Part shown: positions 1 through 64,000 of the stretch, piece after piece
How the letters are laid out: every line of letters begins with the position of its first letter
Numbering within the stretch: position 1 is the first letter of the stretch
Assembly (NCBI RefSeq): GCF_018446385.1
Contig: NC_056000.1
Span: forward strand, 77,634,688 to 77,698,687
DNA length: 64,000 nucleotides
Source: Zingiber officinale
Lineage: Eukaryota > Streptophyta > Magnoliopsida > Zingiberales > Zingiberaceae
Reading direction: 5' to 3'
Notes under the pieces: model-generated
The model's database searches: none
What the model was told of the DNA's origin: nothing
What the model saw: only the letters and a program-made list of their open reading frames with translations
Made by a program: the position numbers and the translations under genes

Positions 1-34
1 GAAGACCTCTCTGATAATTCTTGAATCAAGGATC

Positions 35-1261
35 TGTTGGATATTGGGGCCTTAAATGGACCAAAACGACTTAGATGAAGGAAGCCATCAATTGTTGAAA
101 GTCATAATTGACTTCAAAATTAAAATCTACGATTCGTGTAGATAGATTTAGACTATTAATTTGCTCAAAACCGATTAAGGGTGAATGAGAAATTAATGTT
201 TAAAGTCAACCCAAAATAACATTTGTTATTCATTAATAAAGTGCATAGGAGAATAGTCCCACATCGGAAATTTTCGATGTGTATTCTCTACTTGTTAATG
301 AAGATGTGTTAATGGAGTTAACACAAAAAAATAAAAGGACAGGTGACCCCTTAGCCCAGGGCGAGCAGGTGCTCGCACCTGTGAGCCCGCCACCCGCCAC
401 GTGCGCAATGGGCGCTTTGTAGGCGCACTTTGCGGCATCCTCGTGGGCAAAGGGAGATGACTGGACAGTTGACTTAGGGAATGGATGACTTACGCATCGT
501 CGCGAGGAGCATTGAGGAGCTTAAATTTATGCTCCAGGTGACATTGCAGTGCCTGCGTGGCACTCGGGTGACGTGTCAGGCTCTTACCTGACGTGGCAGC
601 GCCTATGCGGCATCCTCGTGGGCAAAGGGAGATGACTGGACAGTTGACTTAGGGAATGGATGGCTACCGTTGATCAACGTTGATCAAATAGATATGATGG
701 ATCGCTTGTGATGCGATCTAGAGCGTTGGATCGCAAAGAGTAACGATCTGACGGCCTGGGATGAGGCTTGATCTGAAGCATCGAATCAATGGATCCAGAT
801 CCGATAGTTGATGACAATAGGCGGGATCTGAGGGTCACAACTCCTCAGATCTGATGGATGAGATTGAAGTGGGCTTGGTGAAGGGTTACAACTCTTCAGA
901 ATAGATGATCTAGATCGATCCAGCCCAAGGAACACATCCACTCACCCAAAGGACACTCAACCTCTTCGTTCAGTATAAATAGAACCCTCCAGATGATGGA
1001 ATACTCACTCAATCTTCTCTTCTCTTCCTCAAGCATTCATCACATCTTGTGCATTCAAGAGTCCAAGAAGTCTACTAAAGGTTCGCTGGTCTCGGAAGTC
1101 GGAGTGCTACGATTCCGAGACGTTCGTCGTCGTTGTATCTTGGGAACGAATTGCAACAATCCATTAAGCACCGTAGCGGAGCAATATCGTTTACGGAGAT
1201 AGTGTCGAACACTAGCCTCGACGATCAGTTTGCATACTCTAGAAGCTACCCGGAGACAACA
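35..1261 (+). repeat. 5' LTR of the copia element
   Basis: Direct repeat of 5649-6997. The TATA box lies at 974-981, so transcription should begin near 1005. A 9 bp stem with a 15 nt loop at 1089-1121 (gtctcggaa/ttccgagac) would lie in the 5' leader. A 55 bp block occurs twice (433-487 and 608-662), separated by about 120 bp. The short ORF at 993-1202 also occurs in the 3' LTR and is not a gene. Confidence 0.95.
974..982 (+). promoter_or_regulatory. TATA box of copia LTR
   Basis: The sequence tataaatag lies about 290 bp before the LTR end, with a pyrimidine-rich leader after it. The same box is present in the 3' LTR at about 6710-6718. This sets U3 before about 1005 and R/U5 after it. Confidence 0.7.
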
Positions 1262-1290
1262 GTCGTAAACGATATTTCCTGCAAACTGAT
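1262..1290 (+). other. Putative primer-binding/leader region without a tRNA match
   Basis: Only 29 bases separate the LTR end from the gag ATG at 1291. They do not contain the TGGTATCAGAGC-type match to initiator tRNA-Met expected in plant copia elements, nor other common plant primer sites (TGGCGCC...). Instead 1264-1276 is a perfect reverse complement of LTR bases 1183-1195 (13 nt), and 1280-1290 of 1224-1234 (11 nt). The block order a-b-a'-b' would form a pseudoknot if both pair. Function is inferred only. Confidence 0.5.
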
Positions 1291-2140
1291 ATGGCTACCA
1301 ACGACATTCCGACGGCCGTTCCGACCGTCGTTCCGACTGCCATTCCGCACGGAGAAAAGCCGGAGAAATTCACCGGAACCGACTTCAAAAGATGGCAACA
1401 GAAGATGTTGTTTTATCTAACAACGCTAAACCTTGTACGGTTTTTGCACGAAGACACGCCAGCCGCTACGGAAGGAAGTAAGGCTGCTAGCGATGCGTGG
1501 TCTCATGGAGATTTTCTGTGCCGCAATTATATACTCAACGCCTTGGACAACACGTTATATAACGTATATTGTTCTCTGGAGAAGGCAAAATCTTTGTGGG
1601 AATCCCTTGAGAAGAAATACAAGACCGAAAATGCTGGATTGAAGAAATTCATCGTCGATCGGTTTTTGGATTTCAACATGGTGGACGCAAAAGCGTCTCA
1701 TCTCAAGTCCAAGATATGCAATTAATACTGCATGATCTGGACGCCGAAGGCATGAAGCTGAACGAGACATTCGCAGTTGCTGCGGTAATTGAGAAGCTCC
1801 CTCCGTCATGGAAGGATTTCAAGAATTACCTAAAGCACAAGCAAAAGGAAATAGGGCTGCAAGACCTGATCCTGAGGCTACGAATAGAAGAGGATAATCG
1901 AAAGTTATCCGACTCCAGAGGAACCAAGCGGACTATAGACGAAATGTCCAACCTGGTCGAGCCGAACGCCAAAAAGCCGAAGCAGTTCAAAAGGAAGGCT
2001 CAAGCAAAGAAGTTCAAAGGCTCCTGCTACAACTGTGGAAAGGCAGGACACCTGTCCAAGGACTGCAGACGCCCAAAGAAGCCAACCAAGGGGCCAAAGT
2101 ATGCTACGAATCATGTCGCAACCTCTCTTGAGGACTTGGA
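1291..2140 (+). pseudogene. copia gag, frameshifted
   Basis: Gag starts at ATG 1291 (MATNDIPTAV...) with the GTDFKRWQQKMLFYL region typical of the UBN2/DUF4219-type Gag of plant copia elements. The frame is lost near 1715 and homology resumes in another frame at 1716. A CCHC zinc knuckle, [14 protein letters not shown], lies at about 2026-2067 behind a lysine-rich stretch. A functional Gag would form the virus-like particle. The frameshift near 1715 truncates this one at about 144 residues. Confidence 0.9.
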
Positions 2141-3513
2141 TCTCACTGCGGTTGTATTTGAAGCCAACTTGGTGGATACCAACCCGAAGCAGTGGTTCAT
2201 TGATACTGGAGCAACTCGTCATATCTGTTCCGATAAGGCGATGTTCTCCAAGTATACTCCGATAAATGGCAGGAAGCTCTATATGGGTAATTCCACGACG
2301 TCGCCAATTGTTGGACTCGGAAAGGTTGTTCTGAAGATGACGTCCGGAAAGGAGCTAACACTCATTGATGTACTCCATGTTCCCGACATCAGTAAGAACC
2401 TAGTTTCTGGAGCGGCATTGGTAAAGGCCGGATTTAGGCTAGTGTTCCAGTCAGACAACTTTGTACTTACGAAGAATGGTGTCTTCGTAGGAAAGGGGTA
2501 CCTAGAAAAGGGTCTATTCAAAATGGTTGTAATGCCTGTACTCCGAAATTTTGATGGTAATAAAATAAATGCTTCCAGCTATGTTGTTGAGTGTTTTAAT
2601 TTATGGCATGATCGACTCGGACATGTGAATAATAATACTCTCAAACGTCTCGTCAAATTAAATTTATTACCAAACGTCAATGTTGACGGAACACTCAAAT
2701 GTGAAGTGTGCGTGGAAGCGAAAATGACGAAACTACCTTTTCATTCGGTGGAAAGGACGACAACTCCTCTAGAGTTAATACATAGTGATCTATGTGACTT
2801 GAAATTTGTGCAAACTAGAGGAGGTAAAAAATATTTTATTACTTTTATCGATGACTGCACAAAGTTCTGTTATGTCTTTCTTTTAAGAAGTAAAGACGAA
2901 GCCCTAGAGGCGTTCAGAACCTATAAAACAGAAGTTGAAAACCAACTTGACAAACAAATTAAAATAATTCGAAGCGATAGAGGTGGAGAATATGGTGCAC
3001 CGTTTGATGAATTTTGTACAGAATCTGGCATTATCCATCAAACAACGGCACCTTACTCACCTCAATCAAACGGTGTTGCCGAACGTAAAAATCGGACACT
3101 AAAAGAAATGATGAATGCCTTGTTGATAAATTCAGGCTTACCTCAAAACTTGTGGGGAAGCAATATTATCGGCAAATCACATTCTCAACAGAATCCCTCA
3201 TAAAAAATGATAAAACCCCATATGAACTATGGAAAGGTCGCGAGCCATCGTACAAATACCGAAAGTGTGGGGTGCTTGGCAAAGGTCAAGTACCTAAACC
3301 AAAGCAAGTAAAGATCGGACCTAAAACGTTCGATGCGATATTTGGATATGCCCATAATAGTAGTGCATATCGCTTCCTAGTTCACAAATCAGATATTCCT
3401 AATATACATGTGGGAACAACCATAGAATCTCGAAATGCGATATTCTTTGAAAACGTATTCCCAAATAAAAGGGAAACGTTGAAAGTAATAACAACGGAAG
3501 TTCAAACAAAATG
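2141..3513 (+). pseudogene. copia protease and integrase, frameshifted
   Basis: In frame with the zinc knuckle follows an aspartic protease with active site [12 protein letters not shown] (2194-2229), then a pre-integrase zinc domain (LWHDRLGH..., CEVCVEAK) and an integrase core. Visible catalytic residues are D in HSDLCD (about 2784-2801), D in SDRGGEY (about 2974-2994) and E in AERKNR (about 3079-3096). The frame breaks at about 3170-3200 (stop at 3201-3203). Homology continues in the frame of 3152-3514 (TPYELWKGREPSY...), which is the integrase C-terminus. Confidence 0.9.
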
Positions 3514-5140
3514 ACGTTACCGAACTTAGTTGTTATAAAAGGACTATTGACGATCAGTGAAGAGCCACGTCGTAGCAAGCGGGCTAGAGTTGAGAAATCG
3601 TTCGGGCCGATTTCATGACTTTCATGTCGAAATGGAACCAAGAACATTAAGTGAAGCTCTCTAGACCCCATGCTCCAATGTGGAAAGAAGTCATCAATAG
3701 TGAAATTGAGTCTATCATGAATAATCATACTTGGGAATTAGTAGACCTTCCTTCGGTAATAAACCATTAGGTTGTAAGTGGATACTAAAACGTAAGTATA
3801 AAGCTGATGGATCAATTGATAAGTATAAGGCCGACTTGTAGCCAAGGGGTACAAGCAAGAGGAAGGCCTTAATTACTCGATACATACTCACCGGTGACAA
3901 GGATTACGCCCATACAGTGCTAATAGCCATTGCAAAGACCGTATGACCTTGAAATACATCAAATGGATGTTAAGACCGCATTCTTAAATGGTGAGTTGGA
4001 AGAAGAAATTTATATGGAGCAACCCAAGGGTTCTTGTCCTGGAATGAGAAAAGGTGTGTCGACTTGTTAAGTCGTTATACGGACTTAAGCAAGCGCCTAA
4101 ACAATGACACGAAAATTTGACAAAGTAATGTTGTCAAACGAATTCAGAATAAATGAATGTGACAAATGCATTTATGTCAAAAACACACTTGAATGATTTG
4201 TCTATACGTAGACGACATGCTAATAATGGGCAGTAATCATGATGTAATCATGACTACAAAGAAAATGTTGACCAGAAATTTTGATATGAAAGATATGGGT
4301 CAAGCAGATGTTATATTGGGAATTAAAATTCTCAGGACATCAGAAGAGATAGTTTTAACACAATCCCATTATGTAGAATCTGTATTGAAAAAATTCAATG
4401 CGTACGATCTCTCTACAGTGAAAACACCTATGGATCTAAGTCAACACTTAGCAAAAAAACCATGGTGAGACCATATCGCAGTTGGAATATTCTCGGATAA
4501 TAAGCAGTTTGATGTATCTCACAAACTGCACACGTCCGGATATTGCCTATACGGTCAACAAACTGAGTCGTTTTACGAGTAATCCAAACGACACCCATTG
4601 GAAAGCATTGATGCGAGTTCTCAGATATTTGAAATATACTATGAACTATGGATTACATTATGGAAAATATCCCGCTGTATTGGAAGGCTATTGTGATGCT
4701 AATTGGATATCAGATACAAAAGACTCCAAATCCACTAGTGGATATGTATTCATGATTGGTGGGGGAGCAGTATCTTGGAAATCCACTAAGCAGACTTGCA
4801 TTGCTCGGTCAACTATGGAATCCGAGTTTATAGCACTAGACAAAGGAGAGGAAGTGAAATGGTCTGGAATTTCTTGGAAGATATTCCTAATTGGGTGAAA
4901 CTTGTGTCACTATAATCCACTGTGATAGTCAAGAAGCGATAGGGAAGGCACAGAGTAATATGTATAATGATGGATCTCGACATATTCGTCGTAGACATAT
5001 ATAATTAGGCGGTTGATCTCTAATGGAGTGATTGCAATCGACTATGTTAAGTCCAAAGAAAATCTTGCGGATCCTCTAAGAAGGCTTACTCAAAGATAAG
5101 TAAACTGCTTGTCTAGAGGGATGAGTTTAAAATCCAACAT
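3514..5140 (+). pseudogene. copia reverse transcriptase/RNase H, heavily broken
   Basis: RT fragments are spread over different frames: a [20 protein letters not shown] segment at about 3963-4022, the catalytic CLYVDDMLIMGS segment at about 4199-4234, and the end of the RT palm to 4468. RNase H follows at 4482-4898 ([50 protein letters not shown]), with its acidic residues still visible. Degraded C-terminal matches such as DSQEAIG and RHIRRRHI continue to about 5000. Many single-base deletions and stops exclude a working polymerase. Confidence 0.9.
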
Positions 5141-5639
5141 ATGAATGGAGGAGTGTTAAACCAACCATGTGGAGGTGAGAGTCCAAGATTCTACTTCAAA
5201 AGAGACAACTAACTTTCACAATTCGAATCACCTATGAGTAGTTACTCCATCTCATTCCATCACAGCAAAGTGCAACTCACAAATGGATAAAGGGTGAGCA
5301 AAAGGCTCTTAATGATTCTTATATTATGTCGTAGAAGGTTCCACTGTTTATTCAATCGTCATGACTTGAGATGCAAAACTGCTTTCAAATGCATCGGTAT
5401 GGTATCCGTGTTAAGAACCTAGTCCTGTATTTGCTATATTTCTCATAATTTGTTGATCTACTATGCTAAGCTAAGAATGTGCATTCAAGACACGTTCACT
5501 GCGCAGCCTAGTATACTCGATAGCATTTCACTACGGAAGGTTCAAAGCCACAAGCTACCTCTCCCGATGCAGTGACTTATTGATTGGACTCTTGAAAAAT
5601 GTCAGCATGCATACACGCATTGCATTAATTTCCATTCAT

Positions 5640-5648
5640 GTGGGGGAT
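5640..5648 (+). other. Polypurine tract of copia element
   Basis: The purine run gtgggggat immediately precedes the 3' LTR, the position of the plus-strand primer in LTR elements. Confidence 0.8.
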
Positions 5649-6997
5649 TGTTGGATATTGGGGCCTTAAATGGACCAAAACGATTTAGAGGAAGGAAGCC
5701 ATCAATTGTTGAAAGTCGTAATTGACTTCAAAATTGAAATCTACGATTCACGTAGATAAATTTAGACTATTAATTTGCTCAAAACCGATTAAGGGTGAAT
5801 GAGAAATTAATGTTTAAAGTCAACCCAAAATAACATTTGTTATTCATTAATAAAGTGCATAGGAGAATAGTCCCACATCGGAAATTTTCGATGTGTATTC
5901 TCTACTTATTAATGAAGATGTGTTAATGGAGTTAACACAAAAAAATAAAAGGACAGGTGACCCCTTAGCCCAGGGCGAGCAGGTGCTCGCACCTGTAAGC
6001 CCGCCACGCGCAATGGGCGCTTTGTAGGCGCACTTTGCACTTACGCATCGTCGCGAGGAGCATTGAGGAGCTTAAATTTATGCTCCAGGTGACATTGCAG
6101 TGCCTGCGTGGCACTCGGGTGACGTGTCAGGCTCTTACCTGACGTGGCAGCGCCTATGCGGCATCCTCGTGGGCAAAGGGAGATGACTGGACAGTTGACT
6201 TAGGGAATGGATGACTTACGCATCGTCGCGAGGAGCATTGAGGAGCTTAAATTTATGCTCCAGGTGACATTGCAGTGCCTGCGTGGCACTCGGGTGACGT
6301 GTCAGGCTCTTACCTGACGTGGCAGCGCCTATGCGGCATCCTCGTGGGCAAAGGGAGATGACTGGACAGTTGACTTAGGGAATGGATGGCTACCGTTGAT
6401 CAACGTTGATCAACGTTGATCAAATAGATATGATGGATCGCTTGTGATGCGATCTAGAGCGTTGGATCGCAAAGAGTAACGATCTGACGGCCTGGGATGA
6501 GGCTTGATCTGAAGCATCGAATCAATGGATCCAGATCCGATGGTTGATGACAATAGGCGGGATCTGAGGGTCACAACTCCTTAGATCTGATGGATGAGAT
6601 TGAAGTGGGCTTGGTGAAGGGTTACAACCCTTCAGAATAGATGATCTAGATCGATCCAGCCCAAGGAACACATCCACTCACCCAAAGGACACTCAACCTC
6701 TTCGTTCAGTATAAATAGAACCCTCCAGATGATGGAATACTCACTCAATCTTCTCTTCTCTTCCTCAAGCATTCATCACATCTTGTGCATTCAAGAGTCC
6801 AAGAAGTCTACTAAAGGTTCGCTGGTCTCGGAAGTCGGAGTGCTACGATTCCGAGACGTTCGTCGTCGTTGTATCTTGGGAACGAATTGCAACAATCCGT
6901 TAAGCACCGTAGCGGAGCAATATCGTTTACGGAGATAGTGTCGAACACTAGCCTCGACGATCAGTTTGCATACTCCAGAAGCTACCCGGAGACAACA
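5649..6997 (+). repeat. 3' LTR of the copia element
   Basis: Matches 35-1261 but is about 120 bp longer. It holds two full copies of a ~175 bp tandem unit at about 6050-6390 (a 120 bp block plus a 55 bp block), where the 5' LTR has 1.7 copies. It also has three rather than two gttgatcaac units at about 6394-6421. It is followed by TSD ggatc. Confidence 0.95.
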
Positions 6998-7002
6998 GGA
7001 TC

Positions 7003-8002
7003 TATCTGACTATGTAATAGCAATTATTGTGTTCATTAATGCCAATAATTTGACAAAGCTAGTAGTCTTTCTCTCCAGCTGAACAGAGAATCATGATGAC
7101 CAAGAATATTTGACTAACTAATATTCTTAATGCTGAAAACTGGTTCATACACGGCCAACAACTCATTTTACAACTTGGTTTGGTTATGAGAAGGTAGCTC
7201 AAGTACACTAATTGGGGAAGTTAATGAGATTATTTTCATGAAAATTACTTAATTATTTATGAATCCTTATGAATGGGCTCAAGAACAATGAAGTTCCTTG
7301 CTAGTTGCTAGTCATGCATATGGAACATGATACATCAAAGCTAAGGACAAAATTAGGGGCAAAGTGTTATTAAAGAACTTTTCCTTGTATAAGAAGCATG
7401 TCTCAAATGGCAGAAACAATATATTAAAACAAGAATCCTTAGGCAAAAGTTAGAATTGAGCAATCTTATTAGTTGGAGTTCATTTGACATTCAAAATGAT
7501 CAGGAATATTTGGTCATCTGTGTTTAAAGCTAAAAAGGGAGCACTGAAAAGTAGAAAAAGCAACAAGTTGCTACCTTTTAATGATAGCTAATGTTAGGCT
7601 TCACTGCTCAATGTTTAAGTGTTTTTAAGATGATGGAAAGAACTAACAAGCTGTATATTCTATATACCAACTCCTTTTAAAACTAAACCATGATTTGAGA
7701 GTTGGTGATGAATCTAATAAACAAGGCATGAAAAAGAACCCTTCTCTGTTTCTTCCCCTTTTCTTTATAATAGCAGCCAAAGCAATCCAAGCTGTGCCTC
7801 AGCGAAAAGAGTTAAATCTTATCGTTACAGGTAGTTTTTCCAATTCCATGCTCCTATAGTCCTATACTCCTATTCTCACTTCTCTGATTCAGTGGTAGTA
7901 TGGAGATATAGTCTTTCATATCTTTTCATTCTTTCCCTTGATTTGCAGACGAAGGAAGAAGACACTTCAAGATTTTCTACCTTCTAAGTTGGCCTTCATA
8001 CT
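7003..8002 (+). promoter_or_regulatory. ABIL upstream region and 5' UTR with intron
   Basis: Unique AT-rich DNA from the copia insertion to the ABIL start codon. A TATA-like tttataatag lies at about 7764-7773. A likely leader intron runs from the GT at 7831 (ttacag|gtag) to the AG at 7947-7948 (tttgcag|acg), leaving a short second leader exon 7949-8002. The retrotransposon ends about 760 bp upstream of the TATA. The leader intron is inferred from splice consensus alone. Confidence 0.5.
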
Positions 8003-9821
8003 ATGATAACATCTCCATCTGCTTCCTCTATGTCTGCAAACCTGCAGGAGGAGTCAAGCTTGGATGTCTCCATTCCACAGAACCAGCTGTTGTCAGAAAG
8101 TCTCAAGGTTTTTTACTTGAAATTTTTGCTTAGTCTGAATTCTGAAGGAAAATCATGGATCATTCTTGCTATGATGTTTCATATGTTAACTCAGTAAGCT
8201 TTCATTGCAAAAATGGAGGTTTTATCATTTTAATCATGCAGTTAGGATTAACATCCAGAAGACACACCTTTGTTGGATGTTCATATTTGATAGTCATGAA
8301 GTATGACAGGACTGTTTTTATAGATTAAATCATTTCCACCCCAGTTAAAAAAATATATAGTGGAGTTTGATAACCGAAACTAGGAACTCGATCTTGGTTA
8401 TCTCAAATAAGACCCTACTCTCAACAAGTCTTGAAGAACTTAATAGGTTGAAAACCACAGATTCTTCATTGCGATCTTTTCACCTTGCTTGTTGGTTTCA
8501 GGGTCTGAGGAACATGCGATCGCAGTTATACTCGGCAGCAGAATATTTTGAACTATCTTACAAGAACGACGACAAGAAAGAACTGTGTGTTTGTTTGCAT
8601 GTACACTATCCTTGTATTCTCTAGATTTCAGATGGTTGAGTTTTGCCTAATTTGAGATCACTTGATCCATTTCATCAGAATCTCAAAGACTTTGAAAAGT
8701 TATACTCTTGAGACTCTTGCTGATGCTGTGAATCGATTAGGCTTGGTATCGAATAATGTAAACAACCTTCTCCATCAAGAAGTTAATGAGATCTCTGCTG
8801 CAGAGTTTCAAGTATCATGCATTGAGCAGGTATCATCAACTCAATCCTTCCCTTCACCCCCAAATGCAGTCGTTTGTGTTCTGATACAAGTGTTCTATCT
8901 TTCCAACACTAGAGATTTAATACATTTCAAGCATGTCTAGACAAGGAAGGCCTTCATGAACAATCCCATTTGATCAAATCGCCAAAGCATCACAAGCACT
9001 ACATTCTACAAGGCAGAATGATACTATCTTTGATAATTATTTACCACATCAAATATCAATGCATCTATCGTTACATTTTTCTTAAGTTTGTGTTGGTTGG
9101 TTATCAATATAGGTGATGAACCTATGCAAACGTATGAAGGCATACATCCACCTCAAGAGGCCAGCAAACTAAGAAAGCATAAAACTGGTAATGCTATTAT
9201 TTTGTCATGAGATATCACACTTTGTATCATTATATCACCTGGATTAAATCATCTGAAAAGTGCTAGATTCATCAGTCAACACTAACATGTACATGTTTTT
9301 GCAATCTTTTCAGCAGCTCGACGCAGGTTGCCTCCTCCTCCTCCTGTCCTTAGTTCATACACTCTGACTTGGCCCTTGCCGCGACTTGGGAAGACATTTT
9401 TAGACAAAAGTAAGCTGATTGCACAGCTTCAGGAAGATCCTAATTGTGCTCTTTACGACATGGAAAGAAGAGAAAATTCACAACTTCAAGCAAATCGACC
9501 ATTTATATCTGACTCATGGCCGAAGGTACGATGATTAGAATCTAGTTTGCCACTCATTATGCTTTCTAGTGAGAAAGCAGTCGAGCAATTAGTGAAAAAA
9601 ATGAAGAACAATGTAGCAATAATCCTTATTGTTTTAACTTGCAGTATAATTTGGAGCCGCAACATTCACTTCCAGTATACTTGCATGATGGTGAGAGGAT
9701 CAGACGCAGAGAGACAGAGGAGGGAAATAGGAGAAAAAAGAGGGGATTTTTCAAGGGCTTGTTCTCAAGGAAGAGTTCATGGACTGACGAGCCTATGTAT
9801 AATTATTTAGATGAATATTGA
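8003..9821 (+). CDS. ABIL: ABI-like (ABIL) subunit of the SCAR/WAVE complex
   Basis: Coding exons: 8003-8107, 8502-8584, 8679-8829, 8913-9012, 9113-9187, 9314-9525 and 9645-9821, totalling 903 nt (300 aa). All phases join without a stop. Family-typical segments are MRSQLYSAAEYFELSY and KTLKSYTLETLADAVNRLG in the N-terminal half, SPKHHKHYIL in the middle, a proline run PPPPP, a basic stretch GFFKGLFSRKSS and the ending YNYLDEY. The length fits plant ABIL1-5 (about 280-320 aa). ABIL proteins belong to the WAVE complex that activates ARP2/3 actin nucleation; I infer that role here. The start could instead be the in-frame ATG at 8030. Intron 4 needs a GC donor (CAAG|GCAGAA at 9013). Intron 5 ends in a cagcag tandem acceptor, so one alanine may be optional. 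The next gene, Kish, follows on the same strand about 460 bp after the stop. Confidence 0.9.
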
Positions 9822-10277
9822 GCAAGCTAAGGAAGAAGAAAGACAAAAGAAAAAATGAAGATTATTTTCTTTGTTTTCATGATGTAGATTATTTATAAAA
9901 CTAATTGATTCAGACATTCAATCAGTGGAATGATAATAGTAATGAAAGAAAATATAATAATCAGTGAAAATGATACTAATGTATGTTTGTCATACCAGCC
10001 GATAAAGTCAATTAATTTAATAATACTAATAATGAGGGGCAAAATGCGAAGAGCTCCTTACTCAAGGAAACTTTGACCGGGAGTGTTTTCGTAAATGGTA
10101 GACTTACAGGGGTAAAATAAAATTTCTTCAATGTGTATTTCTGTGTTTTCTTGGCGGCCAAGTCGTCACCGCAAAGAGAAGCGGCGAGTCCGGCGCTCGC
10201 CATACGAGGTCCTTCCGGGCTGTCCCCGCTGCTCTACAGATCGGAGTTTCTCGATTGGTATCTAGGAATTGCCTCTG
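9822..10277 (+). promoter_or_regulatory. ABIL 3' UTR and Kish promoter/5' UTR
   Basis: AT-rich DNA to about 10,020 with several AATAA-like poly(A) contexts, then a GC-richer leader from about 10,150 that runs into the Kish start codon. No other gene is seen. Minus-strand ORFs at 10,012-10,487 overlap the Kish leader and first intron and match nothing I recognise. Confidence 0.4.
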
Positions 10278-13209
10278 ATGGTAAGGACAAATCCAGATCC
10301 ACTTTCTGATTCGTTCATCGGCTCGTGCCTTATTTCTTGCTGATCGATTTGGGGAAATCCTGATGCTGATACTTGGCTGCTCCCAAAGTCGGCTCTGTTC
10401 AATTTCCACTCTTTCCTGACGGTGGTGCTGTTGGTGATCTGCACCTGCACCTACATCAAGATACAGTTTCCCGCCATTCTCGAGCAAAGAACCGGGTAAT
10501 TACTCCCAGGCTTCCTCTTGTTTATCGTTGATAATATTATACGATTCTATTGTATGCTAGTTTTCTAGGCTTGTTCTTTGAGAGGCAGTATCAGTTTAGG
10601 TGACTCGTGAGTTGCAGAAGGAATGCAAAACATGAAAGTTCTTTATTTTTTGAGACACCATTGAAAGGTACTGTTTGCGGAGGTATTAAATATAATCAAG
10701 TTGGATCTTGTGGCTGAAACGGTTGGACAAGCAATGGGATTTACTAAGAGTTAACTTCAACTGACATATTGACACTGTGATCATTATGATGGCTTGGAAC
10801 ACTATTTTAGAACAGAAGTCTGAAAACTCATATTCAAGATGTCTCCTGTTACTTGAATAAAAGGTTCAACCAGCTCTTTTTTATTTTGCAGAAGATTGTA
10901 AAGCATTTTCAATCTTGGAAATTCTGAAAGTTAACTAGCAGACACTGTGAGGCTTGTTGTAATTTTTTCAAATATTATCACGATTCTAGCTAATTCTCAG
11001 TTGGAAAGCATTTTCAAACTTCCATATTAGGTGCTTGTCAGGATTGTTAGTCATCCCATTTAATGTTTTCTTCTATACTATGTGCCCTCGAAATTATTGT
11101 TCATATGTTATCAGAGTTGTGCAGCAGAAGTCATTACACTTGTTTAGCATTGTCTTATTCTAAATGTACATGCGTTTCTCATGGGTGAAGGGTTGAAGCG
11201 CATCACGATGTGTTCTAGAATCTAGATGTCGACTTTTTAATCTTAGCTTAACTAGTAAGTTTCAGTATTTGATTCTGTAGCTTTTTCTGTCAGGTTTCGT
11301 GGTTTCTTCTGGAAGGCTGCTAGAATAGGTATGTTATTTAAATAAACAATTGTTTGGAATGAATCATGATTGTTCTCTATCTTATGTAAAGCTGGTAGTG
11401 CATTAAATATAAGTATTATATAGGAATTTATTAGCATATGTATATCGGCCTCCACTGCACACTTGTTGACATTAAGCTACGTCGGTCGCTAGCTAGGCAA
11501 GCTCTGCTCTACACGTGCCTTTTCCTTTAGCTAACTAACGCTATGTGCTACATATAGCTGAGTAAACTCCTGATTTGATAGTCGAGCGTGTAAACATCAA
11601 CCTACAAATTACGCAGTAGTGCGAGCCCCTCCTTTGGTGGCAATGAGTTGAGGCAAATATGGTTGATGATGATGTATTTCGCGTCATAATGACATGAAAA
11701 CAATCTTAAACCTAATTGATTAAAATATCTGTGTCTTATATTTTTTGGGTCGATGTTTGCAATTTTGATTATTTCTTTTGCAATTTTCATGCAAATGCAC
11801 TTTAATGTCTGATGATTGTGGTTAAATTTTTTTCTTGAAATGAGCTCCTTTTCCTTATTCATGGTTCTAGCCTCTTTATAGCGTGTGTGCATTGACTAAT
11901 CACATTTTCTTCCTAAAACTTAAGTTTATTGTTACTTGATTATGGGAACTAATGTTAAATTAGTATGGAATAGATTCCAAATAGATAGGACAGGATTATC
12001 ATTTTTGAGAAGGTAGCATACAATGTTAGTCTATTGCTTTTGCAATTCTTTTCATCTGTATGCAATTTCAGGCTTCGCTAAGTGTATAAGTACTCAGAAA
12101 CACTTAGTTCAATATGTATATTAGTACAAGATGCACGCATCCACATGCCCTACATATGACGTAAACAGATTCTCATTCCTTTCTTTATGAATCTGGCAAT
12201 CTTAGAGAATGTATTAACCAATCACATTTTATACTTGCATTCTAGCTTTCCACTATTTATGTGGAGAGTACAAAATGCTAAGTTATTATATCCTTCTTGA
12301 TAATGATTGTTGACAACATCAGAATAATAGGATATAGTGTGCAAAATATTGCAAAAGGATAACTGGTTTAAATCATACATGAACTCTAGGGCATGTTGCA
12401 TTTGCATGCATAAATTTTGATACGTGATCATATTCATAAACTTTTCCATCCTTCAGTATCTTTCCTGCTCTTTTTCAAGCCATTGTGTTGAAACTAGCTA
12501 GGAGAGTCCACAAGTCCCACATTGGCAAATGTAGTGCTGTCTATATATTGAAGCGTGTCCTAACCAAGAGATTAGTCATTGGAGTATATGCTTGAGCTAC
12601 GAGGAAGCATGTCAATGTTAGGATTCTCCTTACCTGTTTTTGGACAAATGAATTGTGCTGGAGTGGGGTTCATCACTTTACACAGATATTCTTGAAAACA
12701 TTCTCTTTCTTTAGCTCAATTACTTCATCACTTAGCACTTGGCCTTTATTTACCTTAGTTCACTTTGTTACTTTTCGTCAGATAGATTGTTGGTGTATCT
12801 AACTTTATTTCCCTATTTATACTTTTAAGAAGTTCAAAGCCTCAATTCGAAAGATAACCCGTGCAATGAACAAATTGCATCAAATACCAATGTGTCACCA
12901 CACAACCTTTCCAATGGCGTCTACTAGTTTTGTTTGTGATGGCTCAGCAGTTAGATTTCACTTTGGACTTTACAAACTGAAACATTTCAAACTAGATTTG
13001 ATTTTCCTTACCCAATTAACAAATCCAACTGTGTCCACTCTACACCTCTTCAATTTGCCATTATATTCCTTTTTTGTGGTTGATAAATATAAGATATTGC
13101 TGTGAATTTTCTGATGCACATCCATCTTTATTTTGCTTCAGGTGAGCGCCTAAGCCCATGGGTAGCCTTGGGTTGCTTTGCGATGGGTATCTCCATCATT
13201 ATTTTCTGA
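10278..13209 (+). CDS. Kish/TMEM167-family small membrane protein
   Basis: Four coding exons: 10278-10280 (just the ATG), 10389-10495, 11294-11328 and 13142-13209; 213 nt, 70 aa. The protein begins MSALFNFHSFLTVVLL and contains CTCTYIKIQFPAILEQ, FRGFFWKAARIGERLSPWVA and the end GCFAMGISIIIF. This is the Kish fold: an N-terminal transmembrane helix, a short loop with the FWK...ARIGER..P motif, and a second helix; the family is about 70-75 aa. Kish proteins act in the early secretory pathway (Golgi) and are needed for constitutive secretion in animals; the plant role is inferred. The ATG sits directly at a splice donor (ATG|GTAAGG) and the next exon starts TCG GCT. All splice sites are GT-AG and phases join cleanly. 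The third intron is 1.8 kb. Confidence 0.92.
11329..13141 (+). other. Long third intron of the Kish gene
   Basis: 1,813 bp, AT-rich, with donor AG|GTATG and acceptor TTCAG|GTGAG. It holds no coding exon that I can support. The ORFs within it (12,866-13,105 plus; 11,602-11,892 and 12,222-12,449 minus) lack recognisable domains. Confidence 0.6.
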
Positions 13210-13642
13210 CGGATGTAAGTTATTTTGGTAAAATCAAGCAATTTTTACATCCTGGAGGAAATCTCTCTTGTTTGTACCGAGACAATTGAATTTTTTATTA
13301 GCAAGTTTGAAGACAGTTGTAACTAGTAACATGAAACCAAAACTTTTGGTCGTTGTCTCCCAGCATATTTTTGTTTTGCTTTTGCAATATCATCCTTGCT
13401 TTCTTGCACTCAATTTTGATTTAACTGAGTGATAACTGTCCCTACATTAGCAGCCCCCTCTTGTGGACTCTCAAGCTCTGTTTGATAGTTATTGAAGTAC
13501 AAAATACTTAGTGCTGTTCATATGATGACATTAGTTAGCAAAGTAGTTCTTTAACTCTATCGACCAAATAGTTTGCTAATTGATCTTTTCCAGCTCTTAT
13601 TTTGGTTCTCATGGAGCCTCTTTACTTTCGTTGATAAAACTT

Positions 13643-13842
13643 GTTGCTTTAGATAACACAAATTTAGGCAGCCTATTTTCTTCTATTTACTAGTTAGTTA
13701 GATCTCTTTTTCTTCTTTCTAAAGTGGAGATAGTTGCAAAAACTGTTGCTTTCGATAACCTAAATTTAGGCCGCCTATTTTCTTCTATTTACTAGTTAGT
13801 TAGATCTCTTTTCCTACTTTCTAAAGTGGAGATAGTTGCAAA
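13643..13842 (+). repeat. Tandem duplication of ~102 bp
   Basis: Copy 1 (13643-13744) and copy 2 (13745-about 13842) both read from gttgctt.. through ..ggagatagttgcaaa with a few substitutions. It lies in or just past the Kish 3' UTR. Confidence 0.85.
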
Positions 13843-14308
13843 TCATGGCGGCCGTATTACTAAAAACTTATGGCAAGGATGCGTTTCGCTCCGTGCTTGA
13901 AAATAATCTTCCAAGCCTTTGTATGCTCTCTAAATCCTATGTTACACAATTTATAATTTGGAGCATAGAGTTTAATTTCTTTGATGAATGCATCAAAGAC
14001 ATGAGAGTTTAATCAGTCAGGAAAAGTAACAAAAGACTTCGATTCATTTCTGTCTGTTCAAATTAGATGAACTGAAAAAGGAAGGGTGGTGGATAAGACA
14101 TTATTCTCTCTTATATTTTAGGAGTACGTTCAATAAGATACAAGATGGAGCCGAGAAGGTTTAGTTTAAAAATTTTAAAAGCAGAGCAAAAAGTCGAACA
14201 ATTATTCTGATAAAAATTCAAGCACCAAGCAAATTTAAAATTTGCCTTTTAGGTTAATTTTACACCATGAAAATTAATTTCTATATTATTCGAATTCTTC
14301 CGGCCTCC
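13843..14308. other. Spacer between convergent Kish and SWEET genes
   Basis: AT-rich sequence between the 3' ends of two convergent genes. It should hold the SWEET 3' UTR (minus strand). No other feature seen. Confidence 0.4.
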
Positions 14309-15901
14309 TCATTGGGCGCCGCTGCCTCCGGCCTTATCATCATTAGCATCAACAGCCACGGTGGGCGCCGCCGCCTTGACGACCACCACCTCTGCCATCT
14401 CCGCCGTCTTACGCTTCCGGTCGGCGATCTGCCGCTGAGTTGATTTGTAGTAGACGGCGTAGAGCACCAGCTGCGCCACGGCGAACATCACCCCCAGCGC
14501 GTTGGGAATCTGCATGCAAATTGCAACAAAAGAAGCCAAATAAAGGTGATGCGTCGGGGTCATTCAATGTCTGGTGGCAGGAAATCATTCACGAGAGTTT
14601 ATTTTGTATCACGAGGGAATAGCAATTTTGAGTCTGCAAATGTTTTTGTTTCTTTCGAAGTCTGAAAAAGAGAGAGAGAGAGACACAGAACGTCTAATTC
14701 CAGTGATTGCTTGCTGCATGATTGGTAGTGCAGTCAGCAGTGCCAATGTTCTCTCTCTCACCCCATCCAACATTGCATGTGATCTGTAAAATTATTAGAA
14801 CCTGCGTACACTTATTTATATCGATTTAGATATATAAATGGTTTATCTAGCTAAGATAATAGTAAAATTGAATTTGAATATTAATAATAATAAAAAAATA
14901 TTTATAGAAGAAAAAAAAAAAGCTCCTTTCCAAATTTAATCATCAGAGGATGGAATGCTCACAGTGATGTAAAGGTCAAAGCGGATGAGAGCGTAAGCCG
15001 TCCAACAAAGTCCATTGAAGAAAGACGCAAGCGACAGACTTAAAGGCATGTACTCAACACTCTTTGTCTGTATCACCAATTTCTGGCACAGTGTAAAAAA
15101 GAAATAATTAGTTCATTGATTGAACTCACCGAACCCCCAATTAGCTGATCAATTAACATCCATGTCGACACATGTTCCATGTCGATCGGAAAACGACTTC
15201 CTTAAAATTTTTCCGAAGCGAATACCAATAATATTTTGATCGATATATGTGGAATTAATTTTACTCACTTACCATGACAGATAAGGGCGCGGCGTACATC
15301 ATGGTGCCGAAGACGACGCAGAGGACGCCGACGACCATCGAGCGGCGCTCGTGGGTGCGCAGCGTGGTGAGCACCATCAGCGCGACGGCGACGACGAAGG
15401 CGGCCTCGGCGGCCAGCATGGCGGCCACCCTCGCCCGCTGCCTTCCGCCCCGGGCGTAGACGAGGAAGAGGAGGACGTAGGCGAGCTCGATGGCCGTGCC
15501 GGCGCCGTTGATGGTCAGCACCAGGGTGCTGTGGGGGTGCACTGCCGGAAGGCCGTACACCAACCACATCGTGCAGTTCAGCAGCGTCGCCACGTACGGC
15601 ACCGCCGAGAACTCCTCCACCGACCTCTTCTTGCATATCCTCACAAACGTCGGCCTGTGTTTATCAAACTCCATCAACCATTACAATCTATATATTTCCA
15701 CAAATTAATTAAGCACAAGCTAAGTAAATATGCTAGCGTACGTACAGTGGAGACAAGAAGAGAGCCAGTGCAATCCCATTCCCTGTAACATCGAATTTGT
15801 TAATTAAATCAAATTAAAGATATCGCAGTAAACAGATTCCGAAAGCGAGATCACATACCAAGAATTCCAACTGCTGTGCGAATGGCGTCGGCAGAAACCA
15901 T
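14309..15901 (-). CDS. SWEET4: SWEET4-like (clade II) sugar transporter
   Basis: Minus-strand exons in order: 15901-15859 (43 nt), 15782-15746 (37), 15654-15273 (382), 15082-14963 (120) and 14509-14309 (201); 783 nt, 260 aa. Phases join cleanly and every intron is GT-AG. It starts [20 protein letters not shown]. Two MtN3/saliva triple-helix repeats are visible: [20 protein letters not shown] with [15 protein letters not shown] in the first, and [40 protein letters not shown] and [20 protein letters not shown] in the second. The asparagines in LLNC and FFNG correspond to the sugar-pocket pair of SWEETs. A basic [15 protein letters not shown] segment opens a cytosolic tail. Clade II members move hexoses; in grasses SWEET4 loads hexose into seeds. 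The large exon is very GC-rich, as in many monocot genes. SWEET4 assignment is by similarity; clade II is firm. Confidence 0.93.
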
Positions 15902-15956
15902 GATTCGTACTGTAAACAGAGAGCTAAACTTGCAAGAGGGAGGAAGAGAAGCGGTG

Positions 15957-15967
15957 AGATATATAAG
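15957..15967 (-). promoter_or_regulatory. TATA box of the SWEET gene
   Basis: The plus strand reads agatatataag; on the minus strand this gives cttatatatct about 60 bp upstream of the start codon at 15901, a suitable TATA position for a short leader. Confidence 0.5.
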
Positions 15968-15969
15968 CT

Positions 15970-16790
15970 AGGACGGCGTCGGAGGAGATCGAGTAGAACT
16001 CGAGGGAATGGAAGGGAGAGGAGGATAGGGATGAAATAAATAGGGTGGCACTTTGTTCGAGGGTTTGGAGTTGAGACTCGGCTATCGTGGCGACTCGGCA
16101 CGGTGGGGGCGAGTCGACCAAGTCTCGCTATCAAAATTCAGATGATTCCAGTGGCCTTTGACAGTTCGTCCTGCAATTTAGTTGATATTCAATTGTCAAG
16201 TGATGGATGATGGGAAGAGTTTTTTTTCTCTAACAATTATGTTTCCGTCAATCGATTCGATTGGGCATACCAGGACAGTCACGCTATCTCCTATGTTTGT
16301 GCATGGTTCCCGTGATACTTTCAAATCTGTTTGAATCAGTTTGGCACCGACATAAAAATTCTCTTGTATCCTATAAACAGAGAAAAAGCCATAAGCAATA
16401 TTTTGTCAGTAAAAGAAAAAATCTTATATGGCATTTTTAACATCGATAAAATATTAGAGGGGCATTTTTTAAATAAATAAACATTAAATATTAAATATTA
16501 GAAGACATTTTAATTTTGTAGAGTTTTTTTAGTTGGCACAGCTTACCCACTATTTTACCGAAGTTTTCTATTATAGATAAATCAAAAAACACTTATAGTA
16601 GGTTCTTATTGGGCGTCTCTATGTTTATTTTTAAAATTTATTTAGTAAATAAGTAGTAAAAATATAATAATTTCCTAAATTATTAGGACATGCGCATTAC
16701 ACACATATACACATATGCGCAAACATAGCCATAGAATGAAATTTTAAAACGAAATTATACATGTTGGATGACATTAAGCAGGAACAACAT
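15970..16790. other. SWEET upstream region, no gene
   Basis: A GC-rich stretch to about 16,130 (proximal promoter), then AT-rich sequence. No gene or recognisable transposon terminus seen. ORFs at 15,814-16,134 have no domain. Confidence 0.4.
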
Positions 16791-18640
16791 TAACTAGTAA
16801 ATTTGATGAAGTTTGCCTCTATCCATATCCACGTCAAGATATATTCGAGACGGTTTCACTAAGTCACAAGTTTCATCTCTGATTCGGCACGAGCTGAAGG
16901 AAAAGACGATGTGATTCGAGAGAGCATACTTGACTCGCCTTTGTGTTTGACAATGAGGACAGCCCGATAGCACAAAGAGAGAGAGGGAGCAACCAAAGGG
17001 GTTGTTGTCCGACGCTGTAGAAGTTGCTACCCATAACTTTTGGTCGCTTTTCAGTGGCTTGATAACTGACTGTAGGAAGCAGACAGCTGAGCCTTGAGGC
17101 CCAACAACAAGGGCAGGTGGCCAGAGGCTTGCTGGCGGCACCGTCGATGAGTTGGAAGAGGCGACGGTGGCTAGCGACAGCAATCAAGGAGGACTTTCCT
17201 CCTTGCTGTCTGGCGCCCTTTGTGGCTGCTGGATGGCCGACGATCGGGAGGAAGATCAACAGTAGGTGGACGGACTCCGGTGACTACAAACAACACTGGC
17301 CTAAGGCGAGAGCACAAAGAGGGGCTACCTCCTTTGGGCGGTGGCGGCAAAAAGTGGGAGAGGAAGAAAAAGCAACAACCTAATTCACAATTAGATTTTT
17401 CTTCATCTTCAAACCCAAAACCTAATACTAACTAGATCTATTAGCATTAATCTTAGTTTAAAACCAAACCAATTTTGAATCATAACTAAACCAAACCAAT
17501 TAGGTTTATTACTAAATCATAATGAATCTAACCTTACCTACAATGAGCATGACCCACCATCACTTTTATTCCAATAAATATTTTTCATATTTGCGTCTCA
17601 TTTGGTCATACTAGACTTAGTCTCTCTCAATCAAAGAATCTAATTATCAAACTTATTTAGTCTTTCTGATATATTCGTAGTATGCGTGATCCAATAAATT
17701 TTAGTTTATGTTGGTCTTTCATAATTAACCATTAATTATGGATCAATCATAAGTGGCGCCTAGTAGTAAATAATGATCTACAATTATTAGTGTGTCTATT
17801 CCTTTCACTCATCTTATATCAATTTGGCTCATGATATAATCTATATGTCAGTCTCCAATAGGCTAACTATGTTATACCTAGCCCAAGTAATAGTTCCTTA
17901 TCTTGCATATTCAAATTACTTAAATACATGTCCAAGAAGACCATCCTCTTGGCGTGTAATGCTTTGATTAAAGACTTACGAGTAATAATCTTGACAAGAG
18001 ACCATATAGTATACGCCTCCTTATAAAGGAGCGGTGAATACTCTGTATGCTACTCAAACACTTTTGGGTATATTGACTTATACCCAATCATCCTAAACTT
18101 ACACCTCCTAGGATATGTTTGCTAAAATGTCAAAGTATAAGTCTCAATTACCAAGATGATTTGAATATCTTAAATCTAAAGAAATTTGCACTCAAGTTGC
18201 AATGAGATTTTCATGGACATATATAGAATCATATAAAGTCTTATAGTATGTCACATTGAATGAACTAGTTACCTTTAACCAATATTCATATGTTAACTCT
18301 CAACATCCCAATGTTTCTAGCCAGTGAAAACTGATTGCTTGGATAAACCAAGGAACATAACATATGCTAGTCTTATAAATTTGATGCTATCTAATCTCAT
18401 CAATTCATCGACTATGAAATATTTTAATACATATAAAATTACACATGGAGAGATTCTCATTAATTGTGATTCAATTACAATTTCTCTCATGTTATGCATT
18501 GTATTGTGGACTTTATTAATTGAGTTCAAAATCAATATCATATACATATAAAATGCATACTTAAATATGGAATTATATTTATCCAATAAAAAATATAATA
18601 TCTAAGGTGATTGTCTTAGGACACCTCTCAAATATAATAT
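16790..18640 (-). mobile_element. LTR-like 3' end of a minus-strand copia element
   Basis: Read on the minus strand, this region lies just after the RNase H remnants at 18,640-19,290. It is AT-rich with a TATA-like, TTTATAAGG-type stretch, followed by a GC-rich leader-like block (about 17,380 down to 16,920), the usual make-up of long plant copia LTRs (Angela-like). No matching 5' LTR is in the window, so the boundaries are approximate and the identification rests on position and composition. Confidence 0.4.
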
Positions 18641-19290
18641 ACTCCTACTTGGCTTAATGTCAGTCGCCTTGGTATATAATTCCAGAGGACTCAACATGAC
18701 TCTCAAACTTACTTTATAGTAGAGTCTTTATTAAAGGATTTGCTAGGTTCCTTTAGGTGAGATTTTTTTTTCAATTTGTATTTGTTTCCTACTTATGATC
18801 TCCTTGATCAAATGATAGCGGCAAAGTATATGTTTAGATCATTGATGAAATCTTGGTTCCTTAACCTATATAATGGACTCAATGTTATCCTAGTAAACTT
18901 GTAATACTTGAACAATGCTCGGAACTACACTAAGTTTAGTGACAAACTTCTTGATCAAAATCGCTTCATTTGTTGCTTCAAAAGCTGCAGTGTATTTCGC
19001 CTCAGTGATAGAATTAGTAACGATTTCTTGCTTGAAACTTTTTCAACTAATTGTACTTCCATTGAAGGTGATTATTTATCTAGACTGAAACTTAAAGTCA
19101 TCATTGTCCATCTAGAAGCTGACAGCAGTATACCTGCATATCATCATTTCTATATACCAAGAACACATCCTTAGTACTTCTCAAGTACTTAAGGATGGTC
19201 TTGACAACCACTCAGTGATCCATTCTTGGATTCAACTAATATTTGTTGGTGACACTCAGAGCGATAGTACATAGCATAACATATATAATC
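18641..19290 (-). pseudogene. copia RNase H remnants (minus strand)
   Basis: On the minus strand, from 19,290 downward, recognisable RNase H segments appear: YAMLCT with ALSVTNKY (degraded RPDVSYALSVTSRY region), LKYLRSTKDVFLVY at about 19,190-19,150, and a degraded SITEAKYTAAFEATNEAI segment at about 19,020-18,960. It continues the RT at 22,714-23,110; the two halves were separated by the solo LTR at 19,291-22,708. Many stops. Confidence 0.75.
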
Positions 19291-22200
19291 TGTAACGATC
19301 CCACCTTCTACACTACTACTACTACTCTAAAGGTGGACGTTATCTAACTACTAACTCTACTTAACCGGTACGTTACTTGACTACGAGGAATCCCTACCGA
19401 AAAATTTCGACAGAATCTCACCTGTACCGGTGACCAAATCAACAATACAAATGATATATACTCAGCCACAGGCGGCTGGAACACATTTTTTTTTCACAAC
19501 CACGCAGTAATAATAACACAATAACTCAAAAGAAACTATTCTAACAATGGTAAACAAGTATATAACTCCAACAATAGGACATATCAGCCCACAAGTACAG
19601 AATAAACCCAATTACAGTCCCAACCTCATAATAGCGTTTAAGGAAAACCAAAAAGAACTCTAAACAGAAAGGTCTTGACAATTCCTTAGCAAACTCTTGA
19701 TCTCCCCATAGTCCAGCCATCACACACCTTCATTACCACCACCTTGTCGCCTTCCTTTCATACTTTAGCTTTTCCTTTATCTGCAGTAGGAGGAAATGCA
19801 AACTATAAGCATAAAGCTTAGTGAGCGCTATCTAACTCACAAAAACTCGATATGCATGTATATAATTAAAAACATGCTAAAACTGAATGCTAACATGTAA
19901 AGCTACTCATGCTCATACATAGCAAAAGAATCATACTAACTGAAATACTAAACATGTATGGCTAATCATGCTCATAAACCAATAAAGGAATCATACTAAC
20001 TGAAATACTAAACATGTATAGCTAATCATGCTCATAAATAGCAAATAACAGTAAGCTAACTCATGCTCTTCTATTAGTAAAGAAACATACTGAAAGGCTA
20101 AACATGTAAGGCAAGTCTATACTATCATGCTTGCATAAAGAACTTAACTTACTGAATTCTAAACACCTTCTGTATCTTATTTCACTTGCTTAAAAACTTA
20201 TTCTTTAATACTTATGTGAAACTTATTTTTTAATACTTTTGTACTGATGTGAAACTTATTTTACTTGTTCAAAAGCTTATACTTTTAATACTTCAAAATA
20301 ATAATCAACTTCTCTTGGGCCCAGGCATAGTACCATTTTATGCGCGTTCCCTAATAGGTTGGGGTAGCGAGCCACCAATCCTAAAAGATCAGACCTTGGT
20401 CTACCAGGGCCAAGACCTTGGAATTGGACACCTGGATTTGTTTAAGGACAACCTTGTGAAGTCGGGTACTAGCCTCTTCTTAAAAGTAAAATACTTATAG
20501 TCTTAATTACTTCTTTTTTAAATGCCTTGGCATTTTAATAGACACCTTGTGTGTCAAAATTCCTAAAGTCTTGACTTTGGAATTTACTTAAGGCCTTGGC
20601 CTTCTTCTTTCTTTTCCTTTTCTTTCTTTTTACTTATTAATACTTCTAAAAGAATTTAATAGAACTCTTATTTTTCCACTAGAATACATGGTTGTTCATG
20701 CTTGTTAAAATAGCAAATGAAAACTAAAGAAAACTGCTCATATGTATCTAGTAGTAAAGGACTAAAAATAGGAATCAATACTGCTCATGTTAAACTGATA
20801 GCAAAGAAAAACTGTACGTCTAATAGCAATAGAAAAGAAGTCTGCTCATGCTTACAAATAGCTAAGGAAAAAAAAACTAGAAAAGGCAAACTGCACTTCT
20901 ATTACTTAATAAAATCTGCACTACTCTTCTTAATAAAAGTCTGCACTGATCTACTAAATAAAAATCTGCACTGTAAGGACTTAACCAAACTTCACTATAA
21001 TCTTTTAAAATCTGCATTATGAACTTACCCAAGAATCTTCACTATTCTTTTAAAACTACACTATGTTAAATTACATGCTTTAAGAACTAAAGCTAAAACT
21101 ATTTGTTCATATCCAAATTTAACAAGTTCTGAAATAGATTTCATGGCAGCACACTTCAACCAAACCGAAACCATAATACTTTCCCCTTGATTAGATATTA
21201 ACTCCTCTTCACTGATACATAAGAGTGCCAAATGGTTTAGCACTTGTCATATCAACACCTTCAAGTATATAAACTACATGTACACCTATAACCAAACAAC
21301 CTCAATGCCTAGAAAATATTTTAGGCTAGCTAAACCTTTAGTTAGGAAGTGTTGGTGGAGATAGAATTTAAACCTCGTGATTTCTGTATTATGTTGTGGT
21401 AATACCAACCATATAAATAAGGAGAATAACTTAGATTAAGAGGCGATGCCAAACCCTAAATGTATATGAAGTATGTGATCATGTCAAATTGAATAAATGC
21501 ATGATTGAATTTACCAAATCATACTTTGGAAAACCACTTCAGCCTATTTAATGACTTTTCAATTACATCTAAGGCATAGTTCTCCTAAGTAACCAACACG
21601 AAACATCCATCTTAATGCTGTAAGAAAACAATGATACACTTGCTGCTTTTAAATTTCAAGCTATCCTAATGCTGTACAGAAGAAAATCCGATACAAGAAA
21701 CAATGAAACACTTGCTGTACAGAAAACCCAAGCATGGAAACAAAGCACACTAGAATCCGGACTGCAACAAGCTCTAAGAGGGGCTGTTCTAAGCTCTAGT
21801 AAAGTTGTTCGTGGTTACAAAAATGCAAATAAAACTGATCATTCTTAATTATTAGCAAATGGAAAACCGAAATGCTCAATTTAACAACCGACGAATCTAG
21901 GGTTGTTCCTGCTCGGCGAGAAAGCAAAGAAGAACAACGAAATCGTGGAACTACTCCTACTGCAGGTGAGTAGCAACTCACCCTTGTTCTTTAACTTACA
22001 ACCGAGAAGATGACTGCTAGGGTTTCGGATAGGTGAAGGTCTCGGCGTCTCCTTCGGATCTGCGTGCTCTCCACGACGAGAGGGTCACGGTTGGGTGAAG
22101 ATCGGCCGAAAAGAGCCTTTTGCCGGCGCCGGAGACGAAGCCCTAACACGGCTCTGTTTCGCCCGAGCAGAGGAGTCGTGCGGCGTCGCGTGTGAGGAGA

Positions 22201-22708
22201 AGAGGAGAGGGATCGCGAAGTTAGGTCACGGGAAAAGGAAACATAAACTTATCCCTTAAGTTATTCTTGGTTCTAACTATAACTTAAATATTTTTCTCTC
22301 CCTCTTAGGTTAACACAGCCCGCGAGCGCAGCCGGTCAAGCGGGTTTTGCTCGAAGCCACAGATCGCAAGTTCGATCCTCGTTGCACCCCTTTTTCCTCT
22401 TATTCTCTGTTACTAACTTCTACCTTATATACATTTTATTCCCTTCTTGATTAACAAAATACTGGCAGACCAGTTGGTTGGCGGAGTTCGGTTAAGACTC
22501 GGTTCAAGTCCGAGGTCCACGGCTCGAATCCCAGCTTTGATAATTTTTGTCCAAACTTCTTTCATTTTGTAAAAATACCAAACGACCTCCAAAAATTATG
22601 TAAAAATACTCTAAAAATTTCTAAAAATCTCTAGAACATTTTAAAAGCATTTTCCAGATATTTTTGAGGACATTTAGAACTCGAAATAGGAAAAATTGGG
22701 TCGTTACA
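19291..22708 (+). mobile_element. 3.4 kb solo LTR with TSD taatc
   Basis: Starts TGTAACGATCCCACC and ends ATTGGGTCGTTACA, the terminal TG...CA of a large LTR with matching inverted ends (TGTAACGA/TCGTTACA). The 5 bp taatc flanks it at 19286-19290 and 22709-22713. No second copy of the ends and no coding domains are inside, so it fits a solo LTR. The TGTAACGA...TCGTTACA ends and the 3-4 kb size fit the chromovirus (Tekay/Del) branch of Ty3/gypsy; that assignment is inferred. The interior includes a direct repeat region with aaacatg and gctaatcatgctcat units (19,870-20,110). Confidence 0.8.
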
Positions 22709-22713
22709 TAATC

Positions 22714-23110
22714 GATCCTATAGTTGACACATATGAGATTTGACTCATCCGTATCCTCTCGTTTTGTGTGCTCGAACACATAGACTTTGAAAGGTGAATC
22801 CCATGTCTCATGGGAAGAAAATGTTTCTTGGATTCCTCCATACTAAACCATTTTGACACATTATCTATGTATGTAGACTGCGAAAGACCAAACAACTTTC
22901 TCAATCTATCTCTATAGATGTTAATTCTAAGGATATAGGTTGTTTCTCCTATGTCTTTCATGGAGAATGTTTTGGATAATTAATATTTAACTGATTGTAG
23001 AACATGCACATCGTTTCCTATAAGTAATATGTTATCAATATATAACACTAGTGTCACACCCTTGAGGAGTCCTTGCCTGACAAATGGATAATATCTCCCT
23101 CCTTATGACA
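22714..23110 (-). pseudogene. copia reverse transcriptase remnant (minus strand)
   Basis: On the minus strand the segment LVLYIDNILLIGNDVHVLQS (about 23,060-22,985) is the RT YVDD region, with the second catalytic Asp replaced by Asn. MKDIGETTYILRINIYRDR and LGLSQSTYID-like sequence follow at 22,961-22,860, then MRHGIHLSKSMCSSTQNERI and ISYVSTIGSIM. Homology stops at the solo LTR and resumes at 19,290 with YAML, so the insertion split the GSIMYAML motif. Confidence 0.85.
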
Positions 23111-23249
23111 ACATATTAAACCTAGATACAATGTCACATGGGAGTACAAGTATAGTATCTACAACTCATACGACCGAAATCAAACACAACCGCGCAATAT
23201 AATATGCATCCCACACGGATGGAACAAAAACACAACCACTTAATATAGA
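23111..23249. other. Short unassigned spacer
   Basis: Probably further degraded copia RT on the minus strand. Nothing clearer is visible. Confidence 0.3.
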
Positions 23250-24128
23250 TAGTTATCCGATGGTAAGAGGGGGGCCCGCTCGGCTGGAGGTCGAACACCT
23301 GGCAGACGTTGGACCAGGCGGATTACCTTCCTGATCAGTAGGAGGAATAGCCAACCCGACATCTCGACAGCTCGGCCTGATGCCGAGTTTCCAGCGCTCA
23401 TAAGGCAAAGCGAGAAAAGACGAAGGTCGAGCGACCACCCTGCTCGGCTAACAGTAAACTCGACGTCAACCTTGCAGTTAAGGCTCACTCACTCGACACG
23501 GTGGGTGTGGACACCAAGTCACCGGCTGAGCGGGCATCCACCCAGACGACGTTATCCGACGTGGCCTCCGCTCGACCCGGGAAAGGCGCTAGCCGAGTGG
23601 TTCCTCCGCTCGGCCCGGTAAAGGACAGAGGGAGCAGGTGGTGAGATCTTCTTAGGAAACAGTGCCACCGACAAGGGGCATGGTCAGCAGCATGGTCAAC
23701 CAGAGAATCGTACGGTGGAAACTTCCACTGTCACGTCTGGGATATGCTCGTGCTATTAAGGCATGGCGTCAGACGTGCTTTTCTGACAAGCCCATTTTAT
23801 GTATACTTTGAGGAGCGTGCACACCTCGGGAAGCGTGCACACACCCCTAGGGAGCCCTATATAAGGACCCCTAGGCTTCGACGGAGGTATGCGTTTTTTT
23901 TTACTTGATTATTGTAGCCACAGTGCTCGCTTCTTCTTAGCTCTACTTCTTTCTGCCAAAGATTTGACTTGAGCGTCGAAGGGCCATCGTCGAGGAACCC
24001 CTCCCTGGCTCGGCATTGTGTTTGCAGGTTCAAGGCGGCAAAGGATCTATGCCTTTGAAGTCTTCAACTAGTCAACAAGAGCGCCACATCCCCAACGTCC
24101 GTCGACTCAACTCTAAGACAGGATCAAA
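23250..24128 (+). repeat. 5' LTR of a Ty3/gypsy Tat-type element
   Basis: GC-richer sequence with repeated ctcggc motifs ends at the primer site at 24130. A TATA-type ccctatataagg lies at about 23,864-23,875, followed by a leader. The left boundary is approximate because no 3' LTR partner is in the window. Confidence 0.55.
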
Positions 24129-24129
24129 T

Positions 24130-24147
24130 TGGCGTCGTCTGTGAGAA
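24130..24147 (+). other. Primer-binding site of the Tat-type element
   Basis: The sequence tggcgtcgtctgtgagaa is close to the TGGCGCCGTCTGTGGGAA-type site common after the 5' LTR of Tat-lineage elements. Confidence 0.7.
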
Positions 24148-24171
24148 CGCACCTGAATCCGAGTCGAGGAG

Positions 24172-25195
24172 ATGGAAGAAGATGGACGCCAACACACCAT
24201 GACGCTCTCCCAAGAGAAGCTTGACACGCTTGTACAGGTGCGAGCAACCAAGATAATAGAGCAGCAACAGAAGGCGCTAGCCGAGCGGCTGGCGCAACAA
24301 GCAACTTTAGCATTCGGAGGCCGAGCGGCGCATGAAGACCGGTCGGAACAGCTCTCCATATGGGTCAGAACAAAGGTCTAACCGGTACACAAGCAGAGGC
24401 GCCGCCCGCCCCGATGTCATTCCATCGGGCTTTGTTCCAGACACCTTCCGAGATCGCGCAAGCAAATCGAGACCAGTCTTCATCAGATGAAGCTCCCGCT
24501 CAGGACACGAGAAAGGGTAAAGCGCCTCAAGCTGACTCATCCCCCAAGCGGATCAATCGCCAGTTCTCCGAGGCGATCCTGCAAGATCCTCTGCCAAGGC
24601 ACTATGCGCCCTTGGCAATCGGCGAGTACAATGGATCGACTGACCCAGACGATCACCTTGGCAAGTTCGACAACGCTGCAACCCTTCATCAGTACACGGA
24701 TGGATTTAAGTGTCGAGTCTTGCTCACTACATTATCTGGCTCGGCACAACGTTGATTTCGAAGGTTACCGGACGGATCGATTCAGAGCTTCAAGGACTTC
24801 CGGACGGCCTTCCTCCACAACTTCGCAAGCAGCAGACGCTATCAGAAGACCAGCGTCAGTCTGTTCTCTATGAAGAAGGGCCAAGGGAGATTCTGCGGGC
24901 CTACATTCAACGCTTTAACCAGGCGATCATGGACATCCCCACGGTCTCATCCGAAACTATGATGCATGCCTTCACCCAAGGGCTCATCGACAGGGACTTC
25001 TTCCGCTCGCTCATTCGGAAGCCGCCTCGCGATTACGACCATATGCTGAAGAAGGCCAGCGAGTATATCAATGTGGAAGAAGCCCAGATGGCCCGACGAA
25101 AAGAAGCGCCATCAGAACAATCTGTGTCGATCAAGCGGAGGCCACCAAATAGCCATCAACCTCCAAGAGAGCCCCGAGCCGATGTGGTATGACCA
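24172..25195 (+). pseudogene. Ty3/gypsy gag (Tat type), frameshifted
   Basis: Opens with a coiled-coil-like MTLSQEKLDTLVQVRATK segment (from 24,199), then the retrotransposon gag core: RQFSEAILQDPLPRHYAPL, YNGSTDPDDHLGKFDNAA and FKCRVLLTTLSGSAQR. The frame breaks near 24,755. Homology continues as LLRAYIQRFNQA-like sequence (ILRAYIQRFNQAIMDIPTVS), FTQGLIDRDFFRSLIRKPP and KASEYINVEEAQMARRKEA to about 25,120. Protease and pol are absent; the element stops at about 25,640. Confidence 0.85.
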
Positions 25196-25640
25196 CATCA
25201 GAAAGCAAGACCACACGTTGTCCAACACGTGGCGGCTGAACGGCCAAGGCCCAAGGGAAAGGTATGGACTCTTATATTCTGTACCTTCCATCAATCCACC
25301 ACTCACAACACCCGCGACTACTGTGGAGTCCCCGCAGTCGCTCAGCCAACTCCCCGGAGTTATCGATGATGGTTGCCTTCCCCCAAACTGCGATATAGGC
25401 AACCTACTACCGGACGACGAGAGGAGAGCAGGCAGTCACCCGAGCGGAGGCATCATCAAACAAAGAGTGACGGCCGCACCCCAGCCTCGCATGGACGATT
25501 TGAAAACTTTGCTCGGGAGGAGGAAAACTGAAACAATGCCGCTCGGGGTGGAATTAGTATCATAACTGGTGGACCGACTAACGGAGATTCCAACCGAGCC
25601 CGGAAGTTGTACGCTAGATGACTAGAGATACTCGGGAATC
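25196..25640 (+). mobile_element. Tail of the truncated Tat gag region
   Basis: Low-complexity downstream gag sequence, without a recognisable zinc knuckle or protease. It ends abruptly at about 25,630-25,640, where AT-rich sequence begins. Confidence 0.4.
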
Positions 25641-26690
25641 ATCGATTATCTAAATCAAACAAGATTTTTATTGATAATTTTAAATGGATAACTAAAATTA
25701 TTAATTATTAAGGATAATTCTGAATCATGCACATCTTAAAAAACATTGGGTTGGAGAAACGGAAGGGTGACGACGAGAGAAAAAAAAAAGGCTACATGCC
25801 TTGAAAAGCTTAAGAAGATAGGCTATGAAGTTCTTTTCATAGTTGATGTCGTCGATCAGTATGGTGTTGGTCAGCTGAAGGAATTCAAAAATAAGGAGCT
25901 TGTGTCTGCAATAAAGGAGAGATTGAAGTTGGATAAAAATGAGATAATTATTAGTAAATTTTATCAATTTAGTATTAGATTATCTTCTTCTTGGGTTATT
26001 ATTGGGCTATCACCTAACACTATTCTAAATTGAGGATGAGTCCTTTTAACTCAGGATTACTGATATAAGAGGATCCACAAATTATTATTTTTTGATATTT
26101 TTTATCTTTTTATAGTTTTATATTTTTAGTCTGTTTAGAAATTTTAGAATTATAAGTCTATTAAGAAATTTTAGTATATTTTTTCCTTAATAGGAACTGT
26201 AGTCTATATAATCCTATCTAAAAGCTGGGAAGATTACATGTTGGGCAGATGACTCTGATGTTGACTAGGCAAAGACTCCTTGCTAGAAGGATGGCTCCGA
26301 ACGATCCTGCGTGTCAAAACAAGCATTAGCAACCAGGCCAAGGAAGAGATCTCCAATGTAGACAATCCGACGCTCAATTCAGTGATCGGTAAAAGACAAT
26401 GAATAGTAGAATGAATAGTGGATACGTGTGTAAAATTATATAGTCTCGCGTACCTGTGCATGTAGACGAAGCCCCCCCTTTATTTTATAATATTACTGTT
26501 TGTCTATGCACGAATCTCAAAATATTTTTAAAAAAGGGCAGACCATAAAGAGGCTCTGACATCTTTTCTAAAATGGGCCCACAATCTCTGCATTTAGTAG
26601 AGTGGAAGCTTCTAAAATACAACTTGTATATAGAATATTCTCTGTCATCCGTGGCATAAAATGTCAAAAAGGAATATGAGATCGTTGGAT
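25641..26690. other. Unassigned AT-rich region
   Basis: Contains a 95-codon plus ORF (25,746-26,033) with a lysine-rich, helix-like N-terminal part and no recognised domain. No splice-supported gene, LTR end or repeat that I can name. Confidence 0.3.
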
Positions 26691-27390
26691 TGAAGGGCCC
26701 TCAATATACTTAGCTAGCAGACTGATTGAGTCTCTCCTGTAGTTCGATTGGCTGTCGCTTATAAGAGTAACCATGTCAGATTTAAGGAATGTTATCGGGG
26801 ACTCATCCTTAGCTCGGCCTTTCCGTTTGGCCCAAAGTTTGGTTGAACCAAGTGACTAGTTTGTCCGATCGGACCATAGGTCCGATCAACTAGATTATTT
26901 GGCCGAAATAGTTAGTCGTGATAGCCCCAAGGGGATTTTGCTCTAGATGGCGCTAACTTGACTTAGTGTTCCATCAATACTGAAGGTCTTGGTGTCTGAT
27001 CAGCCAAAGGGTTCGGTCGGATAGTCACTCGGTCAAGACAATCTTCTGAGCTGGCCCCGAGTGTTGACCTTCTCTTGACTTTGATTACTATGTCAACCGA
27101 CCTTCTTAACCTTAGCCTAACTTAAAGGTCCCACCTTATTTGGCGTATCATTATATATTGAAATTTATTTCATTTCTTTTGTTTATGGTTTAGAGTCTAT
27201 ATAAATACTTGTATATCTGTTTGGGAAATTAATCCTTTATTCTTAACAAAGCTTCTATTTTTGGCAAAATCTAGAGAACGATAAATTTCTTTTTGTTTTG
27301 GAGGATTTTCTTCTTGCATTCTCCTTAATTCCTCTCTTCTCGTTAGCCCACAGGGTAATCCCTATCCTATCCAACGTCAGATGCCTAGGA
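26691..27390 (+). repeat. LTR-like fragment with TATA box
   Basis: Clustered ttggtc/gatcgg-type motifs, then a TATA box (tatataaata at about 27,197-27,206) and a pyrimidine-rich leader. This is the profile of an LTR U3-R transition. No terminal repeats or partner found. Confidence 0.35.
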
Positions 27391-27898
27391 AATTGAGAAG
27401 ACTCTTTGTCACTACACTATTGCCTCAGGGTCAAAAAAATTATGGATTTTTTTTATAGTTGGTACCAGGTATCTAGCTTACGCGACTAATCCTGGGGTGA
27501 TTGACCTAACCCCAAGGAACTTTTCTACATGCCATCAAGGTAAATCGCGAAGTGCTCACAACAGACGGCTCATCAGCCTAACGTTCTTAGGTTAACCACC
27601 CATTAAGGAAAATTCATTTATTAATTTGCCAAGCATGAGACTTGATTCTTAGATGTTTGGGAAATTGAGAATGTGCTCTACCATTGCACCATTGCTCAGA
27701 GGAAAAGATAAAAATTATGGATTCTTTTTAGTTTCACTAGGTATTCAGCTTACATCAATTAATCTTGGGATGACAGAGCTATTCCAATGAAAATTTCCCA
27801 CCAACTACTATGGTAAATAGGGAAGTGCTCGCAGTGGACGACCCATTAACCTAGTGTCCTTAGGTCAACCGACCATTAAGGAAAATTTATTCATTAAA
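27391..27898 (+). repeat. Degenerate tandem duplication, ~270 bp period
   Basis: 27,391-27,624 and 27,662-27,898 align end to end: both begin aattgagaa, share attatggatt, then ggtaaat.ggaagtgctc, and end accattaaggaaaatt(c/t)att.attaa. Divergence is high, so the duplication is old. Confidence 0.75.
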
Positions 27899-27988
27899 AA
27901 ATTATGAATTTTGAAGCAAAATATGATATCGCTCACCTGAAATGGTATGGTATCATCAGTTCCATAGCAAAATACAGACAGATAAAAT

Positions 27989-28901
27989 GTTGGTGCAATC
28001 GACTTCCAGAGTTTCGATGTTTAACAATATATTTAATGGAACTTAGTCAAGGTTGACCTAGTCAAGTGAGAAGTCTAGTCAGGTCAAGATTGACCAGATG
28101 ACTGGCAAGTGGTGAGTAGTCTATTGAGTGACTGTAAGTGGTGGATAGTCTACCAAGTAACTGCAAGTGATGAGTAGTCTATCTAGTGACTGCAATGGTG
28201 AGTAATCTACCAAGTGACTAGCAAGTCCAAGCAAGTTAAGGTGGCATGATGCTTGATAAGAGGAAAAACACTAGGGGGAGGTAACCCTAGGTCTTGAAGG
28301 AGTGAACTCCAAGTAAAAGTCCTAGTGAGTGAAGTTAGGCCCTAGTGAGTGAAGTTAGGTGGAGAAAGTCCTGGTGAGTGAAGCTAGATTCTAGTGAGTG
28401 AAGTTAGATAGTGAAATTCCTTGTGAGTGAAGTTAGACTCTAGTGAGTGAAGTTAGGTGGTGAAAGTCCTGGTGAGTAAAGCCAAATAATGGAAAATCTT
28501 AGGAGGAGGTTGTTGGTGCAATCGACTCTAGAGTTTTCATATTTATTTGATGGAGTCTCGTCAGGTCAAGATTGATCGGATGATTAGCAAAGGTGAGAAG
28601 TCTACCAAGGGAAGTCCTAGTTATGGCTAAGCAAGGAAAATTTTGGCAGATTGTGGAAACTAGGTATAATTCAATAGATCTGGAGGACCCGATATCTCGA
28701 ACCCCTAGAGAGTCAATCCAATGCTGAGTTCTGGTGAATGAAGCCAGGTGGTGAAAAACCTAGGAGGAGGTAACCGTAGGTCCTGATGAGTGAAGCAGAT
28801 GGTGAAAGCCTTAGGGGAGTTAACCTTAGATCCTAGTGAGTGAAGCTATATGGTGAAAACCCTAGCCGAAGTTAACCCTAGGTCCTAGTGAGTAAAGCCC
28901 G
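27989..28901 (+). repeat. Two truncated SIRE-like LTR starts with gtgagtgaag repeats
   Basis: The sequence tgttggtgcaatcgac occurs at 27,989 and again at 28,511, each followed by aggtcaagattgaccagatg-like text. Between them are many degenerate units of the form gaaagtcctggtgagtgaag with ccaggtggt-type links. These are partial 5' LTR ends of the family seen at 34,300, 43,606 and 61,691 (reverse). A hairpin unit lies at about 28,073-28,103. Confidence 0.6.
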
Positions 28902-29433
28902 TGTTGGGATATGATCGATGCGATGTGTGCTAAAACATGTTTCGTAAACATGCACAGCGGAAAACTTAACGATAAATAAACTAATTTATTACATCACACA
29001 TACCACACATATACAAGATATAATCATGCACATAAGATCATAAAATAAAAATGAAATCAAATAACAATTATTCTAGATATACCTTACAGATAACCTGTAA
29101 CAAGAAGAGCATCAACTTTTTGCGATGTTATTGAACCTCATCTCTATTCGTATCCATGCTGAGCTCTTAAAGATAACTCCAAAAGAGCAAACTTCACCTT
29201 CGGAAGGTACTAGCCACGAGCGAAGGAGAAGGATCAAGAAGAGGAAGAAGAAGAAAAAGTAAGATCTTTTTCCTTTGGGTGGTTCACGGCAATAAGAGGA
29301 GAACCTCTTATTGTGGTCGGTGGCAAGAGAGAGGGGAGAGAGGTATTGAGTTTAGGTTTCCAAAACCTAATCTAGCTAATAATGAATTATCTATTAATTC
29401 TCTCTTAACTATATCAATATATAGTTCCGTGCA
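28902..29433 (-). repeat. copia-type LTR, minus orientation
   Basis: Plus strand starts tgttgggatatg and ends ccgtgca (TG...CA). On the minus strand it shows a TATA-like stretch (tatatattgatatag) followed by a pyrimidine-rich leader with ccaccgaccac-type text. No TSD is visible (gcccg versus gataa), so truncation or a wrong boundary is possible. Confidence 0.4.
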
Positions 29434-30760
29434 GATAAGGTGAAGATAGAGGTGAAGGTGACACATAACGAGAGTGCGCATACCTGAACTACCAAATATA
29501 TTTAGTAATAGTAAAGAACCTTAAACATAACAGGGAAGACGTTTTTTTTTAATCAATGTCGAATGTGAAACAGGATCACTGACCTTGTCTTTCCTGAGTG
29601 AGACATCTGCAAGGAAAAGATAGATCATTAGTCTTCTAGTGTTTGCACAGGTAAGTAAATTTTAAGGCCTCATGAAACTTATGACTCCATCGCCAAATGT
29701 GCCTCCATAAACTCTAATCAATCTATATGATGCAAACAAAACTAAACAAGTTCAGCAAGTATGTCAACTGCATTATCTTAACGATTTGACAAAATACACA
29801 GTATGCCTACACACTATGTATTAACTTTGTTGTCTTGTCTTAATTGTGTTCCCAAATTGTAGCAGAAACAGATCTCCAAGACTGAAACATGTAGCTTTCT
29901 AGAACATTGTGATAGTTAAGTTTCACCTAGTCATGATTAACCTCACCAATCATAAGTTTCACAAAATAAATAATATTATTAATAATAAAACTCATCAATC
30001 ATATCATTACTTGTGTCTTCTATTTGTTATGAGGTGGATCCAAACAAAAACTAGTTCTGTGTGATGTAAGTAATCACTTAAACTGTATTTACAAATTCTA
30101 CTCTTGGATGATTTCTTAATTAGTAGAACATTAAATATTTCCTTATAATCCAGAATTGGTCGACATGATCACAATTCCCAGGAACTTCAATCTTCCTTCG
30201 ACATGAAAATAGAATAAAATTTATAGGAAAATGATTAATCATTTTAATACGCACAAGATCCTACACCTACTGTATACTGTTCTGCGTATTTTCCTCTGTC
30301 AAAAAAGAATGATGACCTACAACTTAAATATATCACGTCGGCTAATCTCACGTCTCAAAACCGGACAAAAGTTTGAAACTTTGAACGTAAAGTTTATTAG
30401 ATATTAATCATGAACCCTAGATATAAGATATGCATCAGGAAAAAGATGCATGCCATCAGTTGCAACTTGGAAGTTCTTCTAGATCCAAACAACAAGAACA
30501 TGAGTTGTGTGAACTACCTACAATTCAGTTTCTATTTTTTTTTTAAAAAAAAAAAATCAACATACGATTTCGATCTGTCACAAACAAATTTCTGAGGCGA
30601 TAACTCACAAAGAAAAGGCAGCATACCATACAGAAACAATCAGGAAAAGGGAGATCAGCACGCACCTTGATTGATCTCTCTGATGACTTCTCTCTCTCCC
30701 TGGATTCCGTCCGTCCGCTTGCGTCCGGTTACGGAGAAACTAAGAGGTGACGCCCCTACG
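29434..30760 (-). pseudogene. Possible 5' end of a host gene, truncated
   Basis: On the minus strand a GC-rich leader exon (about 30,760-30,665) ends at ATCAAG|GTGCGTG. A coding exon begins after TTGCAG| at about 29,609 with MSHSGKTR and a donor ACAAG|GTCAGT. A third exon after TTCAG| (about 29,488) continues YAHSRYVSPSPLSSPY before the LTR at 29,433. The Ser/Arg/Pro-rich start resembles the N-terminus of SR45a/transformer-2-like splicing factors, but too little remains to be sure. Upstream DNA (30,780-30,980) looks like a promoter. Confidence 0.35.
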
Positions 30761-30984
30761 CGACAGATAAAGATGCAGCCGAAGCTTCTGGAGATGCGGA
30801 CGCCAGTTGGACTTTAAATCAAGTTAATCCACGTACACTACCGACCTAGAAGATGCCACGTTTCAGGTCGGAAACATGCCACGTTTAATATGGAGGCAAT
30901 GGTCTAATTAGGATCGAATCGAGCCGGAATTTTCTATTAAATTGGGCCATCATTCTTGGCCCAATTTCCTATATATCGTTTTAC

Positions 30985-31010
<26 letters not shown>
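30985..31010. repeat. (TA)n microsatellite
   Basis: Thirteen uninterrupted TA units. Confidence 0.95.
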
Positions 31011-31015
<5 letters not shown>

Positions 31016-31189
31016 TTATTGATAATTTATCAAAGATAGTATAATTATATATTTTTTAAAGTATTTTTAACATATATATTTATATTTTATGAATATAACA
31101 TGATGTCATTTAGAACGGAAATAAAACAAAGACGTACATTAAAATGGATATAAAGAAGACCAATAATTTAATCGTGCCCTCGACACGGC

Positions 31190-32757
31190 CGTATGCAAGC
31201 CCAAGGACAGGTCATGCCCCATAGACACGACCATATCCCCTACCGGCCGTGCCTCCCACCAGCTATCAACAAGGGGTGGTCATGTGAATCCACATGGTCG
31301 TACCCTCCTTCCAGAGCCGAACTGTGTTTTGGCCATGCTAAATGGTATGATCGTGCCACATTTCCAAAGTTACTTCAGAGGCTAGTTGTGCCTCTCCGGC
31401 CGTGGCGGTTCAAGCCCAGGTCGTGCCAAAAGGTACGACCGTGGCTGAGAAAATAAGGGAGGTCGTGTCCCCTTACTATAAAGGAGGATTTTCTTTTCTT
31501 TTCACTTATCTTTGGTTTAAGGCTCCCCTCATTACTTGGGGAAGGATTCTCCCCCTTAGAGGAACCCTAGATCATCCATCTTCACTGATTTGTGCACCTC
31601 CTGAGCAAGGATTGCAAGCAAGAAGATCGGCGTTCCATAGATAAGCATTTCTCTATTCTCTATCTTGTGTTTTGGATTGTAAGATGCTTAATTTCTTATT
31701 TCTTGTTTGTAAATCCTTCGCAATAGAGTAGATTTTCTAGATTTAGGATGTAGGAAGTAGTTGTGATGTGATGTGATGTGATGTATGAACTATGTATTTG
31801 GACATTTTCTTATGTTATGATATGTTTTATGACTTGTTCTATGTGTGTTGTACCTTATATGTGTTTGAAGAAATGTGTGTGAGGTCAATTCATATAGATG
31901 TACAGTTTTGTTCACCGTATAGTGGAGATACTCTAATTTGTTTAACTGGGGACCCTGTGACAGAGGGTATCCCTTACTTTATAGGGTATCACCTTTGAAA
32001 CAGAGGGGGGGGTGCAATTCCCTAAAGGGAAGCTAATTAGAGTTTAGAGGGTTTCTCCCAAATTAATATTAGGAAGTGATTTATATAATCTAATGATCGT
32101 ATAACTGGGGGACCCTATGACAGAGGGTATCTCTTTAACCGGACTTTGTAGGTTACATCTACTTAATTGCATTAATCTACCATTAAAAAGTAAATCGATT
32201 AACTTTAGAGATTGTATGATCGGGGGCTCTGTGACAGAGGGTATCCCTTTAACCAGACTTTCTAGGTTACATCTTCTACTTAATTGCATTAATATACCAT
32301 TAGAAAGTAAATCGGTTAACTCTAGAGATTGTATGACAGGGCCGGGGGGCCCTAGGGTATCCTTTTAGCCGGATTTTCTAGAGTTTCTTCTTTACTTAAT
32401 GATGTTAGGACATGAGTAAACTCTTTGGTACAACCTGCGCAGGATTGTGTCAGACTTTAGTTTGAAGCTCTACAAGAATGTAAGTATGGAGTTAGGTAGA
32501 TGAACAATACATAGGGACATTACCTAGCATCATAACAAAACTGAAATCCTAGAATCTATCATATTTCACTTACTTATGCTTATTCTCTCTCTATACTTTC
32601 TTCCCTTCTCTTTCTCTCTTAAGTGTTCGTGAGCCAACCTTCGATTGTTTAGATAATTCACTGTGCGAAGTTAACTAGTGCTTAATCAACAGTCTATGTA
32701 GAATCGATATTTTATTACTTGACGACAACCATGCACTTGCAGATTGTACACATCAAG
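31190..32757 (+). repeat. Ty3/gypsy LTR (Athila/Tat-like)
   Basis: The region ends at a gypsy-type primer site (32,762). It begins with a block of inverted motifs of the ggtcgtgcc/ggcacgacc kind (31,190-31,470), has a ctataaag-type TATA at about 31,474-31,484, and carries a ~117 bp tandem repeat (31,930-32,385). The left end is approximate. Confidence 0.5.
31945..32385 (+). repeat. ~117 bp tandem repeat
   Basis: Units start at about 32,104, 32,222 and 32,338 with g(a/g)ccct(a/g)tgacagagggtat-like text, plus an older partial unit at about 31,945. Shared inner text includes ttacatct.cttaattgcatt and agtaaatcg.ttaact. Confidence 0.85.
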
Positions 32758-32761
32758 TTTT

Positions 32762-32780
32762 TGGCGTTGTTACTGGGAGA
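32762..32780 (+). other. Gypsy primer-binding site
   Basis: tggcgttgttactgggaga follows a run of T and matches the TGGCGCCGTTGCCGGGGA form used by Athila/Tat elements, with a few changes. Confidence 0.65.
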
Positions 32781-34020
32781 TTATTTCTTATTAATATTAG
32801 TTGATTAACATATGAGTTACTCTAGATATTTTTCTTTTTCTTTCTTATTTTTCATTATACACTTTCCTTGTTGTTTTTAAATTTTGAATTTATTTTATTT
32901 TTATTTTTTTTAAAAAAAATCAATAAAAAAAATTGGTTAAGTGCCTTGATTATTTTTAGATCTTCTATGTCTATGTGTTATATCATTATTACTCCCTATG
33001 TCTTGTGATTTTATTGCTATTCTCTCAAGTGAGATTAGAAATTTTCTTTAGCCATGGATTGATATTCTTGGCAACCTGGAGGCTTAAATGCAAAGTATAA
33101 TTCAAATGATGAGCAAATTCTGAACATCTACAGAGCATGTGGTAGTCTAACACATCCAACTGCCATATGCCACATCTTCCAAAATGAAGCTGGTCATTCC
33201 ACAGAACCAATTGATGATATCCGCACAGTTTGTGGCAGCTCATCTCATCCAGCTGCTATATGTCACTTCTTTCAAAAAGTTGCTACATCTCCCACGAAAC
33301 TTTAGAATCTATTCTAAGATGTACATTAAGATATATATGATTTAGTTCCTTGTATTTCTAGCTATGACTAAGGGATCATCAAACGCAGAACTTTCAACCC
33401 CAGCACACTTCTGAGGGGAATGAGCAGTTACAACCACAACAGCAGATCCCTAACTTACCTCAACACCGCAATTAAGATTGGATGGATCATTAAAATTTTG
33501 AGTAGAACAACATACAAAGTGTTGAGCAGTCTTCTCAAGCAAATTAAAGTCCATCAAAATTTCAATATGATTTACTATCAGATGAACCACATCAGTTACA
33601 ACTTGATGAGTTGACTGACTAGGAGGACTCCCAAGACTCAGATATTCCTGTTCCCAAATAGATGAAGACCAAACTACAAGAATTAGAAGAGCGCTTGGTG
33701 CAATAAAGGATCTTGTTTCCTAGATCCCTACAGTAAGTTGATGTGTCAAGTCCATGCTTAGAGATTGAGTCAAATCATATATTAGAGAGGATGAAATGTA
33801 AAGCTGATGGCAATTGTAATCATAATTATGCAACTCTACAAGACTCCTCTACTGCTGTACATGGTGATGATGTATTTGATGATACTTCAGACATTGATAG
33901 GACTTATGATGTATGCTCAACCAATCTTGCTGTCATTCCTGTTGCAACTCATAATAATACATGCTTGATGGATGATGGGATCATAGATGAGGCAGATGTT
34001 GACACTAGTATGTAGTCCTC
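32781..34020 (+). pseudogene. Degraded gypsy internal (gag-like) region
   Basis: Stops are frequent, but the position after the primer site and the tandem phrases around LTHPTAICHIF and SHPAAICHFF (33,150-33,275) suggest a decayed gag. The longest open stretch (33,743-34,015, 90 aa) is Asp-rich (DDVFDDTSDIDRTYDV) and has no recognised domain. No pol. Confidence 0.4.
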
Positions 34021-34239
34021 AGAGTAGGAAGTGGCGGATAGCCGGAGACCCCAAGGTTAGACACTCCCACTTTTGCTTATACTTCACTTTCATCAGAACA
34101 AGGACTCAATATCAACTGTAATAACTGCGCTCTTGGCCTGGATACTTCAAGTGAACCTTCTCTAACCATCAAGAAGAACCTTTAAGGAGAAGAAGAAGGG
34201 GCGAGCAATTACTCAGGTTGTGATACTTGACTGGGAAGT

Positions 34240-34815
34240 CCTAAATAGAGGTTAGGCAAGGGCAACTCCAATGAGAAGGTTGGCAGAAGAAGAAAATCCA
34301 AGTGGGTCAGTGTTGACCAGACACTTGGTGTGAAAGTCCTGGTGAGTGAAGCCATCAGTTGGAAAGTCCCAGTAAGTGAAGTCGACCAATTGAGAAAGTC
34401 CTGGTGAGTGAAGCCAGATAGTTGGAAAATTCTGGTGAGTGAAACTAGGTGAAAGCCTTAGTGAGTGAAGCTAGGTAGATGAAAATCTTGGTGAGTGAAG
34501 TCAGGTGAAAGTTCTAGTGAGTGAAGCTCGATAGATGAAAATCCTGGTGAGTAAAGACAGGTGAAAAACCCTAGTGAGTGAAGCTAAGTAGTGAGGAAAC
34601 CTGGTGAGTGAAGCCAGGTGGTGAAAATACATGGTGAATGAAGTCAGGCTTATGGAAATCTATGTGGGTCAAGGTTGACGGGACACTTGATGGTTGGAAG
34701 TCCAAGTGGGTCATGGGGGACTGAAACTTGGCACGATACAATAAGTCCAAGTGGATCATGGTGGACCAGATGCTTGGCACGAGACGGTAAGTCCAAGTGG
34801 GTCAAAATTGACCAA
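34240..34815 (+). repeat. SIRE-like LTR fragment with hairpin and gtgagtgaag units
   Basis: About twelve degenerate gaaa(g/a)tcctggtgagtgaagc units (34,320-34,650) are flanked by hairpin units of the family described at 56,026. One is at about 34,299-34,329 (arms ccaagtg/cacttgg) and others are at about 34,702-34,800. Confidence 0.7.
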
Positions 34816-35290
34816 CAATACAATAAAAGCGTTAAAAGACAAAGGATTTTATCCGTTGTAGTAGGCCCTTTAAACCGTTATAATTGACAGTATTGTTAAA
34901 TGTGTGGTAAAAGACAACGGTTTAAAATTGTTGTCTTTGAACACAATAGACAACTGCATGCAACGATTTTAAACTATTGTCTTTTAATACCAAAGAGAAC
35001 AGTTTTGCAACGGTTAAAAACAATTGTAATTGACGATTTTGCAATAATTTTGATAGCACATAATATATGCTTTTGACAACAAATAAACATTGTTATCTTT
35101 CTTCAAGATTTAGTTTAAAACTATTGTCTTTAAATACTTTTCACAATGGTTAAAAAATCATTGTCTATCTTGATTAAAATACATTACGAATAGATAAAAA
35201 TTATTGTCAAATAATATTTTTTTCACACAATATTTTAAAATCATTGTCTTTGATAAGAAACATCTATGATTATAAACAGTTATGTTTGTA
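34816..35290 (+). mobile_element. CACTA-type transposon end (fragment)
   Basis: Begins caatacaataaaagcg, a degraded form of the CACTACAA terminus. It is filled with short direct and inverted copies of acaacggttt / aaaccgttgtc-like motifs (about 34,850, 34,915, 34,960, 35,000, 35,140), which are subterminal repeats typical of plant CACTA elements. No opposite terminus or transposase seen. Confidence 0.55.
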
Positions 35291-35298
35291 AGAAAAAC

Positions 35299-35305
<7 letters not shown>

Positions 35306-35339
<34 letters not shown>
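35306..35339. repeat. (TA)n microsatellite
   Basis: About 17 TA units next to the CACTA-like fragment. Confidence 0.95.
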
Positions 35340-35340
<1 letters not shown>

Positions 35341-37548
35341 TTCAGTTAAGTTTAAAAACTTCTACAATTACTACAAGTATCCCAAACATGACCATGAGTA
35401 TCCAATCATGACAACCACAAAAGATGAGACAACAAAATTAAGTTTATATAGAAGTGGACCACAACCATGCTTTCTCCAATCTTTTTTCTGTATACTAATC
35501 ATCGAATGTAGAATTTCAAAGACTTGCAAATCATGCTTTCTCCCTTTTCTGCAAAATAAAAAATATATATAGTTAAAGTCATAGCAAAAGCTAAGCTAGA
35601 CTAAGAGATGTTAGAAAAATATTATAGATTGTCTTTGTCCTTATCCTTTATAATAAATTAAATCCTTCAACACAAAAAGACTCAAATAGCATGTTGACAC
35701 ATAATAACACTTGATTTGTATTGTTGCTATCTCTTGAATCCCAAGGAGACCACTTCATACAATTAATTGAAAATAAAACACAACCATTTAGGTCATAATT
35801 ATGAATCGTGCAAACTACAACAATAGGCATGCATACCTTTATTATTTCCCATGTAACATGTTTTTTCCCTTTCGTTTCCATGTTTGGATTAAACAATCTT
35901 ATGCTCCTTTATACATCAATAAGAGTGGGCATATGAGAATTTTATTGACTAAAATAAATACTTAATAAAATTTAAAATATATACTCACATATCTACTACG
36001 TATTTTCAGTACTGGAGGAAGTGAAGTCAATGTATCTTAAGGCAAAGGTAAGTCATGTGCATCAATCTGAAGATAATATTTGCAGATAGTTTATCCATAT
36101 ATAACTTTAACTATGTAAATTGATATTTATGATCAAAATACAACTGAAGATAAACAAAAGATGTGAACTTAAATTGATAAATTAAAAAAAATACAAGTAT
36201 GATAACATAAAAAAGTGTGAAAAAAATTAAATTAAGCTATAGAAACTTGAATCCATCATGTGCTAAGGGCAAACAATCCCGGAGAGAATGATTTCTCCAA
36301 AACAAAAAGATTGGAGTCACCTGATTTTTGTAAGAATAGAGATCATTACTTCCTAAGATTGTAATATCAAGATCTACATGGAGAAGTGTAAAAATTAGAT
36401 AAAAGAGTTAATAAAGTACAAATTATATTTCTAAAAATAAATTAAAAAACATACCTTGTAGAAGTAGTTTTTGTAATTTATTCTTTTCCTTTTCAAAGGG
36501 TATTACCTGGATGCAGCTATAGTATATTGCACAGCTTGCTCCACAAAAGGGTTGACTGAGTCCCTGAAATCATAAGTTGATAGAGAAGTAAGCAATTTAC
36601 CCAATGTCTCATTTCTATGCAACCTTTGTAATATTCATTTATTATTATCTTTGGAGGGTGAAGAAACAACCTTGATTGAGAATCAACTAAATCTTTTCTT
36701 TAAAAATGTCACAAAATGATTTTACCAATTAGTAAAGTATTAGCAAACAAGGGATAGCATAGTTATTCAATTCTGAAAAAGTTTTCAACGTTTGAAATGA
36801 GCAAAAGGTCAGCAAACTTCTCAATGTATTTTTGGTAGAATTAAGAGAATCAAAACTAGCTTGAGGCAACCGAAGGTACAGTGTTGCATATTATTTTTCA
36901 TCCATCTGTTTTACCTACAATTTTGACTGGTGGAAATTAAGTTCATACCAGATTTTAATGAAAAAAATCTCTACTTAAAACTCATGTGGAAGGAGAAAAT
37001 GCTTATTTACAACATGATGCTTGAGTTTATGCTTCCAATTTACCACCTTATTGTGATGCCATGTGAGACCGACCTAATGGCACAATATGATCTGCCATTA
37101 ACTGGTACTGCTAGAGACTAATCTGGGAGCATTCAATACTTGTTTCATTTACAATGCTCAATTACTCAACTAAAAATAACAGATAAGATGTCTTAAACTT
37201 TAGAAATAGATTCATGCTTACTGTCAGTTTAAATGGATGATAGCAACCAAAAGAACTGGATATGCAAACACTAGCACATGAAAAAGAAGCTGCAACTGAC
37301 ACATGGTTCCTTTTTAGTATTATAGTTGGTATTTCCTACAGAAATGTCACCCTTGGTTGTATGCTCAACTTTGATTAAAGAATAGTCTCATTGTTTGTGT
37401 TGTTATGATATTAAGTAATGTTCCAACCTTATTCTTTTGCAGCATTGATGAAAGTTGAATCCTCATCTAGTAACAAGGTATGTTTCTATCTATAGTCATC
37501 TCCTTTTATCTTTGATCTTTGACGTAGACAAATTCTCCAACTTGTTTA
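35340..37548 (+). other. AT-rich region with possible isolated host exons
   Basis: Two short exon-like segments with good splice sites stand out: 36,010-36,047 (TTTCAG| ... AAAG|GTAAGT, LEEVKSMYLKAK) and 37,443-37,478 (TTGCAG| ... AACAAG|GTATG, LMKVESSSSNK). Their phases do not join directly. They may belong with the exon-like text at 39,090-39,600. I do not recognise the gene. Confidence 0.25.
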
Positions 37549-38896
37549 TGTAGGACCGTAAATACTTTAGAGGGGGGATAGTGATCTCTAGAAAATCGAG
37601 AGTTAAAATGAATTACGTAGCGGAAAAATGAAAATAAAGCACAATGCTAACAAAATTAAGTTTTACTTGGTTCAGAGCCTTCGACGACTCTTACTCCAAG
37701 GTCCGTACTCGTCGAGTACTTTCGTTGACAAATCCACTAATAGTTCGCAAAAGTATTACAAAATTAAGTACAAGAACTAAAAGCAAAGTTACCGACAACA
37801 AAGAAAATAAGAACGTCTTAATCGTCGGTTGTCGGAGAAGCTTCACAGCGTCGTAGGAGCTTTTTCGAAGCACTGAGCAAGAGAGAAACTTGTAGTAGTT
37901 GTTGTTCTGAAGCTCCTGATCGAATGTCTTTATATAGGTCCACTTCGGCCACCTGGAACCCCTCCGGGCACCTGGACCTTTGCTGACGTGGCAAGTTCTC
38001 TTCGAAACTTCATCTGCGAAGTTTATCCACCTCCGAGCGCCTAGAGCGTTGATGTGGGCTCGGCTAGTCGACGTGCTCCAACTTAGCTTCAGGATAAAGT
38101 ATTAGGGTCCAGGCGCCTGCACCGACTCCGGGTGCCTGGACCACCTAGACTCTCCTTTTCGGGTCCAAGCACCCGGGTGAGCTTGGTCCGGGGGCCCGGA
38201 CTCGGGGCACCCGGATCCCTTCCAGGTGCTTGGACTCCAAGCGCCCGGACTCCGGCACCCGGATCCCTTCCGAGCGCCCGGACTTCGAGCACCCGGATCC
38301 CTTCCGGGGGTCCGGACTCTCCTTTTTTTAGCATCCTGTAAAAAAGTTAGTTCGGACAATAGAAAATATATTTTACCCTGCAACAGAGAGTTAGTACACC
38401 ATAATAAAGTATTAGTAGTAATTAAATCTCATCTCCTCGAGACCAGGATCTAGTCAAAGTCTCAACTTAGGTTTCTCAAATGGAACCTAAGTTGGACTGA
38501 CGCCTACAGTTTCCTCAACCGGGAACGCGTTCTATCTGGATCTCTCCTTAAGTTGCTTACCTTCACTTACCAACTGTAATCATTTGACTTGTCTTTGACC
38601 CACCAGGTCTTTCCGCCAGTTGTCAGGTCAATGGACCCAACTAGACTTCGGTCGATTGTCAAGTCGTGCAGATCCAATCTGACTTCCCGCCAGATATCGA
38701 GCCCCACAGACCTATCTGGACTTCCCACCAACTATTGGGTCCCTCAGACCTAGTTGGATTTCAGCCTGGTGTCAGGTCTTTCAGACCAGTCAACTCCTAC
38801 ACACTTGGTAAAGAGTTTAAATCACAAAATACTCTAACTTTAAGTAACTTATCATTTATCAAAATCTGGATTAAATTATTAGTGTAAATTGTACGA
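37549..38896 (-). repeat. SIRE-like LTR, minus orientation
   Basis: Reading the minus strand from 38,896: the LTR start (homologous to 55,920), a set of hairpin units (38,757-38,600), a GC palindrome cluster with cgcccgga-type units (38,325-38,100), then the conserved 3' module with tccttggagtaagagtcg-like text and gaaccaagtaaa (37,705-37,665), ending at TACA (37,549). No internal domain adjoins it and I see no TSD. Possibly a solo LTR. Confidence 0.65.
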
Positions 38897-39736
38897 ATAA
38901 TTTTATCTCAGAAGAAGTCTCCTGACCTCACGGAAAAGTAATATAAGAAGACATTTAACGAGGCAATTGCAGTTTTGGTATGTTCATTCGTATGCTCTTT
39001 CACTTCACCGCTTCTTGTTCAATACTACATCAATCTGATTTCGACTATAGTTAAAGCTTATTTTGAGTCAAACTCAGCTATCTTGCTTTAACAAAGGCCT
39101 TTGATGATAAAACTAATTCAAAGGTGTTATCAAAGCTAACAAGAGTTTTTCCTAAAGCAACTCCTCCAACAATGCCAACTATGACAACTCGTGTTCCGGT
39201 GAAATAGAGAAACAATACCATAAGAGATATTTCTGGTATACTTCCTAAATGGATCTTCGTGCACTCTCAACTAGTGCAGCCAAATATAATTCAGTGATGC
39301 AAACTCATAGGTTATGATTCCAAACTCATTTAAATTGTTCATTTTGGCTTTTGAAGGCACCCTAGTTTGCCAGCAATCATTGACGTCATTGAAAATTTTA
39401 ATACAGGACCTTCCAATATTAACTTTAAATCCTCCGTATCTCCGAAACCTTCCTTGAATTTGGTCAATGATATTGTACGGAATCTGAGTCAGACGAAGAT
39501 CGATAGAAATGATGTTGGCATTGACAGAGAGACAGCTCTAGGGTTGGCATGGGAAGTATCCGACGGTCGAACTTGTGTTTTGATTATGTCAAAGGATTCA
39601 AAGTTAAGGTATTTTGTTATTTGATATGTTGAATGAGTATTATAGGAAAGTCCTAAGATTTCTTAGGCAAAAGTCCTAGCTGCGATTAGGTAAGTGGAAA
39701 ACCCTAGGGGTGGTAACTCTAAGTCCTAGGGGGTGG
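38692..39736 (+). repeat. ~1.05 kb duplicated segment, copy A
   Basis: Near-identical to 42,747-43,797. It begins inside a hairpin unit of the minus-strand LTR, covers the rest of that LTR and the unknown exon-like sequence, and ends 192 bp into a plus-strand SIRE-like LTR (39,545-39,736). The main difference from copy B is a 6 bp indel near 39,205. Confidence 0.9.
39090..39624 (+). pseudogene. Unidentified exon-like coding fragments (copy A)
   Basis: An open stretch reading KAFDDKTNSKVLSKLTRVFP and KATPPTMPTMTTRVP (about 39,095-39,210) is followed, after a stop in this copy, by RNNTIRDISGILPKWIF. A second open segment, 39,367-39,624, reads MPAIIDVIENFNTGPSNINF, then LNLVNDIVRNLSQTKIDRND and ETALGLAWEVS, and runs into the LTR at 39,545. 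The composition looks like a real protein, but I cannot name the family. It may be a host gene truncated by the LTR, or captured exons. Confidence 0.35.
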
Positions 39737-42458
39737 ATAAATATGGATTATAAACAGAATTTGAGACCGCAAAATCTCTGTTACAAATTTTGTTTAAATA
39801 TTTAATGAAAATTAAAACAGAAATAAAATCAGTTTTAGATTTATATAAATCAGAGACAGATTTGATACAAAATTATAAATATGTTCACTTTGATAAAATA
39901 TAATATATGAAAAAACTTTAAACATAATTTAAACCAAATTTAATATGAAATTACATATAACTTTTTATAAACAAAAATAAATATGATTTATGTTTTCTAA
40001 CCCTTCCTCCTTGCCTTAATTTGTCTTTGGTTTTAGTAGAATAGGTACGCATTCTTCTTCCCCCGCCTCTGATTTTTTTTTCTCGTTCTTGTTGGGGCCA
40101 TCTCATGCGGCTGCAAGGTTGGCCGCAGCTGCGAGGTCGGCAGCGACCGTGAGGTCGGTCGCGGCTACTAGAGGTTGATTGTTGTTGCTTCTCATGGCCA
40201 CAAGGTTCGCGACCACTTCAATCGACCCCCTCATGCAACCGAGAGGTTGTGCATCCTACGGTCCCTGGATGTCGCCTACTACTAATATGTGATAACTAGC
40301 ATTTTGATGCATTATTTTCCCCTATATTTTAATGTTTTAATCCACTCATATGGTTAATTGTTGATTCTTATCATGTTTATTGAGTTTGATGCATATTATG
40401 AGTTTTGTTATAATTCTTGTTATTTTTATGGATTTCTATTTATAATTGTACACTTTTTTTTTTGTAGGGATTGAACTCAAGTTGGACCAAATTAAACCTA
40501 AAGACTTGAGTCAAGGAGAAGTCTAATATGGAGAAATATGAGCCATTGGATCAAATATGAAGTAAACTAATCAAAGGACTCCGATCTAATTAATTCTAGT
40601 CGTTCATCGAGACCTGGTTGATTTTGGTCAATCTGTGTAGATCTGGGATTCTCCGAGCCATTCACTATGATCTAGCCATCTTGATCATTCAACTAGTTCT
40701 AGCCGATCCTGACTGTTCAATCAGATTTGATCTCATCCCTTCACCTAGATCCAGGTCAATCCTGACCGTCCAATCAGATCTGGGAAAATAAGAGTGGATG
40801 AAGCACAGTTTGTTCATCTATTCTCTTGTTCATCTATTCTCTGCTTCCTCACGCGATCGTTGCCAGACGCCACCCCTTCTCCTCGAACTCCACCTTCAAT
40901 CGGTCGGCGAGTTCATCTACCACTCCACCTCTGGCCGATCAATCCTCTCCATCTCCCCCATCTGCATCCCGTCACCCTCCTCCATCCCGGCCTCATCTTC
41001 TTACCGACGCGAACGCTGCCCAATGCCAACTCCACCACCACTAGCGCACCAAGGAAAGGGGTTTCTCCCTTTGGTCATCGCCCATCGCGCATCTCCTTCC
41101 TCTTCTCATCTTCCTTCCTCGATAAGCCTTCAAGCTTCCAACAACAACTCCACCACATCTCTTCCATATCCGGTCTTTGATCTACGAGTTCTTGGGCTTT
41201 CCCAGCTTTGTATTCAATCCGGACAGCTATCTTCTTCATCCATCTTCGATCCAGCAGCCTTCTCTTCTTCGCCAAGTCGACAACAATTCCCTTCACCACC
41301 GGACAACTTCATATGCACCTTACAGAAATTGGGTTGTTTCTTTTATCATGTTGGATGTGTGTTGATGTTTTTTATTGAATGCTTGTATCAAACTTGATCT
41401 TTCTTAATTGGATTGAACGCACTTGGTTTTAATTGTTTCATGCACACAACTTGTTTGATAAAATGTTCTAATCTTCTAATTCCTGCATGTAACGTGTTCG
41501 GTAAAATGTCTCTTTCAATAGTTTGGTTCAATTTGACGCATCTTAATTTGCTTAACTCTTGCTTTGTATTGATCTTTCAATTGTTAAGTTTTATGTCTTC
41601 ATTTAAATGCAATTAGGTTAAGTTAGTGTCTTCATTGAAATGCAGTTAGTTTTATGTCTTCATTTCTATGTTTAGTGTGTATTGTATTTTAAGTTGTTAC
41701 ATATTGTTTCCTTATAGCCATAATATTCTAACTAATTTGTAGATGAGAATGAGGTTATCTGGAGGCAATCAAGTTATCCAAGAATGATCTGTAATTATTT
41801 AATGAGGTCATTCTACTTTTCCATATTCTATTGTGACTTATGTTTCACTCGTTAGTATCATGCAGGATACCAAGAGCAAATGTTGCATTAGCCACAACAA
41901 CCAAGAGCAAATGTTGCATTCAAAATCATCTTTTAATCTTTTGGTAGGTACTATTTACTTACTATCTGCTATAGTCTTGTTTATTAATATTACAAGATTA
42001 TTTCTTAGCAATATTTATAGTTTGTGTGGTATTGTGTTTGTGGATATTAAGATTTTTTAGTTTATGATTTAAATTAATTAATGTGCAATAAGAAGACCAG
42101 CGAGTCTTTTCTATTGTCTTGTATTTGATTTTGTTATATGTACTTAGAGATTCTAAGTTTAAGATTCAAATTCGAAGAAAATCCTACTTAAGTATTTGTT
42201 CACATTGACCTAATTTTTATGGTTTTGTTATGCCTATTGTTTCAGAGCCAAAAGAGTCTTCATGACTTGTTGATTCTTTAGCATTGACAACTAACTATGG
42301 ACTAATTAGTGGATGAACATTGATATTGACTATGACTTTTGTACCATTTCAATTTATTTGTATTAAAAATTCTGATATTGTAAGACTTACTCGTTTCATG
42401 TTTTGATTTGTTAGATTGTCTCAACAAAATTAGTTGGTTCATTAATCTATAAAAGAGA
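39737..42458 (+). other. Unassigned, LTR-like region
   Basis: AT-rich to 40,060, then ggccgc/gaggtcgg-rich text. From about 40,300, tgataactagcattttgatgc opens a stretch with GA-rich then pyrimidine-rich leader-like sequence (40,800-41,330) and T-rich tail, resembling a gypsy LTR. The 199 aa ORF at 40,798-41,397 is Ser/Pro-rich, of low complexity, and overlaps others in all frames, so I do not call it a gene. Confidence 0.3.
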
Positions 42459-42746
42459 TGAAAATTATTTTTAAAAAAATCATTTGAAAAATTATTTAAA
42501 AAATCATTTGAAAAATTATTTAGAAATCATTTGAAAAATTATTTAGAAATCATTTGAAAAATTATTTAAAAATTATTTGAAAAATTATTTAAAAATCATT
42601 TGAAAAATTATTTTAAAAATCATTTGAAAAATTATTTAAAAATCATTTGAAAAGTTATTTAATTAAATTTTCATATTCTTAGACTTTCAAGATAAGTAAT
42701 TTTCAAACTCACTGAAAATGCGAATTTGACAACTCAATATCTTTAA
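42459..42746 (+). repeat. AT-rich minisatellite block, copy of 47,265-47,552
   Basis: Units of atcatttgaaaaattattta(aaa) repeat about ten times. The whole block and its unique right end (gaatttgacaactcaatatc) match the SIRE internal region at 47,265-47,552. It joins directly to copy B of the 1.05 kb duplication at 42,747. Confidence 0.9.
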
Positions 42747-43797
42747 AGATATCGAGCCCCACAGACCTATCTGGACTTCCCACCAACTATTGGGTCCCTC
42801 AGACCTAGTTGGATTTCAGCCTGGTGTCAGGTCTTTCAGACCAGTCAACTCCTACACACTTGGTAAAGAGTTTAAATCACAAAATACTCTAACTTTAAGT
42901 AACTTATCATTTATCAAAATCTGGATTAAATTATTAGTGTAAATTGTACGAATAATTTTATCTCAGAAGAAGTCTCCTGACCTCACGGAAAAGTAATATA
43001 AGAAGACATTTAACGAGGCAATTGCAGTTTTGGTATGTTCATTCGTATGCTCTTTCACTTCACCGCTTCTTGTTCAATACTACATCAATCTGATTTCGAC
43101 TATAGTTAAAGCTTATTTTGAGTCAAACTCAGCTATCTTGCTTTAACAAAGGCCTTTGATGATAAAACTAATTCAAAGGTGTTATCAAAGCTAACAAGAG
43201 TTTTTCCTAAAGCAACTCCTCCAACAATGCCAACTATGACAACTCGTGTTCCAGGAAATAGTCAGCAAAGAAACAATACCATAAGAGATATTTCTGGTAT
43301 ACTTCCTAAATGGATCTTCAGGCACTCTCAACTAGTGCAGCCAAATATAATTCAGTGATGCAAACTCATAGGTTATGATTCCAAACTCATTTAAATTGTT
43401 CATTTTGGCTTTTGAAGGCACCCTAGTTTGCCAGCAATCATTGACGTCATTGAAAATTTTAATACAGGACCTTCCAATATTAACTTTAAATCCTCCGTAT
43501 CTCCGAAACCTTCCTTGAATTTGGTCAATGATATTGTACGGAATCTGAGTCAGACGAAGATCGATAGAAATGATGTTGGCATTGACAGAGAGACAGCTCT
43601 AGGGTTGGCATGGGAAGTATCCGACGGTCGAACTTGTGTTTTGATTATGTCAAAGGATTCAAAGTTAAGGTATTTTGTTATTTGATATGTTGAATGAGTA
43701 TTATAGGAAAGTCCTAAGATTTCTTAGGCAAAAGTCCTAGCTGCGATTAGGTAAGTGGAAAACCCTAGGGGTGGTAACTCTAAGTCCTAGGGGGTGG
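42747..43797 (+). repeat. ~1.05 kb duplicated segment, copy B
   Basis: Copy of 38,692-39,736. It runs without a break into the complete SIRE-like 5' LTR that starts at 43,606. In this copy the exon-like text keeps the frame through NSQQRNNTIRDISGILPKWI (43,250-43,310), and the 85-codon segment 43,428-43,685 is unchanged. Confidence 0.9.
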
Positions 43798-44901
43798 TAA
43801 CCCTAGGCTGAAAGTCTTGGTGGGTCTATGCTTCGGGCAAAAATCCTAGGGGGCGGCAACTCTAGGTTAAAATCCTAGTGTCGCGAACTAGGTGGAAGTC
43901 TGGACGGGTCATGGACCGGACGTCCAGCATGAAGACCGGAAGCATCGGACGCTAAACAAAAGTCCAGTCGATCTGGAGGACCGAACTGACAAACAGGTAT
44001 ACTTCTCCTGAGTGGAGTAGGTGAGGGTGCGTTCCCCGGAAGAGGGAACAGTAGGCGTTGGTTCGACCTAGGGTTTCTGGTTGGAAATCCGAAGTCAGAA
44101 CCGGACAGCCCGAAGGTTGTCAAACATTTCATTTATTATGTTTATTATGTGCTAATTTTGTGCTGTAGGGTATTTTTGGGACTAACATATCTTGCAGGAA
44201 CTAAAACACAAAGCTTGTCTCGGATGAACAGTACCCGAGGCGCCCTCCATGGAGCTTGGAGGCGCCTCGGGTGCAAGACAGGAGTTGGTTGCGAAGAGGA
44301 ATTGGAGGCACCCTCAAGAGAACTTGAGGCGCCCTGGACTATTGGTTGAAGGCGCCTTGAACTGGTGATGAAGGCGCCTCCAGGCAGATAAACAGCAGTG
44401 ACTCAAAGGCTTATCGCAGCGGTCAACTCGGGATAGAATTTTGGTTTGAGGCGCCTCCATGGAGCATTGGAGGCCCTCAATGGCCAATAAAAGGACATCT
44501 TGACCAGCAGCTAGATACATCAATTCAAAAGCGATCTTTCTGCAACCAGCTGCTAACGAGAAGTTCCGACGAAACTACAACTTGACGCCGACGACCCAGA
44601 GCTCAGAATTTATCATTTCTCTTGTCGTTGGTATACTTAATTATTGTATTTAATTGTATTTTAAATTGTAACACTTTAACAATATTATAGTTGTTGCCCA
44701 CTGAAAGCGATCAACAATCGTGGGCCTTGGAGTAGGAGTCGTCCTAGGCTCCGAACCAAGTAAATCTTGGTGTCCTTGTTTTGTGTGTGTGTGTTTGTTT
44801 TTCTTATTCTGCTGTGCATTTACTCGTACGTTTTTCGATTACAAAATGCGTGAAAGCCACGAGCGCTATTCACCCCCCTCTAGCGTGGTCTCAATCCAGC
44901 A
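43606..44901 (+). repeat. 5' LTR of the SIRE-like element
   Basis: Begins tggcatgggaag and ends ctcaatccagca. In order: ccctagg.ggtggtaa repeats (43,760-43,880), hairpin units (43,900-43,927 and about 43,962), a GGCGCC palindrome cluster (44,233-44,480), then the module ggccttggagtaggagtcg with ctccgaaccaagtaaa (44,722-44,764). The pair at 48,411-49,685 has the same order. Confidence 0.85.
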
Positions 44902-44902
44902 A

Positions 44903-44916
44903 TTGGTATCAAAGCG
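44903..44916 (+). other. Primer-binding site, initiator tRNA-Met type
   Basis: ttggtatcaaagcg follows the LTR end directly. It matches the TGGTATCAGAGC site of plant copia elements with one change. Confidence 0.8.
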
Positions 44917-45163
44917 GGGTTGCTTTGATTTGGTGCAACCACCAGTCAAGCAAATTTTTTTGTGGTCTTTTCAATTTTTCGGAGTTAATCGGAATTAGTA
45001 TAATTGTTATATTCCGATCTATTTTCTTGTTTGAATCGATTTTTGCTCGAAGTTGGTGCAACACCACTCGAGTTCGTTTTCCTTTTATTATACATCTCGC
45101 ACTGCTAATCTAGGATCAAGTCCTGGGATTTGTTTTTCTTTTTATTGTGTGCTAGATTCTTTA

Positions 45164-46229
45164 ATGGCTCTCCAAGAAGGTTTTAGCAAAGTCCACCCAC
45201 CACTCTTTTCCGGCGAGGACTTTGGCTATTGGAAGAACCGGATGGAATACCACCTCAAGATGCAAGTAGAGATGTGGATTATTATCCAGACCGGTCTCGA
45301 ACTTCCACGTGACGACCCTGGAGAATTAGTTTCATGCATCAATTGGGATGCCAGCATAAGGAAGAAGATTGAAGCCGATGCCAAAGCAACTTGCATGCTA
45401 CAATGCGGATTAACAAAAGAAGAACTAAATAGAGTCGGGCCATTTTCAAGCGCAAAAGAGTTATGGGAAAAGCTAATCGAGCTGCACGAGGGCACCTCCG
45501 ACACTAAGGTAAGCAAGCGCGATTTAATTTTAAATAAATTGTATAATTTAAAAATGTAGGAAAGTGAGACGGCAAGCCAGCTTCATACGCGCATCCAGGA
45601 CCTCCTCAACGAACTCCATGCGATTGGCCAACGAATAGAAAACCGTGATGTCATAAGGTATGCGCTTAACACTCCGAGGAACACTTTGTGGGCATCCATG
45701 GTTGATGCTTACAAAGTTTCCAAGGATTTATCTTTAATTAAACTAGATGAACTGTTTTCCGAATTCAAATTGCATGAGCAGACTAATGCACGTCCAGCCG
45801 AGAAGGGCATTGCTTTGATTTCAGATACAAGCAGAACCCGGGAAGCTAAAACAAAGCACAAAACCAAACCCGAGTCCAAAGACAAATCAGACTTAGAGGA
45901 CGATGACGAGATTGTTTCCGAGCTATTAAGGCTCGTATAAAAGATCTGCAGAAACAAAAAGGCGACTCGAACGAACATGAAGGACAAGACTGGAGTTACC
46001 TGCTACGGTTGTAACCAGAAGGGGCACTACAAGCTGGTTTGTCCAAATAAAAAGTATCAGAGAAAGAAGGTATTAAATGCAACTTGGTCCGAGTCATCAG
46101 ATGAATCCGAGACTGATGAAGAAGAACAAATGAGCTTTCTCGCTCTACCGGTACAAACGAACATCGTTGAAACCGAGTCCGAGTTCGAGTCCGAAAGCGA
46201 GAGCGAGTCAGAAACCGAGTCCGAGTGAA
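45164..46229 (+). pseudogene. SIRE-like gag, stop and frameshift
   Basis: Starts at ATG 45,164 (MALQEGFSKVHPPLFSGEDF). The UBN2-type Gag core GYWKNRMEYHL and SSAKELWEKLIELHEG is clear. An in-frame TAG at 45,557-45,559 interrupts it (KM*ESETASQL), and reading continues in the same frame to a stop at 45,940. After a frame change comes the zinc knuckle CYGCNQKGHYKLVC (about 46,001-46,042) and an acidic Ser/Glu tail (SESESESETESE). A knuckle-bearing Gag would be needed for packaging; this copy is probably dead. Confidence 0.85.
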
Positions 46230-46340
46230 GCCACAGATCCACGTCCGTTTCCGAAGGACTGAACCCCACTGTAAGTTCTCTACTCGTCGAGACACAATTA
46301 GATGATTTAAAGAATTTAGTTCCTTATTTATTAAAAAAAG

Positions 46341-46811
46341 TTGGCTAAATCCAACGTCCGAGTCAAGTCATTCCAAAAGGAGGTAACAACCCTTAAGGAA
46401 ACGACTGACTCAAGTTCTTTAATTGAGCTAGTTCAAATTGAAAATTCAACTCAAGTTCAACAACTTGAGGAAGAAAATTCTAATTTGAAAACTCAAGTTA
46501 AAGAACTTAAGGACACATTGAAACGGTTCACCCTGTGTTCCAAGAATCTTGATCTGATTCTTGGAAAACAACGAGCCGTTTACAACAAATCCGGACTTGG
46601 ATTTAAAACTAAAAGAAAATGCAAATCATTTTTATCCCTAGTTAATAAAAGGAGCATAGTCCAAGCATGGGTCCCCAAGTCGAATTTGGTTAATCAAGTT
46701 GGACTTGGGCTATATTGGGTCTCCAAGGATCAGATCCATTACCTTGATAGACCATATCGAGGCTATGATCCAAGGGGAGCCAATAGAAAAACCATCCTTA
46801 TCAATAGATAA
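46341..46811 (+). pseudogene. SIRE gag C-terminal coiled coil remnant
   Basis: A 156-codon open stretch with a heptad-like segment (QLEEENSNLKTQVKELKDTL) and then QAWVPKSNLVNQVGLGLYWV, both typical of the end of SIRE Gag before the protease. No protease follows: sequence turns noncoding at 46,812, so a deletion removed pol. Confidence 0.7.
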
Positions 46812-48410
46812 ATTGCTTGATGATTGTTTATTTATTTTTCTTGTAATATGCATGTTTAGAATAGGATAGATTAAGGACTTAAGCGTAATTTACACTTGTT
46901 AGTTAAACCCAGGGGTTTCAAAAAGAAAATTAAATACGTAATTTCTTTGAAAGACTCTGTCTAAAAAGTGGTGGATGATCTCATACCCAAGAAGACCTAG
47001 TGCATCGTCACTGCCTGAGAACCGATCTTTGAAATGTGTATTTAATTGACTAATTGAAAAATCTGAGCTTAACTCAAATGTAAATTAATCCTTAGAATAA
47101 TTTAATTTAAAAGATAACCATCTCACAAAACTACTTAAAAACTCCCTGATTGGTAATTTAGAAAAGGGTGAGATGAATCTAGGATTAAAATAGTTAATTT
47201 TAATTTCATAATCAATTTAAAAATCTTATTTAATTCAAATCATAATTAATTCTAAAAAATCATTTGAAAATTATTTTTAAAAAAATCATTTGAAAAATTA
47301 TTTAAAAAATCATTTGAAAAATTATTTAGAAATCATTTGAAAAATTATTTAGAAATCATTTGAAAAATTATTTAAAAATTATTTGAAAAATTATTTAAAA
47401 ATCATTTGAAAAATTATTTTAAAAATCATTTGAAAAATTATTTAAAAATCATTTGAAAAGTTATTTAATTAAATTTTCATATTCTTAGACTTTCAAGATA
47501 AGTAATTTTCAAACTCACTGAAAATGCGAATTTGACAACTCAATATCTTTAAATGTTAAAATAAAGTTAATTTCATCTCACGCTCACTCATAAGCTGAAC
47601 ACGCTTGATAACCTAGAATGGGTGAGATGAAAAATTAGATAAATTACTTTTCAATTTTAAACTTATTTACATGCTTGGACTCTAGGATACACTAATTCCC
47701 TAAAACTCAAAGAAATTTTCGACATTAATTAAGGGGGAGTGCAACGAAGTAAGATAGTTTTTTAATTAAAGTTTTTTAAAAAAAAAAATCATTTTGGAAA
47801 AGCAAATATTTTGAAAAAGTTTTTGAAGAATGTTTTCAAGTACTTAACTAGATTTTTAGCAAAATAAGAGTCAAAGTTTTTTTTTACTCTTTTTAAAAGC
47901 CTAGATTTAAAGCTAAATATTTTATCAAAATCTTTTGTAAAGCTAAGAGCGCTTCAAATTTAAGCTAAGTGTTTCTTAAAGCAATTATTTTCAAAATGCT
48001 AAGTTTTGCTCAGTTTCTGGAGAAAGCGCTAAGTATTTTTCAAAGCATTTTCAGATTTAGCTAAGTATTTTTCATAACAATTCATTTTAAAACGCTAAGT
48101 CATTTTCACCTGTTAAAAATGAGGTAAAATGCTACCCTTCAGGGGGAGCTTAGAATTACATAGAAAATTTTTCTATTTTTCTCTCTGCTTATTCTTTTTG
48201 ATTTATGTCAAAGGGGGAGAGGAAAAAGAAAGTCAAAGTTAAGACGAGTTAAGAAAATTAAGAATTAAGATTAATCTTAAGAATTTAAACATAAGGAGCA
48301 TAAGTCTTACAAATTTTTACATTCATGCTTATGTTTAGATTTCTTATCTATTGTCATATTTTTTTCTTAACTTTGAACCGTATTGTCATAATAAAAAAGG
48401 AGGAGATTAT
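46812..48410 (+). other. Noncoding AT-rich 3' region of the SIRE-like element
   Basis: Contains the minisatellite block 47,265-47,552, then separate G-rich polypurine tracts at 47,731-47,740, 48,141-48,150 and 48,211-48,220, and the terminal tract at 48,397-48,407 (aaggaggagat) directly before the 3' LTR. Confidence 0.7.
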
Positions 48411-49685
48411 TGATGTGGGAAGCATCCGACGATCAAACCTGTGTTTTGATTATGTCAAAGGGTTCAAAGTTAATATGTTTTATTATTTGATATATTGAAT
48501 GAGTGTTGCAGGAAAGTCCTAAGGTTTCTTAGGCAAAAGTCCTGACTGCGGTTATGCAAGTGGAAAACCCTAGGGGTGGTAACCCTAGATCCTAGGGGGT
48601 GGTAATCTTAGGCGGAAAGTCTTGGCGGGTCTAAGCTTCGGGCAAAAATCCTAGGGGGCAGCAACCCTAGGTTGAAATCCTGATGTTACAAACCAGGTGG
48701 AAGTTTGGACGGGTCATGGACCGGACGCCCAACATGAAGACCGGAAGTATCAGACACTAAGCAAATGTTCAGTCGGTCTGGAGGACCGAACTGGCAAACA
48801 GGTATACTTCTCCTGAGTGGAGTAGGTGAGGACGCATTCCCCGGAAGAGGGAATAGTAGGCCTCGGTTCGACCTAGGGTTTCAGGTTGGAAATCCGAAGT
48901 CAGAAGAGGACAACTTGAAGGTTGTCAAACATTTCACTTATTATGTTTATTATGTGCTAACTTTGTGCTGTAGGGTATTTTTGGGACTAACATATCTTGC
49001 AGGTACTAAAACACAAAGCTTGCTTCGGATGAACAGTACCCGAGGCACCCTCCATGGAACTTAGAGGCGCCTCGGGTGCAAGGCAGGAGTTGGCCGCGAA
49101 GAGAAGTTGGAGGCGCCCTAGACTGCTGGTTGAAGGCGCCTTGGACTGGTGATGAAGGCGCCTCTAGGCGGATAAACAGCATAGACTCAAAGGCTTATTG
49201 CAGCGGTCAACTCGGGATAGAATTTTAGTTTGAGGTGCCTCCATGGAGCATTGGAGGCACCCTCAATGGCCAATAAAAAGACATCTCGACCAGCAGCTAG
49301 ATACATCAATTCAAAAGCGATCTTTTTACAACCAGCTGCTAACAAGAAGTTCTGACGAAGCTACAACTTGACGCCGACGACTCGAAGCTCAGAATTTGCC
49401 ATTTCTCTTGTCGTTGGTATACTTAATTACTGTATTTAATTGTATTTTAAATTGTAACACTTTAACGATATTATAGTTGTTCCCCATCAAAAGCGATCAA
49501 CGATCGCGGGCCTTGGAGTAGGAGTCGCCCTAGGCTCCGAACCAAGTAAATCTTGGTGTCCTTGTTTTGTATGTGTGTTTGTTTTTCTTATTCCGCTGTG
49601 TATTTACTCGTACAATTTTCGATTACAAAACGCGTGAAAGCCACGAGCACTATTCACCCCTCTCTAGCGCGGTCTCGATCCAACA
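48411..49685 (+). repeat. 3' LTR of the SIRE-like element
   Basis: Partner of 43,606-44,901. It starts tgatgtgggaag and ends tcgatccaaca, with clear divergence from the 5' copy (point changes and a deletion in the palindrome cluster at about 49,108), so this is an older insertion than the copia element at position 30. Confidence 0.85.
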
Positions 49686-51634
49686 TGGGGTGCCCCATGT
49701 ACTGGTGCCGGGAAAAGAGGAACCTCGCGTGGAGCTTCTTCCCCTCCCCGAGTCTGCAAAAGGAGCGCGGATGGTACCTTCCCTCTGCACACATTTAGAC
49801 AAACACCCGCAGCGTTAGAGACTAGAAACTAGGGAAAATGTCCCTGGCACAGGTCCTCCGACGCTCAAGTCAGGTTTTTTTCCCCCGAAAAAGTAGTGAA
49901 CGAAGAAAAAAGTACTGTAAAAGATGAGTGCGTAAGTGTGCGTAGCGTTCTACGTAAGAGAGAGGGCCTTCCTTTTTATATGATGCTGCATACCTCTAGA
50001 GCCTGACTGTTGCCAGGGAATGTCAAGTGTCAGGGTTTGTCGAGTGAGAGAGAAGATGTACGGAGGCCTCCCATTAGTGAGAGGAAGGTTCCTCTCTCAG
50101 AGAATGGCAAACCACTGGAATATTCACTGATGCATGACAGTTATTCTCTGACAGGCGGTTGCGATTCCCTGACACTGTAGTCTTTTAGTGTTGTTCGTCC
50201 CGCCCGAGTTCGGTCAGGGACAGCTCGGGCTGATCACTTAGATGTATCACCAGGACTGGCTCCGGACGCAAAGGCTGAGGCGTTATGACCTGATCGGGTT
50301 TCATATGAGACTGTAGCGGGAAACCCCTTATGTATGTTGTGACCTTTAAAGAGTCGGTCAGGAGCTATCTGAGTGGGAGTGTCGAGACCCTCTGTAAAAC
50401 CTAAGCCAGGGGGAACTGGTTCCCGGTCGAGAAGCCCGACATGGCTGCGTCCGACTTGGTATTACATGTTTGGTGAGGCAGGGCGGTCTAACTCCTGCAT
50501 TCTCTGGACCGTTGATTGCCACGACATCTTGACTTCTGACCACCATGTCACCTTGACATTTGACTATCACGTGACCTTGACTGCCACCTCGCTTTGACTC
50601 TTGACTGCCATGTCCTCTTGACTCCTGACCTTCTGACCCCATGGGATCCCTCCTTTACACACCGCATCACAAGCCTCCCCCCAAGTATAGTCGAAGGAGG
50701 CTCAAGTCTGACTGACTAGACCCTGGCGTGCTTGTGGCTTGACCTGTATACAAGGGATTGGAAAGGAGCTGATCGCTTTTCCACAAAGTGAATCTTGCAT
50801 TACTGTTATCGCGTCACAACGCTCGTGCTTGGGGCGTGAGGCTGCCATACCGACCGGAGGTCGTTGGTCGCAAGAGCAGACTCGCTTATAACTCGCACTG
50901 GGACGAGAGTTTGAAACGTTGACCAAGAGGTCGTTGGGCGCGAGAGCATGCTCGCTTATAACTCGCACTGGGATAAGAGTCTAGAAAACCCGACTAAGAG
51001 GTCGTTGGTCGCGAGAGCATGCTTGCTTATAACTCGCACTGGGGCGAGAGTCTGGAGCGTGAGAGCAAGCTCACTTATAACTTGCACTGGGGCGAGAGTC
51101 TGAAGCATGAGAGCAAACTCACTTATAACTCGCATTGGGGTGAGAGTATGGAAAAATCGACAGGGAGGTCGTTGGCAGTGAAAGCAAGCTCACTTATAAC
51201 TCGCGCTGGGGTGAGAGTCTGAAAAATCGACCGAGAGGTCGTTGGTCGCGAGAGCATGCTCGCTTATAACTCGCACTGGGGCGAGAGTCTGGGACACCGA
51301 CCAGGAGGTCGTTGGGCACAAGAGCATGCTCGCTTATAACTTACACTAGGGCGAGAGTCTAGAAATCCGACCGGGAGGTCGTTGGTCGCGAGAGCATGCT
51401 CTCTTATAACTCACACTGGGGTGAGAGTCTGAAAATCTGACCGGGAGGTCGTTGGTCACGAGAGCATGCTCGCTTATAACTCGCACTAGGATGAGAGTCT
51501 GGGGCACCGACCAGGAGATCGTTGGATGTGAGAGCATGCTTGCTTATAACTCGCACTAGGGCAAGAGTCTGGAAATCCAACCGGGAGGTCGTTGGATGCA
51601 AGAGCAGGCTTGCTTATAACTCACACTGGGACGA
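49686..51634 (-). repeat. LTR of a minus-strand Tat-type gypsy element (proximal part)
   Basis: Minus-strand reading ends ...ggcacccca at 49,686. A minus-strand TATA (catataaaaagg) lies at about 49,972-49,983 with a leader below it, and upstream (higher coordinates) is the tandem array at 50,820-51,634. The array resumes at 57,299, so this LTR once ran on to about 57,700-58,100. Confidence 0.5.
50820..51634 (-). repeat. ~70 bp tandem array, left part
   Basis: About eleven units of roughly 70 bp plus some shorter ~55 bp units. Each has ggaggtcgttgg, then gcgagagcatgctcgc and cttataactcgcactggggcg. The centre gagcatgctc is a perfect 10 bp palindrome in most units. The array is interrupted at 51,635 and continues at 57,299. 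Confidence 0.9.
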
Positions 51635-52634
51635 TGTTGGTTGCTACTTGGAATATCGTACCGGTTCCCTTGTACAAAAATTTTGTACAAGTCCTGAACC
51701 ATTCCTAACAACCTATTGTATTCTTTAGAAATTAAATTTGGAATCGCAAACGGAACTTAACATTATTGATTACAAATTCAATCTATCTGTTCTTAGTGGT
51801 TTAGACTTGGATCGCAAACGATGCTTAACATCATTGATCCAAATCCACCCATGTTACAAATTCAATTAAATATTAATTTCAGAGATCGACTTCCAAGTTA
51901 AACATGGCGGGGCACTAGGCCTTCTTGGGTATGAGAGCATCCACCACTTCCTAGACAAAGCCTTTCAACGAAATTTAATATTTAATTTCCTTATAGTAAC
52001 CCTAGGTTTAACCAAAAAGAACAATCGAATCATAAGTTCGAAAAACAAAAGAAACACAAAATCGAAAACATAAATTCGATTACCTAGATTCATTACTCTC
52101 TTGTGTTTGGTATTTCAAGATCTAGATAAAAGGATGAACTAGTTATGATGCGGAAACTAATAACTAGTTATACCTTTTATAGCTTATAGACCTCACGATC
52201 TTCTACCGTATTTCTCTTCTTATCTCGAACGTCATGTGGGCGAAGATCTACCGAGACGAGAATCCACCCAAGCCTCCTTCTTCTCCTTGCAAGTTTCGAT
52301 CACTAAGAATCTCCTAGAGATGAAGGTCTTCGACCACCAACCAAGCTCCAAGGGATGCAAAGAAACAAAGCTTCCTTTCTCTATTTCTTCTCCAAGCAAA
52401 ATCTGACCACCAACAAGCTCCTTGAGAGTTGATGCCGCCGGCCACCAATGAAGAAGAAAAGGAGGAGAGGAAGAAGATAAGGGCCGACCACCACAAAGAA
52501 GAGAAGAGAGGAATACTAGATGTATGTTCTTGTGAAGTGAGGCACCTCTACCCTCTCTTTTATATTCCTTGGTCTTGGCAAATAAGGAAAGTTTTAATAA
52601 AAACTTCCTTATCTTCCTTACCATTGAAAAGGAA

Positions 52635-53560
52635 AATTTAAAAATTCCTTTAAAAATTATTTTAAAAACTTTTTTAAAACACATTTTAATTATTTTAAAA
52701 ACTTTTTTAAAACTCATTTTAAAAATTCCTTTTAAAAATTATTTTAAAAACTTTTTTAAAAACTCATTTTAAAAATTCCTGAAAAAATTATTTTAAAAAG
52801 CTTTTTTAAAAAACTAATTTTAAAAATTCCTTTTAAAAATTATTTTAAAAACTTTTTTTAAAACTCATTTTAAAAATTCCTTTAAAAATTATTTTAAAAT
52901 TTTTTAAAACTCATTTTAAAAATTCCTTTAAAAATTATTTTAATTTTTTTTTAAAACTCATTTAAAAATTCCTTTAAAAAATTATTTTAAAATTTTTTTA
53001 AAACTCATTTTAAAAATTCTTTTAAAAATCATTTTAAAAATTCTTTAAAAACTATTTTAAAAATTTTTAAAAATTATTTTAAAAATTATTTAAAAAATTC
53101 TTTTAAAAACTATTTTAAAAACTATTTTAAAAATCCTTTTAAAAACTATTTTAAAAATTCTTTTAAAAATTCTTCAAAAACTATTTTAAAAATTCTTTAA
53201 AAATTATTTTTAAAATTCTTTAAAAATTAGTTTGAAAATTATTTTAAAAACTATTTTAAAATTTTTTTTAAAAACTATTTTAAAATTCCTTTTAAAAATT
53301 ATTTTAAAAATTCCTTTAAAAAATTATTTTAAAAATTCTTTAAAAACTATTTTAAAAATTCTTTAAAAATTCTTTTTAAAAATTCCTTAAAAAATATTTT
53401 AAAAATTCTTTAAAAACTATTTTAAAAATTCTTTAAAAATTATTTTAAAAAAATCGTTAAAAATTATTTTAAAAACTATTTTAAAAATTCTTTAAAAATT
53501 ATTTTTTTAAAAAATTATGTTAAAAAAACCTTTTAATCATTAAAAATCATTTTAAAGTCA
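52635..53560 (+). repeat. ~0.9 kb of degenerate ttttaaaaatt(cc) repeats
   Basis: Continuous runs of units such as actcattttaaaaattcctt and ttaaaaattattttaaaaac, with a period mostly 15-40 bp. It corresponds to the shorter atcatttgaaaaattattt block at 47,265 in the other SIRE-like copy. The 161 aa minus ORF at 52,232-52,717 is an artefact of it. Confidence 0.85.
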
Positions 53561-55919
53561 TTTTAAAATTAAGATACTTAAGCTAATTAAAACTTTAAAA
53601 CTTAAACTAAAAACTTTAAAATTAAAGTTAAAAATTAATTTTAAATTAAATTAAAACTTAACATTAAAGTTAAACTTAATTTAAATTTAAAGCTTAAAAT
53701 TTAAACTTAATTTAAAATTTAGAATTAAAATTAAACTTAAATCATTTTAAAAATTATATTAAAAATCCTTTTTACTTAAAAAAAAATTATTATTTTTAAC
53801 TTAAATCTTTTAAATTAAGTTTTTCTTAAAAATTAGTTTAAAAAGTCATTGTAATTCAAAAGGCAAACTTAAAGTTAAAATAAAATATTATTATATAATA
53901 ATAAACCCTAAACCCTAAATTCAAAATTACATTAAAATATTTGAACTAAATATAAACTTAATGACATTATTAACAAATAATTAAAATTTGATTAACTTAA
54001 GATCATAAATTTAATAATGGAAGTACAGACTTCATAAATTAACTGTGATCTAAATTAGATGTGACCTTATATTAAACAGTTAATTAATGCTTAACCTTAA
54101 TTTAACTCAATAAATCTTAATTTTATTGTTAATCAAAATATAATTAAATCATAATTTATCATTATTAACGATTGATTCAAATTGAACCTTAACTATGTTT
54201 AACAACGTTAATAAATTTAACGTCGAATTAATGTTAACTTTAAACTAAGTTAATTCTACTTAAAAGGAAGTAAATGAATAGTTAAAATTATAACTAGTGC
54301 GTTCATTAAATCAACTCAATCAATTAATACGAAATTTAAATTATTTTAATAAGTATTAAATTATTGAATCAAGTAAAATTTAATCGATAAATTATTGATA
54401 ATGATAAATTATTATTGAATTAATAAAAAATTATCTTATTTAATCTTAAACCAGAGTTTAAGGACCTGAATCTAAAATTAATTAATTTTAGAATAATTGA
54501 TTAATTTAACTTAAATAAACAATTATACCAAGTATATAGAGATACTTATGTAAATAAAAAGGTGTTAAGGCTTTGAACATTAAACCTTAGTGTTAACTTA
54601 ATAGGGAGAAATAAATTAAAGAGGGTAATAAAGTCAAGGGAAGTATCAAATTCAAGGGGAGGAATTAATTAAATATATATTTTTCCTTTATTAAAAATAA
54701 TTTAATTTATTTTTTAAAAATGTTGAAGAAGTGCTTCAAGTTCAAACCTAGTTTGAAAAATTAAATATATAGTTTTCCTTTATTAAAAATAACTTAATTT
54801 GACTTGAAAATTACACGTTTGCCTTTATAAAACTTATAATATTTTAAACTTGCAAAAAAACTTCTTTTTAAAAATTTGATCAATTCTACAAAGCTTACCT
54901 TTATATTTTTATACAAAACTATTTTTCAAAATCATCTTACTAAAGTTGGATTTACTTAAAAAATTATGTCAGGTTCAGGGGGAGAATTAATTAATTTCAT
55001 ACTTATTCTTCCTTCATTCTGAAATTAGTTTTGTGAAAATATTTTCTTAAAAATATTTTCAATGTTTTTGAAAAATCTAACTTATTTTTGGAAATCTAAT
55101 TTGATATATCTATGTTTGAAAACTAGCTTTTATAAAACTAAGCTTTCAAATTGAATTTTATGAATTAGGTTTTTGAAAATTGAATCTTTTGCAAACTTAG
55201 TCTTAATTAGTTTTGAAAAGTAGATTTTTAAAACTTAATTTTGAAATTTTGAAAACTCATTGTTTCAAAGTTGCAACTTATTTTGAAAATTTAAACCTTG
55301 AGTTTGAAATTTTGGTTTTGAAAACTCAAGTTTGAAAAGCGTTTCAAAGTTGAAACTTATTTTGAAAAATCTACACCTTGATCTTAAAACTTTGATTATG
55401 AAAAACTCATGTTTGTAAAGCGTTCCAAGTTGAAACTTATTTTATAAATTTAATTTCTTGAAATTTGGAACTTAAAAACTCATGTTTGAAAATGAGACTA
55501 TCTAAACTTAACTTCCCTAAACTTATACTTGAAAATTAGCTTTTAAAAACTTCCTCTTTAAGTTTGCAAATTCATTTAATTTTGTAAAAATTATCTTTAA
55601 AAAAATTACTCAAAATATACTAAGTTATGTTGCTAAAGTAGCTACCTTTCAAAACTTAGTTATGTTTTAAAACTCCCCTAAGTTAACTTGACATCATTTC
55701 TTAAATTTTTTTTTTACTTTGTTTGTACTCTATATTGTTGATTATGTCCTTATTTGATGAATGCTAAAGGGGGAGGGATAGGTGGTTAAGTTAGAGCAAC
55801 TAAATGTAAATTTGAAAAACTAACTTAAAACCCTAAAAACTTCAAAAATCATGCTTGATTTTTGCATATATTTTAACTAACTTAACCAGGTTGTCATTCC
55901 ATCAAAAAGGGGGAGATTT

Positions 55920-57079
55920 TGGTGCGGTTAGCACTAACGGTCTAACTCAGGTTTTGATGAATGACAAATTAGGTTAAGTTAGGTTTGTCGCTATCTAACA
56001 CTCTGATTGAGTGTGCAAGCTAAGTCCAGACAGGTCGATGGGCTGACCGGATGTCTGGCACAAAGTCCAAGCGGGTCGATGGGCTGACCAGACTCTTGGC
56101 GAGAAGTCCAAGCGGGTCAACGGGCTGACCGAACGCTTGGCACGAATTCCAAATGGGTTGAAGGGCTAACCGAACATTTGGCAGGAATTCCAGCTAGGTC
56201 GACGGGCTGACCAGATAGCTGGCGAGAAGTCCAGACGGGTCGAAGGGCTGACCGGACGTCTGGCAGGAGAGTAAAGGTAAGTCACTGGAAGGGAGTGACT
56301 GTGAGGACGCGTTCCCAGGAAGGGAACATTAGGTGTCGATCCGGCTTAGATCCATTTCGGATATCTAAGTCGAGATCGTGACTAGATTCCGGTCTCGGAA
56401 AGATGGAATTTAAGTTATACTCTTGATATTGAATTTATAAAACTGTGTTAACACTTTGTTTTGCAGGAAACATATTATATATTTGCCTCGGACTAATCTT
56501 GTCTTGTAGGAGAAGGAATCTCTGGAGAAAGGTGGTCCAGGCACTCGAAACAGGTCCGGGCGCCCGAAACAGGTCCGGGCGCCCGGGAGGCAACTTTATC
56601 CTGATCGCGTTGTCGCCACGTGGAGCTCGCTGGTTGAACCTGCCATGTCTCACCAGGGCGCTCGGAAGGGATCCGGGGCGCCCCGAGCCTCATATAAAAG
56701 GAGAGTTAGAGGTGGAGCCTCAAGATAACAACTAACAAGAAGATCTTCTACTGCTTGCTCTGTTGCTCTGCACTCCTGCGACGCTAACAAAGCTCCGACA
56801 ACGCACTTTTTCCTTTTCAATTTATTCCTTTGTCAGTATTGCTTTTATTTTTATTAGCATTTTCTATACCTAGTTTGTAATAATTTTTGAATTGCTAGTG
56901 ATTGCCCACCGAAAGCACTCAACGAGTGCGGGCCTTGGAGTAGGAGTCGACACAGGCTCCGAACCAAGTAAAATTGGTCTGTGTTAGCATTGCTTACTTT
57001 TTCCGCTGCGCTTAACTCTTTTCAAAGAATTTTCGTAATCGATATTCACCCCCCTCTATCGAAACATCACGATCCAACA
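55920..57079 (+). repeat. 3' LTR of the SIRE-like element
   Basis: Starts tggtgcggttagcac after a polypurine tract and ends cacgatccaaca. In order: six 41 bp hairpin units (56,026-56,271), a cgggcgcccg palindrome cluster (about 56,540-56,690), a tataaaag TATA at about 56,693-56,700, and the conserved ggccttggagtaggagtcg / ggctccgaaccaagtaaa module (56,931-56,972). Confidence 0.85.
56026..56271 (+). repeat. Six 41 bp units, each a 33 bp hairpin with covarying arms
   Basis: Hairpins at 56026-56058, 56067-56099, 56108-56140, 56149-56181, 56190-56222 and 56231-56263. Arms: ccagaca/tgtctgg, ccaagcg/ctcttgg (one mismatch), ccaagcg/cgcttgg, ccaaatg/catttgg, ccagcta/tagctgg, ccagacg/cgtctgg. Inside the arms a second stem ggt(c/t)...(g/a)acc encloses the loop. 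Arms change between units, but pairing is kept. Confidence 0.95.
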
Positions 57080-57298
57080 ATTTGTTTCTTTCCATCTTAG
57101 TCGTGAGCTACTATTTATAATTTATAAGGAATTGATAACATGATTTTCTGTATGTGACACCACACACCATGTTATCTACAATATAAATTAATTGAATAAC
57201 TACACTTAGCATATAAATGTAGACATTTGACCAATGTGATTCTTTATTTTAAAATAAAATGTTTATAAAAAGCTAGGCTTTTAGTATACACTCTAACA

Positions 57299-57640
57299 TA
57301 CGAGAGCCTGGAAATCCAACCGAGAGGTCGTTGGTCGCGAGAGCAGGCTCGCTTATAATTCATACTAGGGCGAGAGTCTGGAGCATGAGAGCAAGCTCAC
57401 TTATAATTCGCACTGGGGTGAGATTCTGGAAATCCTGACCGGGAGGTCGTTGGTCATGAGAGCATGCTCACTTATAACTCGTACTGGGACGAGAGTCTGG
57501 AGCGTGAGAACAAGCTTACTTATAACTCGCACTAAGGCGAAAGTCTGAAAAATCGACCGAGAGGTCGTTGGGTATGAGAGCAGACTCGCTTTTATCTCGT
57601 ACAGGGACGAGAGTTTGGAAACCCAATCGGGAGGTGAACA
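57299..57640 (-). repeat. ~70 bp tandem array, right part
   Basis: Continuation of the 50,820-51,634 array after the nested insertions. The same ggaggtcgttgg.cgcgagagca and cttataactcgcactggg phrases recur about five times. Confidence 0.9.
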
Positions 57641-58204
57641 AAAGAGAGCATGCCTGTGGACTTACCTTCCGTGGCCTTTTTCCCCCCTTACGCTCCTCCT
57701 CAAAGATGAGGCTTTGGTTCAATTTGAATCTGGAACTATCTTCGAGGTAGAATAGGAGGCGCCAAATTGATTGTTATTTCTTGTCGCCTTCCACTTCTCT
57801 TCCCAAGGTGACTGAATGGAATTGTTGTTCTCCGAGGCATGGTGGCTGTGTCTCCATATCGCCTTCATAATTTCCCTGTCTCTTCCATCATAAATGTCAC
57901 TTCATAAGAAGCCGCCACTTGTCTAGATGACCTCCTTTGATATGATGCCTAACGCACGCCTTTTGCACGGGACTCGATAATGCTCTCCTTGCAGTGATTC
58001 GACCACCCACCTTTGCAGCACCCCTTTTGATTGTCTGGCTCACATCTCGATGCCCCTTCGTGGTTTTAGTTTAAAACCCTAAAGGCGTAAGGCGGTTGCT
58101 CACCGAAACTTCTTCTCCTTCAACCTTCATCTCTCCTGCCTCCGTGCGTGTTTCTTTCGTAAGTGCTCTTCTCCCTTTCTCCTTGTGCTTATGTCTCTTG
58201 GATT
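57641..58204 (+). promoter_or_regulatory. Distal LTR end and leader of the plus-strand gene
   Basis: Unique-looking sequence between the array and the ATG at 58,205. Pyrimidine-rich text with aaaccctaaaggcg (about 58,076) resembles the 5' leader of an aORF. The LTR boundary is not resolved. Confidence 0.35.
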
Positions 58205-60270
58205 ATGGCTGGAGAGGCTTTAGTTCCTTGGTATGTGTATTTTCGCTCTGATTTTGACAGGAGCGACCTTAGGTCAGTGCATTCGAGTTTGCAACTTTCG
58301 AACGCTTATGCCCTTCGTATCTCTGGTCCCGATGATCACCCTTGTCACCCTCCTTCTGGTTGCGTGACTGTCTTTAAGGGCCAACTACTTTGCAGTTTTC
58401 ATTTTCCCCTTCCTGCTTTCTTCTCAAAGTTGAGTCAGTACTTCTGCGCCCCCTTTCTCAATTCGCCCCCAATGCCTTCCGCACTATGTGTGAGATGGCA
58501 ATCTTATGGCGCTTGTGTGATATCCCCTTAACTCCGCACCTTTTCCACCACTTATACTCCCTAAAATGCTCGAACCCCAATGTCTTCATGGTGCAATCTA
58601 GACTCGGGTACAAGTTCTTCACGGGCATGCCTTCTTCCAATAAAGGCTAGAAGTCCTACTTTTTTTATGTACAGCTTCTTGATCCTATGGCTTGGCCCAC
58701 AGAGTGGTGCTGGGGTCTCTCTTCTTCTTCTTCTTCTGAATTACCTGATCACCAGCACCAGCTCACCTACTTTGCTGCCTTAGAGAAGTTGAGCGGGGTG
58801 CAGTTCCAACTTCCCTTCTTACTACAGGAAAGCGTTCTGCACACCTTCGGGCTGAGTCCAATTCAAACGACCCTAAACACCCCGTTTGGTAAGATCATCA
58901 ACTCTTCTTTAGTATCTTCACTAACTGAGGTATCTCCTTTTACTTGCAGAAAACATCATGTTTAGAGCTTACGCCCTTGACTCCTCCACTCTGCCCAGCG
59001 ACATCCTGCAGAAGCGCGGGAGAGAGATCATCGGCTAGGGGGCTCCTTAGGATAGTGCCTCAGCAGGCGCCTCTCCCCATCAAATGAGAGAGAAGGAGCC
59101 CCAGGAGGGAGCTTCTCAACCTGCGGTGGAGCCTTCTGCTGCCGTCGTTGCCAGTGATAAGGCTCCTTCCCCAACCTCTGAACGACCACTGGGCCTTCAA
59201 CGCAAAAGGCGCCATGTGACTCCTTCAGTCCAAGCATCCCCACGAAGACCGCCCTTGTAGCAAGGGTCTGCCCAGGAGAAGACTCCTTCTAAGGTCAGTA
59301 CTCTTGCCTCTTCAGTGACTGTGGCCCCTTCGCCAACTCCCTCTCAAGTCGTAGAACCGTCCTCCTCCCGATCGGGCGGCCCACCCGCGACTTCCACCTC
59401 GTTACCTCTTGATTCGCCAGCTCAGCCATCTTCTGTGGCTCCTGGGTCGTCCTCGCACTTGAAGGAGCACTCCAAGGGACGATATATGCTCACGTCTTTC
59501 TTCCAACTCCCTTCCCATGAAATGTTGGCCACCACTCCACCTTCCGGAACCTCCCCTCACTACGGGCAGGTGCAACTACATGGGGCCCTAGTTGATGCCT
59601 GGAAGACATCCGCCTAGCAAAGTTTGGATCTCAATCACCTGGACCTGTATGATGCCTTCTCCCAGCAGACAGTGTCCGTAAGCTTTAGCTACTCCTCTAT
59701 GTTCTGTTCATTTTCTAGGAGCGACACTGATATGGTGTTTTCATGCAGACCTACATTATGGGGCTAAGCGTTTCCCAATTCTTGGCTGGGCTCCATCGAG
59801 AGAATGAGTCCTTAAGGGCTCATATACAAGAACTGGCCTCTCCCTCGACCATAGATCAAGTTCTTGGCACCCCGGAGAACCCGTTGCAATACCTCCTACA
59901 AACGACAGAGGATCGCACACAGGCTGCTAGGGACCTGGCCCGCACTGAGCTTGAGAAGATGAAGTCCTTAGAGGCTCCTCTTAAGACCAGTGCGGCTAAA
60001 CTAAAGTTTGAAGGCCTGCGGCGCGTCCAAATATTGTCTGAGTTGGAGGCAAAAGATACAAAGATTGTCAACCTCTCCTCCCAACTTTCGGACCTCCAAG
60101 GGGTGCACGCCTCTGTGCACATAGACCTGGCTACCAAAACGACCACCCTGCCAGCCAGCCTTGATCGGGAGGCCACCCTTGAGAAGAAGATGGACACATC
60201 CCTGGCTACCCTTAAGTCCTTACGTTCCAATCTGCTGGCAGCCCAGACCGAGGCAACAACGGCCCGCTAA
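58205..60270 (+). pseudogene. 'Putative gypsy type transposon' (PF04195-like) ORF, broken
   Basis: ATG at 58,205 (MAGEALVPWYV) leads into AYALRISGPDDHPCHPPSGC and FHFPLPAFF. Past a frameshift near 58,450 come QFAPNAFRTMCEMAILWRLC and NKG*KSYFFYVQLLDPMAWP, where a TGG-to-TAG change is likely. This is the conserved domain of the Pfam 'putative gypsy type transposon' family. A Ser/Pro-rich linker (59,300-59,600) and a coiled-coil segment (59,743-60,270; LHRENESLRAHIQELAS, ARTELEKMKSLEAPLKTSAA) follow. Such genes are known as extra ORFs in antisense to Tat-lineage elements, between pol and the 3' LTR. That fits here: the adjoining LTR (49,686-57,700) is on the minus strand. Splicing is likely; exact exons are not resolved. 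Confidence 0.6.
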
Positions 60271-61190
60271 GAATTGACCAGGGTGACAGCTGACTAGGAT
60301 AAGGTCCAGACCGAACTACAGGAGTACTAGACATGCGAGAGTTCCCGCCTTGTGGCGTACAAAGCCTATTACTTAGCCTCCGAGGAGTTTGGGGCTAAGA
60401 TAGGCCACCTAATCGATCAGATGTTATGCTACGGTGGCAAAGGGGCTTTGGTGCATTTGCTGGAGAAAGGATTACTATAATCGATTCCACTTGTAGACTT
60501 CTTGGATCACACTCGCCTATTGAATGAACTCCCTCAGGAGGCCTTCCCTACATTTGAGTAGGATGGGATGAGCAGGGCAGGATATCATGTAATGCTTTTT
60601 TCTTTCTAATCAATGACATGATTTTCCCTATGGTTGGAATGACTATGTTAAGGAACTATGTCAGTTGAGGAAATGAAGATGTTGCTGACAAACTATGTTG
60701 CTCAGAAGATATCCGCTAGGTCCACTCAGGACCCCCTTTGTCATTTCCTCTCCTTTGGCTAAGTGTCAGGCCAAGCCCCTGACCTCTAGGTGGATACCTG
60801 GTCAATTCATTCGCCTGAGCAGGTATCATCACGGCTGCTTAGCCCAAGTGGGTATCATCTCGGGGGAAGATACTAGGCTGGCTACGCCTCACTGTGAACA
60901 CCGATCCCCTTACTTTCCCAAGCGAGTCAACATGTGTTCATGTTCGTTACTTCACCCGGTCGAGAGTTATAATGACTTCAGTGCTGCTATACTTCCCCAA
61001 GCGGGGTCACTGTATCCTCGCTTGTTTCCCATGTACTAAGTACTTCCACTCTCCTTTTACCACGTAGCCTCTGGATCCCTCCTTTCCAAACAAAATAGAC
61101 CCTTGCATGGCTTTTTAGGGCGATCTGACGGATGATGCACCTTCTTTGCCCTTGGATGACATCATCCCCCCTCTTCACGCCGCATGATTG
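60271..61190 (+). other. Downstream remnant of the antisense ORF and spacer
   Basis: Coding-like text with stops continues to about 60,560 (SLVAYKAYYLASEEFGAKIG), then a T-rich, poly(A)-site-like stretch. 60,680-61,190 holds no recognisable gene. Confidence 0.4.
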
Positions 61191-61515
61191 ACGTTTATAT
61201 CCAAGTGTTCCCCTTGTGCCCCTTTGCCAGCTATAAATAGCCTCCTCTACCTTTCTCTTGGACTTGCCATTCTCCCATCTGCAGGCGCGCATCTCTCGTC
61301 CTCTTTTCCTTTTGACCCGATTTTTCTACTTCTTTTCCTAATTGTCTCATGGATCCTTCAACAACCACACACACTCTTGGCGTGTCAACTTTCAGCAGCG
61401 TGGATTAGGACGACCTTTATTTCACTTACAAAGTGTCCACCGATATGCACATCATTATCCCTTCTGACATTCATCGCCTTCACCAACTCCCTCAGGGTTA
61501 TGTGTGTTAGGGTCA
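61191..61515 (+). pseudogene. Start of a second PF04195-like ORF with its own TATA box
   Basis: A TATA box (tataaatag, 61,232-61,240) and leader precede ATG 61,349 (MDPSTTTHTLGVSTFSSVD, then TAG). DLYFTYKVSTDMHIIIPSDI and RLHQLPQGYV align in pattern with the start of the ORF at 58,205 (AYALRISGPDDH..., PPSGCVTV). It stops at 61,508-61,510, shortly before a poly-G run. A truncated paralogue. Confidence 0.5.
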
Positions 61516-61525
61516 AAATATGGTT

Positions 61526-61541
61526 GGGGGGGGGGGGGGGG
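61526..61541 (+). repeat. G16 homopolymer
   Basis: Sixteen consecutive G at the boundary between the second PF04195-like remnant and LTR-type sequence. Confidence 0.9.
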
Positions 61542-61690
61542 TTAATAGTTCGTCGTGCATCTCGTTGCTTGCTTCTTGGTGATGATATGCAGCAGAATGA
61601 ACAAGAAATAAAATTACAATGCGAACATAAGGATTTACTTGGTATCCACCCCAAAATAAGGTGACTAATCCAAGGATCCACACACACGAG

Positions 61691-63299
61691 TGTTGGATCG
61701 GATGAGTGCGATAGAGGGGAGGGGTGAATATCGTGCTTTTAAAACTTTTCTTTTACTTTAGAAAACAGAGTCGTGTAACGGAAAAGTAGAGAACAAATTC
61801 GGTTACTTGGTTCGGAGCCTAGGTCAACTCCTACTCCAAGGTCCGTGATCCTTGACCGCACCGATGGGCAATCCACTAAGATTCTTTTTCCCGAAAACCT
61901 CAGAAAGAAGTAATGCGTACAGTATGCAATGATATAAGATAGTAGCAATCCTACTATCTTATATGAATTTAAGTGCAATACAAATAAAGTATACCGACAA
62001 TAGTAAGTGAAGGTTGAAGTTCGGTCGGTACTTCCGGATGGAGTAGCTTGAAGAGTCGTAGAGAACTTGTAGCACGGTCCGCTTGCAGAGAAGAGCTTTG
62101 AGATGATCAGAAAAGTATTGTACAACCTCAGACCTCGAGCCCCCTTTTTAGAAGTGTCTTTGAGGTTCGATCGACCGATCCCTCTGTTCGATCGACCGAA
62201 CCAGCTCCTTTCCTTCCTGGCTGGAGTCTGACGCTGGCTCGATCTTTTGCATTAACTGTCATTAAGGGTTTGGTCGATCGATCCCATTTTTCGATCGATC
62301 GAACAGGCTCCTTCTCTGTTCGTCGAGATTTTCCAAGATTCACATTTATTGTGCCTTTAATGTTGATCGTTCGATCGACCGATCCATGGGTTCGATCGAC
62401 CGATCAACTCAATTTCCTTTTGCTTCTAATCGTTGCTGATAGAACTGATCTGTGCTGAGTCAACTTGGTTCGGTCAACTGATCCCTACGTTCGATCGACC
62501 GATCTGGCCGAATATGCAACATAGAGTTAAACAAAGTATCCCTGCAACACAAAGGTTAGCATAGTAATATATATAATGCACGAGTAATATTAGACAGTAG
62601 AACTGTCTTGATCTTAACTTGGAAACCTTCCCGGTTTCTTCAGTTAGATCAGCGATCTTAGGTTGTTCCTTTCAGGAACAGGACCTCACTATTGCTTCTC
62701 CAGTTGCATACCTCAACTTACCTGCCAAACATTAGTCCTCCAGACCTGTTTGGACTTTGCGTGCTCAGTGTCTGATCGCATGATCCACTAAGACCTTTCC
62801 TGCAATACTATATTAGCCAACAACAATAATAATTCAGAATACAATGGTAAACCTAAATCTAGATTTACCGAGATCAGCTGGTCCGGTCGACCGCTCATCC
62901 GATCAACCTTACTTGGAGTTTACTCCTCCAAGACTTCTCGTTACCTAAGGTTATCTCCCCCTAGATTTTTCGCAACTTGGCTTCACTCACCAAGATTTAG
63001 TATTCGGCTATCTAGGGATCAGGTCCTCCAGACCTATCCACCTGGCTTCCATGATCTATCAAGATTTCCTTTGCCTTAGTATTTGGCTACTCAGGGATCA
63101 AGTCCTCCAGACCTATCCACCTGGCTTCCACGATATATCGAGATTTCCCTTGCCTAGCCTACAACTAGGACTTTCCAAGACTCAGTTGACTTCTCACCCT
63201 TGCCTAGCCATGACTAGGACTTCCCATGATCAAGCTCCATTAAATATACTTAAACATATTTGTCGGATATTAAAACCTTAGAGGTCGATTGCACCAACA
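61691..63299 (-). mobile_element. Solo SIRE-like LTR with near-perfect TSD
   Basis: Plus strand starts tgttggatcgg and ends attgcaccaaca; flanks acgag (61,686-61,690) and atgag (63,300-63,304) differ at one base. Reading the minus strand: start tgttggtgcaatcgacctct, gattgggtg-like repeats and hairpin units (about 62,800-62,690), a cluster of gttcgatcgaccgaac-like palindromes (62,510-62,165), and the conserved ccttggagtaggagttgacc / ctccgaaccaagtaa module (61,845-61,801). No internal domains. Confidence 0.8.
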
Positions 63300-64000
63300 A
63301 TGAGCACTCTCCACTAAGAAAATCCTCCTTCTTGATAACTACCGGAGGTGGAGAAACCTCGTACAACACTAAACACAAGAAGAAAAATATAATGAATACA
63401 AGTGTAAAACCCTCTCTTCTTATTTACTTGTTGCTTGTTTTTGCCTCTTGAACCTTGAAAGCGCACCAGCATTTGCCCCCAAGAGCCTCCAAGAACTGGC
63501 TATGAGCGTCGTGTGAAGATCGGGAGAAGTGTTACAGAGAAGAAGCTCGCCAACGACTATATACCTCGTGCTCCTAGGGCTTCCAATCGATTGGGCATGC
63601 TCCCAATCGATTGCCACGATAGATCTCCGCCATCCCAGCCATCCATCGCTTGCTACCTGCGCAACGGTCGAATCCCAATCGATCGCCTGATCAATTGGGG
63701 AGGCTTGAATCGATCGGTCGATCGATTCAGAGCACCTCTATGCTCTCTGGATGAAGGCTTGAATTGATTGGTCGATCAATTCAAGCTTTCTCACGATCGC
63801 GCGAGGAAACCAGTTACCAATCGATCGACCGATCGATTGGTGGTGCCCAATCGATCGGCTAATCGATTGGGAATGCTTCTGTGCGTGCGATATAAGCTCT
63901 CAATCGATCGACCGATCGATTGGGCTGCTGTTTTATCGCAGTACTACCCTAATCGATCGGTTGATCGATTGGGCTTCGACTCAATCAATTAATCGATCGA
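63300..64000 (-). repeat. Host LTR of the solo LTR, with CGATCG palindromes
   Basis: Continues the sequence interrupted at 61,690. From 63,585 to the window end it is dominated by palindromic units on ATCGATCG cores (63,707-63,728; 63,757-63,786; 63,817-63,840; 63,846-63,871; 63,901-63,924; about 63,951-63,973). The layout fits another minus-strand SIRE-like LTR cut by the window end. Confidence 0.55.

Follow-up and report, generated by a model that had tools for sequence, protein, structure and literature searches.

Tandem hairpin units with variable but complementary arms in a predicted Sirevirus LTR of ginger

The window, the whole 64,000-nucleotide stretch of ginger DNA that was analysed, carried a tandem array in which each unit was an inverted repeat able to form a hairpin, with a near-constant GGTC/GACC core and 3-nt 3′ bulge and with outer arms that were variable yet complementary. 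By its sequence marks, the array was assigned as the row of palindromes in the U3 of an LTR from a Sirevirus (SIRE/Maximus-type Copia). The arms covaried between units and between LTR families, and this covariation was real and mostly historical. Selection on hairpin-forming U3 palindromes in transposing lineages is our first choice of explanation, and we give it slightly better than an even chance. It is suspected that palindromes in plant LTRs drive transcription and also feed silencing by small RNAs. Arms that vary while their pairing is kept, in about 64,700 countable units of a two-haplotype assembly, separate structure from sequence, and the arrays let one ask whether the element or its polymerase preserves structure or sequence. 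They also offer a large natural data set on which to test whether template switching gives rise to compensatory change.

Structure of the hairpin array

The array occupied positions 56022..56267 of the forward strand and consisted of six units with an exact 41-bp period, starting at 56022, 56063, 56104, 56145, 56186, and 56227 as read in the window; it was also found by TRF. Each unit contained a 33-nt core in which a 7-nt arm, GGTC, an 8-nt loop, GACC, a 3-nt bulge, and the second 7-nt arm followed one another from 5′ to 3′. The arms on the forward strand were CCAGACA/TGTCTGG in unit 1 (56026..56058), CCAAGCG/CTCTTGG in unit 2 (56067..56099), CCAAGCG/CGCTTGG in unit 3 (56108..56140), CCAAATG/CATTTGG in unit 4 (56149..56181), CCAGCTA/TAGCTGG in unit 5 (56190..56222), and CCAGACG/CGTCTGG in unit 6 (56231..56263). 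All of these paired at 7/7 positions except those of unit 2 (6/7), whose mismatch was absent from the other copies compared in the query-like set. In total, 41 of 42 arm positions were Watson-Crick paired. Re-pairing the arms among the six units gave a mean of 29.3 pairs, and 41 pairs were reached in only 2 of 720 permutations, namely the actual order and an exchange of units 2 and 3, whose 5′ arms were the same. The inner stem was GGTC/GACC in five of the six units and GGTT/AACC in unit 4, where both sides had changed and pairing was intact. Since six other unit-4 copies in the query-like set were without this double change, it was taken as private to the window copy. The bulge, which was GGA, AGA, or GAA in the window units, lay on the 3′ side between the inner stem and the arm. 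The original prediction had described six units at an exact 41-bp period with a 33-bp inverted repeat in each, five perfect arm pairs out of six despite the change in sequence, and an inner stem kept in nearly every unit, all inside an LTR, and these points were confirmed. A search of 55000-58000 against Rfam gave a single match, with an E value of 0.97, that was under its cut-off and outside the array.

Setting of the array in the LTR

The LTR containing the array was read from its junction as the 1162-bp 3′ LTR of a putative Sirevirus-type Copia element (~55918..57079, forward strand), starting with TT and ending with CA. Among its relatives (40 similar places scored out of 7,358 candidates in the genome), the LTRs of loci L014 and L017 started with TG, whereas the window copy started with TT, with AT present between the polypurine tract (PPT) and the LTR. 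Sireviruses have AT after the PPT and then an LTR that begins with TG. The PPT, AGGGGGAG, stood at the junction (55908..55915, forward strand), and further AGGGGGAG tracts were found upstream of the LTR at 54977 and 55768, which is the repeated PPT of Sireviruses. The junction alignment also revealed the PPT-flanking inverted repeat known from Sireviruses; it was about 31 nt long, with the left arm at 55877..55907 and the right arm at 55952..55982 of the forward strand, 34 bp into the LTR. In the cited part of PMC2829016, the length of this repeat and its distance into the LTR each average 28 bp.

A TATAAAA sequence (56693..56699, forward strand) lay downstream of the array, as the TATA box of Sireviruses lies downstream of the palindromes, and was two thirds into the LTR; in the Sireviruses described in the same part of PMC2829016 it is at about the middle. 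By analogy with that LTR organisation, TATAAAA is likely to be the promoter TATA box, and its position downstream placed the array in U3. CACCCCC near the end of the LTR (57047..57053, forward strand) was taken as the poly-C integrase signal, by analogy with the signal named in PMC2829016, as far as cited here. Multiple PPTs, the PPT inverted repeat, the TATA box, and the poly-C signal are listed as non-coding marks of Sireviruses in the portion of Bousios 2010 (PMC2829016) used here. The LTR held another cluster of palindromes, made up of three GGGCGCCC sequences (56558..56565 on the forward strand, and further at 56577 and 56676) that lay downstream of the hairpin array and shortly before the TATA box. 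Related 70/71-bp tandem arrays flanked the LTR-bearing stretch at 50845-51632 and 57300-57640, as though an insertion had divided a single array.

The coding order was read from locus L100 on contig C1, a copy other than that of the window. Integrase preceded reverse transcriptase there (rve 187-283, RVT_2 522-765), which is the Copia order; this coding stretch was flanked by two array-bearing LTRs with unlike arrays, which may come from different elements. In the internal pieces L098 and L099, the longest frames had no match in Pfam. A copia gag match (PF14223) was found in a neighboring element.

Pairing of arm types across the genome

A pattern that fixed the core of the array family and was blind to the arms had 44,490 exact matches genome-wide and 0 with the reversed control, and an arm-blind pattern with loops of 2-7 nt had 20,245 matches against 3 in its control; the assembly holds both haplotypes, and many of these matches may be allelic. 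From each pattern 100 matches were listed, all on contig C1. Among the matches listed, 84 of 100 from the same-core pattern were perfect at the four free pairs, and 79 of 100 from the short-loop pattern were perfect. When arm types were counted instead of copies, in shuffles that take no account of relatedness, the 21 distinct arm pairs among the matches listed from the same-core pattern showed 64 of 84 positions paired against 37.9 in shuffled arms, with none of 20,000 shuffles as good. The 27 distinct arm pairs among the matches listed from the short-loop pattern gave 87 of 108 against 53.5, again with 0/20,000 as good. Counted by distinct arm type, compensatory change at several pairs was thus above shuffled controls.

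The census of arm types covered 442 units at 80 loci, drawn from the query-like set and from a C1 sample taken from 40 of the 41 clusters among the matches listed for the same-core pattern. Every arm type with at least 10 copies was perfect (5/5 in the query-like set and 4/4 in the C1 sample), and perfect pairing among the rarer types was found in 0/60 and 5/69, respectively. The frequent types differed from one another by up to four adjacent pairs. They numbered about a dozen, so the independent compensation events were few. Five arm types formed a small set of inherited founders, and the copies therefore do not represent thousands of independent compensations. One arm pair, position 4 of the AGTG type, occurred in four states, with 79 A-T, 14 G-C, 3 G.U, and 4 A.C pairs among the matches listed (100 of 5,559). 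The unit CCTRGCA/TGCYAGG had 2,633 matches, and 44 of the 100 among the matches listed had a G.U pair, which was linked to a loop change and marked a successful wobble subfamily; neither the A.C form nor the compensated G-C form, which the pattern allowed, occurred among these 100 of 2,633.

The same layout in other LTR families

The layout of a 7-bp arm, a GGTC/GACC stem, a loop, and a 3-nt 3′ bulge was common to other LTR families. In one of them, sampled in loci L101-L130, a single array held as many as five different arm pairs, all perfect, and the perfect pairs included TCAAGTA/TACTTGA, CCAGATG/CATCTGG, CCAAGTA/TACTTGG, CCAAGTG/CACTTGG, CCTAGCA/TGCTAGG, and ACCAACA/TGTTGGT. The loop length of these units varied, and the inner stem was mostly GGTC/GACC or GATC/GATC. 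The unit list of these loci kept at least 5/7 arm pairs and few inner-stem forms and thus shows the variety of the arms rather than a test of pairing; some of the loci overlap, and the copy counts there are non-independent. Two mismatched forms, CCTAGCT/TGCTAGG (T.T) and CCTAGCA/TGCGAGG (A.G), recurred at several of the loci.

Pairing was tested with the arms ignored. With a 3-nt 3′ bulge, stems of at least 6/7 were formed by 12 of the 48 inner palindromes in the window and by 122 of the 296 in L101-L130, whereas the six other bulge lengths summed gave 3 and 11; both strands were scanned, and about half of each total was the wrong strand by design. Ten bulge-0 cases were CCTGATC-like repeats of a different kind. 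For the distinct arm pairs of L101-L130 at bulge 3, 284 of 581 positions were paired against 154.8 in shuffled arms, and 0/5,000 shuffles were as good.

A structure scan of the window gave 10 matches on the forward strand, five of them in the array, and five on the reverse strand, compared with 0.05 per shuffled window for one strand (20 mononucleotide shuffles). On the forward strand, copies of the layout were present in other repeats at 28075..28105 (CTAGTCA/TGACTGG, 6/7) and 34298..34328 (CCAAGTG/CACTTGG), in an LTR-like stretch at 43900..43927 (CTGGACG/CGTCCAG), and in its partner stretch at 48705..48732 (TTGGACG/CGCCCAA, 6/7). On the reverse strand, the copy at 38728..38757 (CCAACTA/TAGTTGG) was the first of several units with differing arms, the same unit occurred again at 42783..42812 in a 99% identical duplicate, and another copy lay at 38616..38644 (CTAGTTG/CAACTGG, 6/7). 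Three further matches, at 27856 (forward), 62899 (reverse), and 56260 (reverse), had other bulge lengths.

The two LTR-like copies, at 43611-44901 and 48416-49685, were 89% identical and enclosed a copia gag stretch, and their hairpin arms differed on both sides. The 99% identical duplicate comprised 38692-39736 and 42747-43797. The reverse strand at 38.6-38.8 kb held several units, with the arms CCAACTA/TAGTTGG, CCAGATA/TATCTGG, and CTAGTTG/CAACTGG. Arrays with a TGAGTGAAG loop and short arms (CCTGG/CCAGG or CCTAG/CTAGG) at 28320-28900 and 34340-34640 seemed to covary by eye, but they were rejected as a covarying case, with 69 of 105 pairs against 64.3 in shuffled arms and 1,018 of 10,000 shuffles as good.

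Decay of single copies and turnover of units

Compared with the nearest frequent type, the arm changes in the local sample were mostly one-sided, with 81 G.U, 81 A.C, and 47 other changes; 11 of the 442 units were dropped from this count as too distant from every frequent type. Both arms had changed in 15 of 3,017 cells, compared with an expected 4.7, and 13 of the 15 were paired. For one arm pair genome-wide, there were 588 G.U and 371 A.C forms and 38 compensated doubles against ~16 expected, the latter calculated with a wild type of ~13,800 that was estimated from 31 of 100 among the matches listed. A modest excess of doubles is expected from unequal copy ages. Single copies decayed almost independently, mostly one arm at a time, a pattern that calls neither for frequent correction in situ nor for selection acting on individual copies. 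Paired frequent types together with the near-independent decay of copies imply that it was in transposing lineages that pairing was maintained or restored. The covarying arms of the original prediction were supported between units, between LTR families, and in the arm-blind samples, but not as a continuing property of each copy, since within copies the changes were mostly one-sided and nearly independent. The picture it had set against itself, in which the arms change independently and mismatches are as frequent as in shuffled units, was found at the copy level for the independence of the changes, whereas the mismatch rate was far below that of shuffled arms.

Ten LTR-pair-like locus pairs with 36 units showed 12 one-sided and 4 two-sided arm differences. 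Three of the four two-sided differences arose from unlike units set together (L070/L071 and L089/L090). The fourth was compensated: in L068/L069, a GCTA/TAGC unit stood opposite ACTA/TAGT, with 35 mismatches in 975 aligned bases. The arrays of these two loci were unlike and may not come from one insertion, and as a single case with doubtful pairing it left our weighing of the explanations unchanged.

Turnover proceeded by whole units, and the arrays differed by whole units. The commoner arrays had GACA as the first unit (GCTA if GACA was missing) and GACG as the last, with the middle units reshuffled. Arm hybrids were flagged in 9 of 405 assignable units; six of these were read as point changes, and three were true hybrids. 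The unit number changes fast after insertion, since L087 and L088, an apparent single insertion with 8 mismatches in 1,036 aligned bases, had 6 and 5 units.

Strand evidence on the folded molecule

G.U pairs exceeded A.C pairs at two inner arm sites (588 against 371, ratio 1.58; 347 against 218, ratio 1.59), and neighbors at LTR-pair spacing shared the G.U state 11 times and the A.C state 4 times per 200 among the matches listed (p = 0.067). The two forms were even elsewhere, with 81/81 in the local sample and 3/4 at position 4 of the AGTG type among the matches listed. Mutational strand bias alone was rejected as the cause of the 1.59 excess, as the ratio of C-to-T to G-to-A rates was 0.87 outside the array and 1.10 inside it (39 copies). 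The excess was nevertheless given no weight because arm positions 1-2 leaned the opposite way (23 G.U against 43 A.C in 39 copies).

Folding favored the antisense strand for the native pairs. The mean native arm-pair probability was 0.425 for antisense and 0.226 for sense in 68 arrays, and 0.829 and 0.571 in 26 further arrays, with antisense favored in 61/68 and 25/26; the 68 arrays were those of 79 loci with at least 4 units inside 420 bp, and the 26 came from 29 loci. The energy per base was lower on the sense strand. The folding z of the window array was -2.24 for sense and -4.37 for antisense. The strand evidence is therefore conflicting, and the folded form may be RNA of either strand or extruded DNA.

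Explanations for the kept pairing

If selection acted on hairpin-forming U3 palindromes, the array would be a U3 cis element whose foldable units, in RNA or extruded DNA, were favored in transposing lineages; paired arm variants would then be those amplified, to tens of thousands of units. The array would likely take part in transcription control upstream of the TATA box, and its cost may be that it gives rise to siRNA, a proposal made for the Sireviruses of maize in the cited portions of PMC5311732 and PMC10760457. This reading was favored by the pairing in the arm-blind samples, the perfect frequent types, the preference for a 3-nt bulge, and the U3 position. It was weakened by the spread of imperfect variants as well (the G.U, T.T, and A.G forms), and selection on sense RNA fits poorly because the native hairpins were likelier in antisense RNA.

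The main rival to selection is templated copying, and both ideas had been raised in the original prediction. In templated copying, a template switch by the polymerase within the hairpin would let one arm be copied from its partner, restoring complementarity in a single step without any selection, and we regard it as possible, with a chance well short of even. The switch would take place at retrotransposition or host replication, and silent copies, being rarely affected, would decay freely. Perfect frequent types beside decaying copies fit such a process tied to the transposition cycle, one switch could account for the up to four adjacent pairs by which frequent types differ, and the mechanism itself is documented in the cited part of Monttinen and Loytynoja 2022 (PMC8794818). 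The compensated unit of L068/L069, one of the ten LTR-pair-like pairs, also fits, but the two arrays are unlike and perhaps not one insertion. Each such switch would need to end at the 7-nt arm, as the bulge and the asymmetric loop stayed unconverted while the arm and the inner stem changed. Moreover, doubles were rare in the copies (38 against ~16 expected), which argues against frequent chromosomal correction, and mismatched and G.U lineages persisted. A doubtful further proposal is that the array is a self-correcting U3 hairpin minisatellite, in which an arm-confined intramolecular template switch in each retrotransposition cycle would make pairing inherited by mechanism, not by selection; new arms would arise already complementary around the conserved GGTC/GACC stem and the 3-nt bulge.

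It is improbable, in our view, that the dyad is the binding site of a dimeric transcription factor and that the pairing of the arms follows incidentally from its symmetry. The inner TTGACC presumably resembles a W-box. The outer arms paired despite their sequence change, for which sequence recognition has no need, and the 3-nt bulge makes the dyad asymmetric. The inner stem of L101-L130, mostly GGTC/GACC or GATC/GATC beside arms that vary more, agrees weakly with a protein site, since few inner forms were allowed in that scan and the core was fixed by the pattern genome-wide. The array does lie in U3, and the published motifs in the cited part of PMC2829016 are dyad-symmetric, with GGTC/GACC in those of Osr10, Osr8, and Vitis. 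A dyad site defined by sequence only thus explains the core, not the arms. Finally, it is very improbable that CpG/CHG deamination on both arms and tandem shuffling of units mimicked compensation by chance: several arm differences are C-to-T/G-to-A pairs, and arrays differ by whole units with few arm hybrids (9/405 flagged, 3 true), but independent decay yields few doubles, non-transition changes are present among the frequent and cross-family arms, which are paired, and the shuffle tests of the arm-blind samples disfavor it.

Comparison with known systems

The original prediction that no such arrays had been described was too strong, since palindromic repeated motifs of Sireviruses and palindrome clusters in maize are both published, as the cited parts of these sources show. 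Searches of open-licence papers turned up no description of covarying arms around a fixed bulge, which is weak evidence of absence. The nearest systems were the RM boxes of Sirevirus LTRs, palindromic repeated motifs located upstream of the TATA box (Bousios 2010, PMC2829016, in the part cited). According to the same part, they number at least 8 copies per element, counted over the LTR plus the linker, and the GGTC/GACC core is present in the motifs of Osr10, Osr8, and Vitis. The ginger array resembles them as so described, with dyad-symmetric units in high copy, six here, in the upstream portion of the LTR, ahead of the TATA box. It starts ~104 bp into the LTR, compared with 200-400 bp for the RM boxes in that account. 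The CGG-CCG signature, which is found there in 12 of 13 published RM motifs, with Tnd-1 lacking it, was absent from the ginger array, whose core was RGGTC...GACC; the array is thus said to work like an RM array and is not filed as a published motif.

The palindrome clusters of maize Sirevirus LTRs, as reported in the portions of PMC5311732 and PMC10760457 that cite Bousios 2016 Genome Res, lie in the regulatory part of the LTR, as in ginger, and are sequence-variable, rapidly evolving, and rich in small RNA. These portions give one most abundant consensus, CACCGGACNNNGTCCGGTG, and make no mention of covarying arms, whereas the ginger arms covary. Template-switch mutations, according to the cited part of PMC8794818, create and maintain hairpins and produce a multi-base compensatory change in one event, in RNA genes and during DNA replication; in the ginger array no certain event was caught, and the bulge and loop were unconverted. 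Compared with the RM boxes in the cited account, the ginger units are longer (33 nt) and have a loop, an outer arm that varies and is yet complementary, and a fixed 3-nt 3′ bulge. Rows of palindromes are therefore known in the Sirevirus group, and it is the matched changes of the arms around a constant core and bulge that look new.
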